Assembly (NCBI GenBank): GCA_030949995.1
Contig: JAUZRY010000107.1
Coordinates: forward strand, 1 to 64,000
DNA from: Ardenticatenia bacterium
GTDB taxonomy: Bacteria > Chloroflexota > Anaerolineae > Ardenticatenales > Ardenticatenaceae
Direction of reading: 5' to 3'
DNA: 64,000 bases
In this document: in pieces, positions 1 to 64,000 of the stretch
How the letters are laid out: every line of letters starts with the position of its first letter
Numbering within the stretch: the first letter of the stretch is position 1
Program-made: the position numbers and the translations under genes
The notes under the pieces: generated by a model
Database searches by the model: none
What the model was told of the DNA's origin: nothing
The model's input: only the letters and a program-made list of their open reading frames with translations

Positions 1-669
1 CCTTGGCATCAATGACCACGGTGTTGAGCCCAGCCGAGCAGCCCGGTCCAAATACGCCTCGATCACCGTTCGTGGCCGATTGAGAATCACGAAGGCCAAG
101 TAGAGGCCACGCACGCGGATGGGTTCAAGGCGCACTAAGGTAGCCGTTTCGGGGGAACTCACCACAGCCCGCCAGTAGGCGGCCCGCTTCACAGTCAGTG
201 GTCCCTGAGGGACAGCCGGCAGGAAGACCACTCCCCGGTCATCAGTGCGCGCCCATTGGCCGTTCCAGACCACCACGGCACCGGCCACGGGCATGCCCGT
301 GCGCGCGTCCACAACGTGCACCCTCGGCCGTAATGAGCGCAGGCGGATCGCTTGGCTATCGGCCCTCAAGGCAATCTCGGCGAGCTCGTAGCCCGGTGTC
401 GAGGCTCGCACCCGGGCGCCGTACACCCCCAACACGGAGACGACGCCCTGCACATCTGCGCGCCGTGTGCCGTAGGGCGTTTCTACCACGGCTCCCGGCA
501 GAGGTGCGCCCGTGTCGGCGTCCACCACGTGGAGGCGCCAGGCCCGGGACCACACCGCCTGACGCCACAGTTCGGTGGCCGGCGGATTCGCCGCCACAAG
601 CTTCCAGGCCAACAGCGTGAGCCAACCGGCCCACCACACCACAAACCACCGACGACACGTGCTCATCAT
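1..669 (-). CDS. DUF4015-type putative glycoside hydrolase, N-terminal part (runs off the window)
   Basis: The open frame starts with two adjacent ATGs (669 and 666) behind GAGGAGGG and leaves the window at base 1. A hydrophobic, Trp-rich N-terminus (residues about 5-25) looks like a signal or anchor segment. Two repeats of a carboxypeptidase-regulatory-like beta-sandwich follow, each with a VVDAxTGxPxxGAVV motif. The last part reads RGLYLAFVILN then EAYLDRAARL, which is how DUF4015 catalytic domains begin, followed by NTVVIDAK. That last motif is one base out of frame (about base 27, GGCTC where GGCCTC would restore it), so a one-base deletion is likely. An exported polysaccharide-acting role is inferred from the family only. 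Confidence 0.7.
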   Translation of the reverse strand, partial: MMSTCRRWFVVWWAGWLTLLAWKLVAANPPATELWRQAVWSRAWRLHVVDADTGAPLPGAVVETPYGTRRADVQGVVSVLGVYGARVRASTPGYELAEIALRADSQAIRLRSLRPRVHVVDARTGMPVAGAVVVWNGQWARTDDRGVVFLPAVPQGPLTVKRAAYWRAVVSSPETATLVRLEPIRVRGLYLAFVILNRPRTVIEAYLDRAARLGSTPWSLMPR

Positions 670-853
670 CCCTCCTCATGTCAAGAGTGCCGGCGATGTG
701 AACCGCCAGCCGCCAAAGGTCCCGACCCTCATGGGAATTTGTTCACAAACCTTAAAATTTCTCCGGCCAGATGACGGGATATGTCAACACTGCCGCGCCC
801 GTGTCAAGAGGCCACAATATCTAGTAGGTGTGCTCGGCCCGACCCTACTGTAT

Positions 854-881
854 ATTGTAGGGGAACATCACAGGAGGCAAA
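854..881 (-). promoter_or_regulatory. Candidate promoter for the DUF4015 gene
   Basis: On the minus strand TTTGCC, a 16-nt spacer and TACAAT point toward the DUF4015 gene. TACAAT is the commonest -10 word in this window. Confidence 0.35.
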
Positions 882-901
882 GGCGAGAAACCCGAGGCCG
901 C

Positions 902-930
902 TTGCCTCCCCCCCTGGCCTTTGCTACAAT
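902..930 (+). promoter_or_regulatory. Candidate dnaA promoter
   Basis: TTGCCT, a 17-nt spacer and TACAAT preceded by TGC (extended -10). The same TGC-TACAAT form precedes the aminopeptidase gene and tRNA-Arg. Confidence 0.55.
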
Positions 931-1305
931 CTGCCCTACTACCAGACGCAGGATGCGCCGGATCACCGCCTCGTCTTTGGCCAGACCAACGGAGCTGCCG
1001 GCCTCTTCGTGCCCCGGCGTCGGCAGTCCTCCGAACATAATCGCAGGCCAACGCAGACCGGGCGATCCACATGTAACGGGCTCCGCCAAGCACTCAACAC
1101 CGACGTGCCCACACCGGGCGAATGCAATCTCCGGGCTCATCTCTTGCAGCGGGCAGTTGTGCTGGTACTTGCTTGCTGTGTCGCCCCACGCGGGGCCCTG
1201 TCCACACATCACGCTACACGTGCTATCGGGCTCCTTGGGCGCACCTATTCCCCGTGACGCGGTGCGCGCCTGCAGGGTCCCAAAAAAGGAGAAGGAGGTG
1301 GGGGT

Positions 1306-2661
<1,356 letters not shown>

Positions 2662-2699
2662 CCGAAGCGGGACAGGGGCAGGGCGGACGAAGCCCGCCC

Positions 2700-3698
2700 T
2701 CATCCCCCGTCAGGGCGCAACAGGCTGAGGTATTTGGCGCCACCGTCCGGCAGGATGGCCACCACCACGCCTTCGCGAAGTGTGCGGGCCACCTCCAAGG
2801 CCACGTGCATGGCCGCCCCCGCGCTGAACCCCACAAACCAGCCTTCCTCACGGGCCAAACGACACGTCATGTGGTAGGCCGCCTCGGGCGAGATGTGAAC
2901 GGTCTGGTCCACCAACGCGGGCTCGTAGATGCCCGGCACAATGGCCGTCTCCATGTGTTTCAAGCCCTCGATAATGGCCAGCTCATCCTCGGGTTCCACG
3001 GCCACAACGGTGATGTCCGGATTCACACGGCGCAGAAAGCGGCCTGTGCCCATCAGGGTACCACTAGTGCCCACACCGGCCACCAGATGAGTGATGCGGC
3101 CCTGGGTTTGTGCCCAGATTTCCGGCCCCGTGGTGTGAAAGTGGGCCCGCCAGTTCTCGGGGTTGTTGTACTGATCGGCGTAGAAGTACCAGTCTGGCTC
3201 CCGGGCCACGATCTCGCGCACGAGCCGCAGGGCACCATCGGAACCCTCGAGGGGATCGCTGAAGATCAGTTCGGCCCCATAGGCCCGCAGAATGCGCTTG
3301 CGTTCCTCGCTCACGTTCTCCGGCATCACTAAGGTGACCCGGTAGCCCTTCAGGGCACCAATCCAGGCGTAGGCAATGCCCGTGTTGCCCGACGTGCTGT
3401 CAATGATGATCTTGTCGGGCGTCAGCAGGCCGGCCTCTTCGGCCGCTTCAATGATGCGCAGGGCCGGACGGTCCTTAACGGAGCCGCCCGGGTTGAACCA
3501 CTCCGCTTTGGCGTAGACTTCTACCCCTTGGGGCACATCGTCGGCCAGCCGGTGGAGGCGGAGCAAGGGCGTGTTTCCCACCCGTTCCAGGAGGCTCACC
3601 GGGCGATTCAACAGGGCCTCATGGCGAACCACCTGATTACGCACGGTGGGAACGACGTCGGCCACGGGTGGTGTGGTGGAACGCGCCGGAACAGTCAT
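2700..3698 (-). CDS. cysM: PLP-dependent cysteine synthase (CysK/CysM family, probably sulfur-carrier dependent)
   Basis: This is a fold-type II PLP enzyme that replaces the acetyl or phosphate group of O-acetyl- or O-phosphoserine with sulfur to make cysteine. PLP Schiff-base lysine 75 lies in GGSVKDR. The substrate loop TSGNTG and the phosphate-binding GVGTSGT motif are present. At 332 aa it has normal length. It is the last gene of the minus-strand sulfur operon and starts 4 nt after the stop of the rhodanese-ThiF gene without its own Shine-Dalgarno site, so translation is probably coupled. The neighbouring CysO-like carrier suggests the CysM route, with a thiocarboxylated protein as sulfur donor, rather than free sulfide. 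That is inferred from context. Confidence 0.85.
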   Translation of the reverse strand: MTVPARSTTPPVADVVPTVRNQVVRHEALLNRPVSLLERVGNTPLLRLHRLADDVPQGVEVYAKAEWFNPGGSVKDRPALRIIEAAEEAGLLTPDKIIIDSTSGNTGIAYAWIGALKGYRVTLVMPENVSEERKRILRAYGAELIFSDPLEGSDGALRLVREIVAREPDWYFYADQYNNPENWRAHFHTTGPEIWAQTQGRITHLVAGVGTSGTLMGTGRFLRRVNPDITVVAVEPEDELAIIEGLKHMETAIVPGIYEPALVDQTVHISPEAAYHMTCRLAREEGWFVGFSAGAAMHVALEVARTLREGVVVAILPDGGAKYLSLLRPDGG

Positions 3699-3702
3699 GG
3701 TG

Positions 3703-4929
3703 TTACACTGTCTCCAAAAGGGCTTCTTGGGCGTGTTCGGTCACGCCGTCACGGCGTGGCAACGGCACCCCACAGAACTCCTCGTAGTCGATGAGTTCGG
3801 TGATGGTGGGGTTCTCGCCACAGACCGGGCAACGTGGGTTCTTGCGCAAACGCACCTCGTGGAACTCGGCACTGAGGGCATCGTAGAGGAGCAAGCGCCC
3901 GATCAGCGAGCGGCCAAGCCCCAAAATCAGCTTGATGGTCTCCACGGCCTGCAAGCATCCCACAACGCCGGGCAACACGCCGAGCACGCCCCCTTCCGCA
4001 CATGAGGGGACCTCGCCCGGCGGGGGCGGTGTGGGGAAGAGGCAGCGGTAGCAAGGCCCCTCATCGGCCTTGTAAACGGTCACTTGGCCTTCAAACTGGA
4101 AGATGGAGCCATCCACCAGGGGCTTGCCGGCCATCACACAGGCATCGTTAATCAAGTAGCGGGTGGGGAAATTGTCCGAACCGTTGACCACAATGTCGTA
4201 GTCGCGGATGATATCCATGACGTTGTCGCTGTTGAGCGGCGCGTTGTGAGCGATCACGCGCACGTCGGGGTTGATAGAGGCCAACGTTTCGCGGGCCGAC
4301 TCCACCTTGGCGCGGCCAATGTCCTCCACACCGTGCAGAATTTGGCGTTGCAGGTTGCTCAGGTCCACCACATCGTAGTCCACGATGCCCAAAGTGCCCA
4401 CGCCGGCTGCAGCCAGGTACATGGCTGCCGGAGAGCCGAGCCGCCGGCGCCGATGAGCAGCACTTTGGCGTCGAGCAGTTTCCACTGGCCTTCCTCGCCC
4501 ACTTCCGGGATGAGCATGTGACGGGAATACCGTATGCGCTGCTCGTCGGTCATCTTGCGGGGCACGTCAAAGGCCAGGCCAGCATGTTTCCAAGCGGAAA
4601 ACCCTCCGGCCAGAGAGTAGACGTGGCGGTATCCCATGTCTTGGAGCGCTTTGGCCGCGAGCGCCGAGCGCACCCCCTCCGGCGCAGTAGAGCACGATAG
4701 GCGCCTCCCGGTCTGGCTCATAGTCCTCAATTTGGAGTTCGAGATGGCCCCGTGGGATAAACTTGGCGCCGGGAATGAAGCCTTGCTCAAACTCATCTCG
4801 CTCGCGGATGTCCACGACGCGGAGGGGACGGCCTTCCTCCAACCACGTTTTCAGCCCTTGCACGTCGATTTCCTTGATTTGTGACTTGACGTAGGCCAAC
4901 AGCTCGTCCCGTGTCACTTTTCGCGTCAT
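3703..4929 (-). CDS. Rhodanese-MoeB/ThiF fusion (MoeZ-like sulfur-carrier activating enzyme), two frameshifts
   Basis: This enzyme adenylates the C-terminal Gly-Gly of a small sulfur carrier and loads sulfur on it. The N-terminal third is a rhodanese domain with active-site Cys in IVLYCAGG. The rest is a ThiF/MoeB domain with nucleotide-binding GAGGLGSP, an ATP-site NGSDNFPTRY motif, and zinc cysteines CYRC and CPVC. In actinobacterial MoeZ the rhodanese domain is C-terminal, so the order is reversed here. The frame breaks twice: five Cs at 4673-4677 (four fit) and near 4440 (GGCTC for GGCCTC). Both look like indel errors. RBS and start lie at 4929 (MTRKVTRDEL). Confidence 0.85.
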
Positions 4930-4971
4930 ACTTCACCCCTCTTTCACGTGAGTCCACTCGCCGTTGGCAAA

Positions 4972-4992
4972 GGCGCCTCACCGGGAGGCGCC
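4972..4992. repeat. Hairpin between sulfur-carrier and rhodanese-ThiF genes
   Basis: GGCGCCT and AGGCGCC form a perfect 7-bp stem around a 7-nt loop. No T-run follows on either strand, so it is more likely an mRNA-processing or stability hairpin than a terminator. Confidence 0.4.
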
Positions 4993-5053
4993 CACCGCGG
5001 CGTGGAAAATCGATTGGGTTTCAGGGTTCCCGCCTGTGCAGCCGTCGGTGTTC

Positions 5054-5338
5054 TCACCGGTACAGGCCACCGGCCATGGCGGGGATGATGCTCACCTCGG
5101 CATGTTCGTCCAAGGGCGTTTCAGTCCCTTGGAGGGAACGAATCTCCTCGCCGTTCACGAAGACGTTGATAAATCGCTTGATCTCGCCGCTTTCAGCCTC
5201 CACCAGCCGGTTCTTGATGCCGGGGAATTGGTCCTCCAGCTTCTCGATGAGTTCGCCAACTGTACCGGCCTCCACGTCCACGCGGGCTTGACCGCCGGTG
5301 AGGCGGCGTAAGGGGGTCGGAACGTACACAGTCGCCAT
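5054..5338 (-). CDS. MoaD/ThiS-type sulfur carrier protein (CysO-like) with residues after Gly-Gly
   Basis: This is a 94-aa beta-grasp protein that would carry sulfur as a C-terminal thiocarboxylate. The family Gly-Gly is present, but the protein ends MAGGLYR, with three residues after the di-glycine. Carriers with such a tail need proteolytic trimming before activation. No JAMM/Mec-type protease is seen in the window. ATG 5338 is preferred over GTG 5347 because GGAGAG lies 9 nt upstream of it. It sits between the two-domain rhodanese and the rhodanese-ThiF activator, the order expected for carrier-dependent cysteine synthesis. Confidence 0.85.
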   Translation of the reverse strand: MATVYVPTPLRRLTGGQARVDVEAGTVGELIEKLEDQFPGIKNRLVEAESGEIKRFINVFVNGEEIRSLQGTETPLDEHAEVSIIPAMAGGLYR

Positions 5339-5416
5339 CTCCTTCACCTCTCCAAGAGAATTTGTGGGATTGGCCCCCGGCGAATAGGCATTCTCCGGGG
5401 GCGTGGGTCACGTTGG

Positions 5417-6289
5417 TCAGGGCTTCTCGATGGGGGCTCGCACCAAGTTGCCCCACTCGGTCCACGAACCGTCGTAGTTGCGCACCTCCTTAAAGCCCAG
5501 CAGGTACTTCAGCACGAACCACGTGTGGCTGCTGCGCTCCCCGATGCGGCAGTAGGCGATTGTTTCCTGGTTGGGGTTCAGTCCCTGTTCTTCGACGTAG
5601 ATGGCACGCAGCTCCTCGGCGCTCTTGAAGGTGCCGTCGGGGTTGACGGCCAAGCCCCAAGGTATGTTGCGGGCACCGGGGATATGACCACCTCGCAGGG
5701 CGCCCTCTTGGGGGTAGTCCTCCATGTGGATTTTTTCGCCAGTGTACTCGGCCGGGGAGCGCACGTCCACCAGTTGGGCGCCCTCCCGTTGAATGAACTG
5801 CATGACGTAATCGCGGAAGGCGCGAATCTCCTCCTCGCGGCGGGCACGTACCTTGTAGTTCGTTCGAGGGTAGGTGGGGACCTCCCGGGTGAGGGGACGG
5901 CCTTCATCGATCCACTTTTGGCGCCCGCCGTCCATCACCTTGGCGTTAGTGTGCCCGAAGAGCTGGAAGGCCCAAAAGGCGTAGCAGGCCCACCAGTTGT
6001 TCTTGTCCCCGTAGAAGACCACTGTGGTGTCGTTGCTGATGCCCAGCCTGCTCATCAACTCTTCAAAGGCGCGCTCGTCAATGTAATCACGCACAATGGG
6101 GTGTTGCAAGTCGGTGAACCAGTCCACCTTGACGGCACCTGGAATGTGGCCCAAGTCGTAGAGCAGTACGTCCTCGTCGCTCTCCACAACGCGCACGTTG
6201 GGGTCGTCGAGATGTTGGGCCACCCACTCCGTGCTGACCAACACATCTGGATGAACGTATCCCCGCTCTTCAATCGGCTTGCTGGACAT
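5417..6289 (-). CDS. sseA: Two-domain rhodanese, thiosulfate/mercaptopyruvate sulfurtransferase
   Basis: This is a tandem rhodanese that moves sulfane sulfur from thiosulfate or 3-mercaptopyruvate to an acceptor. The first rhodanese domain (about 10-130) is the inactive type and has [10 protein letters not shown] at the loop. The second holds the catalytic Cys in [11 protein letters not shown]. The end contains [11 protein letters not shown], a hallmark of the SseA family. ATG 6289 has AGGAGGGG at 5 nt. It leads the operon and would feed sulfur to the carrier system encoded downstream. Confidence 0.9.
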
Positions 6290-6318
6290 ATGCACCCCTC
6301 CTTACGTTGGGCATTCAG

Positions 6319-6420
6319 TTACTTGAGCAGTTCTTGGAAATCCGCCGGTTTCACGACATACAAAAAGGCCGACGGCGGCTTGTAGGCTTGACATGCCTTC
6401 CCCCCACTCGTGTGAAGGGA
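6319..6420 (-). pseudogene. Possible 3' remnant of a small gene upstream of the sulfurtransferase
   Basis: The minus strand holds a protein-like tail (SAFLYVVKPADFQELLK then TAA) ending 29 nt before the sulfurtransferase start, a typical operon gap. The frame is closed 34 codons upstream by TGA and has no start codon. It may be a decayed gene end or a gene broken by indels in the G6 run near 6400. I do not recognise the family. Confidence 0.25.
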
Positions 6421-6467
6421 TCACTCCAGCACAACACACCTACCCCCACTGGGGGCGAGGGTGGAGT

Positions 6468-6540
6468 GCGGGAGCGTTAGCCGCCGTCGGCCCGTGTAGG
6501 CGACGGACGAATCGGATCAGGCGGCGGCTAACGCCCCCGC
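6468..6540. repeat. Large imperfect inverted repeat in a 430-nt gene-free stretch
   Basis: Arms GCGGGAGCGTTAGCCGCCG (6468-6486) and its complement at 6522-6540 match at 18 of 19 positions, with a 35-nt centre. The rest of 6421-6720 holds no coding frame I trust. There is no T-run beside it, so it may be a folded RNA element or a small mobile palindrome. Confidence 0.5.
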
Positions 6541-6676
6541 CTGATACAGATGCATCTTGTCGTCAACACCAAGGTCATGCCTCTCATGTGGTTCCCGTCC
6601 GCTCGCGTCTCGGCCGGTCAAACCCGGACGGACAGATTATGGCGCAGGCGGCCAAATTTGTCAAAAGAAACCCCCA

Positions 6677-6712
6677 CGACCCTGTGCCAACGCCAAGAGG
6701 TACGCAGGGTCG
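6677..6712 (-). terminator. Terminator of the LysM lipoprotein gene
   Basis: CGACCCTG and CAGGGTCG form an 8-bp stem directly after the LysM stop in the minus direction. A G5-TTTC-TTTT tail follows. Confidence 0.5.
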
Positions 6713-6720
6713 GGCCCTGT

Positions 6721-7404
6721 TCATGGGATGACGAGCACTTGGCCCACGTAGATGACATCAGTTTCCAGCCCGTTGAGGCGTTTGATGGCCTGCACGGTGG
6801 TGTTGTACTGTTGAGCAATGCTGTACAAGGTCTCACCGGCCTTGACCACGTGTTCCATCCGACCAGCCGGCGGCGCTCCGCCATCGGAGGGAATGATGAG
6901 GACTTGGCCGGGGAAGATCAGGTCAGGCGATTGGATGTTGTTCGCCCTGATGATGGCTTGGGGTGAGACTTCATACTGTCGGGCGATGGCGTAGATCCAC
7001 TCGCCCCGCTGGACCACGTGGACGCGCTGGGAGGGGGTCCCTGTTTCGGCCGGCGTCACATCAGAAGGTTCGGGAGTAGGTTCGGCCGGCTGGGGCACGG
7101 GCGTTGGGCTTGCGACGGCCACCGTCGTGGGCTCAGGCTCAACTTGTGTGTCGGGTTGCCCCGAGGGCATGGCCGTTGCCTCAGGGGGAGTCGTGGGCAG
7201 AGGCGGCGTTGTCGGTGTGGCCTCCTCGGACACCGGGGTTTCCGGGGGAATTGTGGGCACCGTGACATTGCCGGAGATTGCCTCATCCGGGGTCACCGTG
7301 GGCTTCACCACCTCTGACTTAGGCCGCTCACAGGCCACAACTCCCACAGCCAGCAGCGTCAAGACGAACAACAGGGCTCGCCCCCGTTGAACAAAACGGC
7401 TCAT
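6721..7404 (-). CDS. Lipoprotein with two C-terminal LysM domains
   Basis: The protein has a basic N-terminus, a hydrophobic segment and a lipobox (GVVAC), so it should be lipid-anchored outside the membrane. A long Pro/Thr/Glu-rich linker follows. Two LysM domains close the protein (VVQRGEWIYAIARQY and VVKAGETLYSIAQQY), each ending in PGQVLIIP or VGQVLVIP. LysM binds peptidoglycan or other GlcNAc polymers. No catalytic domain is present, so it is probably a wall-binding or scaffolding protein. ATG 7404 is chosen because GAGGAGG lies 6 nt upstream. A strong promoter at 7539-7568 suggests a monocistronic unit. Confidence 0.85.
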   Translation of the reverse strand: MSRFVQRGRALLFVLTLLAVGVVACERPKSEVVKPTVTPDEAISGNVTVPTIPPETPVSEEATPTTPPLPTTPPEATAMPSGQPDTQVEPEPTTVAVASPTPVPQPAEPTPEPSDVTPAETGTPSQRVHVVQRGEWIYAIARQYEVSPQAIIRANNIQSPDLIFPGQVLIIPSDGGAPPAGRMEHVVKAGETLYSIAQQYNTTVQAIKRLNGLETDVIYVGQVLVIP

Positions 7405-7538
7405 AGTGTTCCTCCTCACACGAGATTGAGCTTGTCTGTGATCAGACCTTTTGCCACCGTTGGTACCAGAACGCTGGCCGTGCGGCCAATGTTCCCCGCT
7501 GTCAGCTCGCCCGCTTCCACACCCAGGGTGATACTCTA

Positions 7539-7568
7539 ATCATAGCACAACTGGGTGGGAAGCGTCAA
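7539..7568 (-). promoter_or_regulatory. Promoter of the LysM lipoprotein gene
   Basis: On the minus strand TTGACG, an 18-nt spacer and TATGAT. It predicts a leader of about 130 nt. Confidence 0.65.
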
Positions 7569-7690
7569 GGGATTTTTACCGGATAGAACACCAAAAAACG
7601 AAAAAAGAATGAAAAAAAAGAGAGTGCAAAAATTGAAATGGATACCAGCCCGTCAGGCCTGGCGCCATGGTGAAGCGCCATGTGTCCCCA

Positions 7691-9055
7691 TCACAGGCCC
7701 TGAGCCATAAAGCGCACGAGAGGGATAATCGTGTGGGGCACGAGGCCCACAAATGAAGCCACAATGAGCAGGAGCAACAGCAGAATGGTAACCAAAATGG
7801 GCTCAGGTTCAATTGTCTCCAGCCGTTCCGGGGGCGCGGTGCGGAGTGCAGCGTTGAGGGCGCGCACGTAGCCCACGACCCCCAACAGCGTGGCCACCAC
7901 AATGCCCCACGCCAACCGCATGTCCAAGGCGAAGAGCTGGCGCAGGATGAGCCAGTGGCCCGGGAAGCCCGGCGAGAGAGGAACGCCCAGGAACGAGAGT
8001 CCGCCGGAGAGCCACCCCAGGTAGGAGAGGGGCACGCGAGAGGCGCTGCCGGCCAGTTCGTTCATCTCCAAGCTCATGGCACGGTGACGGATGGTGGCCA
8101 GGGCCACGCCGCTGAGGATCAAGGCCACAAAGCGGGCGCCCACGGCCAGCAGAGGTGTCTCCATGCCGATGAGGCGGCCAAGGCCGATCCCCAGCACAAT
8201 GTAGCCTGTGTCCACCAGGACACTGTAGGCCCACAACCGCCCCACGTGGGTCTCCACCAGGGCCAAGAGGCCACCGCCGACGATGAGCAACAGCCCTCCG
8301 CTGCGCAAGAGGCTCAGCCCTCTTCCCTCCTGCAACAGCCAAGGCATCCGGTCCACCAGGTCGATAAGCAGGACCAAGTAAGCGGTCCCCAAGGCGGCCA
8401 CAAACCAAGCGGCGATGAGGGGCGGGCCATCCTCGGCCACTTGAGGAAGCCAGGCGTGAAAGGGAACAACAGCCAACACCAGGCTGAAGCCAATGCCAAA
8501 TCCAATGCCGGCCAGAGGGGCCAAGGAGATCAGGTCTGGGGTCGTCTCAATGCGTCCTGCCAACACGCCCGCCAAGAGCAGGGCAGGCGTGGCCAACACG
8601 GCCACGACAAGCAGGCGCGTGGCCGCCCGCATGGAGGTGACAACGCCGCTTTGTACCAACAGAATAGCCCCCAACCAAGCCACTTTGAGCACGATGACGC
8701 GCACCGTGAAATCTTGGAACATGAACGCCACAGCCAGCAGACCAAACAGCAGAAGCCAAAAGGGAAACAGGCTCCACCCTTGAGAGATCCGGGCCGCGTA
8801 GAGGGCTCCTACGGTCATCCAGAAGCCCAGCGCGATTAGCAGCACACGGGGCACGCGTTCCAACACAACGGGGCGACCCAAGATAATCGTGGGCGGCGGA
8901 GGAGCTGTCCACAATAAATAACTGCTCAGCACGAAGATGGCTGCAGTGAGAATGGCGGCCACCAGCTCGTGCCGGCGCAGGATGTAGACCAGGGGAGCCA
9001 CCACAAGGGGGAGCCATATTGGAATCCAGAGCCAAACCGGTGGTGGCAGTGTCAA
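7691..9055 (-). CDS. NuoN/MrpD-like proton-translocating membrane subunit
   Basis: A 454-aa polytopic protein with about 13 hydrophobic segments. The stretch VVPFHAWLPQVAEDGPPLIAA matches the conserved HAWLPxA motif of antiporter-like subunits of complex I, Mrp and hydrogenase-4, although the following residues are divergent. It is the third gene of a three-gene set and starts at a TTG overlapping the previous stop (TTGA). No NADH-, quinone- or hydrogen-reactive subunit is nearby, so the partner is unknown. It could be a Na+/H+ antiporter module or part of an unrecognised complex. Confidence 0.7.
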   Translation of the reverse strand: MTLPPPVWLWIPIWLPLVVAPLVYILRRHELVAAILTAAIFVLSSYLLWTAPPPPTIILGRPVVLERVPRVLLIALGFWMTVGALYAARISQGWSLFPFWLLLFGLLAVAFMFQDFTVRVIVLKVAWLGAILLVQSGVVTSMRAATRLLVVAVLATPALLLAGVLAGRIETTPDLISLAPLAGIGFGIGFSLVLAVVPFHAWLPQVAEDGPPLIAAWFVAALGTAYLVLLIDLVDRMPWLLQEGRGLSLLRSGGLLLIVGGGLLALVETHVGRLWAYSVLVDTGYIVLGIGLGRLIGMETPLLAVGARFVALILSGVALATIRHRAMSLEMNELAGSASRVPLSYLGWLSGGLSFLGVPLSPGFPGHWLILRQLFALDMRLAWGIVVATLLGVVGYVRALNAALRTAPPERLETIEPEPILVTILLLLLLIVASFVGLVPHTIIPLVRFMAQGL

Positions 9056-9777
9056 GCGCTCGCCTCCCCTTCACGGTTTGGTTCCGGGCCCATCAGGGCC
9101 AAGGTGGTTGATTCCCAGTCGCCCAGTTCCGGCAATGGCTCCAGGTAACGCAAATTGGCCACGATGGTTAAGTAAGCGCCCACCAAGGCCGTCATGATAT
9201 TGGCCGTTCCCAGAAAGGCCATGATAAGCAGACCAGGCTCCAGGGGAGTGAAGAGCACCTCGAAGCCGTTTTCAAAGGTGAGCAGAGCTGCTGTGGTCTT
9301 CAGGGGATCACGGGTTAACATGATGGCCAACAGCCCCATGCCTCCGAGCCAAGAGGCCGGGAAAAGCAACTGTGGCGCCATAAAGTCAAAGCGGAGCCGG
9401 TTGGAGAGGGCCACAATGCCCAAAGTCCACATGGCCAATGCCAAGACCCGAAACGACGTGGAGAAGGGCAGGGATTCGTGTTGTTGGTCCACCCAAGCGC
9501 CGGGAAAGCTGTGTGAGTCTACCGCCTTCTGGACATAGAGGCCCGTCCGGTAGAGCACGAGGAGACAGAAGCCTCCTACCAAGCTCTTGATCAGGGCCAC
9601 TTGGGGAAGCACATGGTCACCCAAGAGGACGGAGACCAAGCCATACTGCACGGCCAGCGCGAGCAGCACCACGCGCCAGTCCACGGCAACGGCCACAGCG
9701 GCCGCCATCATGGCCAGCCCGACTAGAACCTGGTCGGCTGTCAGGGAGAAGAGAAGCCGCACGAGCGTTTCTGTCAT
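9052..9777 (-). CDS. HyfE/NuoK-like membrane protein
   Basis: A 241-aa protein with six to seven membrane segments, lying between two antiporter-like subunits. The size and the placement resemble HyfE (hydrogenase-4 component E), which carries a NuoK-like core. The acidic residues in the membrane (for example in TFENGFEVLF) would be the proton-path candidates. Sequence recognition is weak and the call leans on context. It overlaps the downstream gene by 4 nt and lies 27 nt after the upstream one, so all three are one transcript. Confidence 0.5.
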   Translation of the reverse strand: MTETLVRLLFSLTADQVLVGLAMMAAAVAVAVDWRVVLLALAVQYGLVSVLLGDHVLPQVALIKSLVGGFCLLVLYRTGLYVQKAVDSHSFPGAWVDQQHESLPFSTSFRVLALAMWTLGIVALSNRLRFDFMAPQLLFPASWLGGMGLLAIMLTRDPLKTTAALLTFENGFEVLFTPLEPGLLIMAFLGTANIMTALVGAYLTIVANLRYLEPLPELGDWESTTLALMGPEPNREGEASA

Positions 9778-9804
9778 GGTTTATGTCCCTCTGATCATCC
9801 TGTG

Positions 9805-11379
9805 TTACCTGAACAGGAGCACAAAGGCAATGAAGAGGAAGAGCAGAAGCCAGCCATAATTCTCGCCTTCCACGATGCGAACGGCCCCGCGCACGAAGAC
9901 GGCCAACCACCGGCCGGCGTGCCCCACGCCATCCCAGGCCCATTCCAACCCCAAGAGCATCACACCTCCTCTCATGACGGATGGGTATCGTGCCCACACG
10001 CGTCTCAGGCGCCAGAGCAGAAGGCCACCAGCCCACCCAAAAACCAACATCCCCATCCACCACGTCCAAGGAACGGCCGGGGGGCTCTGTTCGACAAACG
10101 GAGGAACCAACCAAAGCGTACGGCCAAAGGGGGGCCAGGCCCCCACGGCCAGAAGCGTTATGCCCGCCCACCGTGACGGTTGCGCTTGGGATGGCTTCGG
10201 CTCCGCCATCTGGTGAATGATGGCTGCCGTGATGCCCATCAGGCCGAGAATGCCGGCCACCCCCAACCCAACGCGTCCGTCAGCCACGGCTTCAGCAATC
10301 AGCTCACCCACCACGGCGAGACCACTGCCCGGAATGCCGAGAAACACGAAGGCAGCCAACAGCGTGGGCAACGTGGCCACCTCCAGGCGCTCCCCCTCGC
10401 CCCCGTGAAGGGCCAAAGCGGCCAAGCTGAGCGCTCCCCCCCAGATAATTTGGCCTGCCCGGCCAGGATGCCCTGTCCACAGGGCCCAGAGCACCAGGAG
10501 GACCAACCAGGTGTTCAGGAAAATTACCCGCTGGGTGGCACGTGGCCTCCTCCAGGCCAGGAACCCGGTGGCCACCAGCAACACTGCCAAGACAGGTTCC
10601 CACGCCACTGTCAGCCACGCTGTGCCCCATTTGGACATCCAGAAGATCAACCAGAAGCCACTGGCCGCCACGCTCACCAGGGGAAAGAAAGCTCGAATGC
10701 GGGAGGGCACCTCGTTGTGCGCGAGAGCGGGCAGATGAAGGGGATACGGAGCCGTGCGCACAATCAATGCCGCCGAGATGAACACCACAGCCAACAAGGG
10801 CATGCTCTCCAGGGTGAAGGAGACCACCCGAAACATGCGCCACACCAGCAGCGTGGCCCCCAGGAGCGCAAACATGCCAATTCCTTGCAGCACCCCGAGG
10901 GCCCACGGCCAGCGGGAGCGGCCGGGCAGCCCGACGGCGAAGAGCCAAAACAGGTCGAGAAGGGCCCACGCGGCCAACCAGGTGGTGAAGTTGCCCGCCA
11001 TGCTGAAGACCATCAGGGCAGCCGACACCCCGGCGAGCACGCTCACGTATTCGTCCGTTGGCCCCTCCCACGGCTCGTCCAACGCGGCTAAGGTGACCGC
11101 CAGACCGGCATAGAGCACCAGCAGCATCCACCGGCCGGTCAGTTCAGTGAAGTGAAACACAATGGCCTCGTCCGTGCCGGTGAAGTCCTCCCAGTGGGAG
11201 AGGGAAATCACGAGAGGTACCTCGGACAGGGCCAACAGGCCCAGGAAAAAGGCCACCCCCATGAGCACCAGCGTCAACACGCTGCGCGCAGGACGGCTCA
11301 CCCAAGGCCGCGTGCGCGGTATGAGCAGGCTGCCGCCCAGCAACACCAGGACAATCGTCAAGGGGTGGGTGAGGGTCAC
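9805..11379 (-). CDS. Divergent NuoL/NuoM-like antiporter subunit
   Basis: A protein of about 525 aa with at least 13 hydrophobic segments and PYPLHLPALAHNEVPSRIRAFF in the middle, a divergent form of the proton-channel motif (HxWLPxAH...P) of NuoL/M subunits. GTG 11379 is preferred because GAGAGGAG lies 7 nt upstream; an earlier in-frame start at 11418 has none. It heads the three-gene membrane module. The usual Lys and Glu of the channel are not all obvious, so the transported ion and even activity are uncertain. Confidence 0.6.
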   Translation of the reverse strand: MTLTHPLTIVLVLLGGSLLIPRTRPWVSRPARSVLTLVLMGVAFFLGLLALSEVPLVISLSHWEDFTGTDEAIVFHFTELTGRWMLLVLYAGLAVTLAALDEPWEGPTDEYVSVLAGVSAALMVFSMAGNFTTWLAAWALLDLFWLFAVGLPGRSRWPWALGVLQGIGMFALLGATLLVWRMFRVVSFTLESMPLLAVVFISAALIVRTAPYPLHLPALAHNEVPSRIRAFFPLVSVAASGFWLIFWMSKWGTAWLTVAWEPVLAVLLVATGFLAWRRPRATQRVIFLNTWLVLLVLWALWTGHPGRAGQIIWGGALSLAALALHGGEGERLEVATLPTLLAAFVFLGIPGSGLAVVGELIAEAVADGRVGLGVAGILGLMGITAAIIHQMAEPKPSQAQPSRWAGITLLAVGAWPPFGRTLWLVPPFVEQSPPAVPWTWWMGMLVFGWAGGLLLWRLRRVWARYPSVMRGGVMLLGLEWAWDGVGHAGRWLAVFVRGAVRIVEGENYGWLLLFLFIAFVLLFR

Positions 11380-11464
11380 AGGCTCACTCCTCTCAATATG
11401 CCGAGGCACCACAGGCACTGGGAAACAGGCGTTTCCGGCACGTCCCGGTGGCCGGCGGGTTGGG

Positions 11465-11494
11465 ATTGTAACACAGGAGGTATGCTTTGCCCAA
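11465..11494 (-). promoter_or_regulatory. Promoter of the three-gene membrane module
   Basis: On the minus strand TTGGGC, an 18-nt spacer and TACAAT. It lies back to back with the aminopeptidase promoter. Confidence 0.5.
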
Positions 11495-11544
11495 TGCCAG
11501 CGTCAAAGGGAACGCCCCCCGCAGGCTGTGTGGGAGGTGAACAA

Positions 11545-11573
11545 TTCGTAGAATCACCGACTTGTGCTACAAT
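11545..11573 (+). promoter_or_regulatory. Extended -10 promoter of the M29 aminopeptidase gene
   Basis: TGC-TACAAT at 11565-11573 is an extended -10. The -35 (TTCGTA, 17 nt upstream) is weak. Confidence 0.45.
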
Positions 11574-11652
11574 TTCCACCGGATGGCGGCCCTTTCCCGA
11601 GGACGGTAGACGTTCCCCAACGCGGTTCCAATCCAAACACAGGAGAGGTGAG

Positions 11653-12666
11653 ATGGACTCAGTTGTCTCCCTTCTTCCCGGTGCCCGAGTGGCCGTGCGC
11701 CAATGTCTGGCCGTGAGGCCAACTGATCGCGTGTTCATCATCACCGACGATGAGACAGAGGCCATTGGTGAAGCGTTGGCCCGCGTTGCCGGCGAGCAGG
11801 GAGCCCCGGTGGAACTCGTCACGCTGGAATCGTGCGGCCAACGCCCCTTCTTAGACGTGCCCGAGCCGTTAGTGACCGCCCTGCGGGCGTTCGCGCCCAC
11901 GGTGACGTTCTTCGCTGCCCAAGGCCAACCCGGAGAGGTGAGCTTCCGCATCAAGTTAGGCCACCTGCTGCGCCACGAGTTCCAGACCCGCCACGGCCAC
12001 ATGATCGGCATCACGCCCGAGCTCATGCGCACAGGCATGTGCGCCGACTACGAGCGCGTGGCCGCGCGCACGCACCAAGTTCACGAGCGGGTGCGCCGTG
12101 CCCGCTCCATCCGCGTCCTCCACCCGAACGGCACTGACTTCACCGCCTCCTTTGACCCCGATGGGCGGACGTGGGTGCCGTGTACAGGGCTCTACCATGA
12201 GCCCGGCCAGTGGGGCAACTTGCCAGAGGGCGAAGTGTTCACCGCCCCCGTCTCGGCCGAGGGCATGCTAGTGGCCATTCTCCTCGGAGATTACTTCAGC
12301 CACAAGTACGGCCTCCTGGCCCAACCCGTGCGCTTCACCGTAGAAGCCGGCACCGTCGTCCACGTGGACCATCCCGACACCGGGCTCGCCCGTGAAGTCT
12401 GGACATACTTGGAAAGGGCCGAGAACGGGCGCCGGGTGGGAGAGTTCGCCATCGGCACCAACGAGGCGCTCACAGCTCTGACGGGCAACCTGCTTCAGGA
12501 CGAGAAGTTCCCAGGCGTCCACGTGGCCTTCGGCAACCCCTATCCCGACCTCACCGGCGCCGACTGGACCAGCACCGTTCACATGGACGTGATTCCCGGG
12601 GTAGGGGTCACCATCTGGGCTGATGAGGAGCTCATCATGGATCAAGGCACCTTTGTACTTCAATAA
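11653..12666 (+). CDS. M29 family thermophilic-type metallo-aminopeptidase
   Basis: This is a cytosolic exopeptidase with a co-catalytic metal pair, as in aminopeptidase T/AmpS. The length of 337 aa is slightly short for the family. Visible metal and catalytic motifs include LPEGEVFTAPV (Glu), EFAIGTNEAL (Glu) and a C-terminal HVAFGNPYPD with WTSTVHMD (His and Asp ligands). The ATG at 11653 has AGGAGAGGTGAG upstream; longer in-frame versions lack a ribosome site. The NYN gene follows. Confidence 0.88.
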   Translation: MDSVVSLLPGARVAVRQCLAVRPTDRVFIITDDETEAIGEALARVAGEQGAPVELVTLESCGQRPFLDVPEPLVTALRAFAPTVTFFAAQGQPGEVSFRIKLGHLLRHEFQTRHGHMIGITPELMRTGMCADYERVAARTHQVHERVRRARSIRVLHPNGTDFTASFDPDGRTWVPCTGLYHEPGQWGNLPEGEVFTAPVSAEGMLVAILLGDYFSHKYGLLAQPVRFTVEAGTVVHVDHPDTGLAREVWTYLERAENGRRVGEFAIGTNEALTALTGNLLQDEKFPGVHVAFGNPYPDLTGADWTSTVHMDVIPGVGVTIWADEELIMDQGTFVLQ

Positions 12667-12759
12667 ACACAAGAATTCAGGGGACTCAACATGCGATCGT
12701 ACCACGCCAGGACGGTCAAACAGATCCAACGAGTCAGGAACGGAGTATTGGGTGAGAAC

Positions 12760-13329
12760 ATGGATACGAGGTATGGACGGTTTGTTATTTTCATTGATGG
12801 TTCAAATCTCTATCACACGTTGCGCGATTTGGGCATTCACCTGGATTACAAACGCCTCTTGGATTTCTTCAAACGCCGGGGGCACCTACTGCGCGCCTTC
12901 TATTACACCGCCCTGCTTGACAGCTCCACACCCGACTGGCTGATCCGGCTCACCGATTGGCTCAGCTACAACGGGTACACCGTGATCACCAAGCGCGCCC
13001 GGGTCTTTCGCCGGCGATCCGTGGACGTTGAAGGCCAAGTTCACATGGTGGATGAAGTGAAGGGCAACGTGGACATCGAGCTGGCCATCGATATGCTCAC
13101 GCTGGCCCCATATTACGACACGGCCATTCTCTTCAGCGGAGATGGCGACTTTGTCCGGCTGGTGGAAGCCGTCCAGCGGATGGGCGTGCGCGTGGTGGTC
13201 GTCAGCAGCGAGAAGACAGCGGAGAGCACCGTCTCCGATGACCTGCGACGCCAGGCAGACGAGTTCATTGATCTGGTGGACATTGCCAATGACGTGCGCA
13301 TGATCGACAAGGCCAATCATCAATCGTGA
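12760..13329 (+). CDS. NYN domain protein (LabA/DUF88, PIN-like nuclease)
   Basis: NYN proteins have a PIN-like metal-dependent ribonuclease fold. The acidic site is visible: FIDGSN near the N-terminus, KGNVDIELAIDM in the middle and LFSGDGDF later, plus RQADEFIDL at the end. The length of 189 aa fits LabA-type proteins. ATG 12760 (MDTRYGR, preceded by GGGTGAG) is preferred over ATG 12691, because family members begin just before the IDGSN strand. It is followed after 9 nt by the thioesterase gene. Confidence 0.85.
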   Translation: MDTRYGRFVIFIDGSNLYHTLRDLGIHLDYKRLLDFFKRRGHLLRAFYYTALLDSSTPDWLIRLTDWLSYNGYTVITKRARVFRRRSVDVEGQVHMVDEVKGNVDIELAIDMLTLAPYYDTAILFSGDGDFVRLVEAVQRMGVRVVVVSSEKTAESTVSDDLRRQADEFIDLVDIANDVRMIDKANHQS

Positions 13330-13338
13330 GGCACAGCG

Positions 13339-13773
13339 ATGGACGTGCGAGCATTTCCCTTCACCTGCCGCGTGGAAGTGGCCTTTCGGGACCTTGACGC
13401 CTTTGGACACGTCAACCACGCGGTCTACTTCACCTACATGGAAACTGCACGCCTGAAGTACCTGCAGCGCCTCTTTGACGTGCGCGTCCCTGCTGATCTG
13501 CCCATTATCCTGGCCCACGCCACGTGTGCCTACCGCTCACCCGCATTTCTAGGGGAAACTTTGGAGATCGGGGCGGGCATTTCACGAATTGGCCGCAAAA
13601 GCTTCGACATGGTCTACCGCATCGAGGGGCCAGACGGCCGGCTCGTTGCCGAGGGGATGACCGTTCAAGTGATGTATGACTACCGCACAGCCCGGTCCAG
13701 GCCCCTTCCCGACACATTCCACGCTCACGTGCGTGCTGTTCAGGGCCCATGGCGCCCGCCTGGCGCAGGCTAA
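13339..13773 (+). CDS. Acyl-CoA thioesterase, 4HBT family (YbgC/FadM-like)
   Basis: A 144-aa hot-dog-fold thioesterase. The family active-site region is DLDAFGHVNHAVYFTYMETAR, with catalytic Asp and the HVNN-like motif (here HVNH). Such enzymes hydrolyse short or aromatic acyl-CoAs. The substrate cannot be read from the sequence. It starts 9 nt after the NYN gene and probably shares its transcript. Confidence 0.85.
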   Translation: MDVRAFPFTCRVEVAFRDLDAFGHVNHAVYFTYMETARLKYLQRLFDVRVPADLPIILAHATCAYRSPAFLGETLEIGAGISRIGRKSFDMVYRIEGPDGRLVAEGMTVQVMYDYRTARSRPLPDTFHAHVRAVQGPWRPPGAG

Positions 13774-13796
13774 GAGCAGCCCAACCCCTAGCTCAG

Positions 13797-13825
13797 TTGG
13801 CTTCGGGCTTGTTTCGTGCTACAAT
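13797..13825 (+). promoter_or_regulatory. Promoter of tRNA-Arg
   Basis: TTGGCT, a 17-nt spacer and TGC-TACAAT end 10 nt before the tRNA. Confidence 0.65.
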
Positions 13826-13835
13826 GTGAGCACTC

Positions 13836-13908
13836 GCGCCCGTAGCTCAACGGACAGAGCGGCGGACTTCGAATCCGTAGGTTGGGGGTTCGAATCCCTC
13901 CGGGCGCG
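13836..13908 (+). tRNA. tRNA-Arg (anticodon TCG)
   Basis: A complete cloverleaf of 73 nt: acceptor GCGCCCG/CGGGCGC, D-stem GCTC/GAGC, anticodon stem GCGGA/TCCGT with loop CTTCGAA, T-arm GGGGG-TTCGAAT-CCCTC. The anticodon TCG reads CGA and related Arg codons. CCA is not encoded. Confidence 0.95.
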
Positions 13909-13911
13909 CCT

Positions 13912-13938
13912 GGGGGCACGGCCAAAACCGTGCCCCCC
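13912..13938 (+). terminator. Terminator-like hairpin after tRNA-Arg
   Basis: GGGGGCACGG and CCGTGCCCCC form a perfect 10-bp stem around CCAAAA immediately after the tRNA. There is no T-run, so it may also serve as a 3' processing signal. Confidence 0.55.
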
Positions 13939-13977
13939 ATGCTCTGTGTCAAGCTTGGATCCCAACAGCAATTGGCA

Positions 13978-16455
13978 ATGGCCCGCCTTCTTGGGAGCAT
14001 GTTCCCCCTGTCACGTGCCGCCCGGGCAGGTTCTCCCCCAAGGTGGAAGTTGGCTCTGCTGCTCACTTGGGGCCTCCTCGTCGCCTGCACGGGAGCCCAC
14101 CCCGCCGCTCTCACGGCCTCTCCTCCTTCAACTGCGACGGCCACTATGGGGCCCGCCCACTTCGTTCCCACTCCTGTGCCCGAGGGCACGCCTGGTCTGC
14201 TCCCGTCACAGACAGCAATATCCCCCAACACGCCATTCGGTCCCCTCGGCCCTTCCCAGCCCCTGCCAGACACGGGGCCGACGCGAACATCGGAGCCAGA
14301 ACCACCGCCCTCACCCGACCTCAGTGCACCTGAACAGCATCCCCTTATCCGCCAAGCTTGCCAACAGCCCTCCAGAGAGGAAGCGCTGGCCTTTACCCTT
14401 GACGTGCTGGACACCCTGTACCGCCATCCCAACACTCCCGATCGGCCCGTCTTGCTTGAAGCGGCCGCGAGCGCCCTCTACAGCTTCACCCCCATCGTGC
14501 CCATGCCGTGGCTCTTCCGCACATGGGTCGAGGAAGGCGTGTTGCCCTCCTTGTGGCACGCCCCTCCCTCGGGCCCACGCCCCTCGATTCCCGAGGCCGT
14601 GAGCCTCACGCCAGTGGACGTGGAAGGCGATGGTTCATTGGAGTGGTTGGTTGCTGTCTCAGCATGTGCTTCCACTCCTCTTCCCCACCTTGCCCCCTAT
14701 GGAGATCTGCTCGTCGTGTGGCCCGCTGAGCAACAGCACATCTCCTTGCTGGACGCACTCTCAACATATCACTTTCCCGAGCAGAACTCCTCTGGCCCAC
14801 ACCGCCTCCCCGAGGTTAAGGGTGTGGGCGATCTCACCGAAGACGGCCGCCCTGAGATCGTGCTCCTGTATCGTTCTGCCGGCGCCACCACCGACTTTGA
14901 ACGCCTGCATGTGCTCTCGTGGAGCTCGGATGGGTTTCGGGACTTGGTCACAACCGCGTGGGAACCTCAAAATGGTGGGTGGAGCGTGGCCGACTCCAAC
15001 GGCGATACCGTCGCCGAGCTTATCGGAGAAGACCGGGGGCCAGGCAGCGCCGCAGCAGGTCCGTTCCCACCGTACCAGCTCATCTACGAGCTCGTGCACG
15101 ATGAGTACGTGCCCACACGGATACGCCCTCTTTTCCCCGCGATCCGCCCTGATTCCGCCAAGCACCCCGTCCTCCTCTGGCGAGAGGCTCACCTCTTTGC
15201 GCGCACGGGCTTCCGGCAAGAAGCGCTCGCTCGCCTGCAGGAATTGACCACCCTGCCCCCTCGCCGGGGCGAGGGCATTCCAGATTTACGTCCCTATGCC
15301 ATGTTCCCCTAGGCTTCCTCGCCGGACTCTGGGGTGATATGACAAGCTTACGCACGTGGTGGCACCGGCTTGTCCGGGAATTCCCCACACATCCCGTGAG
15401 CAAAGGGATAAGCCAGTGGTTGAATGCTGTTCATTCTCCCGATGATCTCGGAATGGTCTGCGGCCAGCTCAACGAAACAGAGGGGGATTGGGTGGTGGAG
15501 AGCCTCGGTGCCCTCTGGTACCCTCTGTCATTGGATTGGCGCGATCTCTGTGTGCCTTCGCTTCTCTTCTCGGCCTGGTCATGGCCTCGATCATCATCCC
15601 TGGACACCCTCCTCAGCCGGCGCGGGTTCCGGTGGCAGCCGGTAACCGCCGAGTACGACCTCAATGCTGATGGAATTCTCGATCCTATCGGCACAGTTAC
15701 CGGCCCGTGTGTCACCTGCACGACAGGCACACGCACCCTGTGGGCCTTCCTGAGCGCCGATCAACAGTACCTTCCATTGTTGGCCACCAGCGGACAGCCC
15801 CCCGGAGGCCCTATGGCCCCCTTGGGATTGGCCGCCGGAGAGATTCCCCAGCCAATGTGAGCTCTCGGCCATCGCCGATCTCAACGGCGACGGCTCCCCC
15901 GAACTCATCACCCTGTGCCCACAGCGCATCATCCTCTGGACGTGGACCGGCCACCGGTTCCGCCCCTTCACGGTCTCAGGTGGGCGCTTCCTCAACGGCC
16001 AGTTTGTGATCTTTGCACAACGCCCTCGCCTGGTGCGTGGCGATCAGAACACCCTTCAACTCGAAATCACCTTCTTCTCACCGGCGCTATCCTTCACTCA
16101 CCTGTACCGCTTCACCGGCGCTGGGCTCCACCTGGTGGCAAGCACCGAGGACCTCCCCTCCGAACCCCCGAGGAGTGCTGCCCTCCGGATCCTCTTTGAC
16201 GAACAGGATCCTGCAGGTGCACTCACTCTCCTCACAGCCACCCCAGATGTGCTGCCAGCGACAGCGACCCCGGCCGACCCTGACCCTGCCCTTCGCCGAG
16301 CTCTCACCTACGCCCAAGCGCTGGCCCACGAGTACCTGGGGCAGGACACACGGGCTGCTGCGCTTTACCGTCGGCTTGCCGAGGAGCCCCGCTCACCGTG
16401 GGCACCCAGAGCCCGCCAACGCCTAGACCACCTGTGTGCACAGCGTACGTGCTGA
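13978..16455 (+). CDS. Large lipoprotein with FG-GAP/VCBS-like repeats, two frameshifts
   Basis: The protein begins with a hydrophobic segment and lipobox (GLLVAC), then a Pro/Thr/Ser-rich linker. Repeated calcium-loop motifs of the FG-GAP/VCBS type follow: DVEGDGSLEWL, DLTEDGRPEIV, DSNGDTVAEL, DLNADGILDP and DLNGDGSPEL. The C-terminal part (ALTYAQALAHEYLGQDTRAAALYRRL) looks TPR-like. The frame breaks at four Cs at 15306-15309 (five fit) and at 15846-15849 (three fit), giving about 825 aa when repaired. ATG 13978 is chosen because earlier starts lie inside the tRNA; ATG 13999 is an alternative. Probably an extracellular beta-propeller protein of unknown function. Confidence 0.75.
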
Positions 16456-16470
16456 CAGCTTCCACACAGC

Positions 16471-16498
16471 TTGACACCTGCGGATTTGGGGGTACAAT
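16471..16498 (+). promoter_or_regulatory. Promoter of the hut-like operon
   Basis: A consensus TTGACA, a 16-nt spacer and TACAAT. The predicted start site near 16505 sits beside the operator. Confidence 0.75.
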
Positions 16499-16506
16499 TC
16501 CCCAAC

Positions 16507-16518
16507 TTGTCTAAACAA
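16507..16518 (+). promoter_or_regulatory. GntR/HutC-type operator
   Basis: TTGTCTAAACAA is a near-perfect palindrome that fits the GT-N-TA-N-AC pattern known for HutC-subfamily GntR regulators. It overlaps the predicted transcription start of the gene for such a regulator, so negative autoregulation is likely. Confidence 0.6.
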
Positions 16519-16551
16519 CCAGACAGCCCGTTCACATCATGGAGTCCCTCT

Positions 16552-17283
16552 ATGGTCCCCTCCCACCACCAACCGCCACGTCACGTGCACATCCGGGAAA
16601 CCCTGCGCCGGCGCGTGCTGAGCGGCGCCTATCCGCCGGGGGGGCGCATTCCCTCGGAGCCGACACTGGCGAGGGAATTTGGGGTGAGCCGGGGCACCGT
16701 CGAGCGGGCCATCCGCGCCCTGGTGGAGGAGGGACTGCTGGTGCGCGAACAAGGCCGGGGGACGTTCGTTGTCTCCTCCCTGTTGGAGAGCGTCTGCTTC
16801 CGGCTGAGCACCTTTGCCGAGGAAGCCCGCCGGCACGGCTGGCATCCGAGCACACACCTGCTCAGGGCGCACATCATTCCTGCCGAACAGGAGGCTGCAA
16901 CGGCCCTGAAGCTTGCGCTCGGCACTCCTCTTATTGAGATCGTGCGCCCTCCACCACGCCGACGGCGAGCCCATCGTCCACGAGGTGCGCCAGCTCGCCC
17001 ACACCCTCTGTCCGAACCTCCTCGACGAGGACTTGGAACACGCGTCCCTGCACACCCTGCTGCTCTGCACGTATCGCATTCCCTTGGTGCGCGTTCGCTT
17101 CACCGTGCGCGCCGTGACCTTGTCCCCGACAATCGCCCGCCTCCTGAACGTGCCCTCGGGCACGCCGGGCTTTGCCGTCGAACGCATCACGTACCGCTCG
17201 GCCACTCTGCCGGCCGTGCGCATGGTCCAACGATGGCGAGGTGACCGCTTCGCCTTCTCGGAGGAGATCATCGGGCTGCGTGA
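16552..17283 (+). CDS. GntR family regulator, HutC subfamily, two frameshifts
   Basis: The N-terminal winged helix-turn-helix (HVHIRETLRRRVLSG then EFGVSRGTVERAI) is followed by a UTRA ligand-binding domain containing ADGEPIVHE and RITYRS. HutC-type regulators repress histidine-utilisation genes and respond to urocanate. The frame breaks at three Cs at 16947-16949 (two fit). A second break near 17280 is inferred, because one added base turns the end into EEIIGLR-stop at 17281-17283 and the frame otherwise runs into the cupin gene. The start at 16552 lacks a clear Shine-Dalgarno site. It heads the cupin-hutH operon. Confidence 0.8.
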
Positions 17284-17332
17284 GCCCCCTTGCGGAACAG
17301 CCCCTGGAGGACCGAAAGAAGGAGGTGAGCAC

Positions 17333-17649
17333 ATGAGACAACCGCGCGCTCATGTAACCCCGTGGGTTGAGGCCACTCCGCCCACCGAGACGCATTACGG
17401 GCCCGTTTTACCCGCGAGGGCCTGCGCCCCTACCGGTGGGGCAACGCGCCCGGTGACGTGTACGGCCTCCACGCTCACCCGTACCACAAAGTGATCTACG
17501 TGGTACGCGGGAGCATCACCTTCCACCTGCCCGAGAGCGGCGAAGACCTTACCTTGGGCCCTGGCGACCGCCTCGACTTGCCGGCGGGCATCAGGCACGC
17601 TGCCACCGTGGGCCCAGAAGGCGTTGTGTGTTTGGAAGCACACCGGTGA
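17333..17649 (+). CDS. Small single-domain cupin protein, one frameshift
   Basis: A protein of about 105 aa with cupin motif 1 (GDVYGLHAHPYHKVIYVVRG) and motif 2 (PGDRLDLPAGIRHAA). The two His of HxH and the His of motif 2 are present, but the usual Glu of motif 1 is Lys, so metal binding may differ. GGAGGTGA lies 4 nt before the ATG. The frame breaks near 17409-17410 (a missing C would restore FTREGLRPY). It lies between the HutC-like regulator and hutH. A link to histidine or another amino acid breakdown is inferred from position only. Confidence 0.7.
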
Positions 17650-17704
17650 TATCCGACCACGTCGATGCGGGCGGCCGCTTGGCCGGAGGAAAGGAGACCG
17701 TGCA

Positions 17705-19245
17705 ATGGCCGATCAACCCACAGTCCACGTGGGCCAGCGCCTCACCGTTGAGGATGTGGTGCGAGTGGCCCGCAACGGGGTGCCCGTGGTGCTGGACGAG
17801 GGGGCACGAGGGGCAGTCCGCGCCAGCCGTCGCTACGTGGAGCGTCTCTTGGCGGAAAACCGCGTGGTCTACGGCGTGACCACGGGCTTCGGCAAGTTCG
17901 CCCAAGTGCGCATCAGCCCCGAGGAGACGCGGCAGCTCCAGCGCAACGTGCTCCTCTCTCTCCCACGCCATGGGGGTGGGCCATCCCCTGCCCACCGAGG
18001 TGGTACGGGCTATGATGGTGCTCCGGGCCCACAGCCTGGCCTTGGGCCACAGCGGCGTGCGCGAGGAGGTGATTACACTCCTGCTGGCCATGCTGAACCG
18101 GGGTGTCCACCCAGTCGTGCCGGCCCAAGGGTCGGTTGGTGCCAGCGGCGACTTGGCCCCCCTGGCCCACATGAGCCTGCCTCTCATCGGCGAGGGGGAG
18201 GCTGAATACCAAGGGCGTGTGCTCCCCGGCGGGGAGGCCCTACGGGCGGCAGGCTTGGCACCGCTCATCTTGGAATCCAAGGAGGGCGTGGCGCTCATCA
18301 ACGGGACACAGGCCATGACCGCCATCGCCGCCCTCGTGGTGCACGACGCCCAAGCCCTCTGCACCGTGGCCGACATCGCCGGGGCCATGAGCTTAGAAGC
18401 CCTCAAGGGAAGCCTGCGCCCCTTCGACGCCCGCGTGGCTGCCCTCCGGCCTCATCCAGGCGCCGCGCTCGTGGCCGAGAACGTCCGCACATTGGGGGCT
18501 GACAGCCCCATCCACGCCTCCCACGCCAACTGCGACAAAGTGCAGGACGCCTACTTCCCTGCGCTGCATTCCACAGGTCCACGGTGCCAGCCGCGACGCC
18601 CTGGTCCACGTGCGTGAGGTGGTGGAGCGGGAACTCAACAGCGTCACCGACAACCCCCTTGTCTTCGCCGATGACGATGAGGTGATCTCGGCGGGCAACT
18701 TCCACGGCCAACCCATTGCGCTTGCCATGGACTACGCCAAAGTGGCCATGGCCGAACTGGCCAACATCAGCGAGCGGCGCGTGGAGCACATGCTCGACCC
18801 GGCCCTTTCGGGCCTGCCCGCCTTCTTGGCCCGCCAAGGGGGGCTCAACTCCGGGCTGATGATCTCCCAGTACACGGCCGCCAGCTTAGTCTCGGAGAAC
18901 AAGGTGTTGACTCACCCCGCCTCGGTTGATTCCATTCCCACCAGCGCCAACCAGGAAGATCACGTCTCCATGGGCATGGCGGCTGCCCGCCAGGCACGCC
19001 ACGTGCTGGAGAACGCCCGTTGGGTCCTGGCCATCGAGCTGGTCAACGCTGCTCAAGCCCTCGACTTCCACAAACCCCTGGAGCCAGGGCCGGGCGTCAA
19101 GGCCGCTCTGCACACCCTGCGCACCGTTGTCCCTCCCTTAGACCGCGACCGCATCGTGGCTCCAGACATTCGCGCGGCCCGGGAACTGATTGTGACCGGG
19201 AAATTGCGCGCGGCCGTGGAGGCAGTTGTCGGTCCCCTGCACTGA
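17705..19245 (+). CDS. hutH: Histidine (aromatic amino acid) ammonia-lyase, two frameshifts
   Basis: This enzyme removes ammonia from histidine to give urocanate, using the self-made MIO group. The MIO triad Ala-Ser-Gly is seen in [14 protein letters not shown]. The active-site segment GVTTGFGKF, the SVTDNPL motif and the conserved NQEDHVSMG are present. The frame breaks in a CT-repeat at 17951-17964 (a net +4 or -2 bases against the expected [10 protein letters not shown]) and near 18555 (one extra T before the expected [10 protein letters not shown]). Total length of about 510 aa is normal. No hutU, hutI or hutG is present, so tyrosine or phenylalanine cannot be excluded as substrate. It ends the operon led by the HutC-like regulator. 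Confidence 0.9.
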
Positions 19246-19314
19246 GCGTTGCCGGCTGCCGAATACAGGGCTCAGGTAACGGACAGCGGCCAGAGAGACC
19301 ATGGCAAAACGAAA

Positions 19315-19340
19315 AGCGGGGCACCAAATAGTGCCCCGCT
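19315..19340 (-). terminator. Terminator of the AT-rich exported protein gene
   Basis: AGCGGGGCAC and GTGCCCCGCT pair perfectly (10 bp, 6-nt loop). On the minus strand the stem is followed by TTTT. It may also stop hutH transcription. Confidence 0.65.
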
Positions 19341-19388
19341 ATGGAGCTCAAGGCCACCACGTGATCCTGATTTCGCCGATTTTGTGTG

Positions 19389-20231
19389 TTAACGATGACG
19401 GCGCCACAAGGCCCACCCACCCACAGCGAGCAAACCGCCAAATGCCCCTGTGAGAAGCAAAAATGTGCTGTTGTAGGTCGATGATATTCCACCATCGAAT
19501 GACTCAAGTGTTATAGCTGTGGGAAGGCCACAACCTAGATTAAAATTGCCGCTATCAGGCACATTATCATCAGGATCTACGGTTCCATTATCATAATACA
19601 CAACACTAGGCATTGTCTGTATACATGTAGCCGACGAGGTTATCCCCAGGTCATTTAATGGAACTTGAATTTCGATCACAGGAACTGCTGCGCCTGTATC
19701 ATAACCAAAACTCGAGCCAGGACTAGACACAGGCTCGAAAGAGCCAGTCCCACTGTTGTAAGTATACAGCTCAACAGATGTGGTGCCATTTAACACTACC
19801 AATTTATCAAATCCGCTTTGGGAATTACAATTGCCATAGTATCCTCCAGAATTCACATCGTTATCAACGTCTATACAGACATATATCCTTGTAGGACTAA
19901 GACCACCCGCGATCCTTGGTATATCGTATGTATCAACCAGGAAATACAAGTATGTTGTATCATTCGTCCACTTGAATTCTTCAATATCGACATCATTTGT
20001 TATCAAGGATTCGTCAACATCAGTAATTTGCCCTGGCGTCTGTCCATTTGTACTCGTATCCCATGCCAATTCACGGTTACCGTCTACGTTGATTGTAACC
20101 GCCAAGGCGACGGTCGAGCTCAACAAAACAAGAACAATGGCGAACACAATTTCCAAGCGGCGACAGAGTATGACAAACACAATACCTCTCTCCCCTAGAA
20201 ATCTGCGCATCCTGTCCGAATACACATACAT
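19389..20231 (-). CDS. AT-rich exported protein with DOMON/CBM9-like domain and C-terminal membrane anchor
   Basis: The N-terminus is a signal peptide (RRLEIVFAIVLVLLSSTVALA). The body begins NVDGNRELAWD and contains EEFKWTNDTTYLYFLVD, the pattern of sugar- or haem-binding DOMON/CBM9-like domains. The C-terminus is a single membrane helix ending GGWALWRRHR, reminiscent of protein-sorting tails (hydrophobic helix plus Arg cluster). The DNA is clearly richer in A+T than its neighbours, with many ATA and AAT codons, which suggests horizontal transfer. Start 20231 or 20210 cannot be decided. Function unknown. Confidence 0.7.
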   Translation of the reverse strand: MYVYSDRMRRFLGERGIVFVILCRRLEIVFAIVLVLLSSTVALAVTINVDGNRELAWDTSTNGQTPGQITDVDESLITNDVDIEEFKWTNDTTYLYFLVDTYDIPRIAGGLSPTRIYVCIDVDNDVNSGGYYGNCNSQSGFDKLVVLNGTTSVELYTYNSGTGSFEPVSSPGSSFGYDTGAAVPVIEIQVPLNDLGITSSATCIQTMPSVVYYDNGTVDPDDNVPDSGNFNLGCGLPTAITLESFDGGISSTYNSTFLLLTGAFGGLLAVGGWALWRRHR

Positions 20232-20305
20232 CTACCTAATAGTCGCACAAGACGCCACAATGGTTCAAAATTGGTCTCGCTCTGGTTAGCGGCTTCCTAT
20301 CGGCC

Positions 20306-21601
20306 CTACACGTACTGCAAGGCTTTGGCCTGGCGGGTCAATTCATCACGGAACTGGGGCGCTGCGATGCGAATGAGCGCTTGGGCCCGTTCCCGGACGC
20401 TCTTGCCGTGCAGCTCGGCCACGCCGTACTCGGTGACCACGTAATGCACGTCGTAACGCGTGGTGGTCACGCCGGCGCCAGGCTTCAGCGTGGGCACAAT
20501 GCGGGAGATGGTGCCCCCCTTGGCCGTGGCCGGCAGGGCGATGATGGGCATGCCTCCCCGTGATCGCGCCGCCCCCCGAACAAAGTCAAGCTGGCCGCCA
20601 ACGCCACTGAACAAGCGCGGCCCAATCGAATCGGCGGCCACTTGGCCTGTGAGGTCCACCTCCAGGGCGCTGTTGATGCTCACCATGTGGTCATGTTGAG
20701 CAATGATGTAGGGATCGTTGACGTAGTCGGTGGGGTGGAGCTCAATGATGGGGTTGTCCGCCACGAACTCGTAGAGGCGGCGGGAGCCGAAGAGGAAACC
20801 GGCCACCACCTTGCCCCGGTGGAGCGTCTTGCGCGCGCCGGTGATCACGCCGGCCTCCACCAACGCCACCACGCCGTCCGAGAAGAGCTCGGTGTGGATG
20901 CCCAAGTCACGGTGGTGGCGCAAGTTGGCCAGGACGGCATCGGGAATGCTGCCGATGCCGAGTTGCAAGGTGGCGCCGTCGGGGATCATCTCGGCAATCC
21001 GCTCTCCGATGCGGCGATGCACTTCGGTAGAGCCGCCCTGGGGGGCTTCGGGGAGGGGGTAATCAACCTCCACAATCACGTCAATGTTGCGCACGTGGAT
21101 GAAGCTATCACCCAAGGTGCGAGGCATCTGCTGGTTGACCTCAGCAACAACCACGCGGGCAGCCTCGGCAGCCGGTTTCGTACACCCCACCTCAACGCCG
21201 AACGAGCAAAAGCCGTGTTCGTCGGGCGGTGACACTTGAATACAGGCGAAATCGAGGGGCAACCGGCCTGACCGAAAGAGGGAGGGGATGTCCGAGAGGA
21301 ACACGGGAGTGTAATCGGCCCTTCCGGCCTGAACAGCCTCACGCACATTGGCGCCGATGAAGAGGGCATTGTGTCGAAGATGGCCTTGGCATTCCGGCTT
21401 CACATACGGGGCCGGCCCAAAGTGGAGAATGTGCACCACCTCAACATCCCGAAGGTGCTCGGCTCGTTCCACCAGGGCATTGACAAGCACTTGGGGCACA
21501 CCGGCTCCTCCACCCAAGTAGATGCGATGGCCCGAGCTCACGGCGGCAACGGCCGTGGCCGGGTCCGTCACCTTGCGGCGATAGAGCGTGTCCCAGTTCA
21601 C
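20306..21601 (-). CDS. Acetyl-CoA hydrolase/CoA-transferase family (4-hydroxybutyrate CoA-transferase-like)
   Basis: A class I CoA-transferase of 431 aa. The protein has GGGAGVPQ near the N-terminus, LGIGSIPDAV, and HTELFSDGVV, whose Glu is the covalent catalytic residue in this family. It moves CoA between acetyl-CoA and another carboxylate such as 4-hydroxybutyrate, butyrate or succinate. The GTG start overlaps the stop of the alanine dehydrogenase gene (GTGA), so translation is coupled. Together they suggest use of amino-acid carbon through acyl-CoA intermediates. The exact substrate is not readable. Confidence 0.85.
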   Translation of the reverse strand: MNWDTLYRRKVTDPATAVAAVSSGHRIYLGGGAGVPQVLVNALVERAEHLRDVEVVHILHFGPAPYVKPECQGHLRHNALFIGANVREAVQAGRADYTPVFLSDIPSLFRSGRLPLDFACIQVSPPDEHGFCSFGVEVGCTKPAAEAARVVVAEVNQQMPRTLGDSFIHVRNIDVIVEVDYPLPEAPQGGSTEVHRRIGERIAEMIPDGATLQLGIGSIPDAVLANLRHHRDLGIHTELFSDGVVALVEAGVITGARKTLHRGKVVAGFLFGSRRLYEFVADNPIIELHPTDYVNDPYIIAQHDHMVSINSALEVDLTGQVAADSIGPRLFSGVGGQLDFVRGAARSRGGMPIIALPATAKGGTISRIVPTLKPGAGVTTTRYDVHYVVTEYGVAELHGKSVRERAQALIRIAAPQFRDELTRQAKALQYV

Positions 21602-22705
21602 AAGGTCACCTCCACGGGTCGTCCCAAGGCAGCCGCCACACCCGGGTGGGCCAGGCGGCCGTCAACAACGTTCACACCTCGCCGGAGCTCGGGAATGGTG
21701 TGCAGGCTTTCCTGAAGCCCCGCGTGGCTCAAGTGGAGCACGTAGGGCAAAATGGCGTTGGAGAGGGCGTAACTGGCCGTGCGGGCCACACGGGCCGGCA
21801 CGTTGGGCACGCAGAAGTGAATTACGCCTTCCTCCACGTAGGCCGGATTGGCGTGATTGGTGGGCCGGCTGGTTTCCACACACCCGCCGTTGTCAATGGA
21901 AAAGTCCAAGATGACCGCTCCTCGGCGCATCATGCGCACCATATCGCGCGTCACTATCAGGGGGGGCCCGCTCGCCGGGCACGGCCACCGCACCCACAAG
22001 CACGTCCGCGAAGGCCACTGCCTTGGCCACGTTGTAGGGTGTGGCCATCATGGTGGCGATGTGCCCCTTGAAAAGGGTGTCGAGCCGTTGGAGGGCTCGG
22101 ATGTCCCGGTCAAGCACTGTCACCTGAGCGCCCAAGCCGTGAAAGGCACAGGCGGCGTTCGTGCCCACCACTCCGCCTCCCAAGACGACCACCGCGGCCG
22201 GTGGCACGCCGGGAATACCGCTCAGCAGAATGCCACGGCCACCACCCATTGTTTCCAGCAATTGGCCGGCGATCAGGGGCGCCATGCGGCCGGCTACAAC
22301 ACTCGTCGGGTGGAGCACGGGCAGCGTCCCATCAGGGGTTTGCATGGTCTCATAGGCAATAGCCGTGACCTGATGCTCCTGGAGAGCGGCCAACAAGTCG
22401 GGCGAGGCCACGGCCAGGTGAAGAAAGCTCAGGATTACTTGTCCTTGGCGGAAATGGCCGTACTCCTCGGCCGTGGGGCGGGCCACCTTGACCACCACCT
22501 CGGCACGGCCATATGCCTCCTCGTGGGTGTAGACAACCCGAGCACCTACAGCTTCGTAGGCCGTATCGGGAAAGCCGGCTCCTCTGCCAGCACCCCGTTC
22601 CACAAAGACGGTGTGGCCGGCCCTCACAAGAGCATCCACGGCCGGGGGCGTCAGCCCGACGCGGAACTCGAACGGTCGTACTTCCTTGGGGACGCCGATG
22701 TTCAT
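21598..22705 (-). CDS. ald: Alanine dehydrogenase, one frameshift
   Basis: This NAD-dependent enzyme interconverts alanine with pyruvate and ammonia. The N-terminal MNIGVPKEVRPFEFRVGLTP and the catalytic region (VVVKVARPTAEEY, later FLHLA) are typical. The Rossmann fold has VVLGGGVVGTNAA. The C-terminal half (MVRMMRRGAVILDFSIDNGG) continues in another frame after a run of seven Gs at 21960-21966, where six restore the frame. Repaired length of about 369 aa is normal. It is coupled to the CoA-transferase gene downstream. Confidence 0.92.
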
Positions 22706-22841
22706 GGCCTGCTCCTCGTCTGGTTCGCTTGCTCAGCACACCTCGCCGGCAGCGATATTTCTGCCCTGTACATCGGCCCAATCGGCACGCGGGCCAGCAT
22801 CCATGCCCACATGAACAGGGCACTCCGCTCTGGCACCGGTC

Positions 22842-22918
22842 CTCGACCACAGTGAGTAGTGTATTGCTATCCATGGAGGACGTGGGGGCACAGAAGAAGC
22901 ACAACAATCGTGGTCGAG
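22842..22918. repeat. Spaced inverted repeat upstream of ald
   Basis: CTCGACCAC (22842-22850) and GTGGTCGAG (22910-22918) flank 59 nt in the 270-nt gap between gdhA and ald. It could close a leader-RNA stem or bind a regulator. Nothing else is recognisable in the gap. Confidence 0.35.
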
Positions 22919-22978
22919 CACTAGCAGACGGGGCCGGTGCCCACTGGGCTTCCCGTGGTCGTGTAGGCATGTTCGGAG

Positions 22979-24238
22979 TTATGGGTAAATTCCGCGGATG
23001 GCGATCGCCCGTGCCACGCGGTCAATGGCCCGGATGTACGCGGCCATGCGCATGTTGACGCCTTGTTCGCGGGCCAAGCGCAACACGGTGTGGAAGCTGT
23101 CCCGCATCCGTGCACTCAGGCGTTCGTTGATCTCCTCCTCGCTCCAGAACAGGTACTGCAAGTCTTGCACCCATTCGAAGTAGGAGACAATCACCCCGCC
23201 AGCGTTACACAAGATGTCGGGAACCACAAAAATGCCCCGGTCGGCCAGGATATCGTCCGCCTCGGGCGTGGTGGGTCCATTGGCACCTTCGGCCACCACA
23301 CGTGCTTGAATGTGCGGGGCGTTCTCAGCCGTGATCTGGTTCTCCAAGGCTGCTGGGATGAGCACCTCACACGGCAACTCCAACAGCGCCTGATTGGAGA
23401 CGGGTTCAGCATCCGGGAATTCGACTACAGAACCCGTTTTCCGCTTATGCCGCCACACCGCGTGGGCGTCCAGCCCGTCGGGACGGTAGATGCCACCACG
23501 TGAATCGCTCACCGCGACCACACGGGCGCCAACCGCTTGGAGCAACACAGCAGCCACCGCCCCGACGTTGCCAAAGCCTTGCACCACCACGCGCGCTCCC
23601 TTGACCGGAATGTCCAACACGCGCAAAGCTTCCACCGCGGTGACCATGACTCCTCTGCCGGTGGCCTCGAGGCGCCCGCGGGAGCCTCCCACCTCCACCG
23701 GCTTCCCGGTCACCACGGCCGGCGTGGTAAAGCCCCGGTGCATGGAATAGGTGTCCATAATCCAGGCCATAATCTGCGGGTTGGTGTTGACATCGGGCGC
23801 GGGGATGTCACCTTCCGGGTGCATGAGCACACTGATCTCCGTGGCATAGCGGCGAGTGAGGTTCTCCAGCTCCTTTTGGGAGAGCTCCTTGGGGTTACAG
23901 ACCACACCTCCCTTGGCCCCCCCGTAGGGCAAGCCCACAGTGGCACACTTCCAGGTCATCCACATAGCCAGCGCCCGCACTTCGTCGAGCGTGACATCGG
24001 GATGGTATCGAATGCCCCCTTTGCTCGGGCCAAGTGCCGTGTTGTGGTGAACGCGATAGCCCGTGAAGACACGCACCGAACCATCATCCATCTGCACGGG
24101 AAAGTAGACGGTCAATTCGCGCTGGGGATGGCGAAGCATGTCCTGCACGCCCGGATCCAAATCCACGTACGCAGCCGCGCGGTCGAACTGTTCGCGGGCC
24201 ATGTCCCAGGGGTTCGGCTTCTGCTGCTCACTCATCAT
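22979..24238 (-). CDS. gdhA: Glutamate dehydrogenase
   Basis: This hexameric enzyme deaminates glutamate to 2-oxoglutarate with NAD(P). At 419 aa it has the length of the bacterial/archaeal small GDH. The substrate lysine is in SKGGIRYHP and the catalytic lysine in YGGAKGGV. The dinucleotide fold has QGFGNVGAVAA, and the C-terminal VAEGANGPTTPEAD motif is intact. GGAGGTGAG precedes two adjacent ATGs (24238 and 24235). It follows the APS-kinase-like gene by 38 nt and probably shares its transcript. Confidence 0.95.
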   Translation of the reverse strand: MMSEQQKPNPWDMAREQFDRAAAYVDLDPGVQDMLRHPQRELTVYFPVQMDDGSVRVFTGYRVHHNTALGPSKGGIRYHPDVTLDEVRALAMWMTWKCATVGLPYGGAKGGVVCNPKELSQKELENLTRRYATEISVLMHPEGDIPAPDVNTNPQIMAWIMDTYSMHRGFTTPAVVTGKPVEVGGSRGRLEATGRGVMVTAVEALRVLDIPVKGARVVVQGFGNVGAVAAVLLQAVGARVVAVSDSRGGIYRPDGLDAHAVWRHKRKTGSVVEFPDAEPVSNQALLELPCEVLIPAALENQITAENAPHIQARVVAEGANGPTTPEADDILADRGIFVVPDILCNAGGVIVSYFEWVQDLQYLFWSEEEINERLSARMRDSFHTVLRLAREQGVNMRMAAYIRAIDRVARAIAIRGIYP

Positions 24239-24276
24239 CTCACCTCCTCGTGGACGATGCGGTTGTGGCCTTGGAC

Positions 24277-24831
24277 TCAGATCTCCTGGGGATGAATGCC
24301 GCGGTGCAGGAAGGGGACAGTGTGGAGCACAATATCAGCAGCTTCTTCGGGGGAAAGACGAGCTGTGTCCACCACCACATCGGCCGCCTCGGGGACTTCG
24401 TAGGGAGCGCCCACGCCGGGCAGCGTGGTGATGTCACCCCGTTCGGCCGCCGTGTAGAGCCCCTTCTGGTCCCGTCGGCGGCACACGTCCGGCGGGCAAC
24501 GGGTCCAAACTTCGGCGAAGAGGGGCAACGTGCGCCGGGCCATGCGCCGGTAGGCCACCCGGTTGGCCGTGGCCGCCACAATCACGTTCACCCCGTACCG
24601 GGCCAGCAGGTGAGCCAGCTCAACCAGGGCGGCGTAGAAGCGGTCCCGCTCCTCGTGGGTGAACGTGGGATTGGGGGTGAAGATGGGGCGCAACTCGTCG
24701 GAGTCAAGCACGGCCACGCTCACGCCCAGCTCGTTCAGGCGCCGGCGAAGGGACAGCGCCAGGCTCGTCTTGCCAGAAGCAGGCAAGCCGGTAATCCAGA
24801 CGACCCACCCCGGCGACATGATCTTGGCCAT
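24277..24831 (-). CDS. cysC: Adenylylsulfate kinase-like protein (CysC family)
   Basis: A 184-aa P-loop kinase. Walker A is GLPASGKTS and the family LDSDELRP motif (LDGDxxR in classical CysC) is present, as is a mobile-lid region with PDVCRRRDQKGLY. CysC phosphorylates APS to PAPS in sulfate assimilation. No sulfate adenylyltransferase is nearby, and the neighbours are gdhA, a CBS protein and a phosphotransferase, so a different small-molecule substrate is possible. The start at 24831 follows GGAGGAGAC. Confidence 0.75.
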   Translation of the reverse strand: MAKIMSPGWVVWITGLPASGKTSLALSLRRRLNELGVSVAVLDSDELRPIFTPNPTFTHEERDRFYAALVELAHLLARYGVNVIVAATANRVAYRRMARRTLPLFAEVWTRCPPDVCRRRDQKGLYTAAERGDITTLPGVGAPYEVPEAADVVVDTARLSPEEAADIVLHTVPFLHRGIHPQEI

Positions 24832-24952
24832 TGTCTCCTCCGTTTCTCTGGAACAGGAACACCTCTTTGTGTTCCCCGTATTCTCGTGTCAGGACAGAGG
24901 GAGGATCGGGCTCCGCACTCCACGACTACACGACAGGTGTGCCCACCACGTC

Positions 24953-25390
24953 TTACTGCTCTTCTTCCTGACGCCATTCCTCCACCACGAGCCGAAAAAT
25001 GTCCGATTCGGTAATGATGCCCACCACTCGTTTGCCCTCAATGACCGGCAACCCGCTCACCTGGAAGTCCAACATGAGCTCGGCCGCTTCCTGAACGGTC
25101 ACGTCAGGCCGCACGGCGATGGGATCCCACGTCATGATCTCCTCCACCACGACATCCTTGAGAAGAAGAGCACTTTCCACGTCCTGTTCCTCGCTGGTGA
25201 GGGGAATGAGACGTTGGATGTCACTGAGCGTCACGATGCCGATGAGGGCCCTCTTATCGTCCACCACGGGCAAGCGGCGCACGCCGAACTCCCGCATGAG
25301 TCGGTACGCCTCGGCGACAGAAGCAGATGGTGTGATTGTGATCGGACGTGGCGTCATCCACGCGCTGACAAGCGACCTACGCCGGCTCAT
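24953..25390 (-). CDS. Protein with two CBS domains
   Basis: A 145-aa protein consisting of two CBS repeats (VSAWMTPRPITITPSASVAEA and VVEEIMTWDPIAVRPDVTVQEA), each ending in a GIVTLSDI or GIITESDI motif. CBS pairs bind AMP, ATP or related nucleotides and sense energy status. No effector domain is attached, so it may act as a partner protein. Its start overlaps the end of the upstream phosphotransferase gene by 14 nt, suggesting coupled expression. Confidence 0.88.
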   Translation of the reverse strand: MSRRRSLVSAWMTPRPITITPSASVAEAYRLMREFGVRRLPVVDDKRALIGIVTLSDIQRLIPLTSEEQDVESALLLKDVVVEEIMTWDPIAVRPDVTVQEAAELMLDFQVSGLPVIEGKRVVGIITESDIFRLVVEEWRQEEEQ

Positions 25391-26492
25391 ACGTCTCCTC
25401 CGACATGAGATATCGGTGAACCTGTGCTGGGTCGAAAGTGGTCGCTGTCAACACGTTGGTGATGAAGGCAAAGATCGCCCGGCGCACGTCGTCTTCCACA
25501 TGATACCACAAAGGGCTGGCCACCACGAGCCCCCGCCAGGCCAGAAAGGGGGCGATGACACTCAACAGCTCCTCATCCCCTGTGCGCGCCAGGTAGGTGG
25601 TCCAGAAGGTGTCCCACAGGTGATCAAAGGGAAAGGCCAGACGACCACAGCGTTGGAGGGAGAAGAAGAGGTAGTTGATGACGAGAGCAGCCACATCATC
25701 GGCCGGCTCCCCCCACGGCCCGCGGCTGCGGTCGAGCAGGCGAAACTCAGTGCCCCGGGTGAACAGCACGTTATAGGGATGATAGTCACCGTGCACTTGG
25801 GCCAGACGGTGTTCTTTCTCCCGCAGACGCCACCGCCACTCCACACAGCGGGACTCAACCCAAGCGAGCCACTGAGGCGGCGCCAAGGGAAAGTCTGAAG
25901 GATAGCTGTCAATGAGGCCCATAATGCCCTCCCCACCGCCCACAAGATCCCGGAGGCGTCGGTGGTAGAGGTCGGGATCGTGTCGTTTGACAGCGTGAAT
26001 GTGGGCTAGGTACTCGGCTAACGCTTGAGCCCGGCGCACGTCCACGTCGGTGAGATGTCCCGTCTCCCGTAACCGCACGAGATCGTCGGCATAGGGCGTG
26101 CCGTCCACAAACTCGGTCAGCAGGAAGAACTCATCGCCATGGCCTAAGGAGGTCAAATGACCGTCCGCCTCCACAACACCCACGTCAAGGGCCCGCGCGT
26201 GAGCCGGCAAGTGGTTGTAGGTATCATAGGCCAACAAGAGGCTGGCGGCTCGGTCGGCACGATATTCGTGGCCAAAATGGTTGGGAAGCATGGTGTTGAG
26301 TACCACCTGTTTCACCGTGCTCCCGCCGTTCACGCGGTAGCGCACCAGCAGGGGTTTGCCGTACCCGAACGCCTTCAACTCCTCTCCGTCAGCCGTTGGG
26401 TCAACGCCCAAGGGATGGACGGCTTCCACGCTTACCGTCTGCCCCTCGATTCGGGAAAGGTATTCCCGGATACGCCTGGTCTTCAGACGCAT
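25377..26492 (-). CDS. APH-family phosphotransferase (aminoglycoside/choline kinase-like fold)
   Basis: A 371-aa kinase-like protein. The catalytic loop is QVHGDYHPYNVLF (Brenner-type motif with Asp and Asn), and the metal-binding segment is FRLLDRSRGPWGEPADDVA, with a Ser-Arg variation after the DxD-like Asp. A substrate-binding helical part follows. Family members phosphorylate small hydroxylated metabolites, and the substrate here is unknown. ATG 26492 is chosen because GAGGAGG lies 6 nt upstream. Its stop overlaps the CBS gene. Confidence 0.75.
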   Translation of the reverse strand: MRLKTRRIREYLSRIEGQTVSVEAVHPLGVDPTADGEELKAFGYGKPLLVRYRVNGGSTVKQVVLNTMLPNHFGHEYRADRAASLLLAYDTYNHLPAHARALDVGVVEADGHLTSLGHGDEFFLLTEFVDGTPYADDLVRLRETGHLTDVDVRRAQALAEYLAHIHAVKRHDPDLYHRRLRDLVGGGEGIMGLIDSYPSDFPLAPPQWLAWVESRCVEWRWRLREKEHRLAQVHGDYHPYNVLFTRGTEFRLLDRSRGPWGEPADDVAALVINYLFFSLQRCGRLAFPFDHLWDTFWTTYLARTGDEELLSVIAPFLAWRGLVVASPLWYHVEDDVRRAIFAFITNVLTATTFDPAQVHRYLMSEETYEPA

Positions 26493-26564
26493 GGCCCGCC
26501 TCCTCATGTGCGTTCCTGAACCACGCCACGCCCACTCACGCGGCACATGTATCACTCTCCTTCA

Positions 26565-26594
26565 ATTATAATCATAATGCAGCCATGCAGCCAA
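26565..26594 (-). promoter_or_regulatory. Promoter of the phosphotransferase-CBS operon
   Basis: On the minus strand TTGGCT, an 18-nt spacer and TATAAT. Confidence 0.55.
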
Positions 26595-26646
26595 GGCGTA
26601 GCGATGAATGTAACGATTTTCGTGACAAATGTCGTGCCGCGCTTCC

Positions 26647-26675
26647 TTGTCACCACGCTGGTAAGGATGTATAAT
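26647..26675 (+). promoter_or_regulatory. Strong promoter of a non-coding unit
   Basis: TTGTCA, a 17-nt spacer and a consensus TATAAT. It points into a 500-nt stretch without a credible ORF. Confidence 0.7.
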
Positions 26676-26681
26676 TTTCTA

Positions 26682-27157
26682 ACAGGCGTCCGGCCCGATG
26701 TGAGGCCGACAAGTACGACCGACCGGGTGCACACGTCAGCGCTAGGAAGGCATGGCCCGTTGCTTGGGAACGCAACCCGTCCACGCCCACACACGTTGGG
26801 CGTGGCCACGGTGAGAGCGGTCTCCACGCCCAAGGCCGGTGAGCCGAAGACGGCTCCGGCCACATGAGAAGATGACTGCGGGGACCGGAGAGAGGGAGAA
26901 TTTTCCCGAGATCGTGCCGGAGGAGGAGCATTGGCTCCCAACAGCCACAAGTGGAGAGCGCGGTCACATGGCCTGGACACCGGCCTACGATGGCGTTCCT
27001 CGTCCGGTTCCAGGGATATCTGTCCGCGGTGGTCCCCCGATGAGGTCAAAGTGGACACATAGCCGGCCCCTCGGGTGATCCCACGGTATCGCGAGCACCC
27101 ACACAGGCACTCGCTCGGCGTATTTGTCGGCCGTGGCTGCGACAGTCACGGCTTTTT
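26682..27157 (+). ncRNA. Candidate structured non-coding RNA (about 475 nt)
   Basis: The stretch between the phosphotransferase gene and recX has no credible coding frame. It is bounded by a consensus promoter and an intrinsic terminator on the same strand. Inside are compact hairpins: CCACGCCC/GGGCGTGG at 26782-26806, GTTGC/GCAAC just before it, and a hairpin with GAGCCG/CGGCTC extended by GCCGG/CCGGC around 26833-26858. The universal motifs of RNase P RNA, tmRNA and SRP RNA were looked for and not seen. It could also be a long attenuated leader for recX, since the terminator lies just before that gene. Confidence 0.5.
27130..27157 (+). terminator. Intrinsic terminator upstream of recX
   Basis: GCCGTGGCT and AGTCACGGC pair (9 bp with one G-T), loop GCGAC, followed by TTTTT. 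Confidence 0.7.
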
Positions 27158-27182
27158 CGTGTTTCCTGGGCGCCTTGGGCGC

Positions 27183-27833
27183 ATGGGGTGCAGAGCTGTG
27201 AGCCAGAGGAGAATCACCAAGGTGGAGATCGACCCCCGCCGCCCCCGGTGGGCGCGCGTTCACGTGGAGGGCCGCTCCCCAATGCGGGTCCCGTCCAGCG
27301 TGGTGGCCACATTGTGCGTCGGGCAGGCCCTGTCGCCCGAGGAAGTGGCCCGCTTGGAGGAAGCAAGTCGCACCCGGCGTGCCCTTGAGGTTGCCCTGCG
27401 GCTCTTGGCCCGCCGGGACCGCTCGACGGCCGAAATCGAGCGTCACCTGCAGAACAGGGGGTTCCCGGCGTCCACAGTGGCCGCTGTGGTGGCCATCCTC
27501 ACCGAGCGGGGCTGGTTGGACGACCGGAAGTTCGCACGCCGCTGGGTGGAAAACCGCCTCGAACACCGCCCGCGGGGCCGTCTGGCCTTAGCTCACGAGC
27601 TGCGCCGTAAGGGCGTGAACGCCTCTCACATCGAAGCTGCTCTGGCCGAACTCCCCGACGAGGAAAGTATAGCTCGCCGGGCGGCTGAGCGGTTCATGGG
27701 CCGGCTGGCCTCCGTGGAGGACTATCACACCTTTGCCCGTCGGCTGTCCGCCTACCTGGCCCGCCGGGGATTTGGGTGGGACACCATCCGCCCCGTTGTG
27801 GACGCCCTGTGGGCCGAGCGCGGGCAAAGGTGA
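27183..27833 (+). CDS. recX: Regulatory protein RecX
   Basis: RecX binds RecA filaments and limits recombinase activity. The protein of about 216 aa shows the three-helix RecX repeats: ALRLLARRDRSTAEIERHL, the motif ILTERGWLDDRKFARRWVENR, and a C-terminal LSAYLARRGFGWDTI. ATG 27183 or GTG 27198 are both possible, and neither has a strong Shine-Dalgarno site. recA is not in the window. rny follows after 78 nt. Confidence 0.88.
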   Translation: MGCRAVSQRRITKVEIDPRRPRWARVHVEGRSPMRVPSSVVATLCVGQALSPEEVARLEEASRTRRALEVALRLLARRDRSTAEIERHLQNRGFPASTVAAVVAILTERGWLDDRKFARRWVENRLEHRPRGRLALAHELRRKGVNASHIEAALAELPDEESIARRAAERFMGRLASVEDYHTFARRLSAYLARRGFGWDTIRPVVDALWAERGQR

Positions 27834-27911
27834 ACTCGATGCTCGCCTGCCACGGGCCGAACGCAGGGCCCAGAACGAGGCGAGAACCCAGGAAACCAGG
27901 AGGAACGAAAC

Positions 27912-29447
27912 ATGCAACAGCCACTGGTGCTCATCCCCTTACCGTTGTCGGCGGACTGATCGTCGGCCTCGTCATTGGCGTGGTCGTGGGCCGACGGTAC
28001 GGCCTTCAGTCGGCTGCCGACACCCAGAGGGAAGCCGAGCTTCTCCTGAAGGAAGCTGAGGCCGAAGCACAGCGCATTCGGCTGGCTGCCAAGGAGGAGG
28101 CCGTCCGCCTTCGAGAACAAATTGAGGCCGACCTTCAGGAGCAACGGCGGGAGCTCCAACGCTTGGACCGACACCTGCACCAACGGCGTGAGAGCCTCGA
28201 CCGCCGCCAGGAGCACCTCGAAAACCGCAGCCGCAATCTGGACCGGCGCGAGCGGGCCCTGGAACAACGCGAACGGCACATCGAGACGCTGGTGGCCCGC
28301 CAGCAGGAGGAGCTGGAACGCATCGCCAACCTCAGCCAAGAGGAGGCCCGGGCACTCGTGCTCTCCCAAGCCGAGCAGGAGGCCCGCCAAGACATGGTCC
28401 GCATTATCCGCCAAATTGAGGCCGAGGCGCGCGAGATCGCCGGCCAGCGGGCCCGCGAGATCATCGTGACGGCCATCCAGCGGCTGGCCACCGACGTGAC
28501 CAACGACGCCGTGGTCTCCATCGTCGAGCTCCCCCTCGGACGACATGAAGGGGCGCATTATCGGGCGAGGTGGACGCAACATCAGGGCCATCGAGAACGC
28601 CACGGGCGTGGACATCGTAGTGGACGACACGCCCGAGGCCATCGTCATCAGCAGCTTCGACCCCGTGCGCCGGGAGGTGGCCCGGTTAGCCCTGGAAAAA
28701 CTCATCGCCGATGGCCGCATTCACCCGGCGCGCATTGAAAAAGTCGTCCACGAAACGCGCGAAGAAGTGGAGCACATGATCCGCGAGTTCGGCGAACAGG
28801 CCGCCTACCAGGCCGGCGTGCGCGGGCTCCACCCGGACTTGGTCCGGCTTCTGGGCCAGCTCAAGTTCCGCACCAGCTACGGCCAAAACCAGTGGCACCA
28901 TGCCATCGAGGCTGCCCATATTGCCGGCCTGTTGGCCGCGGAGCTGGGCGCCAATGTGGACTTGGCCAAGAAGGGCGCACTGCTCCACGACATCGGCAAG
29001 GCCGTCTCCCACGAGGTTGAAGGCCCCCACGCGCTCATCGGCGCCGAGATCGCCCGGCGATGTGGCATGCACGAGATCGTGGTCAACGCGATCGCCAGCC
29101 ACCACCACGAGGAGGAACAGCGCAGCGTGGAGGCCGTTATCGTCGAGGTGGCCGACGCCATCAGCGGTGCCAGACCCGGGGCACGGCGCGAGTCGCTGGA
29201 GAGTTACATCAAGCGCATCACCGCCTTGGAGGAGATCGCCCGTGGATTTGAGGGGGTGGAAGAAGTCTACGCCATCCAGGCCGGCCGCGAGGTGCGCATC
29301 ATCGTGAAGCCCGACGAGGTGGACGACCTGGCGGCCATCGAGCTGAGCCGCAGCATCGCCCGCAAGATCGAGGAGGGCCTGGAGTACCCGGGCCAGATCA
29401 AAGTCACGGTGATCCGGGAAACGCGCGCCGTGGATTACGCCAAGTAG
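27912..29447 (+). CDS. rny: Ribonuclease Y, two frameshifts
   Basis: RNase Y is the membrane-anchored endonuclease that starts mRNA decay in many bacteria lacking RNase E. The N-terminal helix ([18 protein letters not shown]) anchors it, and a long charged coiled coil follows. The KH domain has [15 protein letters not shown] (most homologues have GREGRNIR). The HD domain has [13 protein letters not shown] and LLHDIGKA with HHHEE. The frame breaks at four Cs at 27935-27938 (five fit) and at five Cs at 28531-28535 (four fit). ATG 27912 has AGGAGG at 8 nt. Repaired length of about 511 aa is normal. Confidence 0.95.
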
Positions 29448-29451
29448 GCCG

Positions 29452-29521
29452 TTCCCGAGGGCCCCCACTCGCCCTCGGGAACGCGCCGACGCACGGGGCG
29501 CTTCCCGTGCCCCGTGCGTCG
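29452..29521. terminator. Two tandem hairpins between rny and fumC
   Basis: GTTCCCGAGG/CCTCGGGAAC (29452-29482) is followed by the 13-bp stem CGACGCACGGGGC/GCCCCGTGCGTCG (29487-29521). The genes converge here, so a bidirectional stop is likely although no T-run is present. Confidence 0.5.
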
Positions 29522-29557
29522 CGCGGCTGCGGCGTGGCCGTGCCCGCAGGTCCCATC

Positions 29558-30961
<1,404 letters not shown>

Positions 30962-31087
30962 TGGTTTCCTCCTTCACTATTTGTTGACGGTGCGAGGCGT
31001 TTCAGGGGCAAAACCACCAGAGGAACAACGCGGCACCGCCGGACAACGTCGCCCCGGAGGGGGTATCAAAATGTCCGGCCCCGTTCG

Positions 31088-31116
31088 AGTATACGCCACA
31101 ACCGGGCGATTGACAA
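31088..31116 (-). promoter_or_regulatory. fumC promoter
   Basis: On the minus strand TTGTCA, a 17-nt spacer and TATACT, giving a leader of about 120 nt. Confidence 0.7.
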
Positions 31117-31206
31117 TTTCCCTGGCGGGTCCCCCAGCCCTTGACACTCCCCTTTCCAGATGCGCAGACCAGAGCACATGGGGCACACTCGAGCCAGGAG
31201 AGGGGA

Positions 31207-31241
31207 GCCGGCACGGGGAAGGCGCCTTGCCCCGTGCCGGC
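31207..31241 (-). terminator. Hairpin after the haem-binding protein gene
   Basis: GCCGGCACGGGG and CCCCGTGCCGGC pair perfectly over 12 bp. The loop AAGGCGCCTTG is itself nearly palindromic. No T-run is present. Confidence 0.5.
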
Positions 31242-31310
31242 CAAGCGAGGGGGAAGGGAAACGAGCGTGTACAGGGGAGCAGTGCGAACCGCCTCAGATC
31301 GCCAATGCTC

Positions 31311-31778
31311 TCACGGAGCAGCACCGGGAGGATCCTGGTGGGATGTGGCACGCAGGCCGGCGATGAGCGCCTCCCGTTCTTCAGGGGAAAGTCGAGCGCC
31401 AGGGTGCAACAGCACGTAGTAGGCCGGCGGCATCTCCCCCTCCTGGATGACCTCGACGAGCTCGTCAGCCTCTTGGAAGCGGTGCCACTCCGAGAAGTTC
31501 AACTCACGCCGTCCCTCGTCCACATCGTGGCGGACCAGCCACGAAATGGGCGCGATGTTGCTGTACCACGGCCACACCGTCTCATTGCTGTGACAGTCAA
31601 AGCAGGCCCGGCGGGCCAGCTCCCGGGTGTGCGCCGAATCCCACCGGGGCTCCCGGACGACCGGCGGGTTCTCGTGGGAATGCCCATACGGGATCAACTG
31701 GATCCCCACACCAACCACGGCCAGCAGGACAAAGAGGTGCCTCCAATACCGGCTCAACAGCGGGCGCATTGAACTCAT
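31311..31778 (-). CDS. Membrane-anchored haem-binding domain protein (Haem_bd, c-type CxxCH)
   Basis: A protein of about 155 aa with one N-terminal membrane helix (HLFVLLAVVGVGIQLIPYG) and an exported domain. The single c-haem motif CFDCH is followed by SNETVWPWYSNIAP and WLVRHDVDEGR, the exact pattern of the Haem_bd family. Such proteins often lie near other respiratory or stress genes and their partner is unknown. GGAGG precedes ATG 31781 and 31778. The latter has the better spacing. It is transcribed divergently from the glutaredoxin gene. Confidence 0.88.
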   Translation of the reverse strand: MSSMRPLLSRYWRHLFVLLAVVGVGIQLIPYGHSHENPPVVREPRWDSAHTRELARRACFDCHSNETVWPWYSNIAPISWLVRHDVDEGRRELNFSEWHRFQEADELVEVIQEGEMPPAYYVLLHPGARLSPEEREALIAGLRATSHQDPPGAAP

Positions 31779-31857
31779 CATGTCCTCCACGTTTCCTGTG
31801 ACACATGCTCCTCATTCAGGGCACTTGTCAGTTTACCCGGGCCCGAGGTCCGTTTGG

Positions 31858-31893
31858 TTAACGGAGTCTTAACATTCCATTATGGCATGTTAA
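31858..31893. promoter_or_regulatory. TTAAC direct repeats between haem-binding protein and glutaredoxin genes
   Basis: TTAACG at 31858 and TTAACA at 31869 are direct repeats one helical turn (11 bp) apart, the layout of OmpR/PhoP-type response-regulator sites. An inverted copy, GTTAA, lies at 31889. TATGGC, 17 nt downstream of TTAACG, could be the -10 of the glutaredoxin gene. Confidence 0.4.
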
Positions 31894-32003
31894 GGGCCAC
31901 CCTGTGCGCCCAGCGACGCCGACGGGTTTCCCGGTATGAGCCCAGCAGGGTAGACTTTCAAGGCAGACTCGATCCCAACCACACATACACGAGGAGGTCT
32001 TTG

Positions 32004-32300
32004 ATGAAACGGTTGCGGGAGCTGTTCCGGCGATCGCCCAAGGGTGTGGTCATCTACACCCAGCCTACCTGAGCGGACTGCCAGATGGCGAAGAGGTTCT
32101 TCGCCCAACACGGCGTGCCCTACACCGAGAAAGATGTCACCACCAACGAGGCCTACATGGACGAACTCAAGGCCCTCGTAGGCCGCTTCATCACGCCGGT
32201 CGTGGTCATCGACGGGGAGGTGCTCCTGGGGTTCGGGGCCAACATGGCCCGCGTGCGGGAGCTCCTGCGACAAGGCGGATACCTCGACGGCGAGCCGTGA
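32004..32300 (+). CDS. Probable selenocysteine-containing glutaredoxin-like protein (UADC active site)
   Basis: Read through the TGA at 32070-32072, the frame gives a 98-aa glutaredoxin-like protein. The N-terminus ends VVIYTQPT, then TGA, then ADCQMAKRF, so the TGA takes the place of the first Cys of the glutaredoxin CxxC motif (YTxPTCxxC). The cis-Pro motif follows in ITPVVVIDGEVLLGFG. GAGGAGG lies 7 nt before ATG 32004. A hairpin resembling a bacterial SECIS starts 14 nt after the TGA. The simplest reading is Sec at residue 23. A TGC-to-TGA sequencing error is the alternative, but base substitutions are not otherwise evident in this sequence, whose errors are indels. It lies just upstream of copA. 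Confidence 0.75.
32087..32105 (+). promoter_or_regulatory. Candidate bacterial SECIS element
   Basis: GGCGAAGA-GGU-UCUUCGCC is a perfect 8-bp stem with a three-base GGU loop inside the coding sequence. The loop starts 22 nt after the UGA, within the 16-37 nt range known for SelB-dependent bacterial SECIS elements, whose apical G and U are the key bases. In the E. coli fdhF element the loop also carries GGU. Confidence 0.7.
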
Positions 32301-32346
32301 CCCATCACCCCGCCAAATGGCCCAGACACATCGCGCGGAATAGCGG

Positions 32347-32374
32347 TTGCCAACGGCGCACAAGCGTGTATAAT
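32347..32374 (+). promoter_or_regulatory. copA promoter
   Basis: TTGCCA, a 16-nt spacer and TATAAT. Confidence 0.65.
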
Positions 32375-32387
32375 GAAAGGTGCACCC

Positions 32388-32410
32388 TACCCCCTATCCC
32401 CCAGGGGGTA
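32388..32410 (+). promoter_or_regulatory. CsoR-like copper operator
   Basis: TACCCCCT and AGGGGGTA form a perfect inverted repeat around ATCCCCC, just past the predicted start of the copA transcript. G/C tracts flanked by TAC and GTA are typical of CsoR sites. No csoR gene is in the window. Confidence 0.55.
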
Positions 32411-32458
32411 TACGGGGTGCCATCAGGGGGGAACAGGCTATAGAGAGGAGGTGCGAAT

Positions 32459-34990
32459 ATGAGCGCACAAACCAAAGTCGTGTTGCCCATCGAGGGCATG
32501 ACCTGCGCCTCATGTGTGAACCACATCACCCGCGCGCTCAAGAAGGTGCCGGGCGTGGCGGACGCACAGGTGAACTTGGCCACAGAGCGGGCCACCGTGA
32601 TCTTCGAGAACGGGGCCGTGCCCCTGAACGACCTGATTCAGGCGGTGCGGGACGCCGGCTACGGCGTGCCCACCCAGACGGCCGTGTTGCCCATTGCCGG
32701 GATGACCTGCGCCTCATGTGTGAACCACATCGAGCGGGCGCTGAAAAAAGTGCCCGGCGTGCTGGAGGCCAACGTCAACCTGGCCACGGAGAAGGCCAAG
32801 GTCACCTACATTCCCGAGCTGACCGGACTGGCCGACTTCAAGCGTGCCGTGGCCGAAGCCGGCTACGAGGTGCTCGACATGCCGGACGACGCGGCCGCCC
32901 GCGAGCACCAGGAAGAGGACGAATCCGAGCGCAAGATGCGCGAGGCCCGCTTCCGCATGTGGGTGGCGTGGGGCTTCACAGTGCCCATCATTCTCTGGAT
33001 GTTCCTGGAGATGTTCTTCGGCATCTACTGGCCCAACGAGACGATCTACAACGTGGGGATCATCCTGTTAGCCCTACCGGTGCTCTTCTGGGTGGGCCGT
33101 AAGACCTACGCGGCCGGCTTCGCCCCAGTCCTCCACGGCTACGCCAACATGGACACGCTCATCGCCTTGGGCACGGGCGTGGCGTTGCTCACAGGGCCAG
33201 CTTCATTCGTCTTCCCGGTGGCCAACTACGCCGGCGTGGCCGCCATGATCATGGCCTTCCACTTGACCGGCCGCTACGTCGAGGAAACGGCCAAGGGGCG
33301 TGCCTCACAGGCCATCCGCAAGCTGTTGGAGCTCGGCGCCAAGACGGCCCGCGTCATCCGCGACGGCCAAGAGGTAGAAATTCCCGTCGAGGAAATACAA
33401 GTGGGCGACATCATGGTCGTGCGCCCGGAGAGAAGATCCCCACCGACGGCGTGGTGATCGAGGGCGAGAGCGCGGTGGACGAGTCCATGGCCACCGGCGA
33501 GTCCATGCCCGTGAACAAGCGGCCCGGCGACGAGGTCATCGGGGCCTACGATCAACCAGGAAGGGCTGCTCAAGGTGCGGGCCACCCGTGTGGGCAAGGA
33601 TACCTTCCTGGCCCAGGTGATCAGAGCTGGTGGAAGAAGCACAGGGCACGAAAGTGCCCATTCAGGAGTTCGCCGACAGGGTGACCAGCGTCTTCGTGCC
33701 CATCATCATTACCATCGCCGTACTCACAGTCGTCGCGTGGCTCGCCTTCCCCGACGTCATGTACCGGCTGGTGGAACTCGGCTCCTTCCTGCCCTGGGTG
33801 AACCCGGACTTGGGCGTTATCACCCTGGCGATTGTCTCGATGGTGGCCGTGCTGGTCATCGCTTGCCCCTGCGCGCTGGGCTTGGCCACGCCCACGGCGC
33901 TGATGGTGGGCAGCGGCATGGGCGCTGAGCACGGCATCCTCATCCGCAGTGGTGAGGCCATCCAGACGCTCAAGGACGTGAAGGTAATCATCTTCGACAA
34001 GACAGGCACCATCACCAAGGGCAAGCCCGAAGTCACCGACGTGGTCGCCGTCAACGGGTTCGACGAGGCCGTGGTCGTCCGCCTGGCCGTTCGGCCGAGC
34101 GGGGCAGTGAGCACCCCCTGGGCCGCGCCATTGTCGAGCGCGCCGAGGAAGATGGGCTGAGCCTGGAGGATCCCCAGGACTTCCAGGCCATCCGCGGGAA
34201 GGGCGTCGTGGCCCGTGTCGGGTCGCGCCTGGTGGTGGTGGGCTCCCGCCGCCTGATGCAGGACCAAGGCATTGACCCCTCGCCCGTCGAGGCGCAAATG
34301 CGCGCCTTGGAAGAGGAAGCCAAGACGGCCATGCTGGTGGCCGTGGACGGCCAACTGGCTGGCGTCATCGCCGTGGCCGACACCCTGAAGGACGACTCCG
34401 TGCTCGCCATCCAGGAGCTGCACCGCATGGGCCTGCAGACGGCCATGATCACAGGCGACAACCGCCGCACGGCCGAGGCCATTGCGCGCAAGGTGGGCAT
34501 TGACCACGTCCTGGCCGAAGTGCTGCCCGACGGCAAAGTGGCCGAGGTGAAGGAGCTCCAGGAGCGGTTCGGCCTGGTGGCCTTCGTGGGCGACGGCATC
34601 AACGACGCCCCAGCCCTCACACAGGCCAACGTGGGCATCGCCATCGGCACGGGCACCGACATCGCCATCGAGGCCAGTGACGTCACCCTGGTGCGCGGCC
34701 ACCTGAGCGGTGTCGTGGAGGCCATCTACTTGAGCCGCGCCACCTTCCGCAAGATCAAGCAAAATCTCTTCTGGGCCTTCTTCTACAACGTGGCCATGAT
34801 CCCTTTGGCCATCATCGGCTGGATGCACCCCGTGTTGGCTGAGATCGCCATGGCCACCAGCTCCATCACGGTGGTCACCAACGCCAACCGCCTGCGCAAG
34901 GTGGACATCCGGCCCACCTACATGCGCGAGGAGCAGGCCACAGCCCGGGCCCAGCAGGGCGCTTGGCAACCGGCCGAGCGCCCCACCTGA
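32459..34990 (+). CDS. copA: Copper-exporting P1B-type ATPase, four frameshifts
   Basis: CopA pumps Cu+ out of the cytoplasm. Two N-terminal HMA domains each have GMTCASC (about residues 14-20 and 81-87). The actuator has ATGES, the membrane metal site is CPC ([13 protein letters not shown]), and the phosphorylation site is DKTGTITKG. The SEHPLG and [10 protein letters not shown] motifs are present. The frame breaks near 33425 (missing C), 33547 (extra base), 33625 (extra base) and 34090 (missing base). All conserved motifs are recovered when these are bridged, so the gene is probably intact in the organism. GAGGAGG precedes ATG 32459. A strong terminator follows. Confidence 0.93.
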
Positions 34991-35001
34991 TCGGAACAGC
35001 A

Positions 35002-35042
35002 AGCGGGCGAGCCCTACAGCAACATGGCTCGCCCGCTTTTTT
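35002..35042 (+). terminator. copA terminator
   Basis: AGCGGGCGAGCC and GGCTCGCCCGCT form a perfect 12-bp stem, followed by TTTTTT. Confidence 0.9.
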
Positions 35043-35208
35043 GCTCGCTGGCAAGAGAAAAGGTGCCTGGGCGCTCCTAGGCGCTCAAAGAACGGCACGA
35101 GGGGTTTGAAGATGGCCCAGGATCAGCATGGCGTTCGACAGGTGCGTGCCTGGTACGGTCTGCCTGTAGAGATAGCCATCGAGGGGAGAGTACTGGCATT
35201 GGGTCAAG

Positions 35209-35649
35209 GTGGGCTCGGTGCCAGTGCCTCACCCTCCGCTGGTCAACCTCATCGTGCGGCAGGGCCTGCCACGCGAGGAGCGCCTCACCCTCAGCTACCG
35301 ACACGAGCTCGGCCACGTCCAGACGTTGCCGCTGGCCCTCCTCCACGTGATTGTCCTGTGGTGGCTGTGGACGAGAAATGGGGTCAGCGCCAGGTGGCCT
35401 CGAGCGGTGCGCCTGCTCGTGGCCTTCGTTGCTCACGAGGCTACGTGGGAGTTGATGGCCGAGGGATACGTGGCCCTCCGCACCGGCCGCCGGTACATTC
35501 AACTGCACCGGCAGAAGGGGAGCCCCCTGATCTCCGCGTTCGTCTGGGGCAGCTTCGCCGTGATGGCCTCCCTGGGCCTCGTGCCTGCCCTTGGGAGGCA
35601 CCTTGGTGGTTCGTTCCTCCCAACGCCCCACGGAAAGGAGCACACATGA
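35209..35649 (+). CDS. Unrecognised membrane protein with HELGH motif
   Basis: A protein of about 146 aa with two to three membrane segments (LPLALLHVIVLWWLW, RAVRLLVAFVAH and AVMASLGLVPAL). It contains RHELGH, a HExxH zinc-protease motif at the edge of a membrane helix, and later AHEATWELMAEGY, which could supply a third ligand. The coding frame seems to extend upstream (GEYWHWVKVGS) to a TAG with no start codon, so the N-terminus is uncertain and an indel near 35180 is possible. Its stop overlaps the ATG of the FAD protein gene (ATGA). Confidence 0.5.
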   Translation: MGSVPVPHPPLVNLIVRQGLPREERLTLSYRHELGHVQTLPLALLHVIVLWWLWTRNGVSARWPRAVRLLVAFVAHEATWELMAEGYVALRTGRRYIQLHRQKGSPLISAFVWGSFAVMASLGLVPALGRHLGGSFLPTPHGKEHT

Positions 35650-36701
35650 GGTATGACGTGATCATCGCCGGAGCGAGCTTTGCCGGTTTGGCTGTTGCCG
35701 CCCAGCTCCGGGGGAAACGAGTGCTCGTGTTGGACCGCAAGCCCATTGGCGAGGGCCAGACATCTGCCTGTGGCACCCTCGTCTCCACCCTCCAGGCCCT
35801 CGGCCTGGAGGACTCTATCTTGCACCTCCACGACCGGCTCGTGGTTCACACGCCGGGCCGCACGTATGTCTACCCCATGCCGGAACCCTTCTGCACCTTC
35901 GACTACCCTCAATTATGTCATCTTCTCTGGCGCCAGGGGGACGCGGAATTCATTCAGGCCCCGGCTCTCGGAGTGGAGGGGAAGAGCGTGCGCACGCCGG
36001 CCGGCGAGTATACCGGCCGCTTCATCGTGGACGCCTCGGGCTGGCGAGCGGCCTTGGGCACTTCCCTGGACTCCACCCTGGTGCGGCGCGACCGGCTCAA
36101 CTTCGGCCTCGAGACCACGCCCGCCTATCAGGACGACGGGCTGCACTTCTGGTACGACCCGAAAGGGCTCCTCCCCATGGGGATCACCTGGGTGTTTCCC
36201 ATCGGCGACTTCAGCCGCATTGGCGTGGGCAGCTACTTGGGCGACACTCGCCTCATGTCCACGCTGACTCACTTCCTCGGACGCCTGCAGGTGGAGCGAA
36301 ACGGGTTCCACGGCGGATTCTTCCCGTACCAGGTACGGGACCCGCTCCTCGGCGAGCTCTTCCTCGTCGGGGACGCGGCCGGACAGTGTTTGGCCCTCAC
36401 GGGGGAAGGCATCCGCCCGGCCCTTTTCTTCGGCACCCACGTGGGCCGCCTGCTCCGCATGGCCTTGGACGGGGAGATCACACCGGAGGAGGCCCGCCTG
36501 GTGTACCGCCGGCTCGTCCTACAACGCAAGGGGGGCTACGATCTGCTCACCAGCATGCAGCTCCTGTTGCCACGCGTGCCCCTGGTAGCCGTCCAGGGGG
36601 CCTTCGCCCTGGTGGCCTTGCCCCCGCTTCTCAGGCGCATCTTGGACCGCTACCTCAGGGCATTTGCCCTGGACGAAACGTTCACTCCGGCGAACACCTG
36701 A
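35646..36701 (+). CDS. FAD-dependent oxidoreductase, geranylgeranyl-reductase-like family
   Basis: A 351-aa flavoprotein. The N-terminal Rossmann motif is VIIAGASFAGLAVA, the ribose-binding Asp is in VLVLDRKPIG, and the second FAD motif is FLVGDAAGQCLALTGEGI, all typical of GG-reductase and related lipid or quinone-modifying flavoenzymes. AAAGGAG lies 6 nt before the ATG, which overlaps the stop of the membrane protein gene. A role in reducing prenyl lipids is possible but not shown. Confidence 0.8.
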   Translation: MRYDVIIAGASFAGLAVAAQLRGKRVLVLDRKPIGEGQTSACGTLVSTLQALGLEDSILHLHDRLVVHTPGRTYVYPMPEPFCTFDYPQLCHLLWRQGDAEFIQAPALGVEGKSVRTPAGEYTGRFIVDASGWRAALGTSLDSTLVRRDRLNFGLETTPAYQDDGLHFWYDPKGLLPMGITWVFPIGDFSRIGVGSYLGDTRLMSTLTHFLGRLQVERNGFHGGFFPYQVRDPLLGELFLVGDAAGQCLALTGEGIRPALFFGTHVGRLLRMALDGEITPEEARLVYRRLVLQRKGGYDLLTSMQLLLPRVPLVAVQGAFALVALPPLLRRILDRYLRAFALDETFTPANT

Positions 36702-36757
36702 ACATGCACTCGCAGAGCACCCATGTGGGGAAACAGGAACACACTTAAGGAGGCAAC

Positions 36758-37090
36758 ATGGAACACCAGGACTGCCACGTGGAACCCATCGAGAAGCCTG
36801 TTGATCCCGAGGCCCTTCAGGAAGCCCTCGTGGCCTACTTGGGCGTTGGCGGCATGGGGTGCCCCCGCTGTGCCACGCGCGTGCGCAACGCGCTCTTGCA
36901 CGTGGATGGCGTGCTCCTGGCCGAGGTGATCCTGGAACAGAGCTTGGCCTTGGCCGCCTACGACCCGAAACGCATCACGCCCGAGGACCTGATGGCGGCC
37001 GTTGCCGGTGCCGGCAACGACGGCCGTCACCGCTACTGGGCCCAACTCCTGACTGTCGTGCCCGCGGGCGAGGTGCTCCGTCAGGAATAG
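36758..37090 (+). CDS. Small heavy-metal-associated (HMA) domain protein
   Basis: A 110-aa cytosolic protein with one ferredoxin-like HMA domain. The metal-binding motif is GMGCPRCATRVRNAL (CxxC), close to CopZ and MerP-type chaperones. The N-terminal extension HQDCHVEPIEKP is His/Cys-bearing. AAGGAGG precedes the ATG. It may pass copper or another soft metal to CopA encoded 4 kb upstream, inferred from fold and proximity only. Confidence 0.8.
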   Translation: MEHQDCHVEPIEKPVDPEALQEALVAYLGVGGMGCPRCATRVRNALLHVDGVLLAEVILEQSLALAAYDPKRITPEDLMAAVAGAGNDGRHRYWAQLLTVVPAGEVLRQE

Positions 37091-37205
37091 GCACCACCAG
37101 AGGAGGAGACGGCCCACACTCGTGCCGCCGGCTAGTGTCGCCAACAGATGCCGGAGGTCTGCCCCATCACGATGTTCCCACCTGGTGAGGGTGGGGGCAA
37201 TCCAC

Positions 37206-37253
37206 CCACAAAAAAACGGCAGCCTGATTGGATTGGCTGCCGTTTTTTTGTGG
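37206..37253. terminator. Strong bidirectional terminator
   Basis: CCACAAAAAAACGGCAGCC and GGCTGCCGTTTTTTTGTGG are perfect inverted copies (19 bp) around a 10-nt loop. A7 and T7 flank the GC stem, so it works on both strands: for the HMA gene and for tRNA-Asn. Confidence 0.93.
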
Positions 37254-37261
37254 TTTGGAGG

Positions 37262-37334
37262 CTCCTCGGGCAGGACTCGAACCTGCAACCACCCGGTTAA
37301 CAGCCGGGCGCTCTGCCAGTTGAGCTACCGAGGA
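37262..37334 (-). tRNA. tRNA-Asn (anticodon GTT)
   Basis: A 73-nt cloverleaf on the minus strand: acceptor TCCTCGG/CCGAGGA, D-stem GCTC/GAGC, anticodon stem CCCGG/CCGGG with loop CTGTTAA, T-arm GCAGG-TTCGAGT-CCTGC. CCA is not encoded. Confidence 0.96.
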
Positions 37335-37482
37335 ACGCCGTGGCTATTATATTCGGCTTCCAGGAAAAGTCAAATGGACTCGCAGGTCGCCGACACACGC
37401 CCACCAGCCCCTCTTTCCGCACGGGTTCGTCGGAGCCGTCGGCTGCCTGTGACAGGCACAGGACCAGGAGCTGTTGAGCATT

Positions 37483-37992
37483 TCATCCCATCACCCGATG
37501 TCCCGTGATCCAACGCCACAGGCGAGTCCACCAGCTCATCGACCGGCCCGCACGCCGTTCGAGTTCCCGCACGGCCTTGGGCAGGCCCAAGGTGCGGGCT
37601 TGGAACCAGTTCACCTCCAAGGCGCGGCGGAAGTCGCCCAGTGCTTCCTCATGGCGCCCCAGCCGGGCCAGGAGGCGGCCCCGGTTGTAGAGGGCGGGGA
37701 AGTGGTCCGGCTCCTGGCGCAAGGTGGCCGAAAAGTCATCAATGGCCTGGTCAAACTTGCCCATGATGGAGAGGGTGATGCCCCGGTGGAAGCGGGCCTC
37801 CACGTGATGGGGCATGGCCTGCAGGACGCGGTTGAATGCCTCCAGCGCCAGGTGAAACTGCAAGCGCTGGAAGTAGGCCATGCCCACCTGGTGCCAGCGA
37901 TCGGCAGAGGGTTCCTCCTGCGCCAGGTACTCCAGTTCTTCCAACGGGCGCAGGCGGCGGTCGAAGATGTCGTGAAAGAGCTTAAGCTTCAT
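37483..37992 (-). CDS. Tetratricopeptide repeat protein
   Basis: A 169-aa protein with about three TPR units (HQVGMAYFQRLQFHLALEAFNRVL, FHRGITLSIMGKFDQAIDDF and YNRGRLLARLGRHEEALGDFRRAL, each shown by its A/G/Y/F/A/P spacing). The C-terminus is basic and Trp-rich (MSWWTRLWRWITGHRV) and may touch the membrane. TPR proteins are protein-binding scaffolds. No partner is evident. ATG 37992 (MKLKLF) is preferred over an upstream in-frame start; its ribosome site is weak. Confidence 0.8.
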   Translation of the reverse strand: MKLKLFHDIFDRRLRPLEELEYLAQEEPSADRWHQVGMAYFQRLQFHLALEAFNRVLQAMPHHVEARFHRGITLSIMGKFDQAIDDFSATLRQEPDHFPALYNRGRLLARLGRHEEALGDFRRALEVNWFQARTLGLPKAVRELERRAGRSMSWWTRLWRWITGHRVMG

Positions 37993-38189
37993 GCGCCTTG
38001 GTGCCACGCTCTCAGCGGAATTTGCCAACCGGCCGTGTCCTGGGGATTCTACCCCGCCATGCCGATCTCCGCCAGGTCAACCGGGTGGACGGACATGGAT
38101 GATCAGCGACACCGTTGTTGAGACAAGGGCGCGAGCAGTCAACGCCGCCGGGTCGCGATCCGGCGCCCACGTGTCGTCCGAACGCCTGT

Positions 38190-38218
38190 TTGCAAAGGCT
38201 CCCCCTCATTGGTATAAT
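38190..38218 (+). promoter_or_regulatory. Promoter of the liv operon
   Basis: TTGCAA, a 17-nt spacer and a consensus TATAAT. Confidence 0.7.
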
Positions 38219-38303
38219 CCCGCCAACATTCGGCCATCCCGCCCTCGCCCGGCGGGCTGAGGGGGAAAGCCGAACGACAGAACTTCCTGAGGAGCATTGT
38301 CAT

Positions 38304-39371
38304 ATGGCACCCTCCGTCCAAAGGCGCACGGCACGCACCCTGCCCGACTTCACAGCCCTTGTGTTGTGGGGCATTGGTGGCCTCAGCATCGTGCTCATCC
38401 TCTACCGCATTTTCTACGTGCTCACCACTCAGGAGGAGCTGACTGCCACTATTTGGGGCTTTCAACTCGTCAACGGCCTCATCCTCGGCGGCGTCTACGC
38501 CCTAATTGCCCTCGGCTACACGCTCGTGTACGGCATTCTCTTCATGATCAACTTCGCCCACGGCGAAGTGATGATGATCGGCACATACGCCGGCTATTTT
38601 ACCCTCACCATCTTGAAGAACCGGGGATGGTTGGAATCCCAGCCGGTGCTCACGCTGCTGTTGACCTTTTTGGCCGGCATGCTGACTTCCATGGTGATGG
38701 GCATTGTGTTGGAGCGTGTGGCCTACCGTCCGCTGCGCCACGCGCCGCGCCTCGTTCCTCTCATCACCGCCATTGGCGCCTCCATTTTTCTGCAGAACGC
38801 GGCCCTGCGCATCTTCGGCTCCCGCCTGCGCGTCTACGTGAAGCCCCCGATCATCGAGGGGGGCTGGCGCCTGGGGGAGACCGGCATTTTCGTCACGCGC
38901 ACGGGCGTGCTCATCTTTGTGGCCTCCATTCTGCTCATGGTGGGGCTCTACGTGTTGGTTCAGTACACGAAGTTCGGCAAGGCCATGCGGGCCGTGGCCG
39001 AGGACAAACAGACGGCTGCCCTCATGGGCATTGACGTGGACCGCGTGATCGTGCAGACATTCATGCTGGGCTCCGTGTTGGCCGGCGCCGCGGGGGTGAT
39101 GCTCGGGTTCCACAACAGCCAGGTGAACGCCTTCATGGGCTTCATTCCCGGCATCAAGGCCTTTACAGCAGCCGTCCTAGGAGGTATCGGCAACATCCCC
39201 GGCGCCATGTTCGGCGGGTTCTTCCTCGGGCTGGCCGAGGCCTTGGGCCCCACAGCGCTCGGCATCCCGTCCCAGTACAAGGACGTGATCGCCTTCAGCT
39301 TGCTCGTGTTGGTGCTCATCTTCCGCCCGACCGGCCTCTTGGGCGAAGTGTTGGCCGAAAAGCGGGCGTGA
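38304..39371 (+). CDS. livH: Branched-chain amino acid ABC transporter permease LivH
   Basis: LivH is one of two membrane permeases of the HAAT-type importer. The 355-aa protein has a family core starting QLVNGLILGGVYALIALGYTLVYG and the conserved MINFAHGEVMMIGTY. Near the C-terminus are KAFTAAVLGGIGNIPGAM and IFRPTGLLGE. The N-terminal 40 residues add one extra membrane helix. ATG 38304 fits the leader, with GAGGAG upstream. It overlaps livM by 4 nt (GTGA). Confidence 0.93.
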   Translation: MAPSVQRRTARTLPDFTALVLWGIGGLSIVLILYRIFYVLTTQEELTATIWGFQLVNGLILGGVYALIALGYTLVYGILFMINFAHGEVMMIGTYAGYFTLTILKNRGWLESQPVLTLLLTFLAGMLTSMVMGIVLERVAYRPLRHAPRLVPLITAIGASIFLQNAALRIFGSRLRVYVKPPIIEGGWRLGETGIFVTRTGVLIFVASILLMVGLYVLVQYTKFGKAMRAVAEDKQTAALMGIDVDRVIVQTFMLGSVLAGAAGVMLGFHNSQVNAFMGFIPGIKAFTAAVLGGIGNIPGAMFGGFFLGLAEALGPTALGIPSQYKDVIAFSLLVLVLIFRPTGLLGEVLAEKRA

Positions 39372-41158
39372 GTGGGGAACCGGGAACGATGCGGACTGTG
39401 AGCACAGGTCTCCGAGTTGGTCTCCTGTTCGGCACCGTCTTGATCTTCACCGTGCTGGTCGGCTTCTTCAACGCGTTTGCCGAGGCCAAGCTGGCCGGCG
39501 TGTCCATCCCCCTCTGGATGTTGGTGCTCTTTGGCCTGTGGTGCGGGCACATCGCTGCCCGCCGCGGGGCCAGATCTGGCCAGGCGGAGTATTCCCTGGG
39601 CCCGTCGCTGGTCGCTGGCGCCGTGGGCGGGCTGACGGCCGGCTTCCTGTTGGCTGCCTTCACCAGCGTGATCGCCCGCTACAACCTGAGGGAAGCCTTC
39701 GAGAACATCGTGCCCGCCACAGTGGAGATTCTCACCCTGGGCGCCGGTGTGCCCGCCGGACTGGTATGGCACGTGGTGGGCGGCACTGTGGTGGGGAGCA
39801 TAGGCGCGCTGGCCTGGAACGCTGGCCGACGACTCCGCACTCCGGCCGGCTGGCAGGCCTCGGCCAAGGCCGGCGCCGCCCTGGCGCTCGGGCTGTACGT
39901 TGCCCTGGGAAGCCTTTCCGCCCTGTTGGCCACCCTTGCCTCCAGGGTGCCCGCCGTTGTCCCATTAGCTCAACTGCCCCTGCTGCGCCTTGTTCACCCG
40001 GATGACCTCTACCGGGTGTTGCGCCTCACCCTGATGGCCGTAGGGGCCGGAGGTGCGGCCGGCACGGTGCTCCTGATCCTCTCGCCCGATCGGGCCCGGC
40101 GCCTGGCCAGGCAAGTGCCTGTGGAGCGCATTGCCGTCCTCTCCTTCCTGCTGATGGCCATCATTTTTCCCCTCACCTTGGGCTCGTACTGGAACCAAGT
40201 GCTGACGACCATCGGCATCTTCGTGATGATGGGGTTGGGCCTCAACGTGGTGGTGGGCTTCGCCGGCCTGCTGGACTTGGGCTACGTGGCCTTCTTCGCC
40301 ATCGGCGCGTACACGTACGCCTTCCTCAACTCCCCCAAATACGGGCTCTCGGTGAACTTCTGGATCGCCCTCCCCATCGCGATGGCAGCAGCCGCCTTGG
40401 CCGGCATCCTCCTCGGCGTGCCCGTGTTGCGCATGAGGGGCGACTACCTGGCCATCGTGACCTTGGGGTTCGGAGAGATCATCCGGCTGGTCTTGAACAA
40501 CCAAGTTGAGCTCACGGGCGGCCCCCAAGGCATTCTGGAGATACGCCCACCGCAGATCTTCTCCTTCCTGATCAACTCGCCGGTGGAGTTTTACTACATG
40601 ATCCTGGTGGGCGCGGTGCTGGTGGCCTTCGTGACCGCCCGCCTGAACCACTCGCGCATTGGCCGCGCCTGGATCGCCATGCGCGAGGACGAGGACGTGG
40701 CCCGCGCCATGGGGATCAACACCGTCAACTACAAGCTGCTGGCCTTTGCCGTGGGCGCCTCCTTCGCGGGCATCGCTGGCATGATCTTCGCCGCCCGCCA
40801 GCGCAGCATCTTCCCGGCCGACTTCGGCCTGCTCGTCTCCATCGAAGCCCTCTCCCTTATTATTATCGGGGGGATGGGCTCCATCCCCGGCGTCATCGCC
40901 GGCGCCGTGGTGCTCAAAGGGCTGCCGGAGCTGCTGCGCGCCCTCCAAGAATACCGCCTGCTCCTCTACGGCGCCCTGTTGGTCATCATGATGCTCATCA
41001 GGCCGGAAGGCCTGTGGCCTTCTCGCCGGCGAGCCCGTGAAATTCACGAGCTGATGGACGAATCACAGCTCGCAGTGGAGCCCATGCCCGCCGCCCCGTC
41101 ACCGGCCGCGCCCCCTCCAAGGGGAAGTACGCCCAGAGAACCCGGAGCCGCACCATGA
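39368..41158 (+). CDS. livM: Branched-chain amino acid ABC transporter permease LivM with long N-terminal membrane extension
   Basis: The 596-aa protein is about twice the usual LivM core. Residues from about 260 on form the family domain: GLGLNVVVGFAGLLDLGYVAFFAIGAY, GDYLAIVTLGFGEIIRL, RAMGINTVNYKLLAFAVGA and IGGMGSIPG. The first 250 residues hold about six additional membrane helices without a known motif. The C-terminal tail is Pro-rich. GTG 39368 overlaps the livH stop, and the end overlaps the livG start (ATGA). Confidence 0.92.
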   Translation: MSGEPGTMRTVSTGLRVGLLFGTVLIFTVLVGFFNAFAEAKLAGVSIPLWMLVLFGLWCGHIAARRGARSGQAEYSLGPSLVAGAVGGLTAGFLLAAFTSVIARYNLREAFENIVPATVEILTLGAGVPAGLVWHVVGGTVVGSIGALAWNAGRRLRTPAGWQASAKAGAALALGLYVALGSLSALLATLASRVPAVVPLAQLPLLRLVHPDDLYRVLRLTLMAVGAGGAAGTVLLILSPDRARRLARQVPVERIAVLSFLLMAIIFPLTLGSYWNQVLTTIGIFVMMGLGLNVVVGFAGLLDLGYVAFFAIGAYTYAFLNSPKYGLSVNFWIALPIAMAAAALAGILLGVPVLRMRGDYLAIVTLGFGEIIRLVLNNQVELTGGPQGILEIRPPQIFSFLINSPVEFYYMILVGAVLVAFVTARLNHSRIGRAWIAMREDEDVARAMGINTVNYKLLAFAVGASFAGIAGMIFAARQRSIFPADFGLLVSIEALSLIIIGGMGSIPGVIAGAVVLKGLPELLRALQEYRLLLYGALLVIMMLIRPEGLWPSRRRAREIHELMDESQLAVEPMPAAPSPAAPPPRGSTPREPGAAP

Positions 41159-41958
41159 ACGACATCATTCTCGAGGCCAGAGGGGTGACCAAAAGGTTCG
41201 GCGGCCTCGTGGCCGTGAACCACGTGGACTTGATCATTGAACGTCAGTCCATTGTGGGCCTCATTGGCCCCAACGGGGCCGGCAAGACCACCTTCTTCAA
41301 CTGCCTCACCGGCCTCTACACCCCGGACGAGGGCACCATTCTCTTCGACGGCCGCTATCCCCTGGCCGGCCTCGCGCCCGACCAGATCACGGCGTTGGGC
41401 ATGAGCCGCACATTCCAAAACATTCGCCTCTTCAACAGCATGACGGCCTTGGAAAACGTCCTGGTGGGCATGCACTGCCGAACCAAAGTCAACCTCTTGG
41501 ACGCCATCTTCCACACCAGGCGTTACCACGAGGAGGAACAGGCCACCCGCAGGCGGGCCATGGAGCTGTTGGAGTACGTGGGCATTGCCCAGTACGCCGA
41601 CGAAATCGCGGCCAACTTGCCCTACGGGGACCAGCGCCGCCTGGAAATCGCCCGCGCGCTGGCCACGGAACCGAAGCTGTTGCTCCTCGACGAGCCCACC
41701 GCCGGCATGAACCCCCGGGAGACCGACCAGACCACAGAGTTGATCCGCAGGCTCTGCGATGACTTGGGGCTCAGCATTCTCTTATCGAGCATGACATGGG
41801 GGTAGTCATGGGCATCTCCGACCGCGTGAGCGTGCTGGACTACGGGAAGAAAATCGCCGAGGGCACCCCCCGAGCAAATCCAGAACGACCCTCGGGTCAT
41901 CGAGGCGTACTTGGGCGCTGAAGACATCGAAACACTCCTCCTGGAGGAGGGAGCTTGA
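41155..41958 (+). CDS. livG: Branched-chain amino acid ABC transporter ATPase LivG, two frameshifts
   Basis: Walker A is GPNGAGKTT, the Q-loop is [10 protein letters not shown], the signature is [15 protein letters not shown] (variant of LSGGQ) and Walker B is [13 protein letters not shown]. The frame breaks near 41784 (a missing base; repaired it reads [11 protein letters not shown] with the switch His) and at six Cs at 41866-41871 (five fit). Repaired length of about 267 aa is normal. The stop at 41956 is directly followed by the livF start. Confidence 0.93.
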
Positions 41959-42670
41959 ATGCCCATCCTGGAGTTGCGCAACGTCCACACCTACTATGGC
42001 CACATCCACGCCCTCAAGGGGGTCTCCATGCACGTGGACGAGGGAGAGATTGTCACCCTGATCGGCTCCAATGGGGCCGGCAAGACCACCACATTGCGCA
42101 CCATCAGCGGCTTGTTGAAGCCCCGCGTCGGCGAAGTCTGGTTCGAGGGGCAACGCATCGACCACCTCCCCCCCTCACCACATCACCGCAATGGGCATCG
42201 CCCATTGCCCGGAAGGGCGCCAGATCTTCGCCCGGCTCACCGTGCAGGAGAACCTGGAAATGGGCGCCTTCCTGCGCGCCGACCGAAATGGCGTCAAGGA
42301 AGACTTGGATCGGGTGCTGGCCCTCTTCCCCCGCCTGCGAGAACGACTCAGACAGCCGGGAGGCACGCTCTCCGGCGGCGAACAGCAGATGCTCGCCATT
42401 GGCCGTGCCCTCATGAGCCGGCCCCGCATCTTGCTGTTGGACGAGCCCAGCATGGGCTTGGCGCCCATTTTGGTCCAGCAGATCTTCCGTATCATCCGGG
42501 AGATCAACCGCCAAGGCACCACCCTGCTCCTCGTGGAGCAGAATGCCCGACTGGCCTTGGCCGTGGCCAGCCGGGGATACGTCCTGGAAACAGGCCGCAT
42601 CCGCCTCGAAGGGCCGGCTAAGGTGCTCATGGAAAGCCACGAAGTGCGGGCAGCCTATCTCGGCGGTTAA
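41959..42670 (+). CDS. livF: Branched-chain amino acid ABC transporter ATPase LivF, one frameshift
   Basis: The second ATPase of the importer. Walker A is GSNGAGKTT, the signature is LSGGEQQMLAIGRAL, Walker B is LLLDEPSMGLAP and the switch is LLVEQNARLAL. The frame breaks at seven Cs at 42168-42174 (six fit), after which it reads HHITAMGIAHCPEGRQIF. Repaired length of about 236 aa matches the family. Confidence 0.93.
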
Positions 42671-42871
42671 CCCGCCCGGGCACGTACCCCGGCGCGCAAC
42701 GCGATGATCACCAGCAGAAGTGTGGGCGGAAATGCCCTGCCTAGCCCGGTCCGCCGGCGCCTCTGTGCCCGTTTCAGGCGGAGCGGGGACGACAGCGGAA
42801 CGCACCGTCCCCTGATGAGGTGGATAGACGAGCAAGAACACACCTGGTGTTGGAGTCCAAGGGGGGTGCCC

Positions 42872-44143
42872 ATGCCATTTTTCCGACTCAGGCTCACCAT
42901 CGGGATGCTCGGGTCGGTCATGCTCCTCATCACCAGTGCCTGTGCCACCAGCGGGCTCGGGAGCCCGGTCACGCCCACGGCACCTCCTCCGGCCTCTCCC
43001 ACGTCCCCGTCACCCACGCCTGCCGGGGATTGGGGTTCCGTGGTGTTGGAACCGGGCGAGCCGATCAAGATCGGCTTTGCCGCTGCCCTCAGCGGCGACG
43101 TGGCCAACATCGGCATTAACATGCAACACAGCGTGGAATTGGCCCTGGAGGATAAGCCGGCGGTGCTCGGGCGGCCCGTGGAGCTCGTCGTCGAGGACTC
43201 CAAATGCAGTGAAGAGGATGGGCGGGCAGTAGCCCGGAAGTTCGCCAACGACCCCAAGATCGTGGGCGTGATCGGCCACATGTGTTCTGCTTCCTCCATC
43301 CCGGCCAGCAACATCTACGAGGACGCCCACCTTGTGATGATCAGTCCCTCCTCCACGGCCGTGGACTTCACCGCACGTGGCCTCAAGGTCGCCAACCGCG
43401 TGGCGTGGAACGACGCCGTCCAGGGCATTGTGGCCGCCAAGTACATCTTCGAGCAGTTAGGCGTGCGCCGTGTGGCCGTGGTACACAACGGCACCGCTTA
43501 CGGCCTGGGCTTGGCGGGCATCTTCCGCAACGCCTTTCGGCGGCTGGGCACCAATACCATCGCCTACGAGCGCATCGAGGAGGGCGGAGACAACTTCCGA
43601 CCCATGTTGAAGCGCATCGTTGACCAGGAGCCGGAGCTCATCTACTTCGGCGGATACCATGGTGAGGCCGTCAGGTTGCTCCGCCAGATGGACGAACTCG
43701 GCATGGAGGATGTGATCTTCTTCGGTGCCGACACCATCATGAGCAACCTGTTCATCGAACAGGCTAGCCCCATGGCCGAAGGGGTCTACGCCTCCTTCGC
43801 CGACCTCCCGGAGGGATCCCCAGCCTTGGAAGCCTTCCGCCGGCGGTACCGACAGAAGTACGGCATCGAGGCCACCGATATGGGCCCCTTCTACGCCCAC
43901 GCCTATGATGCCACCATGGTGTTGCTGATGGCCATCGAAAAAGCGGCCATCCAGGATGGAGAACGCCTCATCATCCCACGCCGCGCCCTGGCCGAGGCCG
44001 TGCGGGCCACGAAGAATTACCAGGGGCTCAGCGGGCTCATCTCCTGTGACGAACGGGGGGACTGTGGCTCGGCCTCGGTCGCCATTCATCAGGTGCAAAA
44101 CGGCCAATGGGTTCGCCTCTGGTCGCAGACCATAGACGAGTAG
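42872..44143 (+). CDS. livK: Branched-chain amino acid ABC transporter substrate-binding lipoprotein
   Basis: A 423-aa periplasmic-binding-type I protein. The N-terminus is a lipoprotein signal (LGSVMLLITSAC), followed by a Pro/Thr-rich spacer. The binding domain begins PIKIGFAAALSGDVANIG and has GVIGHMCSASSIPASNIYED and later TDMGPFYAHAYDATMVL, as in Leu/Ile/Val receptors. AAGGGGGG lies just before ATG 42872. It closes the liv operon. The ligand may be an amino acid or another small carboxylate. Confidence 0.92.
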   Translation: MPFFRLRLTIGMLGSVMLLITSACATSGLGSPVTPTAPPPASPTSPSPTPAGDWGSVVLEPGEPIKIGFAAALSGDVANIGINMQHSVELALEDKPAVLGRPVELVVEDSKCSEEDGRAVARKFANDPKIVGVIGHMCSASSIPASNIYEDAHLVMISPSSTAVDFTARGLKVANRVAWNDAVQGIVAAKYIFEQLGVRRVAVVHNGTAYGLGLAGIFRNAFRRLGTNTIAYERIEEGGDNFRPMLKRIVDQEPELIYFGGYHGEAVRLLRQMDELGMEDVIFFGADTIMSNLFIEQASPMAEGVYASFADLPEGSPALEAFRRRYRQKYGIEATDMGPFYAHAYDATMVLLMAIEKAAIQDGERLIIPRRALAEAVRATKNYQGLSGLISCDERGDCGSASVAIHQVQNGQWVRLWSQTIDE

Positions 44144-44262
44144 CCCCACGCCACGCTCACACCTTCCGGTTGAACGCCCTCGTGCCACTCATCACGCCCG
44201 CTCTTCCCCCATGCTGCCCCCCTGTAACACGCGCCGGAACGCTCCACCGTGAAGCCCACCTT

Positions 44263-44291
44263 TTGCCGAAGAACACATGTTCTGGTACCAT
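44263..44291 (+). promoter_or_regulatory. gyrA promoter
   Basis: TTGCCG, a 17-nt spacer and TACCAT in the 303-nt gap between livK and gyrA. The rest of the gap shows nothing recognisable. The leader would be about 150 nt. Confidence 0.5.
44271..44282 (+). promoter_or_regulatory. LexA/SOS-box-like site inside the gyrA promoter
   Basis: GAACACATGTTC fits the Gram-positive LexA pattern GAAC-N4-GTTC and lies between the -35 and -10 elements, where a repressor would block polymerase. Confidence 0.45.
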
Positions 44292-44446
44292 CACCCCCAC
44301 ATCGTGCTGGAAGCACGGCATCCGCTTGGGCACATCACTTCCCCTTGGGGGCAGCATTGGCCGCCAAGGAGGAGCAGCCCGTGTGGGCCAAGCGTGCCTG
44401 GGCACGGACAAGTTGTCCCTCTCCATGAACGCAAAAGGATGGCGCC

Positions 44447-46900
<2,454 letters not shown>

Positions 46901-47053
46901 CCTACTACCGAAGACACCATCCCGCGACGAGCAGCACGCCCTGGCCTCGTTGTCTGGCACGAGTGCTCAACCACAGCGGTTTCTTGAGGAACGGCGGCGT
47001 GAGGGGAGGCGGTGGAATAAGGAACTGTGGAGACGGCCCGGGACGTAGTGCAT

Positions 47054-47764
47054 TCAAGCCCCCAAAGGACGTTTGGCCGGACGGCCCGGGGGACGAGGAT
47101 ACTGTTGTGGGGTCGAGCGCACTTTGTGAATCACGATCACCGTGCGCGCTCCTGACAGGCCAGGCACCTGCACCGGAAGCACCTCTTCAATTCGGCCACC
47201 CAAGCGCGCGAGCGCCCGAGTGGCTACCTTCAGTTCCTCCTCCGGATCAGGGCCCTTCGGAGCCATCACGTAGCCTCCCACGCGCACGAAGGGCAGGCAG
47301 AGTTCCACGAGGACCGGGAGCTTGGCCACGGCCCGGGCCGTGGCCACGTCATACTGCTGCCGGTGATCCGGCTCGTGGGCCACCGCCTCAGCGCGCCCGT
47401 GCTGCACGCGGACGTTGGTCAATCCCAGCTCGTCCACGACGGTTTCCAGGAAGCGCACCTTCTTGCCCGTGGCCTCGACCAGCGTCACGTGCCAGGCCGG
47501 ACGGGCCACGGCCAAGGGCACGCCGGGCAAGCCGGCTCCACTGCCCACGTCAACAAGGCGCTTCGGGACGAGCCGGGCTTCTACAAGGGGCACCAGGGTG
47601 AGGGCGTCCAGCAGGTGGCGGGTGTAGATCTCCTCGGGCGAGGTGGCGGCAGTGAGGTTCATGCGGCGGTTCCAGGTCAGCAGGAGCTCCACGTAGCGCT
47701 CCAGGAGGCGACGCTGCTGGGCGGAGAGGGGCACAGGGGCTACGTCCAAGGGGTGTGTGCTCAC
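47054..47764 (-). CDS. rsmG: 16S rRNA (guanine-527-N7)-methyltransferase RsmG
   Basis: RsmG methylates G527 of 16S rRNA with SAM. At 236 aa it has normal length. The N-terminal helix pair (WNRRMNLTA and HLLDALTL), the SAM motif VDVGSGAGLPGVPLA, the motif TLVEATGKKVRFLE and ATARAVAKLPVLVE are all typical. The GTG at 47764 starts 3 nt after the stop of the FtsK-like gene, so the two are co-transcribed. Confidence 0.94.
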   Translation of the reverse strand: MSTHPLDVAPVPLSAQQRRLLERYVELLLTWNRRMNLTAATSPEEIYTRHLLDALTLVPLVEARLVPKRLVDVGSGAGLPGVPLAVARPAWHVTLVEATGKKVRFLETVVDELGLTNVRVQHGRAEAVAHEPDHRQQYDVATARAVAKLPVLVELCLPFVRVGGYVMAPKGPDPEEELKVATRALARLGGRIEEVLPVQVPGLSGARTVIVIHKVRSTPQQYPRPPGRPAKRPLGA

Positions 47765-47767
47765 CGT

Positions 47768-48886
47768 TTATCCTTCCCCGTTGAAACGCAGTTCGGGAAT
47801 TTCCGGTTCCGGGTCCCACGTGGGTGCCGTTTCCGCCCCCCGGGCGGTGGTAGAATGGGTGGCCAGCAGGGAGCGAGCATATACCACCGGCCGGCGACGA
47901 CGGTGCCAGGTGGCCAGGCGCCGTAGGAGGGCCGATCCCACCCAGGCGACCCGGACCAGGTGGACGCCTCCGGGCGTGCACAGCAGAAATTGGCCTGGCC
48001 AGCGCGGACACATTGTCTCGGGCAGGTCATCGTACTCCGTCGGCAGGGGCCCCCCGGGGTCTGGCCGGCCGCTCAGGTGGACGACACACTTGGCTATCAC
48101 GTCCGACGGCAAGAGATGGACCCGCCGGCTCACCAGGACAGTGCGCACGCCCGCGGAAGGCCCCTCGTCCAGGAGCCAGCTCAAGGCTCGTCGGCCGGCC
48201 CGCCCGGTAACGGCCAGCACATCCTCCAAGTCGTCAACGAGCACGAGCAGCCGTATCCTCCGGTCGGCAGGGCGCCACTCCGCCAGCAAGGCACTTAACG
48301 CCAGCAAGGGGTGCCTGTGGTGAAGATCCTCAGGTGGACACCAGACGTGGGGCAGCGTGCGCAGGGCTTCCACAAGGGATGGCCGCAGGCCAGGAACCAC
48401 CACGAGGCGCCACGTGCGGGGTGAGGTGGTGAGGGCGACTTGGAGCCCAATGAGGCGCAGCAGCGCCGACTTGCCGGCCCGCGCGCCTCCGCTGATGAGC
48501 ATGGGGACCAGGTGGCGTGGCATGAGGTTGACGTGAAGTGGCCGCCCTTCGATCGTCTTGCCAAGCACCACGGTGCCAGGCGGGGTGGCGATCACCTCTT
48601 CCCAGATATCGGCCAAGAAAACAGGCCGGGGCCGAGGCCCCATGCGGAGCACGACCAGGGGAGGGTGTTGGTCCAGCTCCACAAGGGGGCGTCCCACGGC
48701 GTGGGCCAACTCGTCGGCCAGCACGCGCACCTGCCACGTCTCCTCGGAACGGCGCGCGCGCACGAAGAAGGTGACTCCATCCCCATCCGCTCCAGCCCCC
48801 TCCACCACGGCCGGCACCCGGTGGCGTTTTAAAACCCGCTGAAGCTGTCGTGCTTCGGCCTCAATGGCCGGCTCTAAGGCCACCAC
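47768..48886 (-). CDS. FtsK/SpoIIIE-like ATPase without membrane domain
   Basis: A 372-aa protein with one RecA-like ATPase core. Walker A is ISGGARAGKSALL and Walker B is RLLVLVDDLEDVLA. The stretch between, and the region PGTVVLGKTIEGRPLHVNL before Walker A, follow the FtsK/SpoIIIE/EssC pattern (VLIGxTxSGKS-type). It lacks the N-terminal membrane helices and the C-terminal gamma domain of FtsK. The N-terminal 100 residues are unrecognised. It may be a plasmid- or phage-derived or secretion-type translocase. It leads an operon with rsmG. Confidence 0.65.
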   Translation of the reverse strand: MVALEPAIEAEARQLQRVLKRHRVPAVVEGAGADGDGVTFFVRARRSEETWQVRVLADELAHAVGRPLVELDQHPPLVVLRMGPRPRPVFLADIWEEVIATPPGTVVLGKTIEGRPLHVNLMPRHLVPMLISGGARAGKSALLRLIGLQVALTTSPRTWRLVVVPGLRPSLVEALRTLPHVWCPPEDLHHRHPLLALSALLAEWRPADRRIRLLVLVDDLEDVLAVTGRAGRRALSWLLDEGPSAGVRTVLVSRRVHLLPSDVIAKCVVHLSGRPDPGGPLPTEYDDLPETMCPRWPGQFLLCTPGGVHLVRVAWVGSALLRRLATWHRRRRPVVYARSLLATHSTTARGAETAPTWDPEPEIPELRFNGEG

Positions 48887-48930
48887 ACTCTCCGCACAGA
48901 CTTCCTTAACAATTGTTATTCACTATTGCT

Positions 48931-48959
48931 ATTGTAGCCTCGCTGACACCAGGCGTCAA
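48931..48959 (-). promoter_or_regulatory. Promoter of the FtsK-like-rsmG operon
   Basis: On the minus strand TTGACG, a 17-nt spacer and TACAAT. It overlaps the last codons of the upstream gene by 4 nt. Confidence 0.65.
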
Positions 48960-49498
48960 ACACGCCGCCACGTTTCGACATCGCCGGCCACACACCTCTG
49001 CCAGCCCGCTATGCCCTCGCTATAGCCGCCTGTGCAGGCAAAGTCATTCTCCCCACAACAGGGCCCGCGCTCTATGCACTCCCCTTGCCCGCAGACAACC
49101 CAGTCCCACGTGAGCACGCAGTTAACCGGCGTGGGCGTGGGCTGGCCCGCTGGGGCTGTGGGCTGGGGCTGCGCGCCGTAGGGCGTGGGCGTGGGCGCCG
49201 GCTGGCTGCTGCCCCCACCTGATCCGCTGCCGCCGGAGGAAGGCGGTGGTGGTTGTGGAGTGAGAACTCGTTGTTCCCCTGGACACCCCTGAGCACACGA
49301 GGTGTCAGGACTACACCCTATTAGCCCCTCCCATCTTCCTGATATTGGATCTAGTTCATAACAACAAGATTCATTACACCTTTCACACCTGCAACTTACT
49401 GGAAACCTGCCGTAGACGCTGTTTTTGAATAATGGATAAAAATACAGTGATAACAAAATAAATATTCCTATATTTACTACCCAAGGAAGCCTGCGCAT
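48956..49498 (-). CDS. Cys-rich exported protein with Pro/Thr linker, unrecognised
   Basis: A 180-aa protein with an N-terminal membrane helix (VVNIGIFILLSLYFYPLF), a first Cys cluster (CRCERCNESCCY), a Ser/Gly/Pro/Thr linker, and a second Cys cluster (CVLTWDWVVCGQGECIERGPCCG). The even spread of Cys on both sides of the linker suggests two small disulfide-bonded or metal-binding modules outside the cell. The first half is AT-rich, the second GC-rich. The start ATG lies only 9 nt from the -10 of its promoter. I do not recognise a family. Confidence 0.6.
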   Translation of the reverse strand: MRRLPWVVNIGIFILLSLYFYPLFKNSVYGRFPVSCRCERCNESCCYELDPISGRWEGLIGCSPDTSCAQGCPGEQRVLTPQPPPPSSGGSGSGGGSSQPAPTPTPYGAQPQPTAPAGQPTPTPVNCVLTWDWVVCGQGECIERGPCCGENDFACTGGYSEGIAGWQRCVAGDVETWRRV

Positions 49499-49507
49499 CG
49501 TATATCT

Positions 49508-49537
49508 ATTTTACACTTGTTTAGTTTTGTCTGTCAA
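49508..49537 (-). promoter_or_regulatory. Promoter giving a near-leaderless transcript
   Basis: On the minus strand TTGACA, an 18-nt spacer and TAAAAT. The start codon at 49498 is 9 nt from the -10, so the 5' leader would be only a few bases. Confidence 0.6.
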
Positions 49538-49709
49538 GCTAACATAAGAGCAAGGCGTCGCTTGGGCTTTGGCTACACCAGACACCTGATACGCAATTTA
49601 CCATTTTACACTCTAATGTTTAGGGGGCAGAATTGGGTGTTTGAAGAGGGCTTTATTGGCCATCTGCTGTTGATCTTTGATCCCAGAGGCTTGCCAGAAG
49701 CTGGCTGTA

Positions 49710-50445
49710 TCACTGGTACACAAACCCGCCCGGATACAAAGCAGGATTCCCAGCTTGCTCACCAGCACCTGGCACAGCCGGCGATACAGCAGGCAGCAGG
49801 CCTGGATAGAGCGCTCCTGCCCCTCCCAAAAGCTCGGAGCGCGCCATAAACTCCCTGAGCCTGGCTATGATATCCTCGCTTACAGCCTGAGCATAGCCTA
49901 TAATCTCAGGATCAATGGTATACCCCATTTCTCTGTAGAATTCTTTGGCAATAATAGCACCCCATATCCCATCTCTGCCCCTAAAAGGCATCATGCGGAA
50001 AAACTGCTCCTCATAGCCTTGCACAAGCTCAACATATCTAAAATTAGCTTCATTATATCCAAGCGGAATATCAGGCCGATACCCTTCGTGAAAGACGGTA
50101 TACTCCAGACTATCAACACTTTGGGTTATTAGTATATCTTCAGGTGCTATTTTGAAAAGGTTAATATGCACAAGGCTGCTGCCTTCCTCAGCGCGCTTCA
50201 GCAAAGACAAAGGTACCAGGATATTGCAAGGCAAATGCTTCTGGGTACACATCAGAGGAGACATACGCGAGGTTGATATTCTGCCCAACCCCAAAGGCTT
50301 GGTTGACCAGCCCTGTCAGCAGCCCATATTCGGGCGAGGAGTATACATTTTCAAACGCAGTTTTGAGCATATTCCACTCGTTCTGGCCCAAACGCTGCTC
50401 AGCTTCTTTGTCCACGCCTGTGAGCAGCACTGCTACATTGCTCAC
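49710..50445 (-). CDS. Unrecognised protein in AT-rich block, one frameshift
   Basis: Two adjacent frames join near 50200 into one protein of about 244 aa. The first part begins VSNVAVLLTGVDKEAEQRLGQ, has NVYSSPEYGLLTGLVNQAF and ends GTFVFAEAR. The second continues SSLVHINLFKIAPEDILI and has FHEGYRPDIPLGYNEANFRY, then a Gly/Pro/Ala-rich C-terminus. GTG 50445 lies inside an AGGAGGTGAG ribosome site, so GTG 50430 may be the real start. The AT-rich codon use differs from the surroundings. No family is recognised. Confidence 0.45.
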
Positions 50446-50530
50446 CTCCTGTGCGCGGATCAGTGGCGTGGTAGAAGGAATCAGGTGTTATTTCCAAACA
50501 GTCTGTGTAATTAAGAGATTCCACTATAGT

Positions 50531-50821
50531 TTATTCAGGTCGTTCACAACTAATGAATAACACTTCTTGGTTTCTTTGCCAATCCCAGGAGTTGGTGAAG
50601 ACGCTGGGTTTATTACTGCTATTACCTTGTTGCGTTATGTATGACGGTGGTTCTAGGCTTGTACATTCTCACATCATGGCAACTGTATTCTGCTTTCATT
50701 GACTTGAAATACACCGTCCAAGCCTTGACTCTTTGTTGAGCACAATCATAGGAACAAGTTTGATGTTGCCTTGATTCGTCTTCGCATAAGTAAAATACAT
50801 ATCATCAATGAATTCAGACAT
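50531..50821 (-). CDS. Unrecognised small protein in AT-rich block, probably two frameshifts
   Basis: The ATG at 50821 overlaps the stop of the upstream gene. The frame reads MSEFIDDMYFTYAKTNQGN and VPMIVLNKES, moves by one base to WTVYFKSMKAEYSCHDV, and again to SVFTNSWDWQRNQEVLFISC before TAA. All three stretches look like real protein, which is why they are joined. The total would be about 96 aa. No family is recognised. Confidence 0.35.
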
Positions 50822-51026
50822 TATGCTCTATGTCTACTGCCAAAGCGGCCAAGCATGAGTAGGGGGAACTGGGTAGATCATATCCATCTTGCGGTGCAAC
50901 ATATCTATAGATAATCGCCACTGTCCTTCCATACACTGGGTATCTTTCCCAACGTTTGCCTTGCAAGACATTGGGGAGCAGGAGATTGACGTTTCCTCCG
51001 AAAACCACCACGTTGTTTCCTTTCAT
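50814..51026 (-). CDS. Unrecognised small protein in AT-rich block
   Basis: A 70-aa frame beginning MKGNNVVVFGGNVNLLLPNV and containing RYPVYGRTVAIIYRYVAPQDGY. Its stop overlaps the start of the next gene (ATGTCTGA), an argument that both are translated. No ribosome site is clear, and indels may have cut the N-terminus. No family is recognised. Confidence 0.35.
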   Translation of the reverse strand: MKGNNVVVFGGNVNLLLPNVLQGKRWERYPVYGRTVAIIYRYVAPQDGYDLPSSPYSCLAALAVDIEHNV

Positions 51027-51091
51027 CTACATGCTTGCACATCTTACGGCGGAACCTTCTTTGAAAAATCTTCCGGATGATCTAGTTATTA

Positions 51092-51676
51092 TCAAGGACA
51101 AATGACTCTATAGCTGCTTAGATGCTCTTCTATATACTTTAGGATTCGAGCCATGCTGGCCTCCGCTTGCCTTGGGGTGATGACATAGACATTGTCCGTG
51201 GTCATCCGGCATAGTAAGTCGGAGGTTTGGAGGTAGGTGAGCGCGTCAAGGTCACCTTGCTGTCTGCATTGAGGAGCGCTTCTGACGAGCTCCTGTGGAT
51301 CGCAGTTTTGCCGCTCTGGTTGGTTGGCCCTGGCGCATGGAGTTCAGGAGCCGCAGGCTGAGGCTGGCGCTGAGGCCTCAAGGAGCTGGCAATAGGCTTC
51401 AGGCGCTTGTTCGTGGAGGGCCTCGAGGGTGGTGGGGGCAAGCTGGAGGCCGCGCTCGGCGAGGGCTTGGGCCAGGGGGTCGGGCACGGGGTGGGCGTGG
51501 GCGCAGGCGTGGAGGTGGGCAGAGGGGTGGCCGTGGCCGTGGGCGCGGGCGTGGCCGTGGGCGCGGGCGTGGCCGTCGGCGACGGCGCGGCCGGCACCCC
51601 GCAGGCCACTGCAACTACCCCCAGCTCAGGAGAAACCCACGCGTCGGACTCGGCGGACGATCACACACGACAACAT
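51092..51676 (-). CDS. Broken lipoprotein gene with Pro/Thr/Ala repeat linker
   Basis: The start at 51676 (MLSCVIVRRVRR) lies after GGGAGGG and runs into a lipobox (GVVAVAC) after one frame change. A TPAPTAT-type repeat linker follows, then after another frame change LAQALAERGLQLAPTTLEALHEQ. The end reads TYLQTSDLLCRMTTDNVY and MARILKYIEEHLSSYRVICP. One in-frame TGA near 51345 also interrupts the last part. Sequence errors are more likely than biology in such a repeat-rich gene, but real decay is possible. It is the first gene of the AT-rich block. Confidence 0.4.
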
Positions 51677-51769
51677 CTCATGTCCCTCCCCGGTTCTCAG
51701 CGTTTACCCGAGGGCAGCGGTCTTGCCACGTTTTGAAATTACGTGCTCCGGTGGCCGTTGGGGACGTCT

Positions 51770-51798
51770 ATTATCCCACATCCTCGCCCATTGGGCAA
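51770..51798 (-). promoter_or_regulatory. Promoter of the AT-rich accessory block
   Basis: On the minus strand TTGCCC, a 17-nt spacer and GATAAT, 94 nt before the broken lipoprotein gene. Confidence 0.5.
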
Positions 51799-51825
51799 CA
51801 CTGCGTGCCCACAGCTCGCAGACAC

Positions 51826-51850
51826 GCCCGGGGAATTTTGGTCCCCGGGC
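51826..51850. repeat. Hairpin in the 523-nt gap upstream of the acetyltransferase gene
   Basis: GCCCGGGGA and TCCCCGGGC pair perfectly (9 bp) around ATTTTGG. Apart from this hairpin and promoters on either side (including TATAAT at 52037-52042 on the plus strand), the gap 51677-52199 shows nothing recognisable. Confidence 0.45.
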
Positions 51851-52199
51851 AACGCAGAGAAGCCCCCTGCTGCATGCTCTGCCTCCTATCGGCCTTCAAT
51901 CACTGTCTGCCGGTGGTGTACGCGACGGTCTTTGACACCACACATTCGGGGCCGGCCGGAATAGGGCCTTTGCCGAGCACATGGGACACGTGGGCTGGCT
52001 GAACCGCTTCTCTTTTCTCAAGCCTCCTGTCTTGAGTATAATGTGTGGGAGGGCGGAGGGCACCGTCAATCTGGCTCAGCGAGCCAGCAGAAGACGAGGA
52101 GGGCTTTTGGTTCGCCTTACAGGGGAGGGGACTGTGCTGTTGCCGGCCAGCTCGCTTACGCGCGAGGGCTCTTGCGGAACGGAGTGAACCGACAAACAC

Positions 52200-53232
52200 A
52201 TGCACCAATTGGGACTGCACGACCTCTGGGTCATCTACCGGCTGCAAACTCACGGCATCTGTCTGGACACGCGAAGCGCGGTGTTGGAACCCCGCTCGCC
52301 ACTTCTCCTCTCTCCTCGCTTACGGCCTTCTGCCCCGTCCTCGGCGCGTGCTCACTGTGGTCCTCCGCCGGCAAACTCAGCGGGGGTTCGTGCAGTTCCA
52401 CTGGCGTTCGGGGCTGCCGGCCGTGGACGTGCTTTTCATTGCTCCTTCCTTGGAAAACCGCAGCGGAGCCACATGGCTGTGGAAACATTTGCTCCACAAG
52501 GGAGCCCACGTGGCCGGCCGGCTGGGGGCCCACCGCATCTTCGCCCACCTGCCCGCAGACGACCACGCGGCCGTTGAAGTGTTCCGACAGGCAGGCTTTG
52601 CCCTCTACACCCAGGATCGCCTTTACCGGCTGGAGGCGTCCTCCCTCCGGCCGGTGCGCACGCCTACCCTGTGGGCCCCCCAAGCGCCGGAGGATCGCTG
52701 GGGCATCGAACGCCTCTACCACAACATCACGCCGGCCGTGGTCCAACAAGCCGAGGCCCTGCACAACGGGCGCAACGGCCCCGGCCGAGCGCCGACTGGC
52801 CGGTGGGGGGCTATGCACGGGGGATGTTACGTGTTGCGGCGGGGCAGAGAAGTCGTCGGCTACCTGCGCCTGACCCAAGGCAGGCGGGGCCACTGGCTCA
52901 AAATGGTCCTCCACCCGGACGTGGGTCACCTGCGCGCCCTCCTGCTCCACGAGGCGATAGGGCTTCTCGCCAGGTGGCCCAAGCGTCCCGTGTTCTGCGA
53001 CGTGCGCGAGTACGAGGGCTATTTGGCCGATAGCCTGGAAGCGTGCGGGTTTCGTCACGTCATGACCCGTCAACTGCTCGTGCGGCACACCACAGCGCCC
53101 GTGCCGGTCAAGGAGATTCAACACCTGCCGGCCCACCAGCCTGTCACCGAACGGGCCAGCCCCATCTCCTCCCAAGCCATCCACGCCGAGCCCGTTCGGC
53201 CCGGCCCGGCCGACCTTCCTCGGCCGCGCTGA
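52200..53232 (+). CDS. GNAT-type acetyltransferase, one frameshift
   Basis: The protein of about 343 aa starts MHQLGLHDLWVIYRLQTHGI. After a frame change in the CT-rich stretch 52298-52312 it continues LLAYGLLPRPRRVLTVVLR. The middle has LENRSGATWLWKHLLHKGAHV and AVEVFRQAGFALYTQDRLYRL, the acetyl-CoA-binding and C-terminal strands of a GNAT fold. A second, degenerate GNAT-like half follows (GYLRLTQGRRGHWLKMVLHPD and CDVREYEGYLADSLEACGFR). The acceptor is unknown. The R3H ATPase gene follows closely. Confidence 0.65.
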
Positions 53233-53284
53233 CGGCCGGCGGCCCACCTGCGGTCATTCCACAAGAGGAGGTGAGAACAAGCCC

Positions 53285-54876
53285 GTGGTACGCCAAATGA
53301 TCACCGACGACATTGATGCCCTGCTGGCCGTGCTGCCGCCCCGCATCCGCGAGCGGCTGCACGCCTGCGAGGACAGCGACCAGCTCATCGAAGTGGTCAT
53401 GGACTTGGGAAGGCCCCCTGAGGCCCGCTTCCCCGGCCGAGACATTATTCTGAGCGAACGGGAAATCAGCCCCGAGGACATTGACTACGTGGTCACCCGC
53501 ATTGGCGAATTCGGCGGGGACAACCGAGCGGGCATCGAACGCACGCTCCACCGCATCAGCGCCATCCGCAACCGGCGGGGGGGGAGATCGTGGGGCTCAC
53601 CTGCCGCGTTGGACGGGCCGTCTTCGGCACCATTGACATCATCCGGGACATCGTGGAGAGCGGGCGCAACATCCTGCTCCTGGGCCGTCCGGGTGTGGGC
53701 AAGACCACCATGTTGCGGGAGACAGCCCGCGTCCTCGGGGAGAAGAAGCGCGTCATCGTGGTGGACACCTCCAACGAGATCGCCGGTGACGGCGACATCC
53801 CCCATCCGGGCATCGGGCGGGCGCGCCGGATGCAGGTGCCCCGGCCGGAGCTCCAACACGAGGTGATGATCGAGGCCGTGGAAAACCACATGCCCGAGGT
53901 GATCATCATCGACGAGATCGGTCGTGAGCTGGAAGCCCAAGCTGCCCGCACCATTGCCGAGCGGGGCGTGCAGCTCGTGGCCACCGCCCACGGCAACACG
54001 CTGGACAACTTGCTGATGAACCCCACCCTGTGTGACCTGGTGGGCGGCATCCAGAGCGTCACCCTGTCCGACGAGGAAGCACGCCGACGGCGCACCCAGA
54101 AAACAGTTCTGGAGCGCAAAGCCCCCCCCACGTTTGACACCGTGGTGGAAATTCAAGACCGCAACACGCTGGTGATCCACCACGACGTGGCCCAAGCCGT
54201 GGACACTCTGCTGCGCGGCTACCCCCTCCAGGCCGAAGTGCGCCGGCGGGTGGGTGAGGGACACATCGAGACCGAGGAGGTCACTATCGAGCCGACCACG
54301 ACTCTCCAGCAGGCGGGCGGGCTCACCCGCCGGAGGAGCGAGACGGCGCCTGCCGCGGCCCCCTCGGAGCCGCCCGCTGTGCAAGTCCGACGGGCCTTGG
54401 GCCAACAGAGCACCTTGCGCCTCTTCCCCTACGGGATCAGCCAGAACCGTCTCAAGCAGGCGGCCAAATCCCTCAGCCTGCCGGTGATCATCGTCAACGA
54501 CATCGGCGAGGCCGACATGCTGATGACCCTGCGGAGTTATTACCGCAAACGCCCCCAGCTCATCGCCGACGCTGAGCGGCGCGGCCTGCCGGTCTACGTG
54601 TTGCGCTCCAACACCGTCACCCAGATGGAACAGGCCCTGGCCGACATCTTCGGCCTGGCCGCGGAGATCGACCCCTACGCGCAAGCCTTGGAGGAGGCGC
54701 GCCAGGCCATTGACCGCATTTTGAGCGGCCAGGCGTCCAGCGTGGAACTCTCGCCCCAGAGCGCCTACGTTCGCCGCCTGCAGCACGAGCTGGCGCGCCA
54801 AGCGAACTTGATCAGCCGGAGCATGGGCAAGGAGCCCCGCCGCCGGGTGCGCATCTACGCCAACGACGCCATCTGA
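53285..54876 (+). CDS. SpoIIIAA-like AAA ATPase with C-terminal R3H domain, one frameshift
   Basis: The N-terminal part is the SpoIIIAA-type domain. The ATPase has Walker A LLGRPGVGKTTMLRE and Walker B EVIIIDEIGRELEAQAA. A flexible Pro/Ala linker is followed by a middle domain (RLFPYGISQNRLKQAA) and a C-terminal R3H single-strand nucleic-acid-binding motif (RLQHELARQANLISRSMGKEP then RRRVRIY). The same architecture is found in cyanobacteria and plastids (Ycf45). The frame breaks at eight Gs at 53577-53584 (six or nine fit). GTG 53285 follows GAGGAGGTGAG. The repaired protein is about 530 aa. Confidence 0.85.
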
Positions 54877-54880
54877 AAAG

Positions 54881-54938
54881 GCCCGCCCGCGGGGCCGGGG
54901 AATTCCCTGGATCAACTCGCCTGGCCCCGCGGGCGGGC
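54881..54938 (+). terminator. Long hairpin after the R3H ATPase gene
   Basis: GCCCGCCCGCGGGGCC and GGCCCCGCGGGCGGGC are perfect inverted copies (16 bp) with a 26-nt loop. No T-run is present. Confidence 0.6.
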
Positions 54939-55063
54939 AATCTCGACGTCAGCACAGCCCCTTGCAGGGAGCTGAACGCTTAGTCACGGTGGCCATCAGC
55001 TCCATGGGGCACACACGCTACCACGCTGTGACGATAGGCTGGACACAGGAGGAGGGACGCCAA

Positions 55064-55729
55064 GTGGGCGCATTCATTACCTTTGAGGGTCCCGAAGGAG
55101 CGGGCAAGAGCACTGTGGCCAGGAGAATTGCCACACGCCTCTCGGGAATTGGTCACCGGGTGATCCTCACCCGGGAGCCAGGGGGCACGCCCATTGGCGA
55201 CCAGATTCGCCACATTCTACTGGCCCACCACAACGTGGACATGACGCCGGAGGCCGAAATCCTGCTCTTCAGCGCCTCGCGGGCCCAACTGGTGCGTCAA
55301 GTCATCCGGCCGGCCCTGGCGGAGGGCACCATCGTGCTCTGCGACCGGTACGCTGATTCCACTTTGGCCTACCAGGGCTACGGCCGGGGCTTGGACGTAC
55401 ACCTCCTGCGGCGGATTACAGCCTTTGCCACCGATGACCTGCGCCCCGACCTGACAGTCCTGCTCGACGTGCCCCCTGAAGTGGGCTTGGCCAGACGCCG
55501 ACAGGCGAGCCAGGCCGGGAAGGAGTGGAACCGGCTCGACAGCGAGGAGCTCGACTTCTACCGGCGGGTGCGCGCCGGCTACTTGGCCTTGGCACAAGAA
55601 GAACCCGCCCGCTGGCGCGTAGTGGACGCCGCCGGCCCGCTCGACAGCGTGGTGGACGAGGTGTGGCAGCTCGTCCGGGCGTCCCTGCAGGCCCAAGGAC
55701 TCAAACTCGCCGGCGTCACGGGGCGTTGA
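55064..55729 (+). CDS. tmk: Thymidylate kinase
   Basis: Tmk phosphorylates dTMP to dTDP. The 221-aa protein has P-loop FEGPEGAGKST, the DR[YF] motif in CDRYADSTLAYQGYGRG, and the lid region DVPPEVGLARRRQ. GTG 55064 follows GGAGGAGGGAC; a longer in-frame start at 54962 has no such site, and the family begins just before FITFEG. Confidence 0.94.
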   Translation: MGAFITFEGPEGAGKSTVARRIATRLSGIGHRVILTREPGGTPIGDQIRHILLAHHNVDMTPEAEILLFSASRAQLVRQVIRPALAEGTIVLCDRYADSTLAYQGYGRGLDVHLLRRITAFATDDLRPDLTVLLDVPPEVGLARRRQASQAGKEWNRLDSEELDFYRRVRAGYLALAQEEPARWRVVDAAGPLDSVVDEVWQLVRASLQAQGLKLAGVTGR

Positions 55730-55735
55730 AGGGGC

Positions 55736-56131
55736 TCAGAGCACCTGGTCAATGCCGCCGCTCTCGCCTGCTTCGCCCCCCAAGTCGGGCATGGCCTCCT
55801 CGATCTCCTCGGGGGTTTGGCCGGCCTCCAGGCGGTCAACCACCTCCTCGAACTCAGGGCCCAAGTCCTCGCCCAGCTCTTGGCTCATCTTGCGCATGAA
55901 ACGGGCCAAGCTCTTGGGGTCGTTCTCGTCCAGATCGCCCCAGTTGGACGGGTCGGCCATGGCCTCCAAGGGCGCCTCCTCGGAGCGCACGTAGGCCACT
56001 TTGGAGATCAGGCGCTTCAGGTTCCGGCCACCACACCGGGGACAAGTGGGCTGTTGAATGTTGTGGATACTACGGTGGAGCACCGTGGTACGCCGCCCGC
56101 AATCCTGACAGCGATACTCGTAGATCGGCAT
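55736..56131 (-). CDS. FmdB-family zinc-ribbon protein
   Basis: A 131-aa protein starting MPIYEYRCQDCG, with the second zinc Cys pair in CPRCGG followed by LKRLIS. This is the conserved regulatory zinc ribbon of the FmdB family. The acidic C-terminal half (EEIEEAMPDLGGEAGE) is typical of longer members. The cellular role is not known. ATG 56131 fits the family start. It faces tmk tail to tail and lies divergent from gmk. Confidence 0.88.
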   Translation of the reverse strand: MPIYEYRCQDCGRRTTVLHRSIHNIQQPTCPRCGGRNLKRLISKVAYVRSEEAPLEAMADPSNWGDLDENDPKSLARFMRKMSQELGEDLGPEFEEVVDRLEAGQTPEEIEEAMPDLGGEAGESGGIDQVL

Positions 56132-56154
56132 CGTCACTTCCTCCGCTCCAGACC

Positions 56155-56183
56155 TTGTTCAATTCACACCCTTTTATTATAAT
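56155..56183 (+). promoter_or_regulatory. gmk promoter
   Basis: TTGTTC, a 17-nt spacer and TATAAT. It overlaps the divergent fmdB promoter. Confidence 0.6.
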
Positions 56184-56204
56184 GGCACCACCACAGACCG
56201 CCAA
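56176..56204 (-). promoter_or_regulatory. fmdB-family gene promoter
   Basis: On the minus strand TTGGCG, a 17-nt spacer and TATAAT. Its -10 shares bases with the -10 of the gmk promoter. Confidence 0.6.
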
Positions 56205-56326
56205 GGAATCAACAGAGCACCCATGGGGCCAGGGGAGATGACAAGATCACGTCACTGGCCCGGCGTGATGTCCCATTTTCCCGTGCTTGTGCGGACGGAG
56301 GGCGCGCGCCCGAGAATCAGGGGGAA

Positions 56327-57004
56327 ATGGCCATGGCACACCCAAACGAACCCGACACGACTCTTTCCAACACGTTGGGCTTGGAGATCGATCCGGCGCC
56401 CTACTTTCCTCCTCCCATCCCGCTGGTGGTGGTCATCTCCGGCCCCAGCGGAGCCGGCAAGGACGCGGTGATCAAGCGCATGAAGCAACGGGGGGTGCCC
56501 TTTCACTTTGTGGTCACCGCCACCACCCGCCCTCCCCGTGAGGGCGAAGTCCACGGGCGGGATTACTTCTTCGTGTCCATGGAAGCTTTCGCCGAAATGA
56601 TCGAAAAAGACGAGCTGCTGGAATACGCCATTGTCTACGGGGACTATAAGGGGATTCCCAAGCGCCAAGTGCGCGACGCCCTGGCCAGCGGCAGGGATGT
56701 CATCCTGCGCGTGGACGTGCAGGGGGCCGCCACCATCCGCCGTCTCATTCCCGAGGCGGTATTTATCTTCCTGACCGCCGAGAGCGAGGAAGCGCTCACC
56801 CGCCGGCTGTGGGAGCGGAAGAGCGAATCGCCCGAGAAGCTCAAGCTGCGCGTTGCCACCGCGCGCAAGGAGATGCAACGGGTGCAGGAGTTCGACTACG
56901 CCGTGGTCAACCGGGACGGCGCCCTGGACGAGGCCGTGGACCAAATTCTGTGCATTATCTCCGCCGAGAAGTGCCGCGTGCGCCGGCGAGAAATCCACCT
57001 TTGA
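56327..57004 (+). CDS. gmk: Guanylate kinase
   Basis: Gmk converts GMP to GDP. The 225-aa protein has P-loop ISGPSGAGKDAVIKRM (the usual GxGKS is GAGKD here), the GMP-binding TRPPREGEVHGRDYFFV, and VDVQGAATIR. The N-terminus carries about 30 extra residues before the first strand. The rhomboid gene starts 10 nt after its stop, so the two are co-transcribed. Confidence 0.92.
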   Translation: MAMAHPNEPDTTLSNTLGLEIDPAPYFPPPIPLVVVISGPSGAGKDAVIKRMKQRGVPFHFVVTATTRPPREGEVHGRDYFFVSMEAFAEMIEKDELLEYAIVYGDYKGIPKRQVRDALASGRDVILRVDVQGAATIRRLIPEAVFIFLTAESEEALTRRLWERKSESPEKLKLRVATARKEMQRVQEFDYAVVNRDGALDEAVDQILCIISAEKCRVRRREIHL

Positions 57005-57014
57005 GTGCGCCACA

Positions 57015-57812
57015 ATGACCCAGCAGGCTTCCCCTCCCCCCCGCCTGGTGGCCTTGCCCTTAGGATCCTCAGCCTATGTGGCCTCCCTGCTCATCGCCCT
57101 GAACATCTCCATGTTTCTCCTCGAGACCCTCGCTGGCGGTTCCCAGAACCCCTGCACGCTCATTCGCTTCGGCGCCAAGTTCAACGTGCTCATCCAACAA
57201 GGCCAGTATTGGCGCCTCGTGACCCCCATCTTCCTCCACATCGGCCTCTCTCACCTGCTCTTCAACCAGTACGCCCTCTGGATCTTGGGGCGCGAGGTGG
57301 AGCAGCTCTTCGGGAGTGCACGGTTCGCCGTGCTGTACCTGTTGACGGGCATGTGGGGCAACGTGACCAGCATGCTCTTCGTGGACGCCATCTCCGCCGG
57401 GGCCTCGGGGGCCATCTTCGGCCTGGTGGGCGCCCAACTCACCTTCCTGTGGGTAAATCGGCATGTGCTGGGGGAGATCGGGCGCCAACAGCGCCTCAAT
57501 CTGCTGGGCATCATCGGGCTCAACTTGATATTTGGGGTGACTGTGCCGGGCATTGACAACTGGAACCACATGGGAGGGCTGGCAAGTGGGCTCCTGTTAG
57601 GAGCCGTGCTGGCTCCCCGCTACGCCACAGGCGTTGTGACGCCCTTCCACGTGGTGATCGTGGACACGAACCCCCTGCGCGAACGCCTTTGGTTCGTGGC
57701 GGGCGTGATCGCGCTGACTGTTGCCCTGGTGCCCCTGTTGGCGGGCTTCGCGCCCACAAGTCCCCGTGACGGGTTGCTGTTGTCCTTCTGTGTCAGCCGG
57801 CCGGCCGGCTGA
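57015..57812 (+). CDS. Rhomboid family intramembrane serine protease
   Basis: A 265-aa membrane protein with about six helices. The catalytic Ser is in ISAGASGAIFGLVGA and the catalytic His in WNHMGGLASGLLLGA. The conserved HIGLSHLLFNQYALW in helix 2 and the preceding YWRLVTPIFLH are family hallmarks. Rhomboids cut membrane proteins within the bilayer. The substrate is unknown. ATG 57015 fits the family length, with gmk directly upstream. Confidence 0.92.
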   Translation: MTQQASPPPRLVALPLGSSAYVASLLIALNISMFLLETLAGGSQNPCTLIRFGAKFNVLIQQGQYWRLVTPIFLHIGLSHLLFNQYALWILGREVEQLFGSARFAVLYLLTGMWGNVTSMLFVDAISAGASGAIFGLVGAQLTFLWVNRHVLGEIGRQQRLNLLGIIGLNLIFGVTVPGIDNWNHMGGLASGLLLGAVLAPRYATGVVTPFHVVIVDTNPLRERLWFVAGVIALTVALVPLLAGFAPTSPRDGLLLSFCVSRPAG

Positions 57813-58069
57813 AGCGGCGTTCGGCCGCACTCCACGTGCTTCCCTCAACGGGACAGAAAGCCTGCCCCTTGTTCCACAGCACATCACACGAAGTGCTCGG
57901 GACACAGAACCATGCTCTCAGCCCCCTCCTTTTCCCGTCGGGCCAAAGGCGGTATAATAGGCCAGCAGCCGCGGGGAGCGCGTTGCCCGTTTGGAGAGGC
58001 TACGTGTCCTCCTGTTAGGCGTTCCACAACATTTGGCACCTTGATGTCTCAAGGAGAAAGGAGAGATCT

Positions 58070-58399
58070 ATGCCAACCCTCGAAGAGATCTTTCTCGCCA
58101 TGCCCGAACACGCTGTCACCGAAAAAATCAAGAATGTCAACACGACTGTGCAATTCATCATCACAGGCGACGAGCCCGGCGAGTACGTGCTGCGCATTGC
58201 CGACGGCAACGTCACCGTGGAGAAGGGCCGCGCTGACGACGCCAACCTCACAATCACCTCGCCCAGCGATGTCTGGAAGGGCATCGTCACCGGCGACATC
58301 AACGGGGCCATGGCCTTCATGACGGGCAAGTTCAAGGCCAGCGGTGACTTGAACGTGCTCATGCAGATGCAAAACTGGTTTACGTCCCCTCGATCCTAA
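58070..58399 (+). CDS. SCP2 sterol-carrier-like domain protein
   Basis: A 109-aa single-domain protein with FIITGDEPGEYVLRIADGNV, DDANLTITSPSDVWKGIVTGDIN and AFMTGKFKASGDLNVLM, the order seen in SCP2-like lipid-binding proteins. Such proteins bind fatty acyl or other hydrophobic ligands. A TATAAT at 57953-57958 is a candidate -10, with a weak -35 (TTTTCC). AAGGAGAAAGGAG precedes the ATG. Confidence 0.88.
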   Translation: MPTLEEIFLAMPEHAVTEKIKNVNTTVQFIITGDEPGEYVLRIADGNVTVEKGRADDANLTITSPSDVWKGIVTGDINGAMAFMTGKFKASGDLNVLMQMQNWFTSPRS

Positions 58400-58405
58400 C
58401 ACACG

Positions 58406-58430
58406 GGGGCCGGGGGAGGATCCCGGCCCC
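58406..58430 (+). terminator. Hairpin after the SCP2 gene
   Basis: GGGGCCGGG and CCCGGCCCC pair perfectly (9 bp) around GGAGGAT. It lies between the convergent SCP2 and prs genes. Confidence 0.55.
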
Positions 58431-58466
58431 ATCAGCCCCCCTTGCTGTGTGCCCCACAGCGTGTCC

Positions 58467-59432
58467 TCAGAGGGGCACGTTGTTGCGCATGAGTTCGCTC
58501 ACGGAGATGCCGTAGTGGATGCGATTCAACACTTCACCCAGCAGGGGCGCCAAGGTAACGACCTGGAACAGGGGGGGCAACGCGGGCAGCTCAACGGTGT
58601 CCGTCACCAGAATGCGCTCTATAGGCGTCTCGGCCAGCCGGTCGACGGCTCCCTCGACGAGCACCGGGTGCGTCACGGCCGCTAAAATGCGCGTGGCCCC
58701 GTGGTGCTGCACCACCTCGGCGGCGGCCACGAGTGTGCCCCCGGTTGAGATGATATCATCCACCACGATGGCCGTCTTGCCCTCCACGTCGCCCACCAAG
58801 CCCACCACCTTGACCTCATCAGGGCGTGGGCGGTCCTTGAAGATCACCGCCAGCGGCACCTCCTGGTGAAAGTAGCGTCGAAACCGATCGACACGGCGCA
58901 CAGCCCCCTCGTCGGCCGCCACCAGCACGATGTCCTCGCCCACGCGACAGAGATTCTTCACTTGGGAAGCCAGGAGTTTGGCAGCCGAGAGGTGGTCCAC
59001 GGGGATGTCGAAGAAGCCCTCAATGGCAGGATTCGTCAAGTCCACCACGAGCAGGCGATTTGCCCCGGCCACGGTGAGCAAGTTGGCCACCAGGCGGGCC
59101 GTAATGGGCTCCCGTCCCTGCGCTTTCTTCTCCTGGCGGGCGTAGCCGTAATAGGGGACCACAGCCGTGATGCGCCCGGCCGAGGCACGCCGTGCCGCGT
59201 CCACGAGGATGAGCAATTCCATGAGGTTCTCGTTGACAGGCGGGGCTGTGGGCTGCACAATGAAGACATCGGCGTCGCGGATGTCATCTTCGATGAGCAC
59301 TTGGGTTTCGCCGTCCCGGAAACGGGACACCACCACGCGCGCCAGTGGCCGCCTGACGGCTTGGGCGATGTGCTGGGCCAATGTTCGGTTGGCATTGCCA
59401 GCCATCAAGATCATCCGTTCATACGCGGGCAT
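58467..59432 (-). CDS. prs: Ribose-phosphate pyrophosphokinase
   Basis: Prs makes PRPP from ribose 5-phosphate and ATP for nucleotide, His and Trp synthesis. The 321-aa protein has the N-terminal LMAGNANRTLAQHIA, the flexible-loop segment YYGYARQEKKAQGREPI and the PRPP-binding VDDIISTGGTL, all typical of class I enzymes. It is the last gene of a minus-strand operon and begins 8 nt after the LOG-like gene. Confidence 0.95.
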   Translation of the reverse strand: MPAYERMILMAGNANRTLAQHIAQAVRRPLARVVVSRFRDGETQVLIEDDIRDADVFIVQPTAPPVNENLMELLILVDAARRASAGRITAVVPYYGYARQEKKAQGREPITARLVANLLTVAGANRLLVVDLTNPAIEGFFDIPVDHLSAAKLLASQVKNLCRVGEDIVLVAADEGAVRRVDRFRRYFHQEVPLAVIFKDRPRPDEVKVVGLVGDVEGKTAIVVDDIISTGGTLVAAAEVVQHHGATRILAAVTHPVLVEGAVDRLAETPIERILVTDTVELPALPPLFQVVTLAPLLGEVLNRIHYGISVSELMRNNVPL

Positions 59433-59440
59433 GACCTCCT

Positions 59441-59929
59441 CTACCTCCTTCGTCTCCGGATCACCTCCAAAGCCAACTCAACAGCTTCCCTGGGAGATTG
59501 GGCGACGTGGATGTCGGCGGGCGTGCCGCTCGGCTTGCGCAAGTCCCACGTGAGCAGGCCGATGACAGGCTTGCCCACTTTGCGCGCGAACGCGATCTCC
59601 GAAAGGGTGCCCCACTCCCCTCCCACGGCGATGATCGCGTCGGCGTTGTGGATAATGACCAGATTGCGCCCTTCGCCCAAGCCGGTGGCAATGGCCAAGG
59701 CGATGTACGGGTTCGCCATGGTACGGTCAATGCCCGGCAGAATGCCGATGGTCATGCCGCCGGCGTGTGCACCCCGGCTGGCCGCCTCCATGACTCCCCC
59801 CAGCCCACCACAGATCAACCAGGCGCCCGCCAGGGCAATCTCCCGGCCCACGGCCTCGGCCAGTTCGGCGGTCTTCTGGTCAGCGTGGCCGGCGCCCACA
59901 ACAGCGATCACCGGCGGTAATTTCATCAT
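59441..59929 (-). CDS. LOG/lysine-decarboxylase-like Rossmann protein (TIGR00725 type)
   Basis: A 162-aa protein with VIAVVGAGHADQ, the nucleotide-binding LICGGLGGVMEAASRGAHAGG and GGEWGTLSEIAFA, which matches the GGxGTxxE motif of LOG-like phosphoribohydrolases. The PGGxGT form is GGEWGT here, as in the TIGR00725 subgroup. A nucleotide-cleaving role is possible but unproven. Its start overlaps the end of thpR by 4 nt. Confidence 0.85.
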   Translation of the reverse strand: MMKLPPVIAVVGAGHADQKTAELAEAVGREIALAGAWLICGGLGGVMEAASRGAHAGGMTIGILPGIDRTMANPYIALAIATGLGEGRNLVIIHNADAIIAVGGEWGTLSEIAFARKVGKPVIGLLTWDLRKPSGTPADIHVAQSPREAVELALEVIRRRRR

Positions 59930-60546
59930 CCCTCATCCTCCGCAGCGCCCGCCACCTGGCCCAGAATGTGCCGGGAGAGGGGCGTGTAGACGGGACCTGT
60001 GGGGGTGAGCACCGAGCGCATGAGCACAATGTGATCCACGGCCAAATTGATTCCGGTGGGCACCTCTACGCGGCCTACCAAGTCACCCAGTGCCCTTCGC
60101 TCCGCCGCGGTGGCCCGGCGGCGCACTCTCCCCAGGGTGATGTGGGGCACGAAGGGGCCACGCTGTGCCGGCGCGAAGCCCAGGGCCACAAGCGCGCGGT
60201 CAACGGTACGGGCCAACCGCCTGAACGCCCGACGCTCGTCGGCAACTCCCAGCCACAGCACGCGAGGCCGAGTGACGTTGGGAAAGGCGCCCAGCTCCCC
60301 CAGAGCCGTCACAAAAGGTCGGTTCGACCGGGCGACCTGGGCCAGCGCCTCGGTCACCGCCGGCAGCCGGCCCACCTCCACGTCTCCCAGGAATTTGACA
60401 GTGACGTGGCCGAGGCGAGGTTCTACCCACCGCACCACGGCCGTCGCCGGCTGCCGGCGCAAGCGCTGCTGCACGTCGGCCAGGTGGGCCTTGACCGGCT
60501 CCGGCACGTCCACGGCCACGAAGACGCGAACGGTGTCCGCCTCCAT
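59926..60546 (-). CDS. thpR: RNA 2',3'-cyclic phosphodiesterase
   Basis: A 206-aa 2H-phosphoesterase. The two HxT/S motifs are HVTVKFLG and HITLGRVRR. The fold hydrolyses 2',3'-cyclic phosphate ends of RNA. ATG 60546 (MEADTVRVFVAV) matches the family start. It lies between a PIG-L deacetylase gene and the LOG-like gene in one operon. Confidence 0.92.
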   Translation of the reverse strand: MEADTVRVFVAVDVPEPVKAHLADVQQRLRRQPATAVVRWVEPRLGHVTVKFLGDVEVGRLPAVTEALAQVARSNRPFVTALGELGAFPNVTRPRVLWLGVADERRAFRRLARTVDRALVALGFAPAQRGPFVPHITLGRVRRRATAAERRALGDLVGRVEVPTGINLAVDHIVLMRSVLTPTGPVYTPLSRHILGQVAGAAEDEG

Positions 60547-60566
60547 GTGCCTCCTCCAGTTCCACG

Positions 60567-61336
60567 TCACGGCGCCCAGCGCCGCTCCACGTAGGGGACG
60601 CCCGGCGGAGCATGTCGGGCAGCGTGAGCCCGCAGCCGCTCGCCGAGGGTCACAGCGTCCCCGTAGAGCACAGGCAGTTGAGTCCGGTAGTAGAGGGCCG
60701 CCCGGACTTTGGCGGCCATGTCAGCCTCTTGGAGCACAACGTGGGACGGGCGCCACCCGTCGAGCGGCCGGTGAGCGAAGGCCTCAGCCGCCTCGGCGTA
60801 GGGCAACTCCTCGTAGAGGCACAGCCGCACAGCTCTCTGAGCAGCCAAGCATTCGGCTGCCCGGCGCACGATCAGGTGGTCCACGTGGTGACCCACGCCG
60901 GCCGGGGCCACGAGGGATGTCCGTGGGCCCAGGTAGGATGCCAATGCCTCGGCCACGCGGTGGCCCAGTTCCCCCCGTCGGCCGGGTGGGGTGGGCCGAA
61001 GATGGCTTCATCTGAGGTGTACAGGGGCTGCCCGTCCGGCGTGTGGCGGTAGACGGCGTCGGGAAAGTCGAGGTGGATCACCCGCTCCGGCGGCACGCCA
61101 AGGCGCACACAGGCGGCCACGTCCTCGGCGCGCCGGAGCTCTGCGGGCAGGGGCGGCTCCCCCCACAGGCGATGTTGGTGGCGGGCGAAGGAAAACTCAG
61201 CAGCACCAGGGGCAGGAGAGCCGGCGAAGACGGTGATCACCCAAGGGCGGTGGCCCCGTTGGGTGAGCTGCCAAATTTGGCCTCCACATGACAGGACAAC
61301 ATCATCGAGGTGGGGTGCCAGAAATATGTGCTCCAT
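60567..61336 (-). CDS. PIG-L (LmbE-like) deacetylase, one frameshift
   Basis: The family removes acetyl groups from GlcNAc-type or similar sugars with a zinc site. The N-terminus has APHLDDVVLSCGG, a form of the PHPDD motif, and GHHVDHLIVRRAAE later supplies the HxxH ligands. The frame breaks at six Cs at 60971-60976; one more base joins DGG to ELGHRVAEAL. Repaired length is about 257 aa. The mild change of PHPDD to PHLDD keeps both Asp residues. Confidence 0.85.
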
Positions 61337-61506
61337 GACGTGATCCCGTCCCGGAGAGCGTTGCGTTTGGCCGGCGTCTTCCATACTTCTCAGGGGCGGC
61401 GGCAGAGGACTTCTCCTATCCTGTGGCTTCTTCCCCGAATGATAACACATCCGGTGGAGAATGGAAGTACACCGATGTCCGCTTCGACCACAGCCCCCGG
61501 AGACGC

Positions 61507-63023
61507 TCATCGCGACCGATCTGCCAACGGCCTGAGCAGCAGGGCCAAGCGTAACGCGAACGCGTCGTCCGGGGCCAGAGGGTCCAATCCACAGATCTCG
61601 CGGATACGCTCCACCCGGTAGATGAGCGAGTTGCGGTGCACGTGCAGCTCTTGGGCCGCCCGGCTCACGTTGCCCCCCTTGGCCAACAGGACGTCGAGGG
61701 TCTTGACGAGGTTTGTGCCGTGTTGGGTGTCATAAGCGACCAACGGCCCCAAAGTACGCCGGTAGAAGGCGATCACGTCCGGGTGGCCTTGGAGGTGACG
61801 GAAGAGCTGGTAGAGCCCCAAGTCACCATATCGGTAGACGCGCCCGTGCCCGAAAAGGCGAGTGCCCAGCTCGCGGGCGTCTTCGGCTTGGGCCAGAGAT
61901 TGCCTGAGGCCAGAGAGATCGCGGGCCGGCTCCCCCACCCCGAGGGTCAGGGGGCCACCGGACCAGGCCGACTTGATCTCGTCGAGCCAGGCACCGAGGC
62001 CGGCAAAGTGTTCCCCCCTGGTGCCGATGAAGATCACCAACCGTCGGTCCCTCGGCATAGTGAGCGCCCACCAGCCCCTACGGGCCGTGAGGTCGGCCAC
62101 CCGGCGTCCCCAGAGGCTCAAGTGGCCCACGTCGTGGCCGGGCGCCTCGGCCACCAGGACCAGGTGGAGGGCATTCAACTCGTACCCGAGCGTGCGGGCG
62201 CGGGCCCGGATGACGGGCTCCTCCTCGTTTGCCAGGATGACGTCGAGCAAATCAGCTTGAATGGCCTGGCGCGCTTCGGTCACTGCTTGGAGCTTGGCCA
62301 ATTCCATGGCCAAGGCGGCCGCCCTCGGACGGCTACCAGTTGGGAGAAGCGGTCTAACCGTTCGGGCACGTCCACAAGCCACAGCGTGCCCACCTGACGC
62401 CCGCCCACGTGCACGGCCACCTCCACCCGCTCGGTGTGGCCGTCGGCGCGGCCGGGATTCAGGGGGGCCTCGGTGAAGAGGGTGCCGTCGAGGAGTTTGA
62501 GCTCGGCCTGGTGACCGGTCAGGCGCACCACGTTGGCCAACACGCCCTTGACCCCCTCCCCTTGGGCCACGCACTGTGTCAGGCGGCGGAGCAATTCGGC
62601 CGCGCGTGCCTCTTCTTGGGCCTCCGGGTCGCTGATCAAGCGCACGACCGCTCTGGCCACACGGGCCAAGTCGGCCGAGGCGGGGAGCTCGAAGAGGGGA
62701 ATGCCCACTTCATCGGCTCGGGCACGGGCTCCGGCATCTACCGGCGGAAAGGTGGCCAGAGCGCTCACGGGGATTTCGGCCAGGGCGCTCACCACACGGG
62801 TCAGGGTGAGGGAGGGCGTGAAGACCCTGGCCGCCTTAAGGTCCAACAGCGCCAGCTCCTCGGCGCTCAGGCCGGGGAACAGGGGCAGCGTGTGGCCGCT
62901 GGGGCGTGCCCAGCGCACCGGACGGCCCAGGCCAGCGCCGCCAGCCACCAAGCGCGTGCCCAGTGGCAGGGCCATGCGCCACACGTCACGCACCGTGGGA
63001 GGCACAAAGTCGTTCATGGTCAT
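61507..63023 (-). CDS. PucR family transcriptional regulator, one frameshift
   Basis: The N-terminal PucR-like domain begins TVRDVWRMALPLGTRLVAGG. A middle GAF-like region (VAVHVGGRQVGTLWLVDVPE) and a helical/GGDEF-like segment follow. The C-terminal HTH (AQELHVHRNSLIYRVERI) is the PucR signature. The frame breaks near 62332, where one added C restores LVARPRAAALAMELAK. Repaired length of about 505 aa is normal. The regulon is not obvious, since sbcC and PIG-L flank it. Starts at 63023 and 63017 are both possible. Confidence 0.88.
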
Positions 63024-63063
63024 GGGCGCCCCATTTCGGCCCTTCCCGTCCAGGACCACGCGG

Positions 63064-64000
63064 CTACGCGGTCACGTGGACACGGCTTCCGCGCTCGTCC
63101 TTCACCACGTCAATGCGGGCCGGGAAGGCGTCCTTCAGCTCCTCAATGTGGGTAATGACCAAGATGCGGGCGAATTCGTCCTGAATGGCGTTGATGGCTG
63201 CGATGAGCCGCTCGCGCCCCGTGCGGTCTTGAGATCCGAAGCCTTCGTCAATGAAGAGGGTTTGGAGCCGCGCACCGGCCCGCCGTGCCAACAGCTTGCT
63301 CATGGCAATGCGCAGGGCAAAGTTCACCCGAAAGGCCTCGCCGCCGCTGTAGAGCTCGTAGGGGCGGGCGCCGTGTTCGTCCCCGATGATGATGTCGAGG
63401 GTTTCAACCACAGTGCCCCGTTGGGTTTCGCGCTGAGTTTCCAGGCGCACGTACATGCGCCCGTCGGTCATCATGCCCAGGAGGCGGTTGGCCTCATCTT
63501 CGATCTCGGGCAACACGGCTTCGATGATCATCGCCTGCAATCCGCGCTTGCCAAACGCCTCCTGGAGGGCCTGAAAGGCCCACAGGCGCTCCTGCCACCT
63601 GTGCAGCTCCCGGCGTTTGGCCTCTTGCTTTTCAGCCTGGCGGCGGGCGTACTCCAGCCGCTGTTGGGCGCTTCCCAGCCTGACTTGTGCGGCGGCCAGT
63701 TCGCCCTCCAAGTGGGTCACCGTTCTCCTGAGTTCCTCCTCCTGCCGGCGCAGGGTGTGCCCGCCCTCCAACTCCAGAAGCAGGCGTGCCCGTCGTCTCT
63801 CCAGCTCGGCTTGCTCCTCGCGCGCGCGCCGGAGGCGGGCACTCACGTCCTCCAGGGCTTCGCGGTCCCGGGCAATCTGTTCCCGGGCCACGCGCAGCCG
63901 GTTCCACGCCTCCTCGGCGGGTTCGAGGTCACGCGCGCGGCGTTCGGCGTCATCGTGGGCACGGCGGTCATAGCCCAGGTTGTGGGCTTCTTCGTCCAGT
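63064..64000 (-). CDS. sbcC: SbcC/R-type exonuclease ATPase, C-terminal part (runs off the window)
   Basis: SbcC with SbcD cleaves hairpins and protein-bound DNA ends. The visible 312 residues contain LDEEAHNLGYD and a long charged coiled coil, then the C-terminal ATPase lobe. The signature is YSGGEAFRVNFALRIAMS, followed by Walker B LFIDEGFGSQDRTG and the H-loop ILVITHIEELK. The N-terminus with Walker A lies beyond base 64000. The pucR-type gene starts 40 nt downstream. Confidence 0.92.
   Translation of the reverse strand, partial: LDEEAHNLGYDRRAHDDAERRARDLEPAEEAWNRLRVAREQIARDREALEDVSARLRRAREEQAELERRRARLLLELEGGHTLRRQEEELRRTVTHLEGELAAAQVRLGSAQQRLEYARRQAEKQEAKRRELHRWQERLWAFQALQEAFGKRGLQAMIIEAVLPEIEDEANRLLGMMTDGRMYVRLETQRETQRGTVVETLDIIIGDEHGARPYELYSGGEAFRVNFALRIAMSKLLARRAGARLQTLFIDEGFGSQDRTGRERLIAAINAIQDEFARILVITHIEELKDAFPARIDVVKDERGSRVHVTA

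Follow-up and report, generated by a model that had tools for sequence, protein, structure and literature searches.

A glutaredoxin-like gene of a Chloroflexota bacterium, very probably encoding a selenoprotein, with an in-frame TGA, a conserved SECIS hairpin and copA as its neighbour

Selenocysteine (Sec) glutaredoxins with a UxxC motif are an established selenoprotein family (PMC13188914, PMC1088965, PMC1794560); examples are Grx1 of Clostridium/Alkaliphilus oremlandii (Kim et al. 2011, as cited in PMC13188914) and the Sargasso Sea Grx (PMC1088965). The bacterial SECIS is a hairpin just after the TGA with a small apical loop carrying a G (PMC1088965). The gene described here is a further member of this already known family. 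It shares with the two examples the glutaredoxin fold, Sec as the first residue of UxxC and the SECIS after the UGA, but it differs from them in its UxDC motif, its short basic N-terminal extension and the GFxxN before the last helix, as well as in its Chloroflexota hosts and its copA neighbourhood. Among the papers whose titles and abstracts were searched, none described such proteins from Chloroflexota or tied a Sec glutaredoxin to copper.

The window, a stretch of 64,000 nucleotides of contig JAUZRY010000107.1 of an Ardenticatenia bacterium, carries the following features at this gene.

31991-31996, + strand: Shine-Dalgarno sequence AGGAGG ahead of the ATG at 32004, scored 6/6
32004-32300, + strand: Sec-containing glutaredoxin-like gene, 98 residues, UADC motif, stop TGA at 32298-32300
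32070-32072, + strand: in-frame TGA, codon 23, read as selenocysteine; TGA in 24 related genes, Cys in one
32087-32105, + strand: bacterial SECIS hairpin with an 8-bp stem and a GGU loop, read directly and conserved in relatives

By direct reading of the window, the frame from the ATG to the stop is open throughout except for the TGA at codon 23, which opens the redox motif UADC and is directly followed by ADC. The original prediction had put this TGA at the site of the first Cys of a CxxC motif, behind a strong ribosome site; both statements, and every coordinate of it that was tested, proved correct. When the TGA was scored as Cys, residues 15-73 matched Pfam Glutaredoxin (PF00462) at 9.8e-18 and with 64.6 bits, against a gathering score of 22.9, so that a score above the gathering cut-off and a UxxC motif, which together define membership, are both present. 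We regard 32004-32300 as almost certainly a genuine selenoprotein gene, encoding a redoxin of the glutaredoxin/NrdH fold with Sec as its N-terminal active-site residue (UADC). As with other UGA-Sec genes, standard annotation would miss this protein or reduce it to a fragment. From the codon, the hairpin, their conservation and the presence of selB and selD, we infer that the UGA at codon 23 would be decoded by Sec-tRNA(Sec), brought by SelB bound to the hairpin just 3' of the UGA.

Relatives were sought in 41 related genomes and 396 genomes of the class, and by a scan of genome contigs. The close relatives were from Chloroflexota; public records list them as Ardenticatenaceae, Anaerolineales, Caldilineae or unclassified Chloroflexi. 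The original prediction had looked to such relatives for Sec or Cys at this column: 24 of the 25 close relatives from the same class kept the TGA, with roughly 45-95% protein identity to this gene, and one had Cys. Of the named records, L071, from an Ardenticatenaceae MAG, is the nearest with 95% identity. The exception is a close relative in G023, where a TGT stands in the TGA column and the peptide reads TQPTCVDC. The TGA thus aligns with a Cys of homologues, and coding is conserved both 5' and 3' of it, as is required of a bacterial selenoprotein gene. This family of about 25 sequences extends the Sec glutaredoxins in Chloroflexota. The gene was not found in one genome of the same genus that is 96% complete. 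The redoxin tree, with few columns and many open forks, left the number of Sec/Cys changes unsettled.

Several variants were seen among the redoxins. A separate Cys/Sec exchange involves L115 (in G045), where TPTUGYC with a hairpin is close to TPTCGYC, a Cys form from G007. The Sec redoxin at L143:1701-1958 reads UADS, so that its motif no longer has the second Cys. An extra in-frame TAG lies in the Sec redoxin gene of L128 (in G030), which may be decayed or misassembled.

The recurrence of the TGA bears on the possibility that this codon is really TGC or TGT and that the TGA stems from a sequencing or assembly error. The neighbouring copA in this assembly does show indel differences, but 24 further genes, drawn from numerous separate assemblies, have TGA at this codon and retain the hairpin together with it, which makes such an error extremely improbable. 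Errors elsewhere in the window had been described as indels, and this agrees with the comparison to a sister species: the copA of the window is split over frames by several small indels, whereas that of the sister genome is intact (843 aa), and the redoxin gene has no indel relative to the sister. The broken copA therefore reflects either assembly indel errors or gene decay.

The same sister species differs from this gene at 30 codons, 25 of them silently and 5 by replacement, with none of the differences within codons 22-40 (P ~0.0009 for zero changes in codons 24-40). Silent changes prevail on both sides of the TGA, which argues against a pseudogene. An ATG at 32085 begins an ORF 12 nt past the TGA, so that a true stop followed by reinitiation would give a protein of 71 residues. 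In most relatives, however, this codon is an Ala codon and not ATG, and the Asp and Cys between the TGA and the ATG are nearly invariant; a split there would remove the active site. Either form of this explanation, decay or reinitiation, has a negligible probability in our estimate. Sequencing error, pseudogene or reinitiation, a plain stop and recoding to another amino acid were all rejected.

The hairpin consists of GGCGAAGA (32087-32094), which starts after 14 nt from the TGA, the loop GGT (32095-32097) and TCTTCGCC (32098-32105). The perfect 8-bp stem, the GGU loop and the 14-nt spacing had all been claimed beforehand, and all were there on direct reading. We estimated how often such a structure arises by chance by keeping the amino acids and drawing codons from local usage: a hairpin of at least 8 bp with a G in its loop at SECIS distance appeared in 0.8% of draws, and one of at least 7 bp in 14%. 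Because the peptide AKRFFA favours such a hairpin, a lone hairpin is modest evidence, and it is its conservation across relatives that settles the question.

All 25 Sec sequences, this gene included, can form the hairpin, with the loop beginning 21-22 nt past the TGA. Most Cys homologues lack such a hairpin; two of them, L085 and L113, retain one that is similar but weaker. The third positions of the facing Ala and Phe codons of the stem covary synonymously among the 25 sequences (G-C in 17, A-T in 6 and G-T in 2). Where the loop codon encodes Arg, it is AGG in 13 of 14 sequences, against 3 of 105 Arg codons elsewhere in the same genes; where it encodes Ser, it is AGT in 11 of 11, against 3 of 27 Ser codons elsewhere. 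In the stem, 91.7% of cells were paired, with 9 double changes, a count reached by none of 500 shuffles, though the weight of this test is limited by the relatedness of the sequences; slid controls were far lower. Judged from these alignments, the hairpin is under selection at the RNA level, and, having a small apical loop with a G as well, it fits the SECIS that had been predicted. The gene provides a clean example of a SECIS within a coding region dictating codon choice. No match to a SECIS family of Rfam was found in the region. The sole Rfam match there, a sub-threshold snoRNA match on the other strand, was taken as chance.

The genome was searched for the genes of Sec incorporation in an assembly that is 86% complete and in 110 contigs. 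Its selB (276 bits) covers the N-terminal 260 residues up to a contig end, behind mnmE. Its selD (363 bits) is complete and has an in-frame TGA of its own followed by a hairpin; this TGA gene (L009; G000 C104 34940-35869) has the motif ACAGUAS. The search proposed with the original prediction thus recovered selB and selD, so that the complete lack of selA, selB, selC and selD, named there as a finding that would speak against Sec, does not apply. In this 86%-complete assembly, selA was not found, and neither was selC, by covariance model or with the selC sequence of the sister as a probe. That probe matched four relatives, selC was present in 5 of the 5 nearest relatives tested, and selA was above cut-off in 34 of 41 related genomes. 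The simplest reading is that selA and selC fall in assembly gaps, which for this species is a supposition. Formate dehydrogenases were searched for further Sec genes as well, and no clear Sec form turned up in this genome.

The two missing genes would also fit a TGA that a suppressor or an altered genetic code lets stand for Trp or Cys, without Sec. Against this, TGA serves as the ordinary stop at the end of the same gene, the exchange seen in a relative is to Cys, the conservation of the hairpin fits a SECIS and selA is general in the class. We therefore consider recoding without Sec very improbable.

The predicted protein structure agrees with membership of the glutaredoxins. An AlphaFold model built with 30 aligned relatives had a mean pLDDT of 91; its elements run strand-helix-strand-helix-strand-strand-helix, and Sec23 stands immediately before the first helix. 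Foldseek found glutaredoxins for this model, its matches including cGrx1 (TM 0.92 on target), BC3987, NrdH and Grx3. By sequence, the best PDB matches were cGrx1 (7c10) and BC3987, which both also rank among the best by fold; cGrx1, presumably the C. oremlandii selenoprotein, is thus both the best sequence match in the PDB and among the closest folds. Residues 64-65 are the conserved Thr-Pro of the predicted cis-Pro loop. Of the full cis-Pro glutaredoxin fold that had been proposed, the fold is borne out by the model, its glutaredoxin matches and this Thr-Pro, while the cis-Pro itself is a predicted feature.

Among NCBIfam profiles, each of which scored below its cut-off, YruB (TIGR02196) was the best with 65.2 bits (cut-off 88.55), followed by Uxx-star (NF041212) with 62.7 bits, and NrdH (TIGR02194, cut-off 85.75) was also near; the profile likeness was greater to the YruB and NrdH types than to Grx3. 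The Uxx-star score, with Sec scored as Cys, falls short of the curated cut-off of 66, and the protein differs from that family by retaining the second Cys of the motif. With YruB and NrdH it shares the GF motif after the last strand, but it has Sec instead of their Cys.

From what is known of the family, the selenolate would attack oxidised thiols or disulfides, Cys26 downstream of it would resolve the selenenylsulfide that forms and a reductase would regenerate the redoxin. The client could perhaps be copper or soft-metal thiol chemistry, for example Cu-binding cysteines that are to be kept reduced. This client is proposed from the neighbourhood of the gene in relatives, where copA, csoR or cupredoxin genes have stayed beside it, and we see the chances for and against it as about equal.

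The neighbourhood in the window is as follows.

31311-31790, - strand: divergent neighbour, a Haem_bd domain protein, kept in the sister species
32347-32374, + strand: promoter-like TTGCCA-16-TATAAT ahead of copA, 0.4 expected by chance
32395-32412, + strand: palindrome TATCCCCCAGGGGGTATA, CsoR-operator-like, between the redoxin gene and copA, 0.09 expected by chance
32459-34990, + strand: copA-type P1B copper ATPase with two HMA domains and CPC, with frameshifts in this assembly

The placement between a haem protein and copA was as predicted. Of the thiol or metal stress suggested by it, the metal part is supported by the conserved copA linkage in other genomes. The palindrome resembles CsoR operators, and the sister genome has a similar site. 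Since the promoter-like site and the palindrome both separate the redoxin gene from copA, the arrangement suggests that copA in the window may be controlled on its own, by these candidate sites. When all loci were searched for the CsoR-like palindrome, it turned up in this genus alone, in the interval from the redoxin gene to copA, so that it does not explain the linkage in other genomes.

Within the stretches examined, a CopA homologue was present at 13 of 26 other loci of the redoxin family but at none of 80 unselected control loci. The controls, which are shorter on average (total ~345,000 bases, against 269,000 for the redoxin loci), numbered 84 with CopA in 4, of which three had been obtained via csoR and one was another Sec redoxin locus; setting these aside leaves 0 of 80. 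Cupredoxin genes were found at seven redoxin loci, and csoR belongs to the redoxin cluster of G023, while in G358 it shares a contig stretch with the redoxin gene. At six loci (L126, L127, L128, L129, L132 and L143), the UxDC gene is directly preceded by a second Sec redoxin gene with the motif GU[ML]FC, and these upstream redoxins carry a GUGAAAGAGUUUCUUUCAC-type hairpin. In several loci the tandem Sec redoxins directly adjoin copA.

We tentatively propose, at somewhat less than an even chance, a copper-homeostasis module of Chloroflexota: a single Sec redoxin or a pair (UxFC, then UxDC), encoded next to csoR, copA or cupredoxin genes, would act on copper-binding thiols through selenol chemistry. 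Alternatively, the selenoprotein may serve general thiol-disulfide exchange, for example toward ribonucleotide reductase or methionine sulfoxide reductase, with an incidental linkage to copA. The YruB- and NrdH-like profile scores, the fold matches to NrdH and Grx3 and, in the window, a promoter-like site of copA's own are in its favour, as is the fact that about 10 of 27 loci had no copper gene in the stretch examined, some of these being short contigs. The copA frequency relative to the controls and the tandem redoxins directly beside copA count against it, and we place it only just below an even chance. The family points to a possible, testable link between selenium and copper handling.

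Two further arrangements were observed among these loci. At L147:5853-6086, a GU[ML]FC Sec redoxin stands alone beside copA. At L136:7529-8242, L144:7429-8145 and L145:7970-8686, proteins of ~238 residues in all join a Sec glutaredoxin domain to a second domain of the CoA-binding type.
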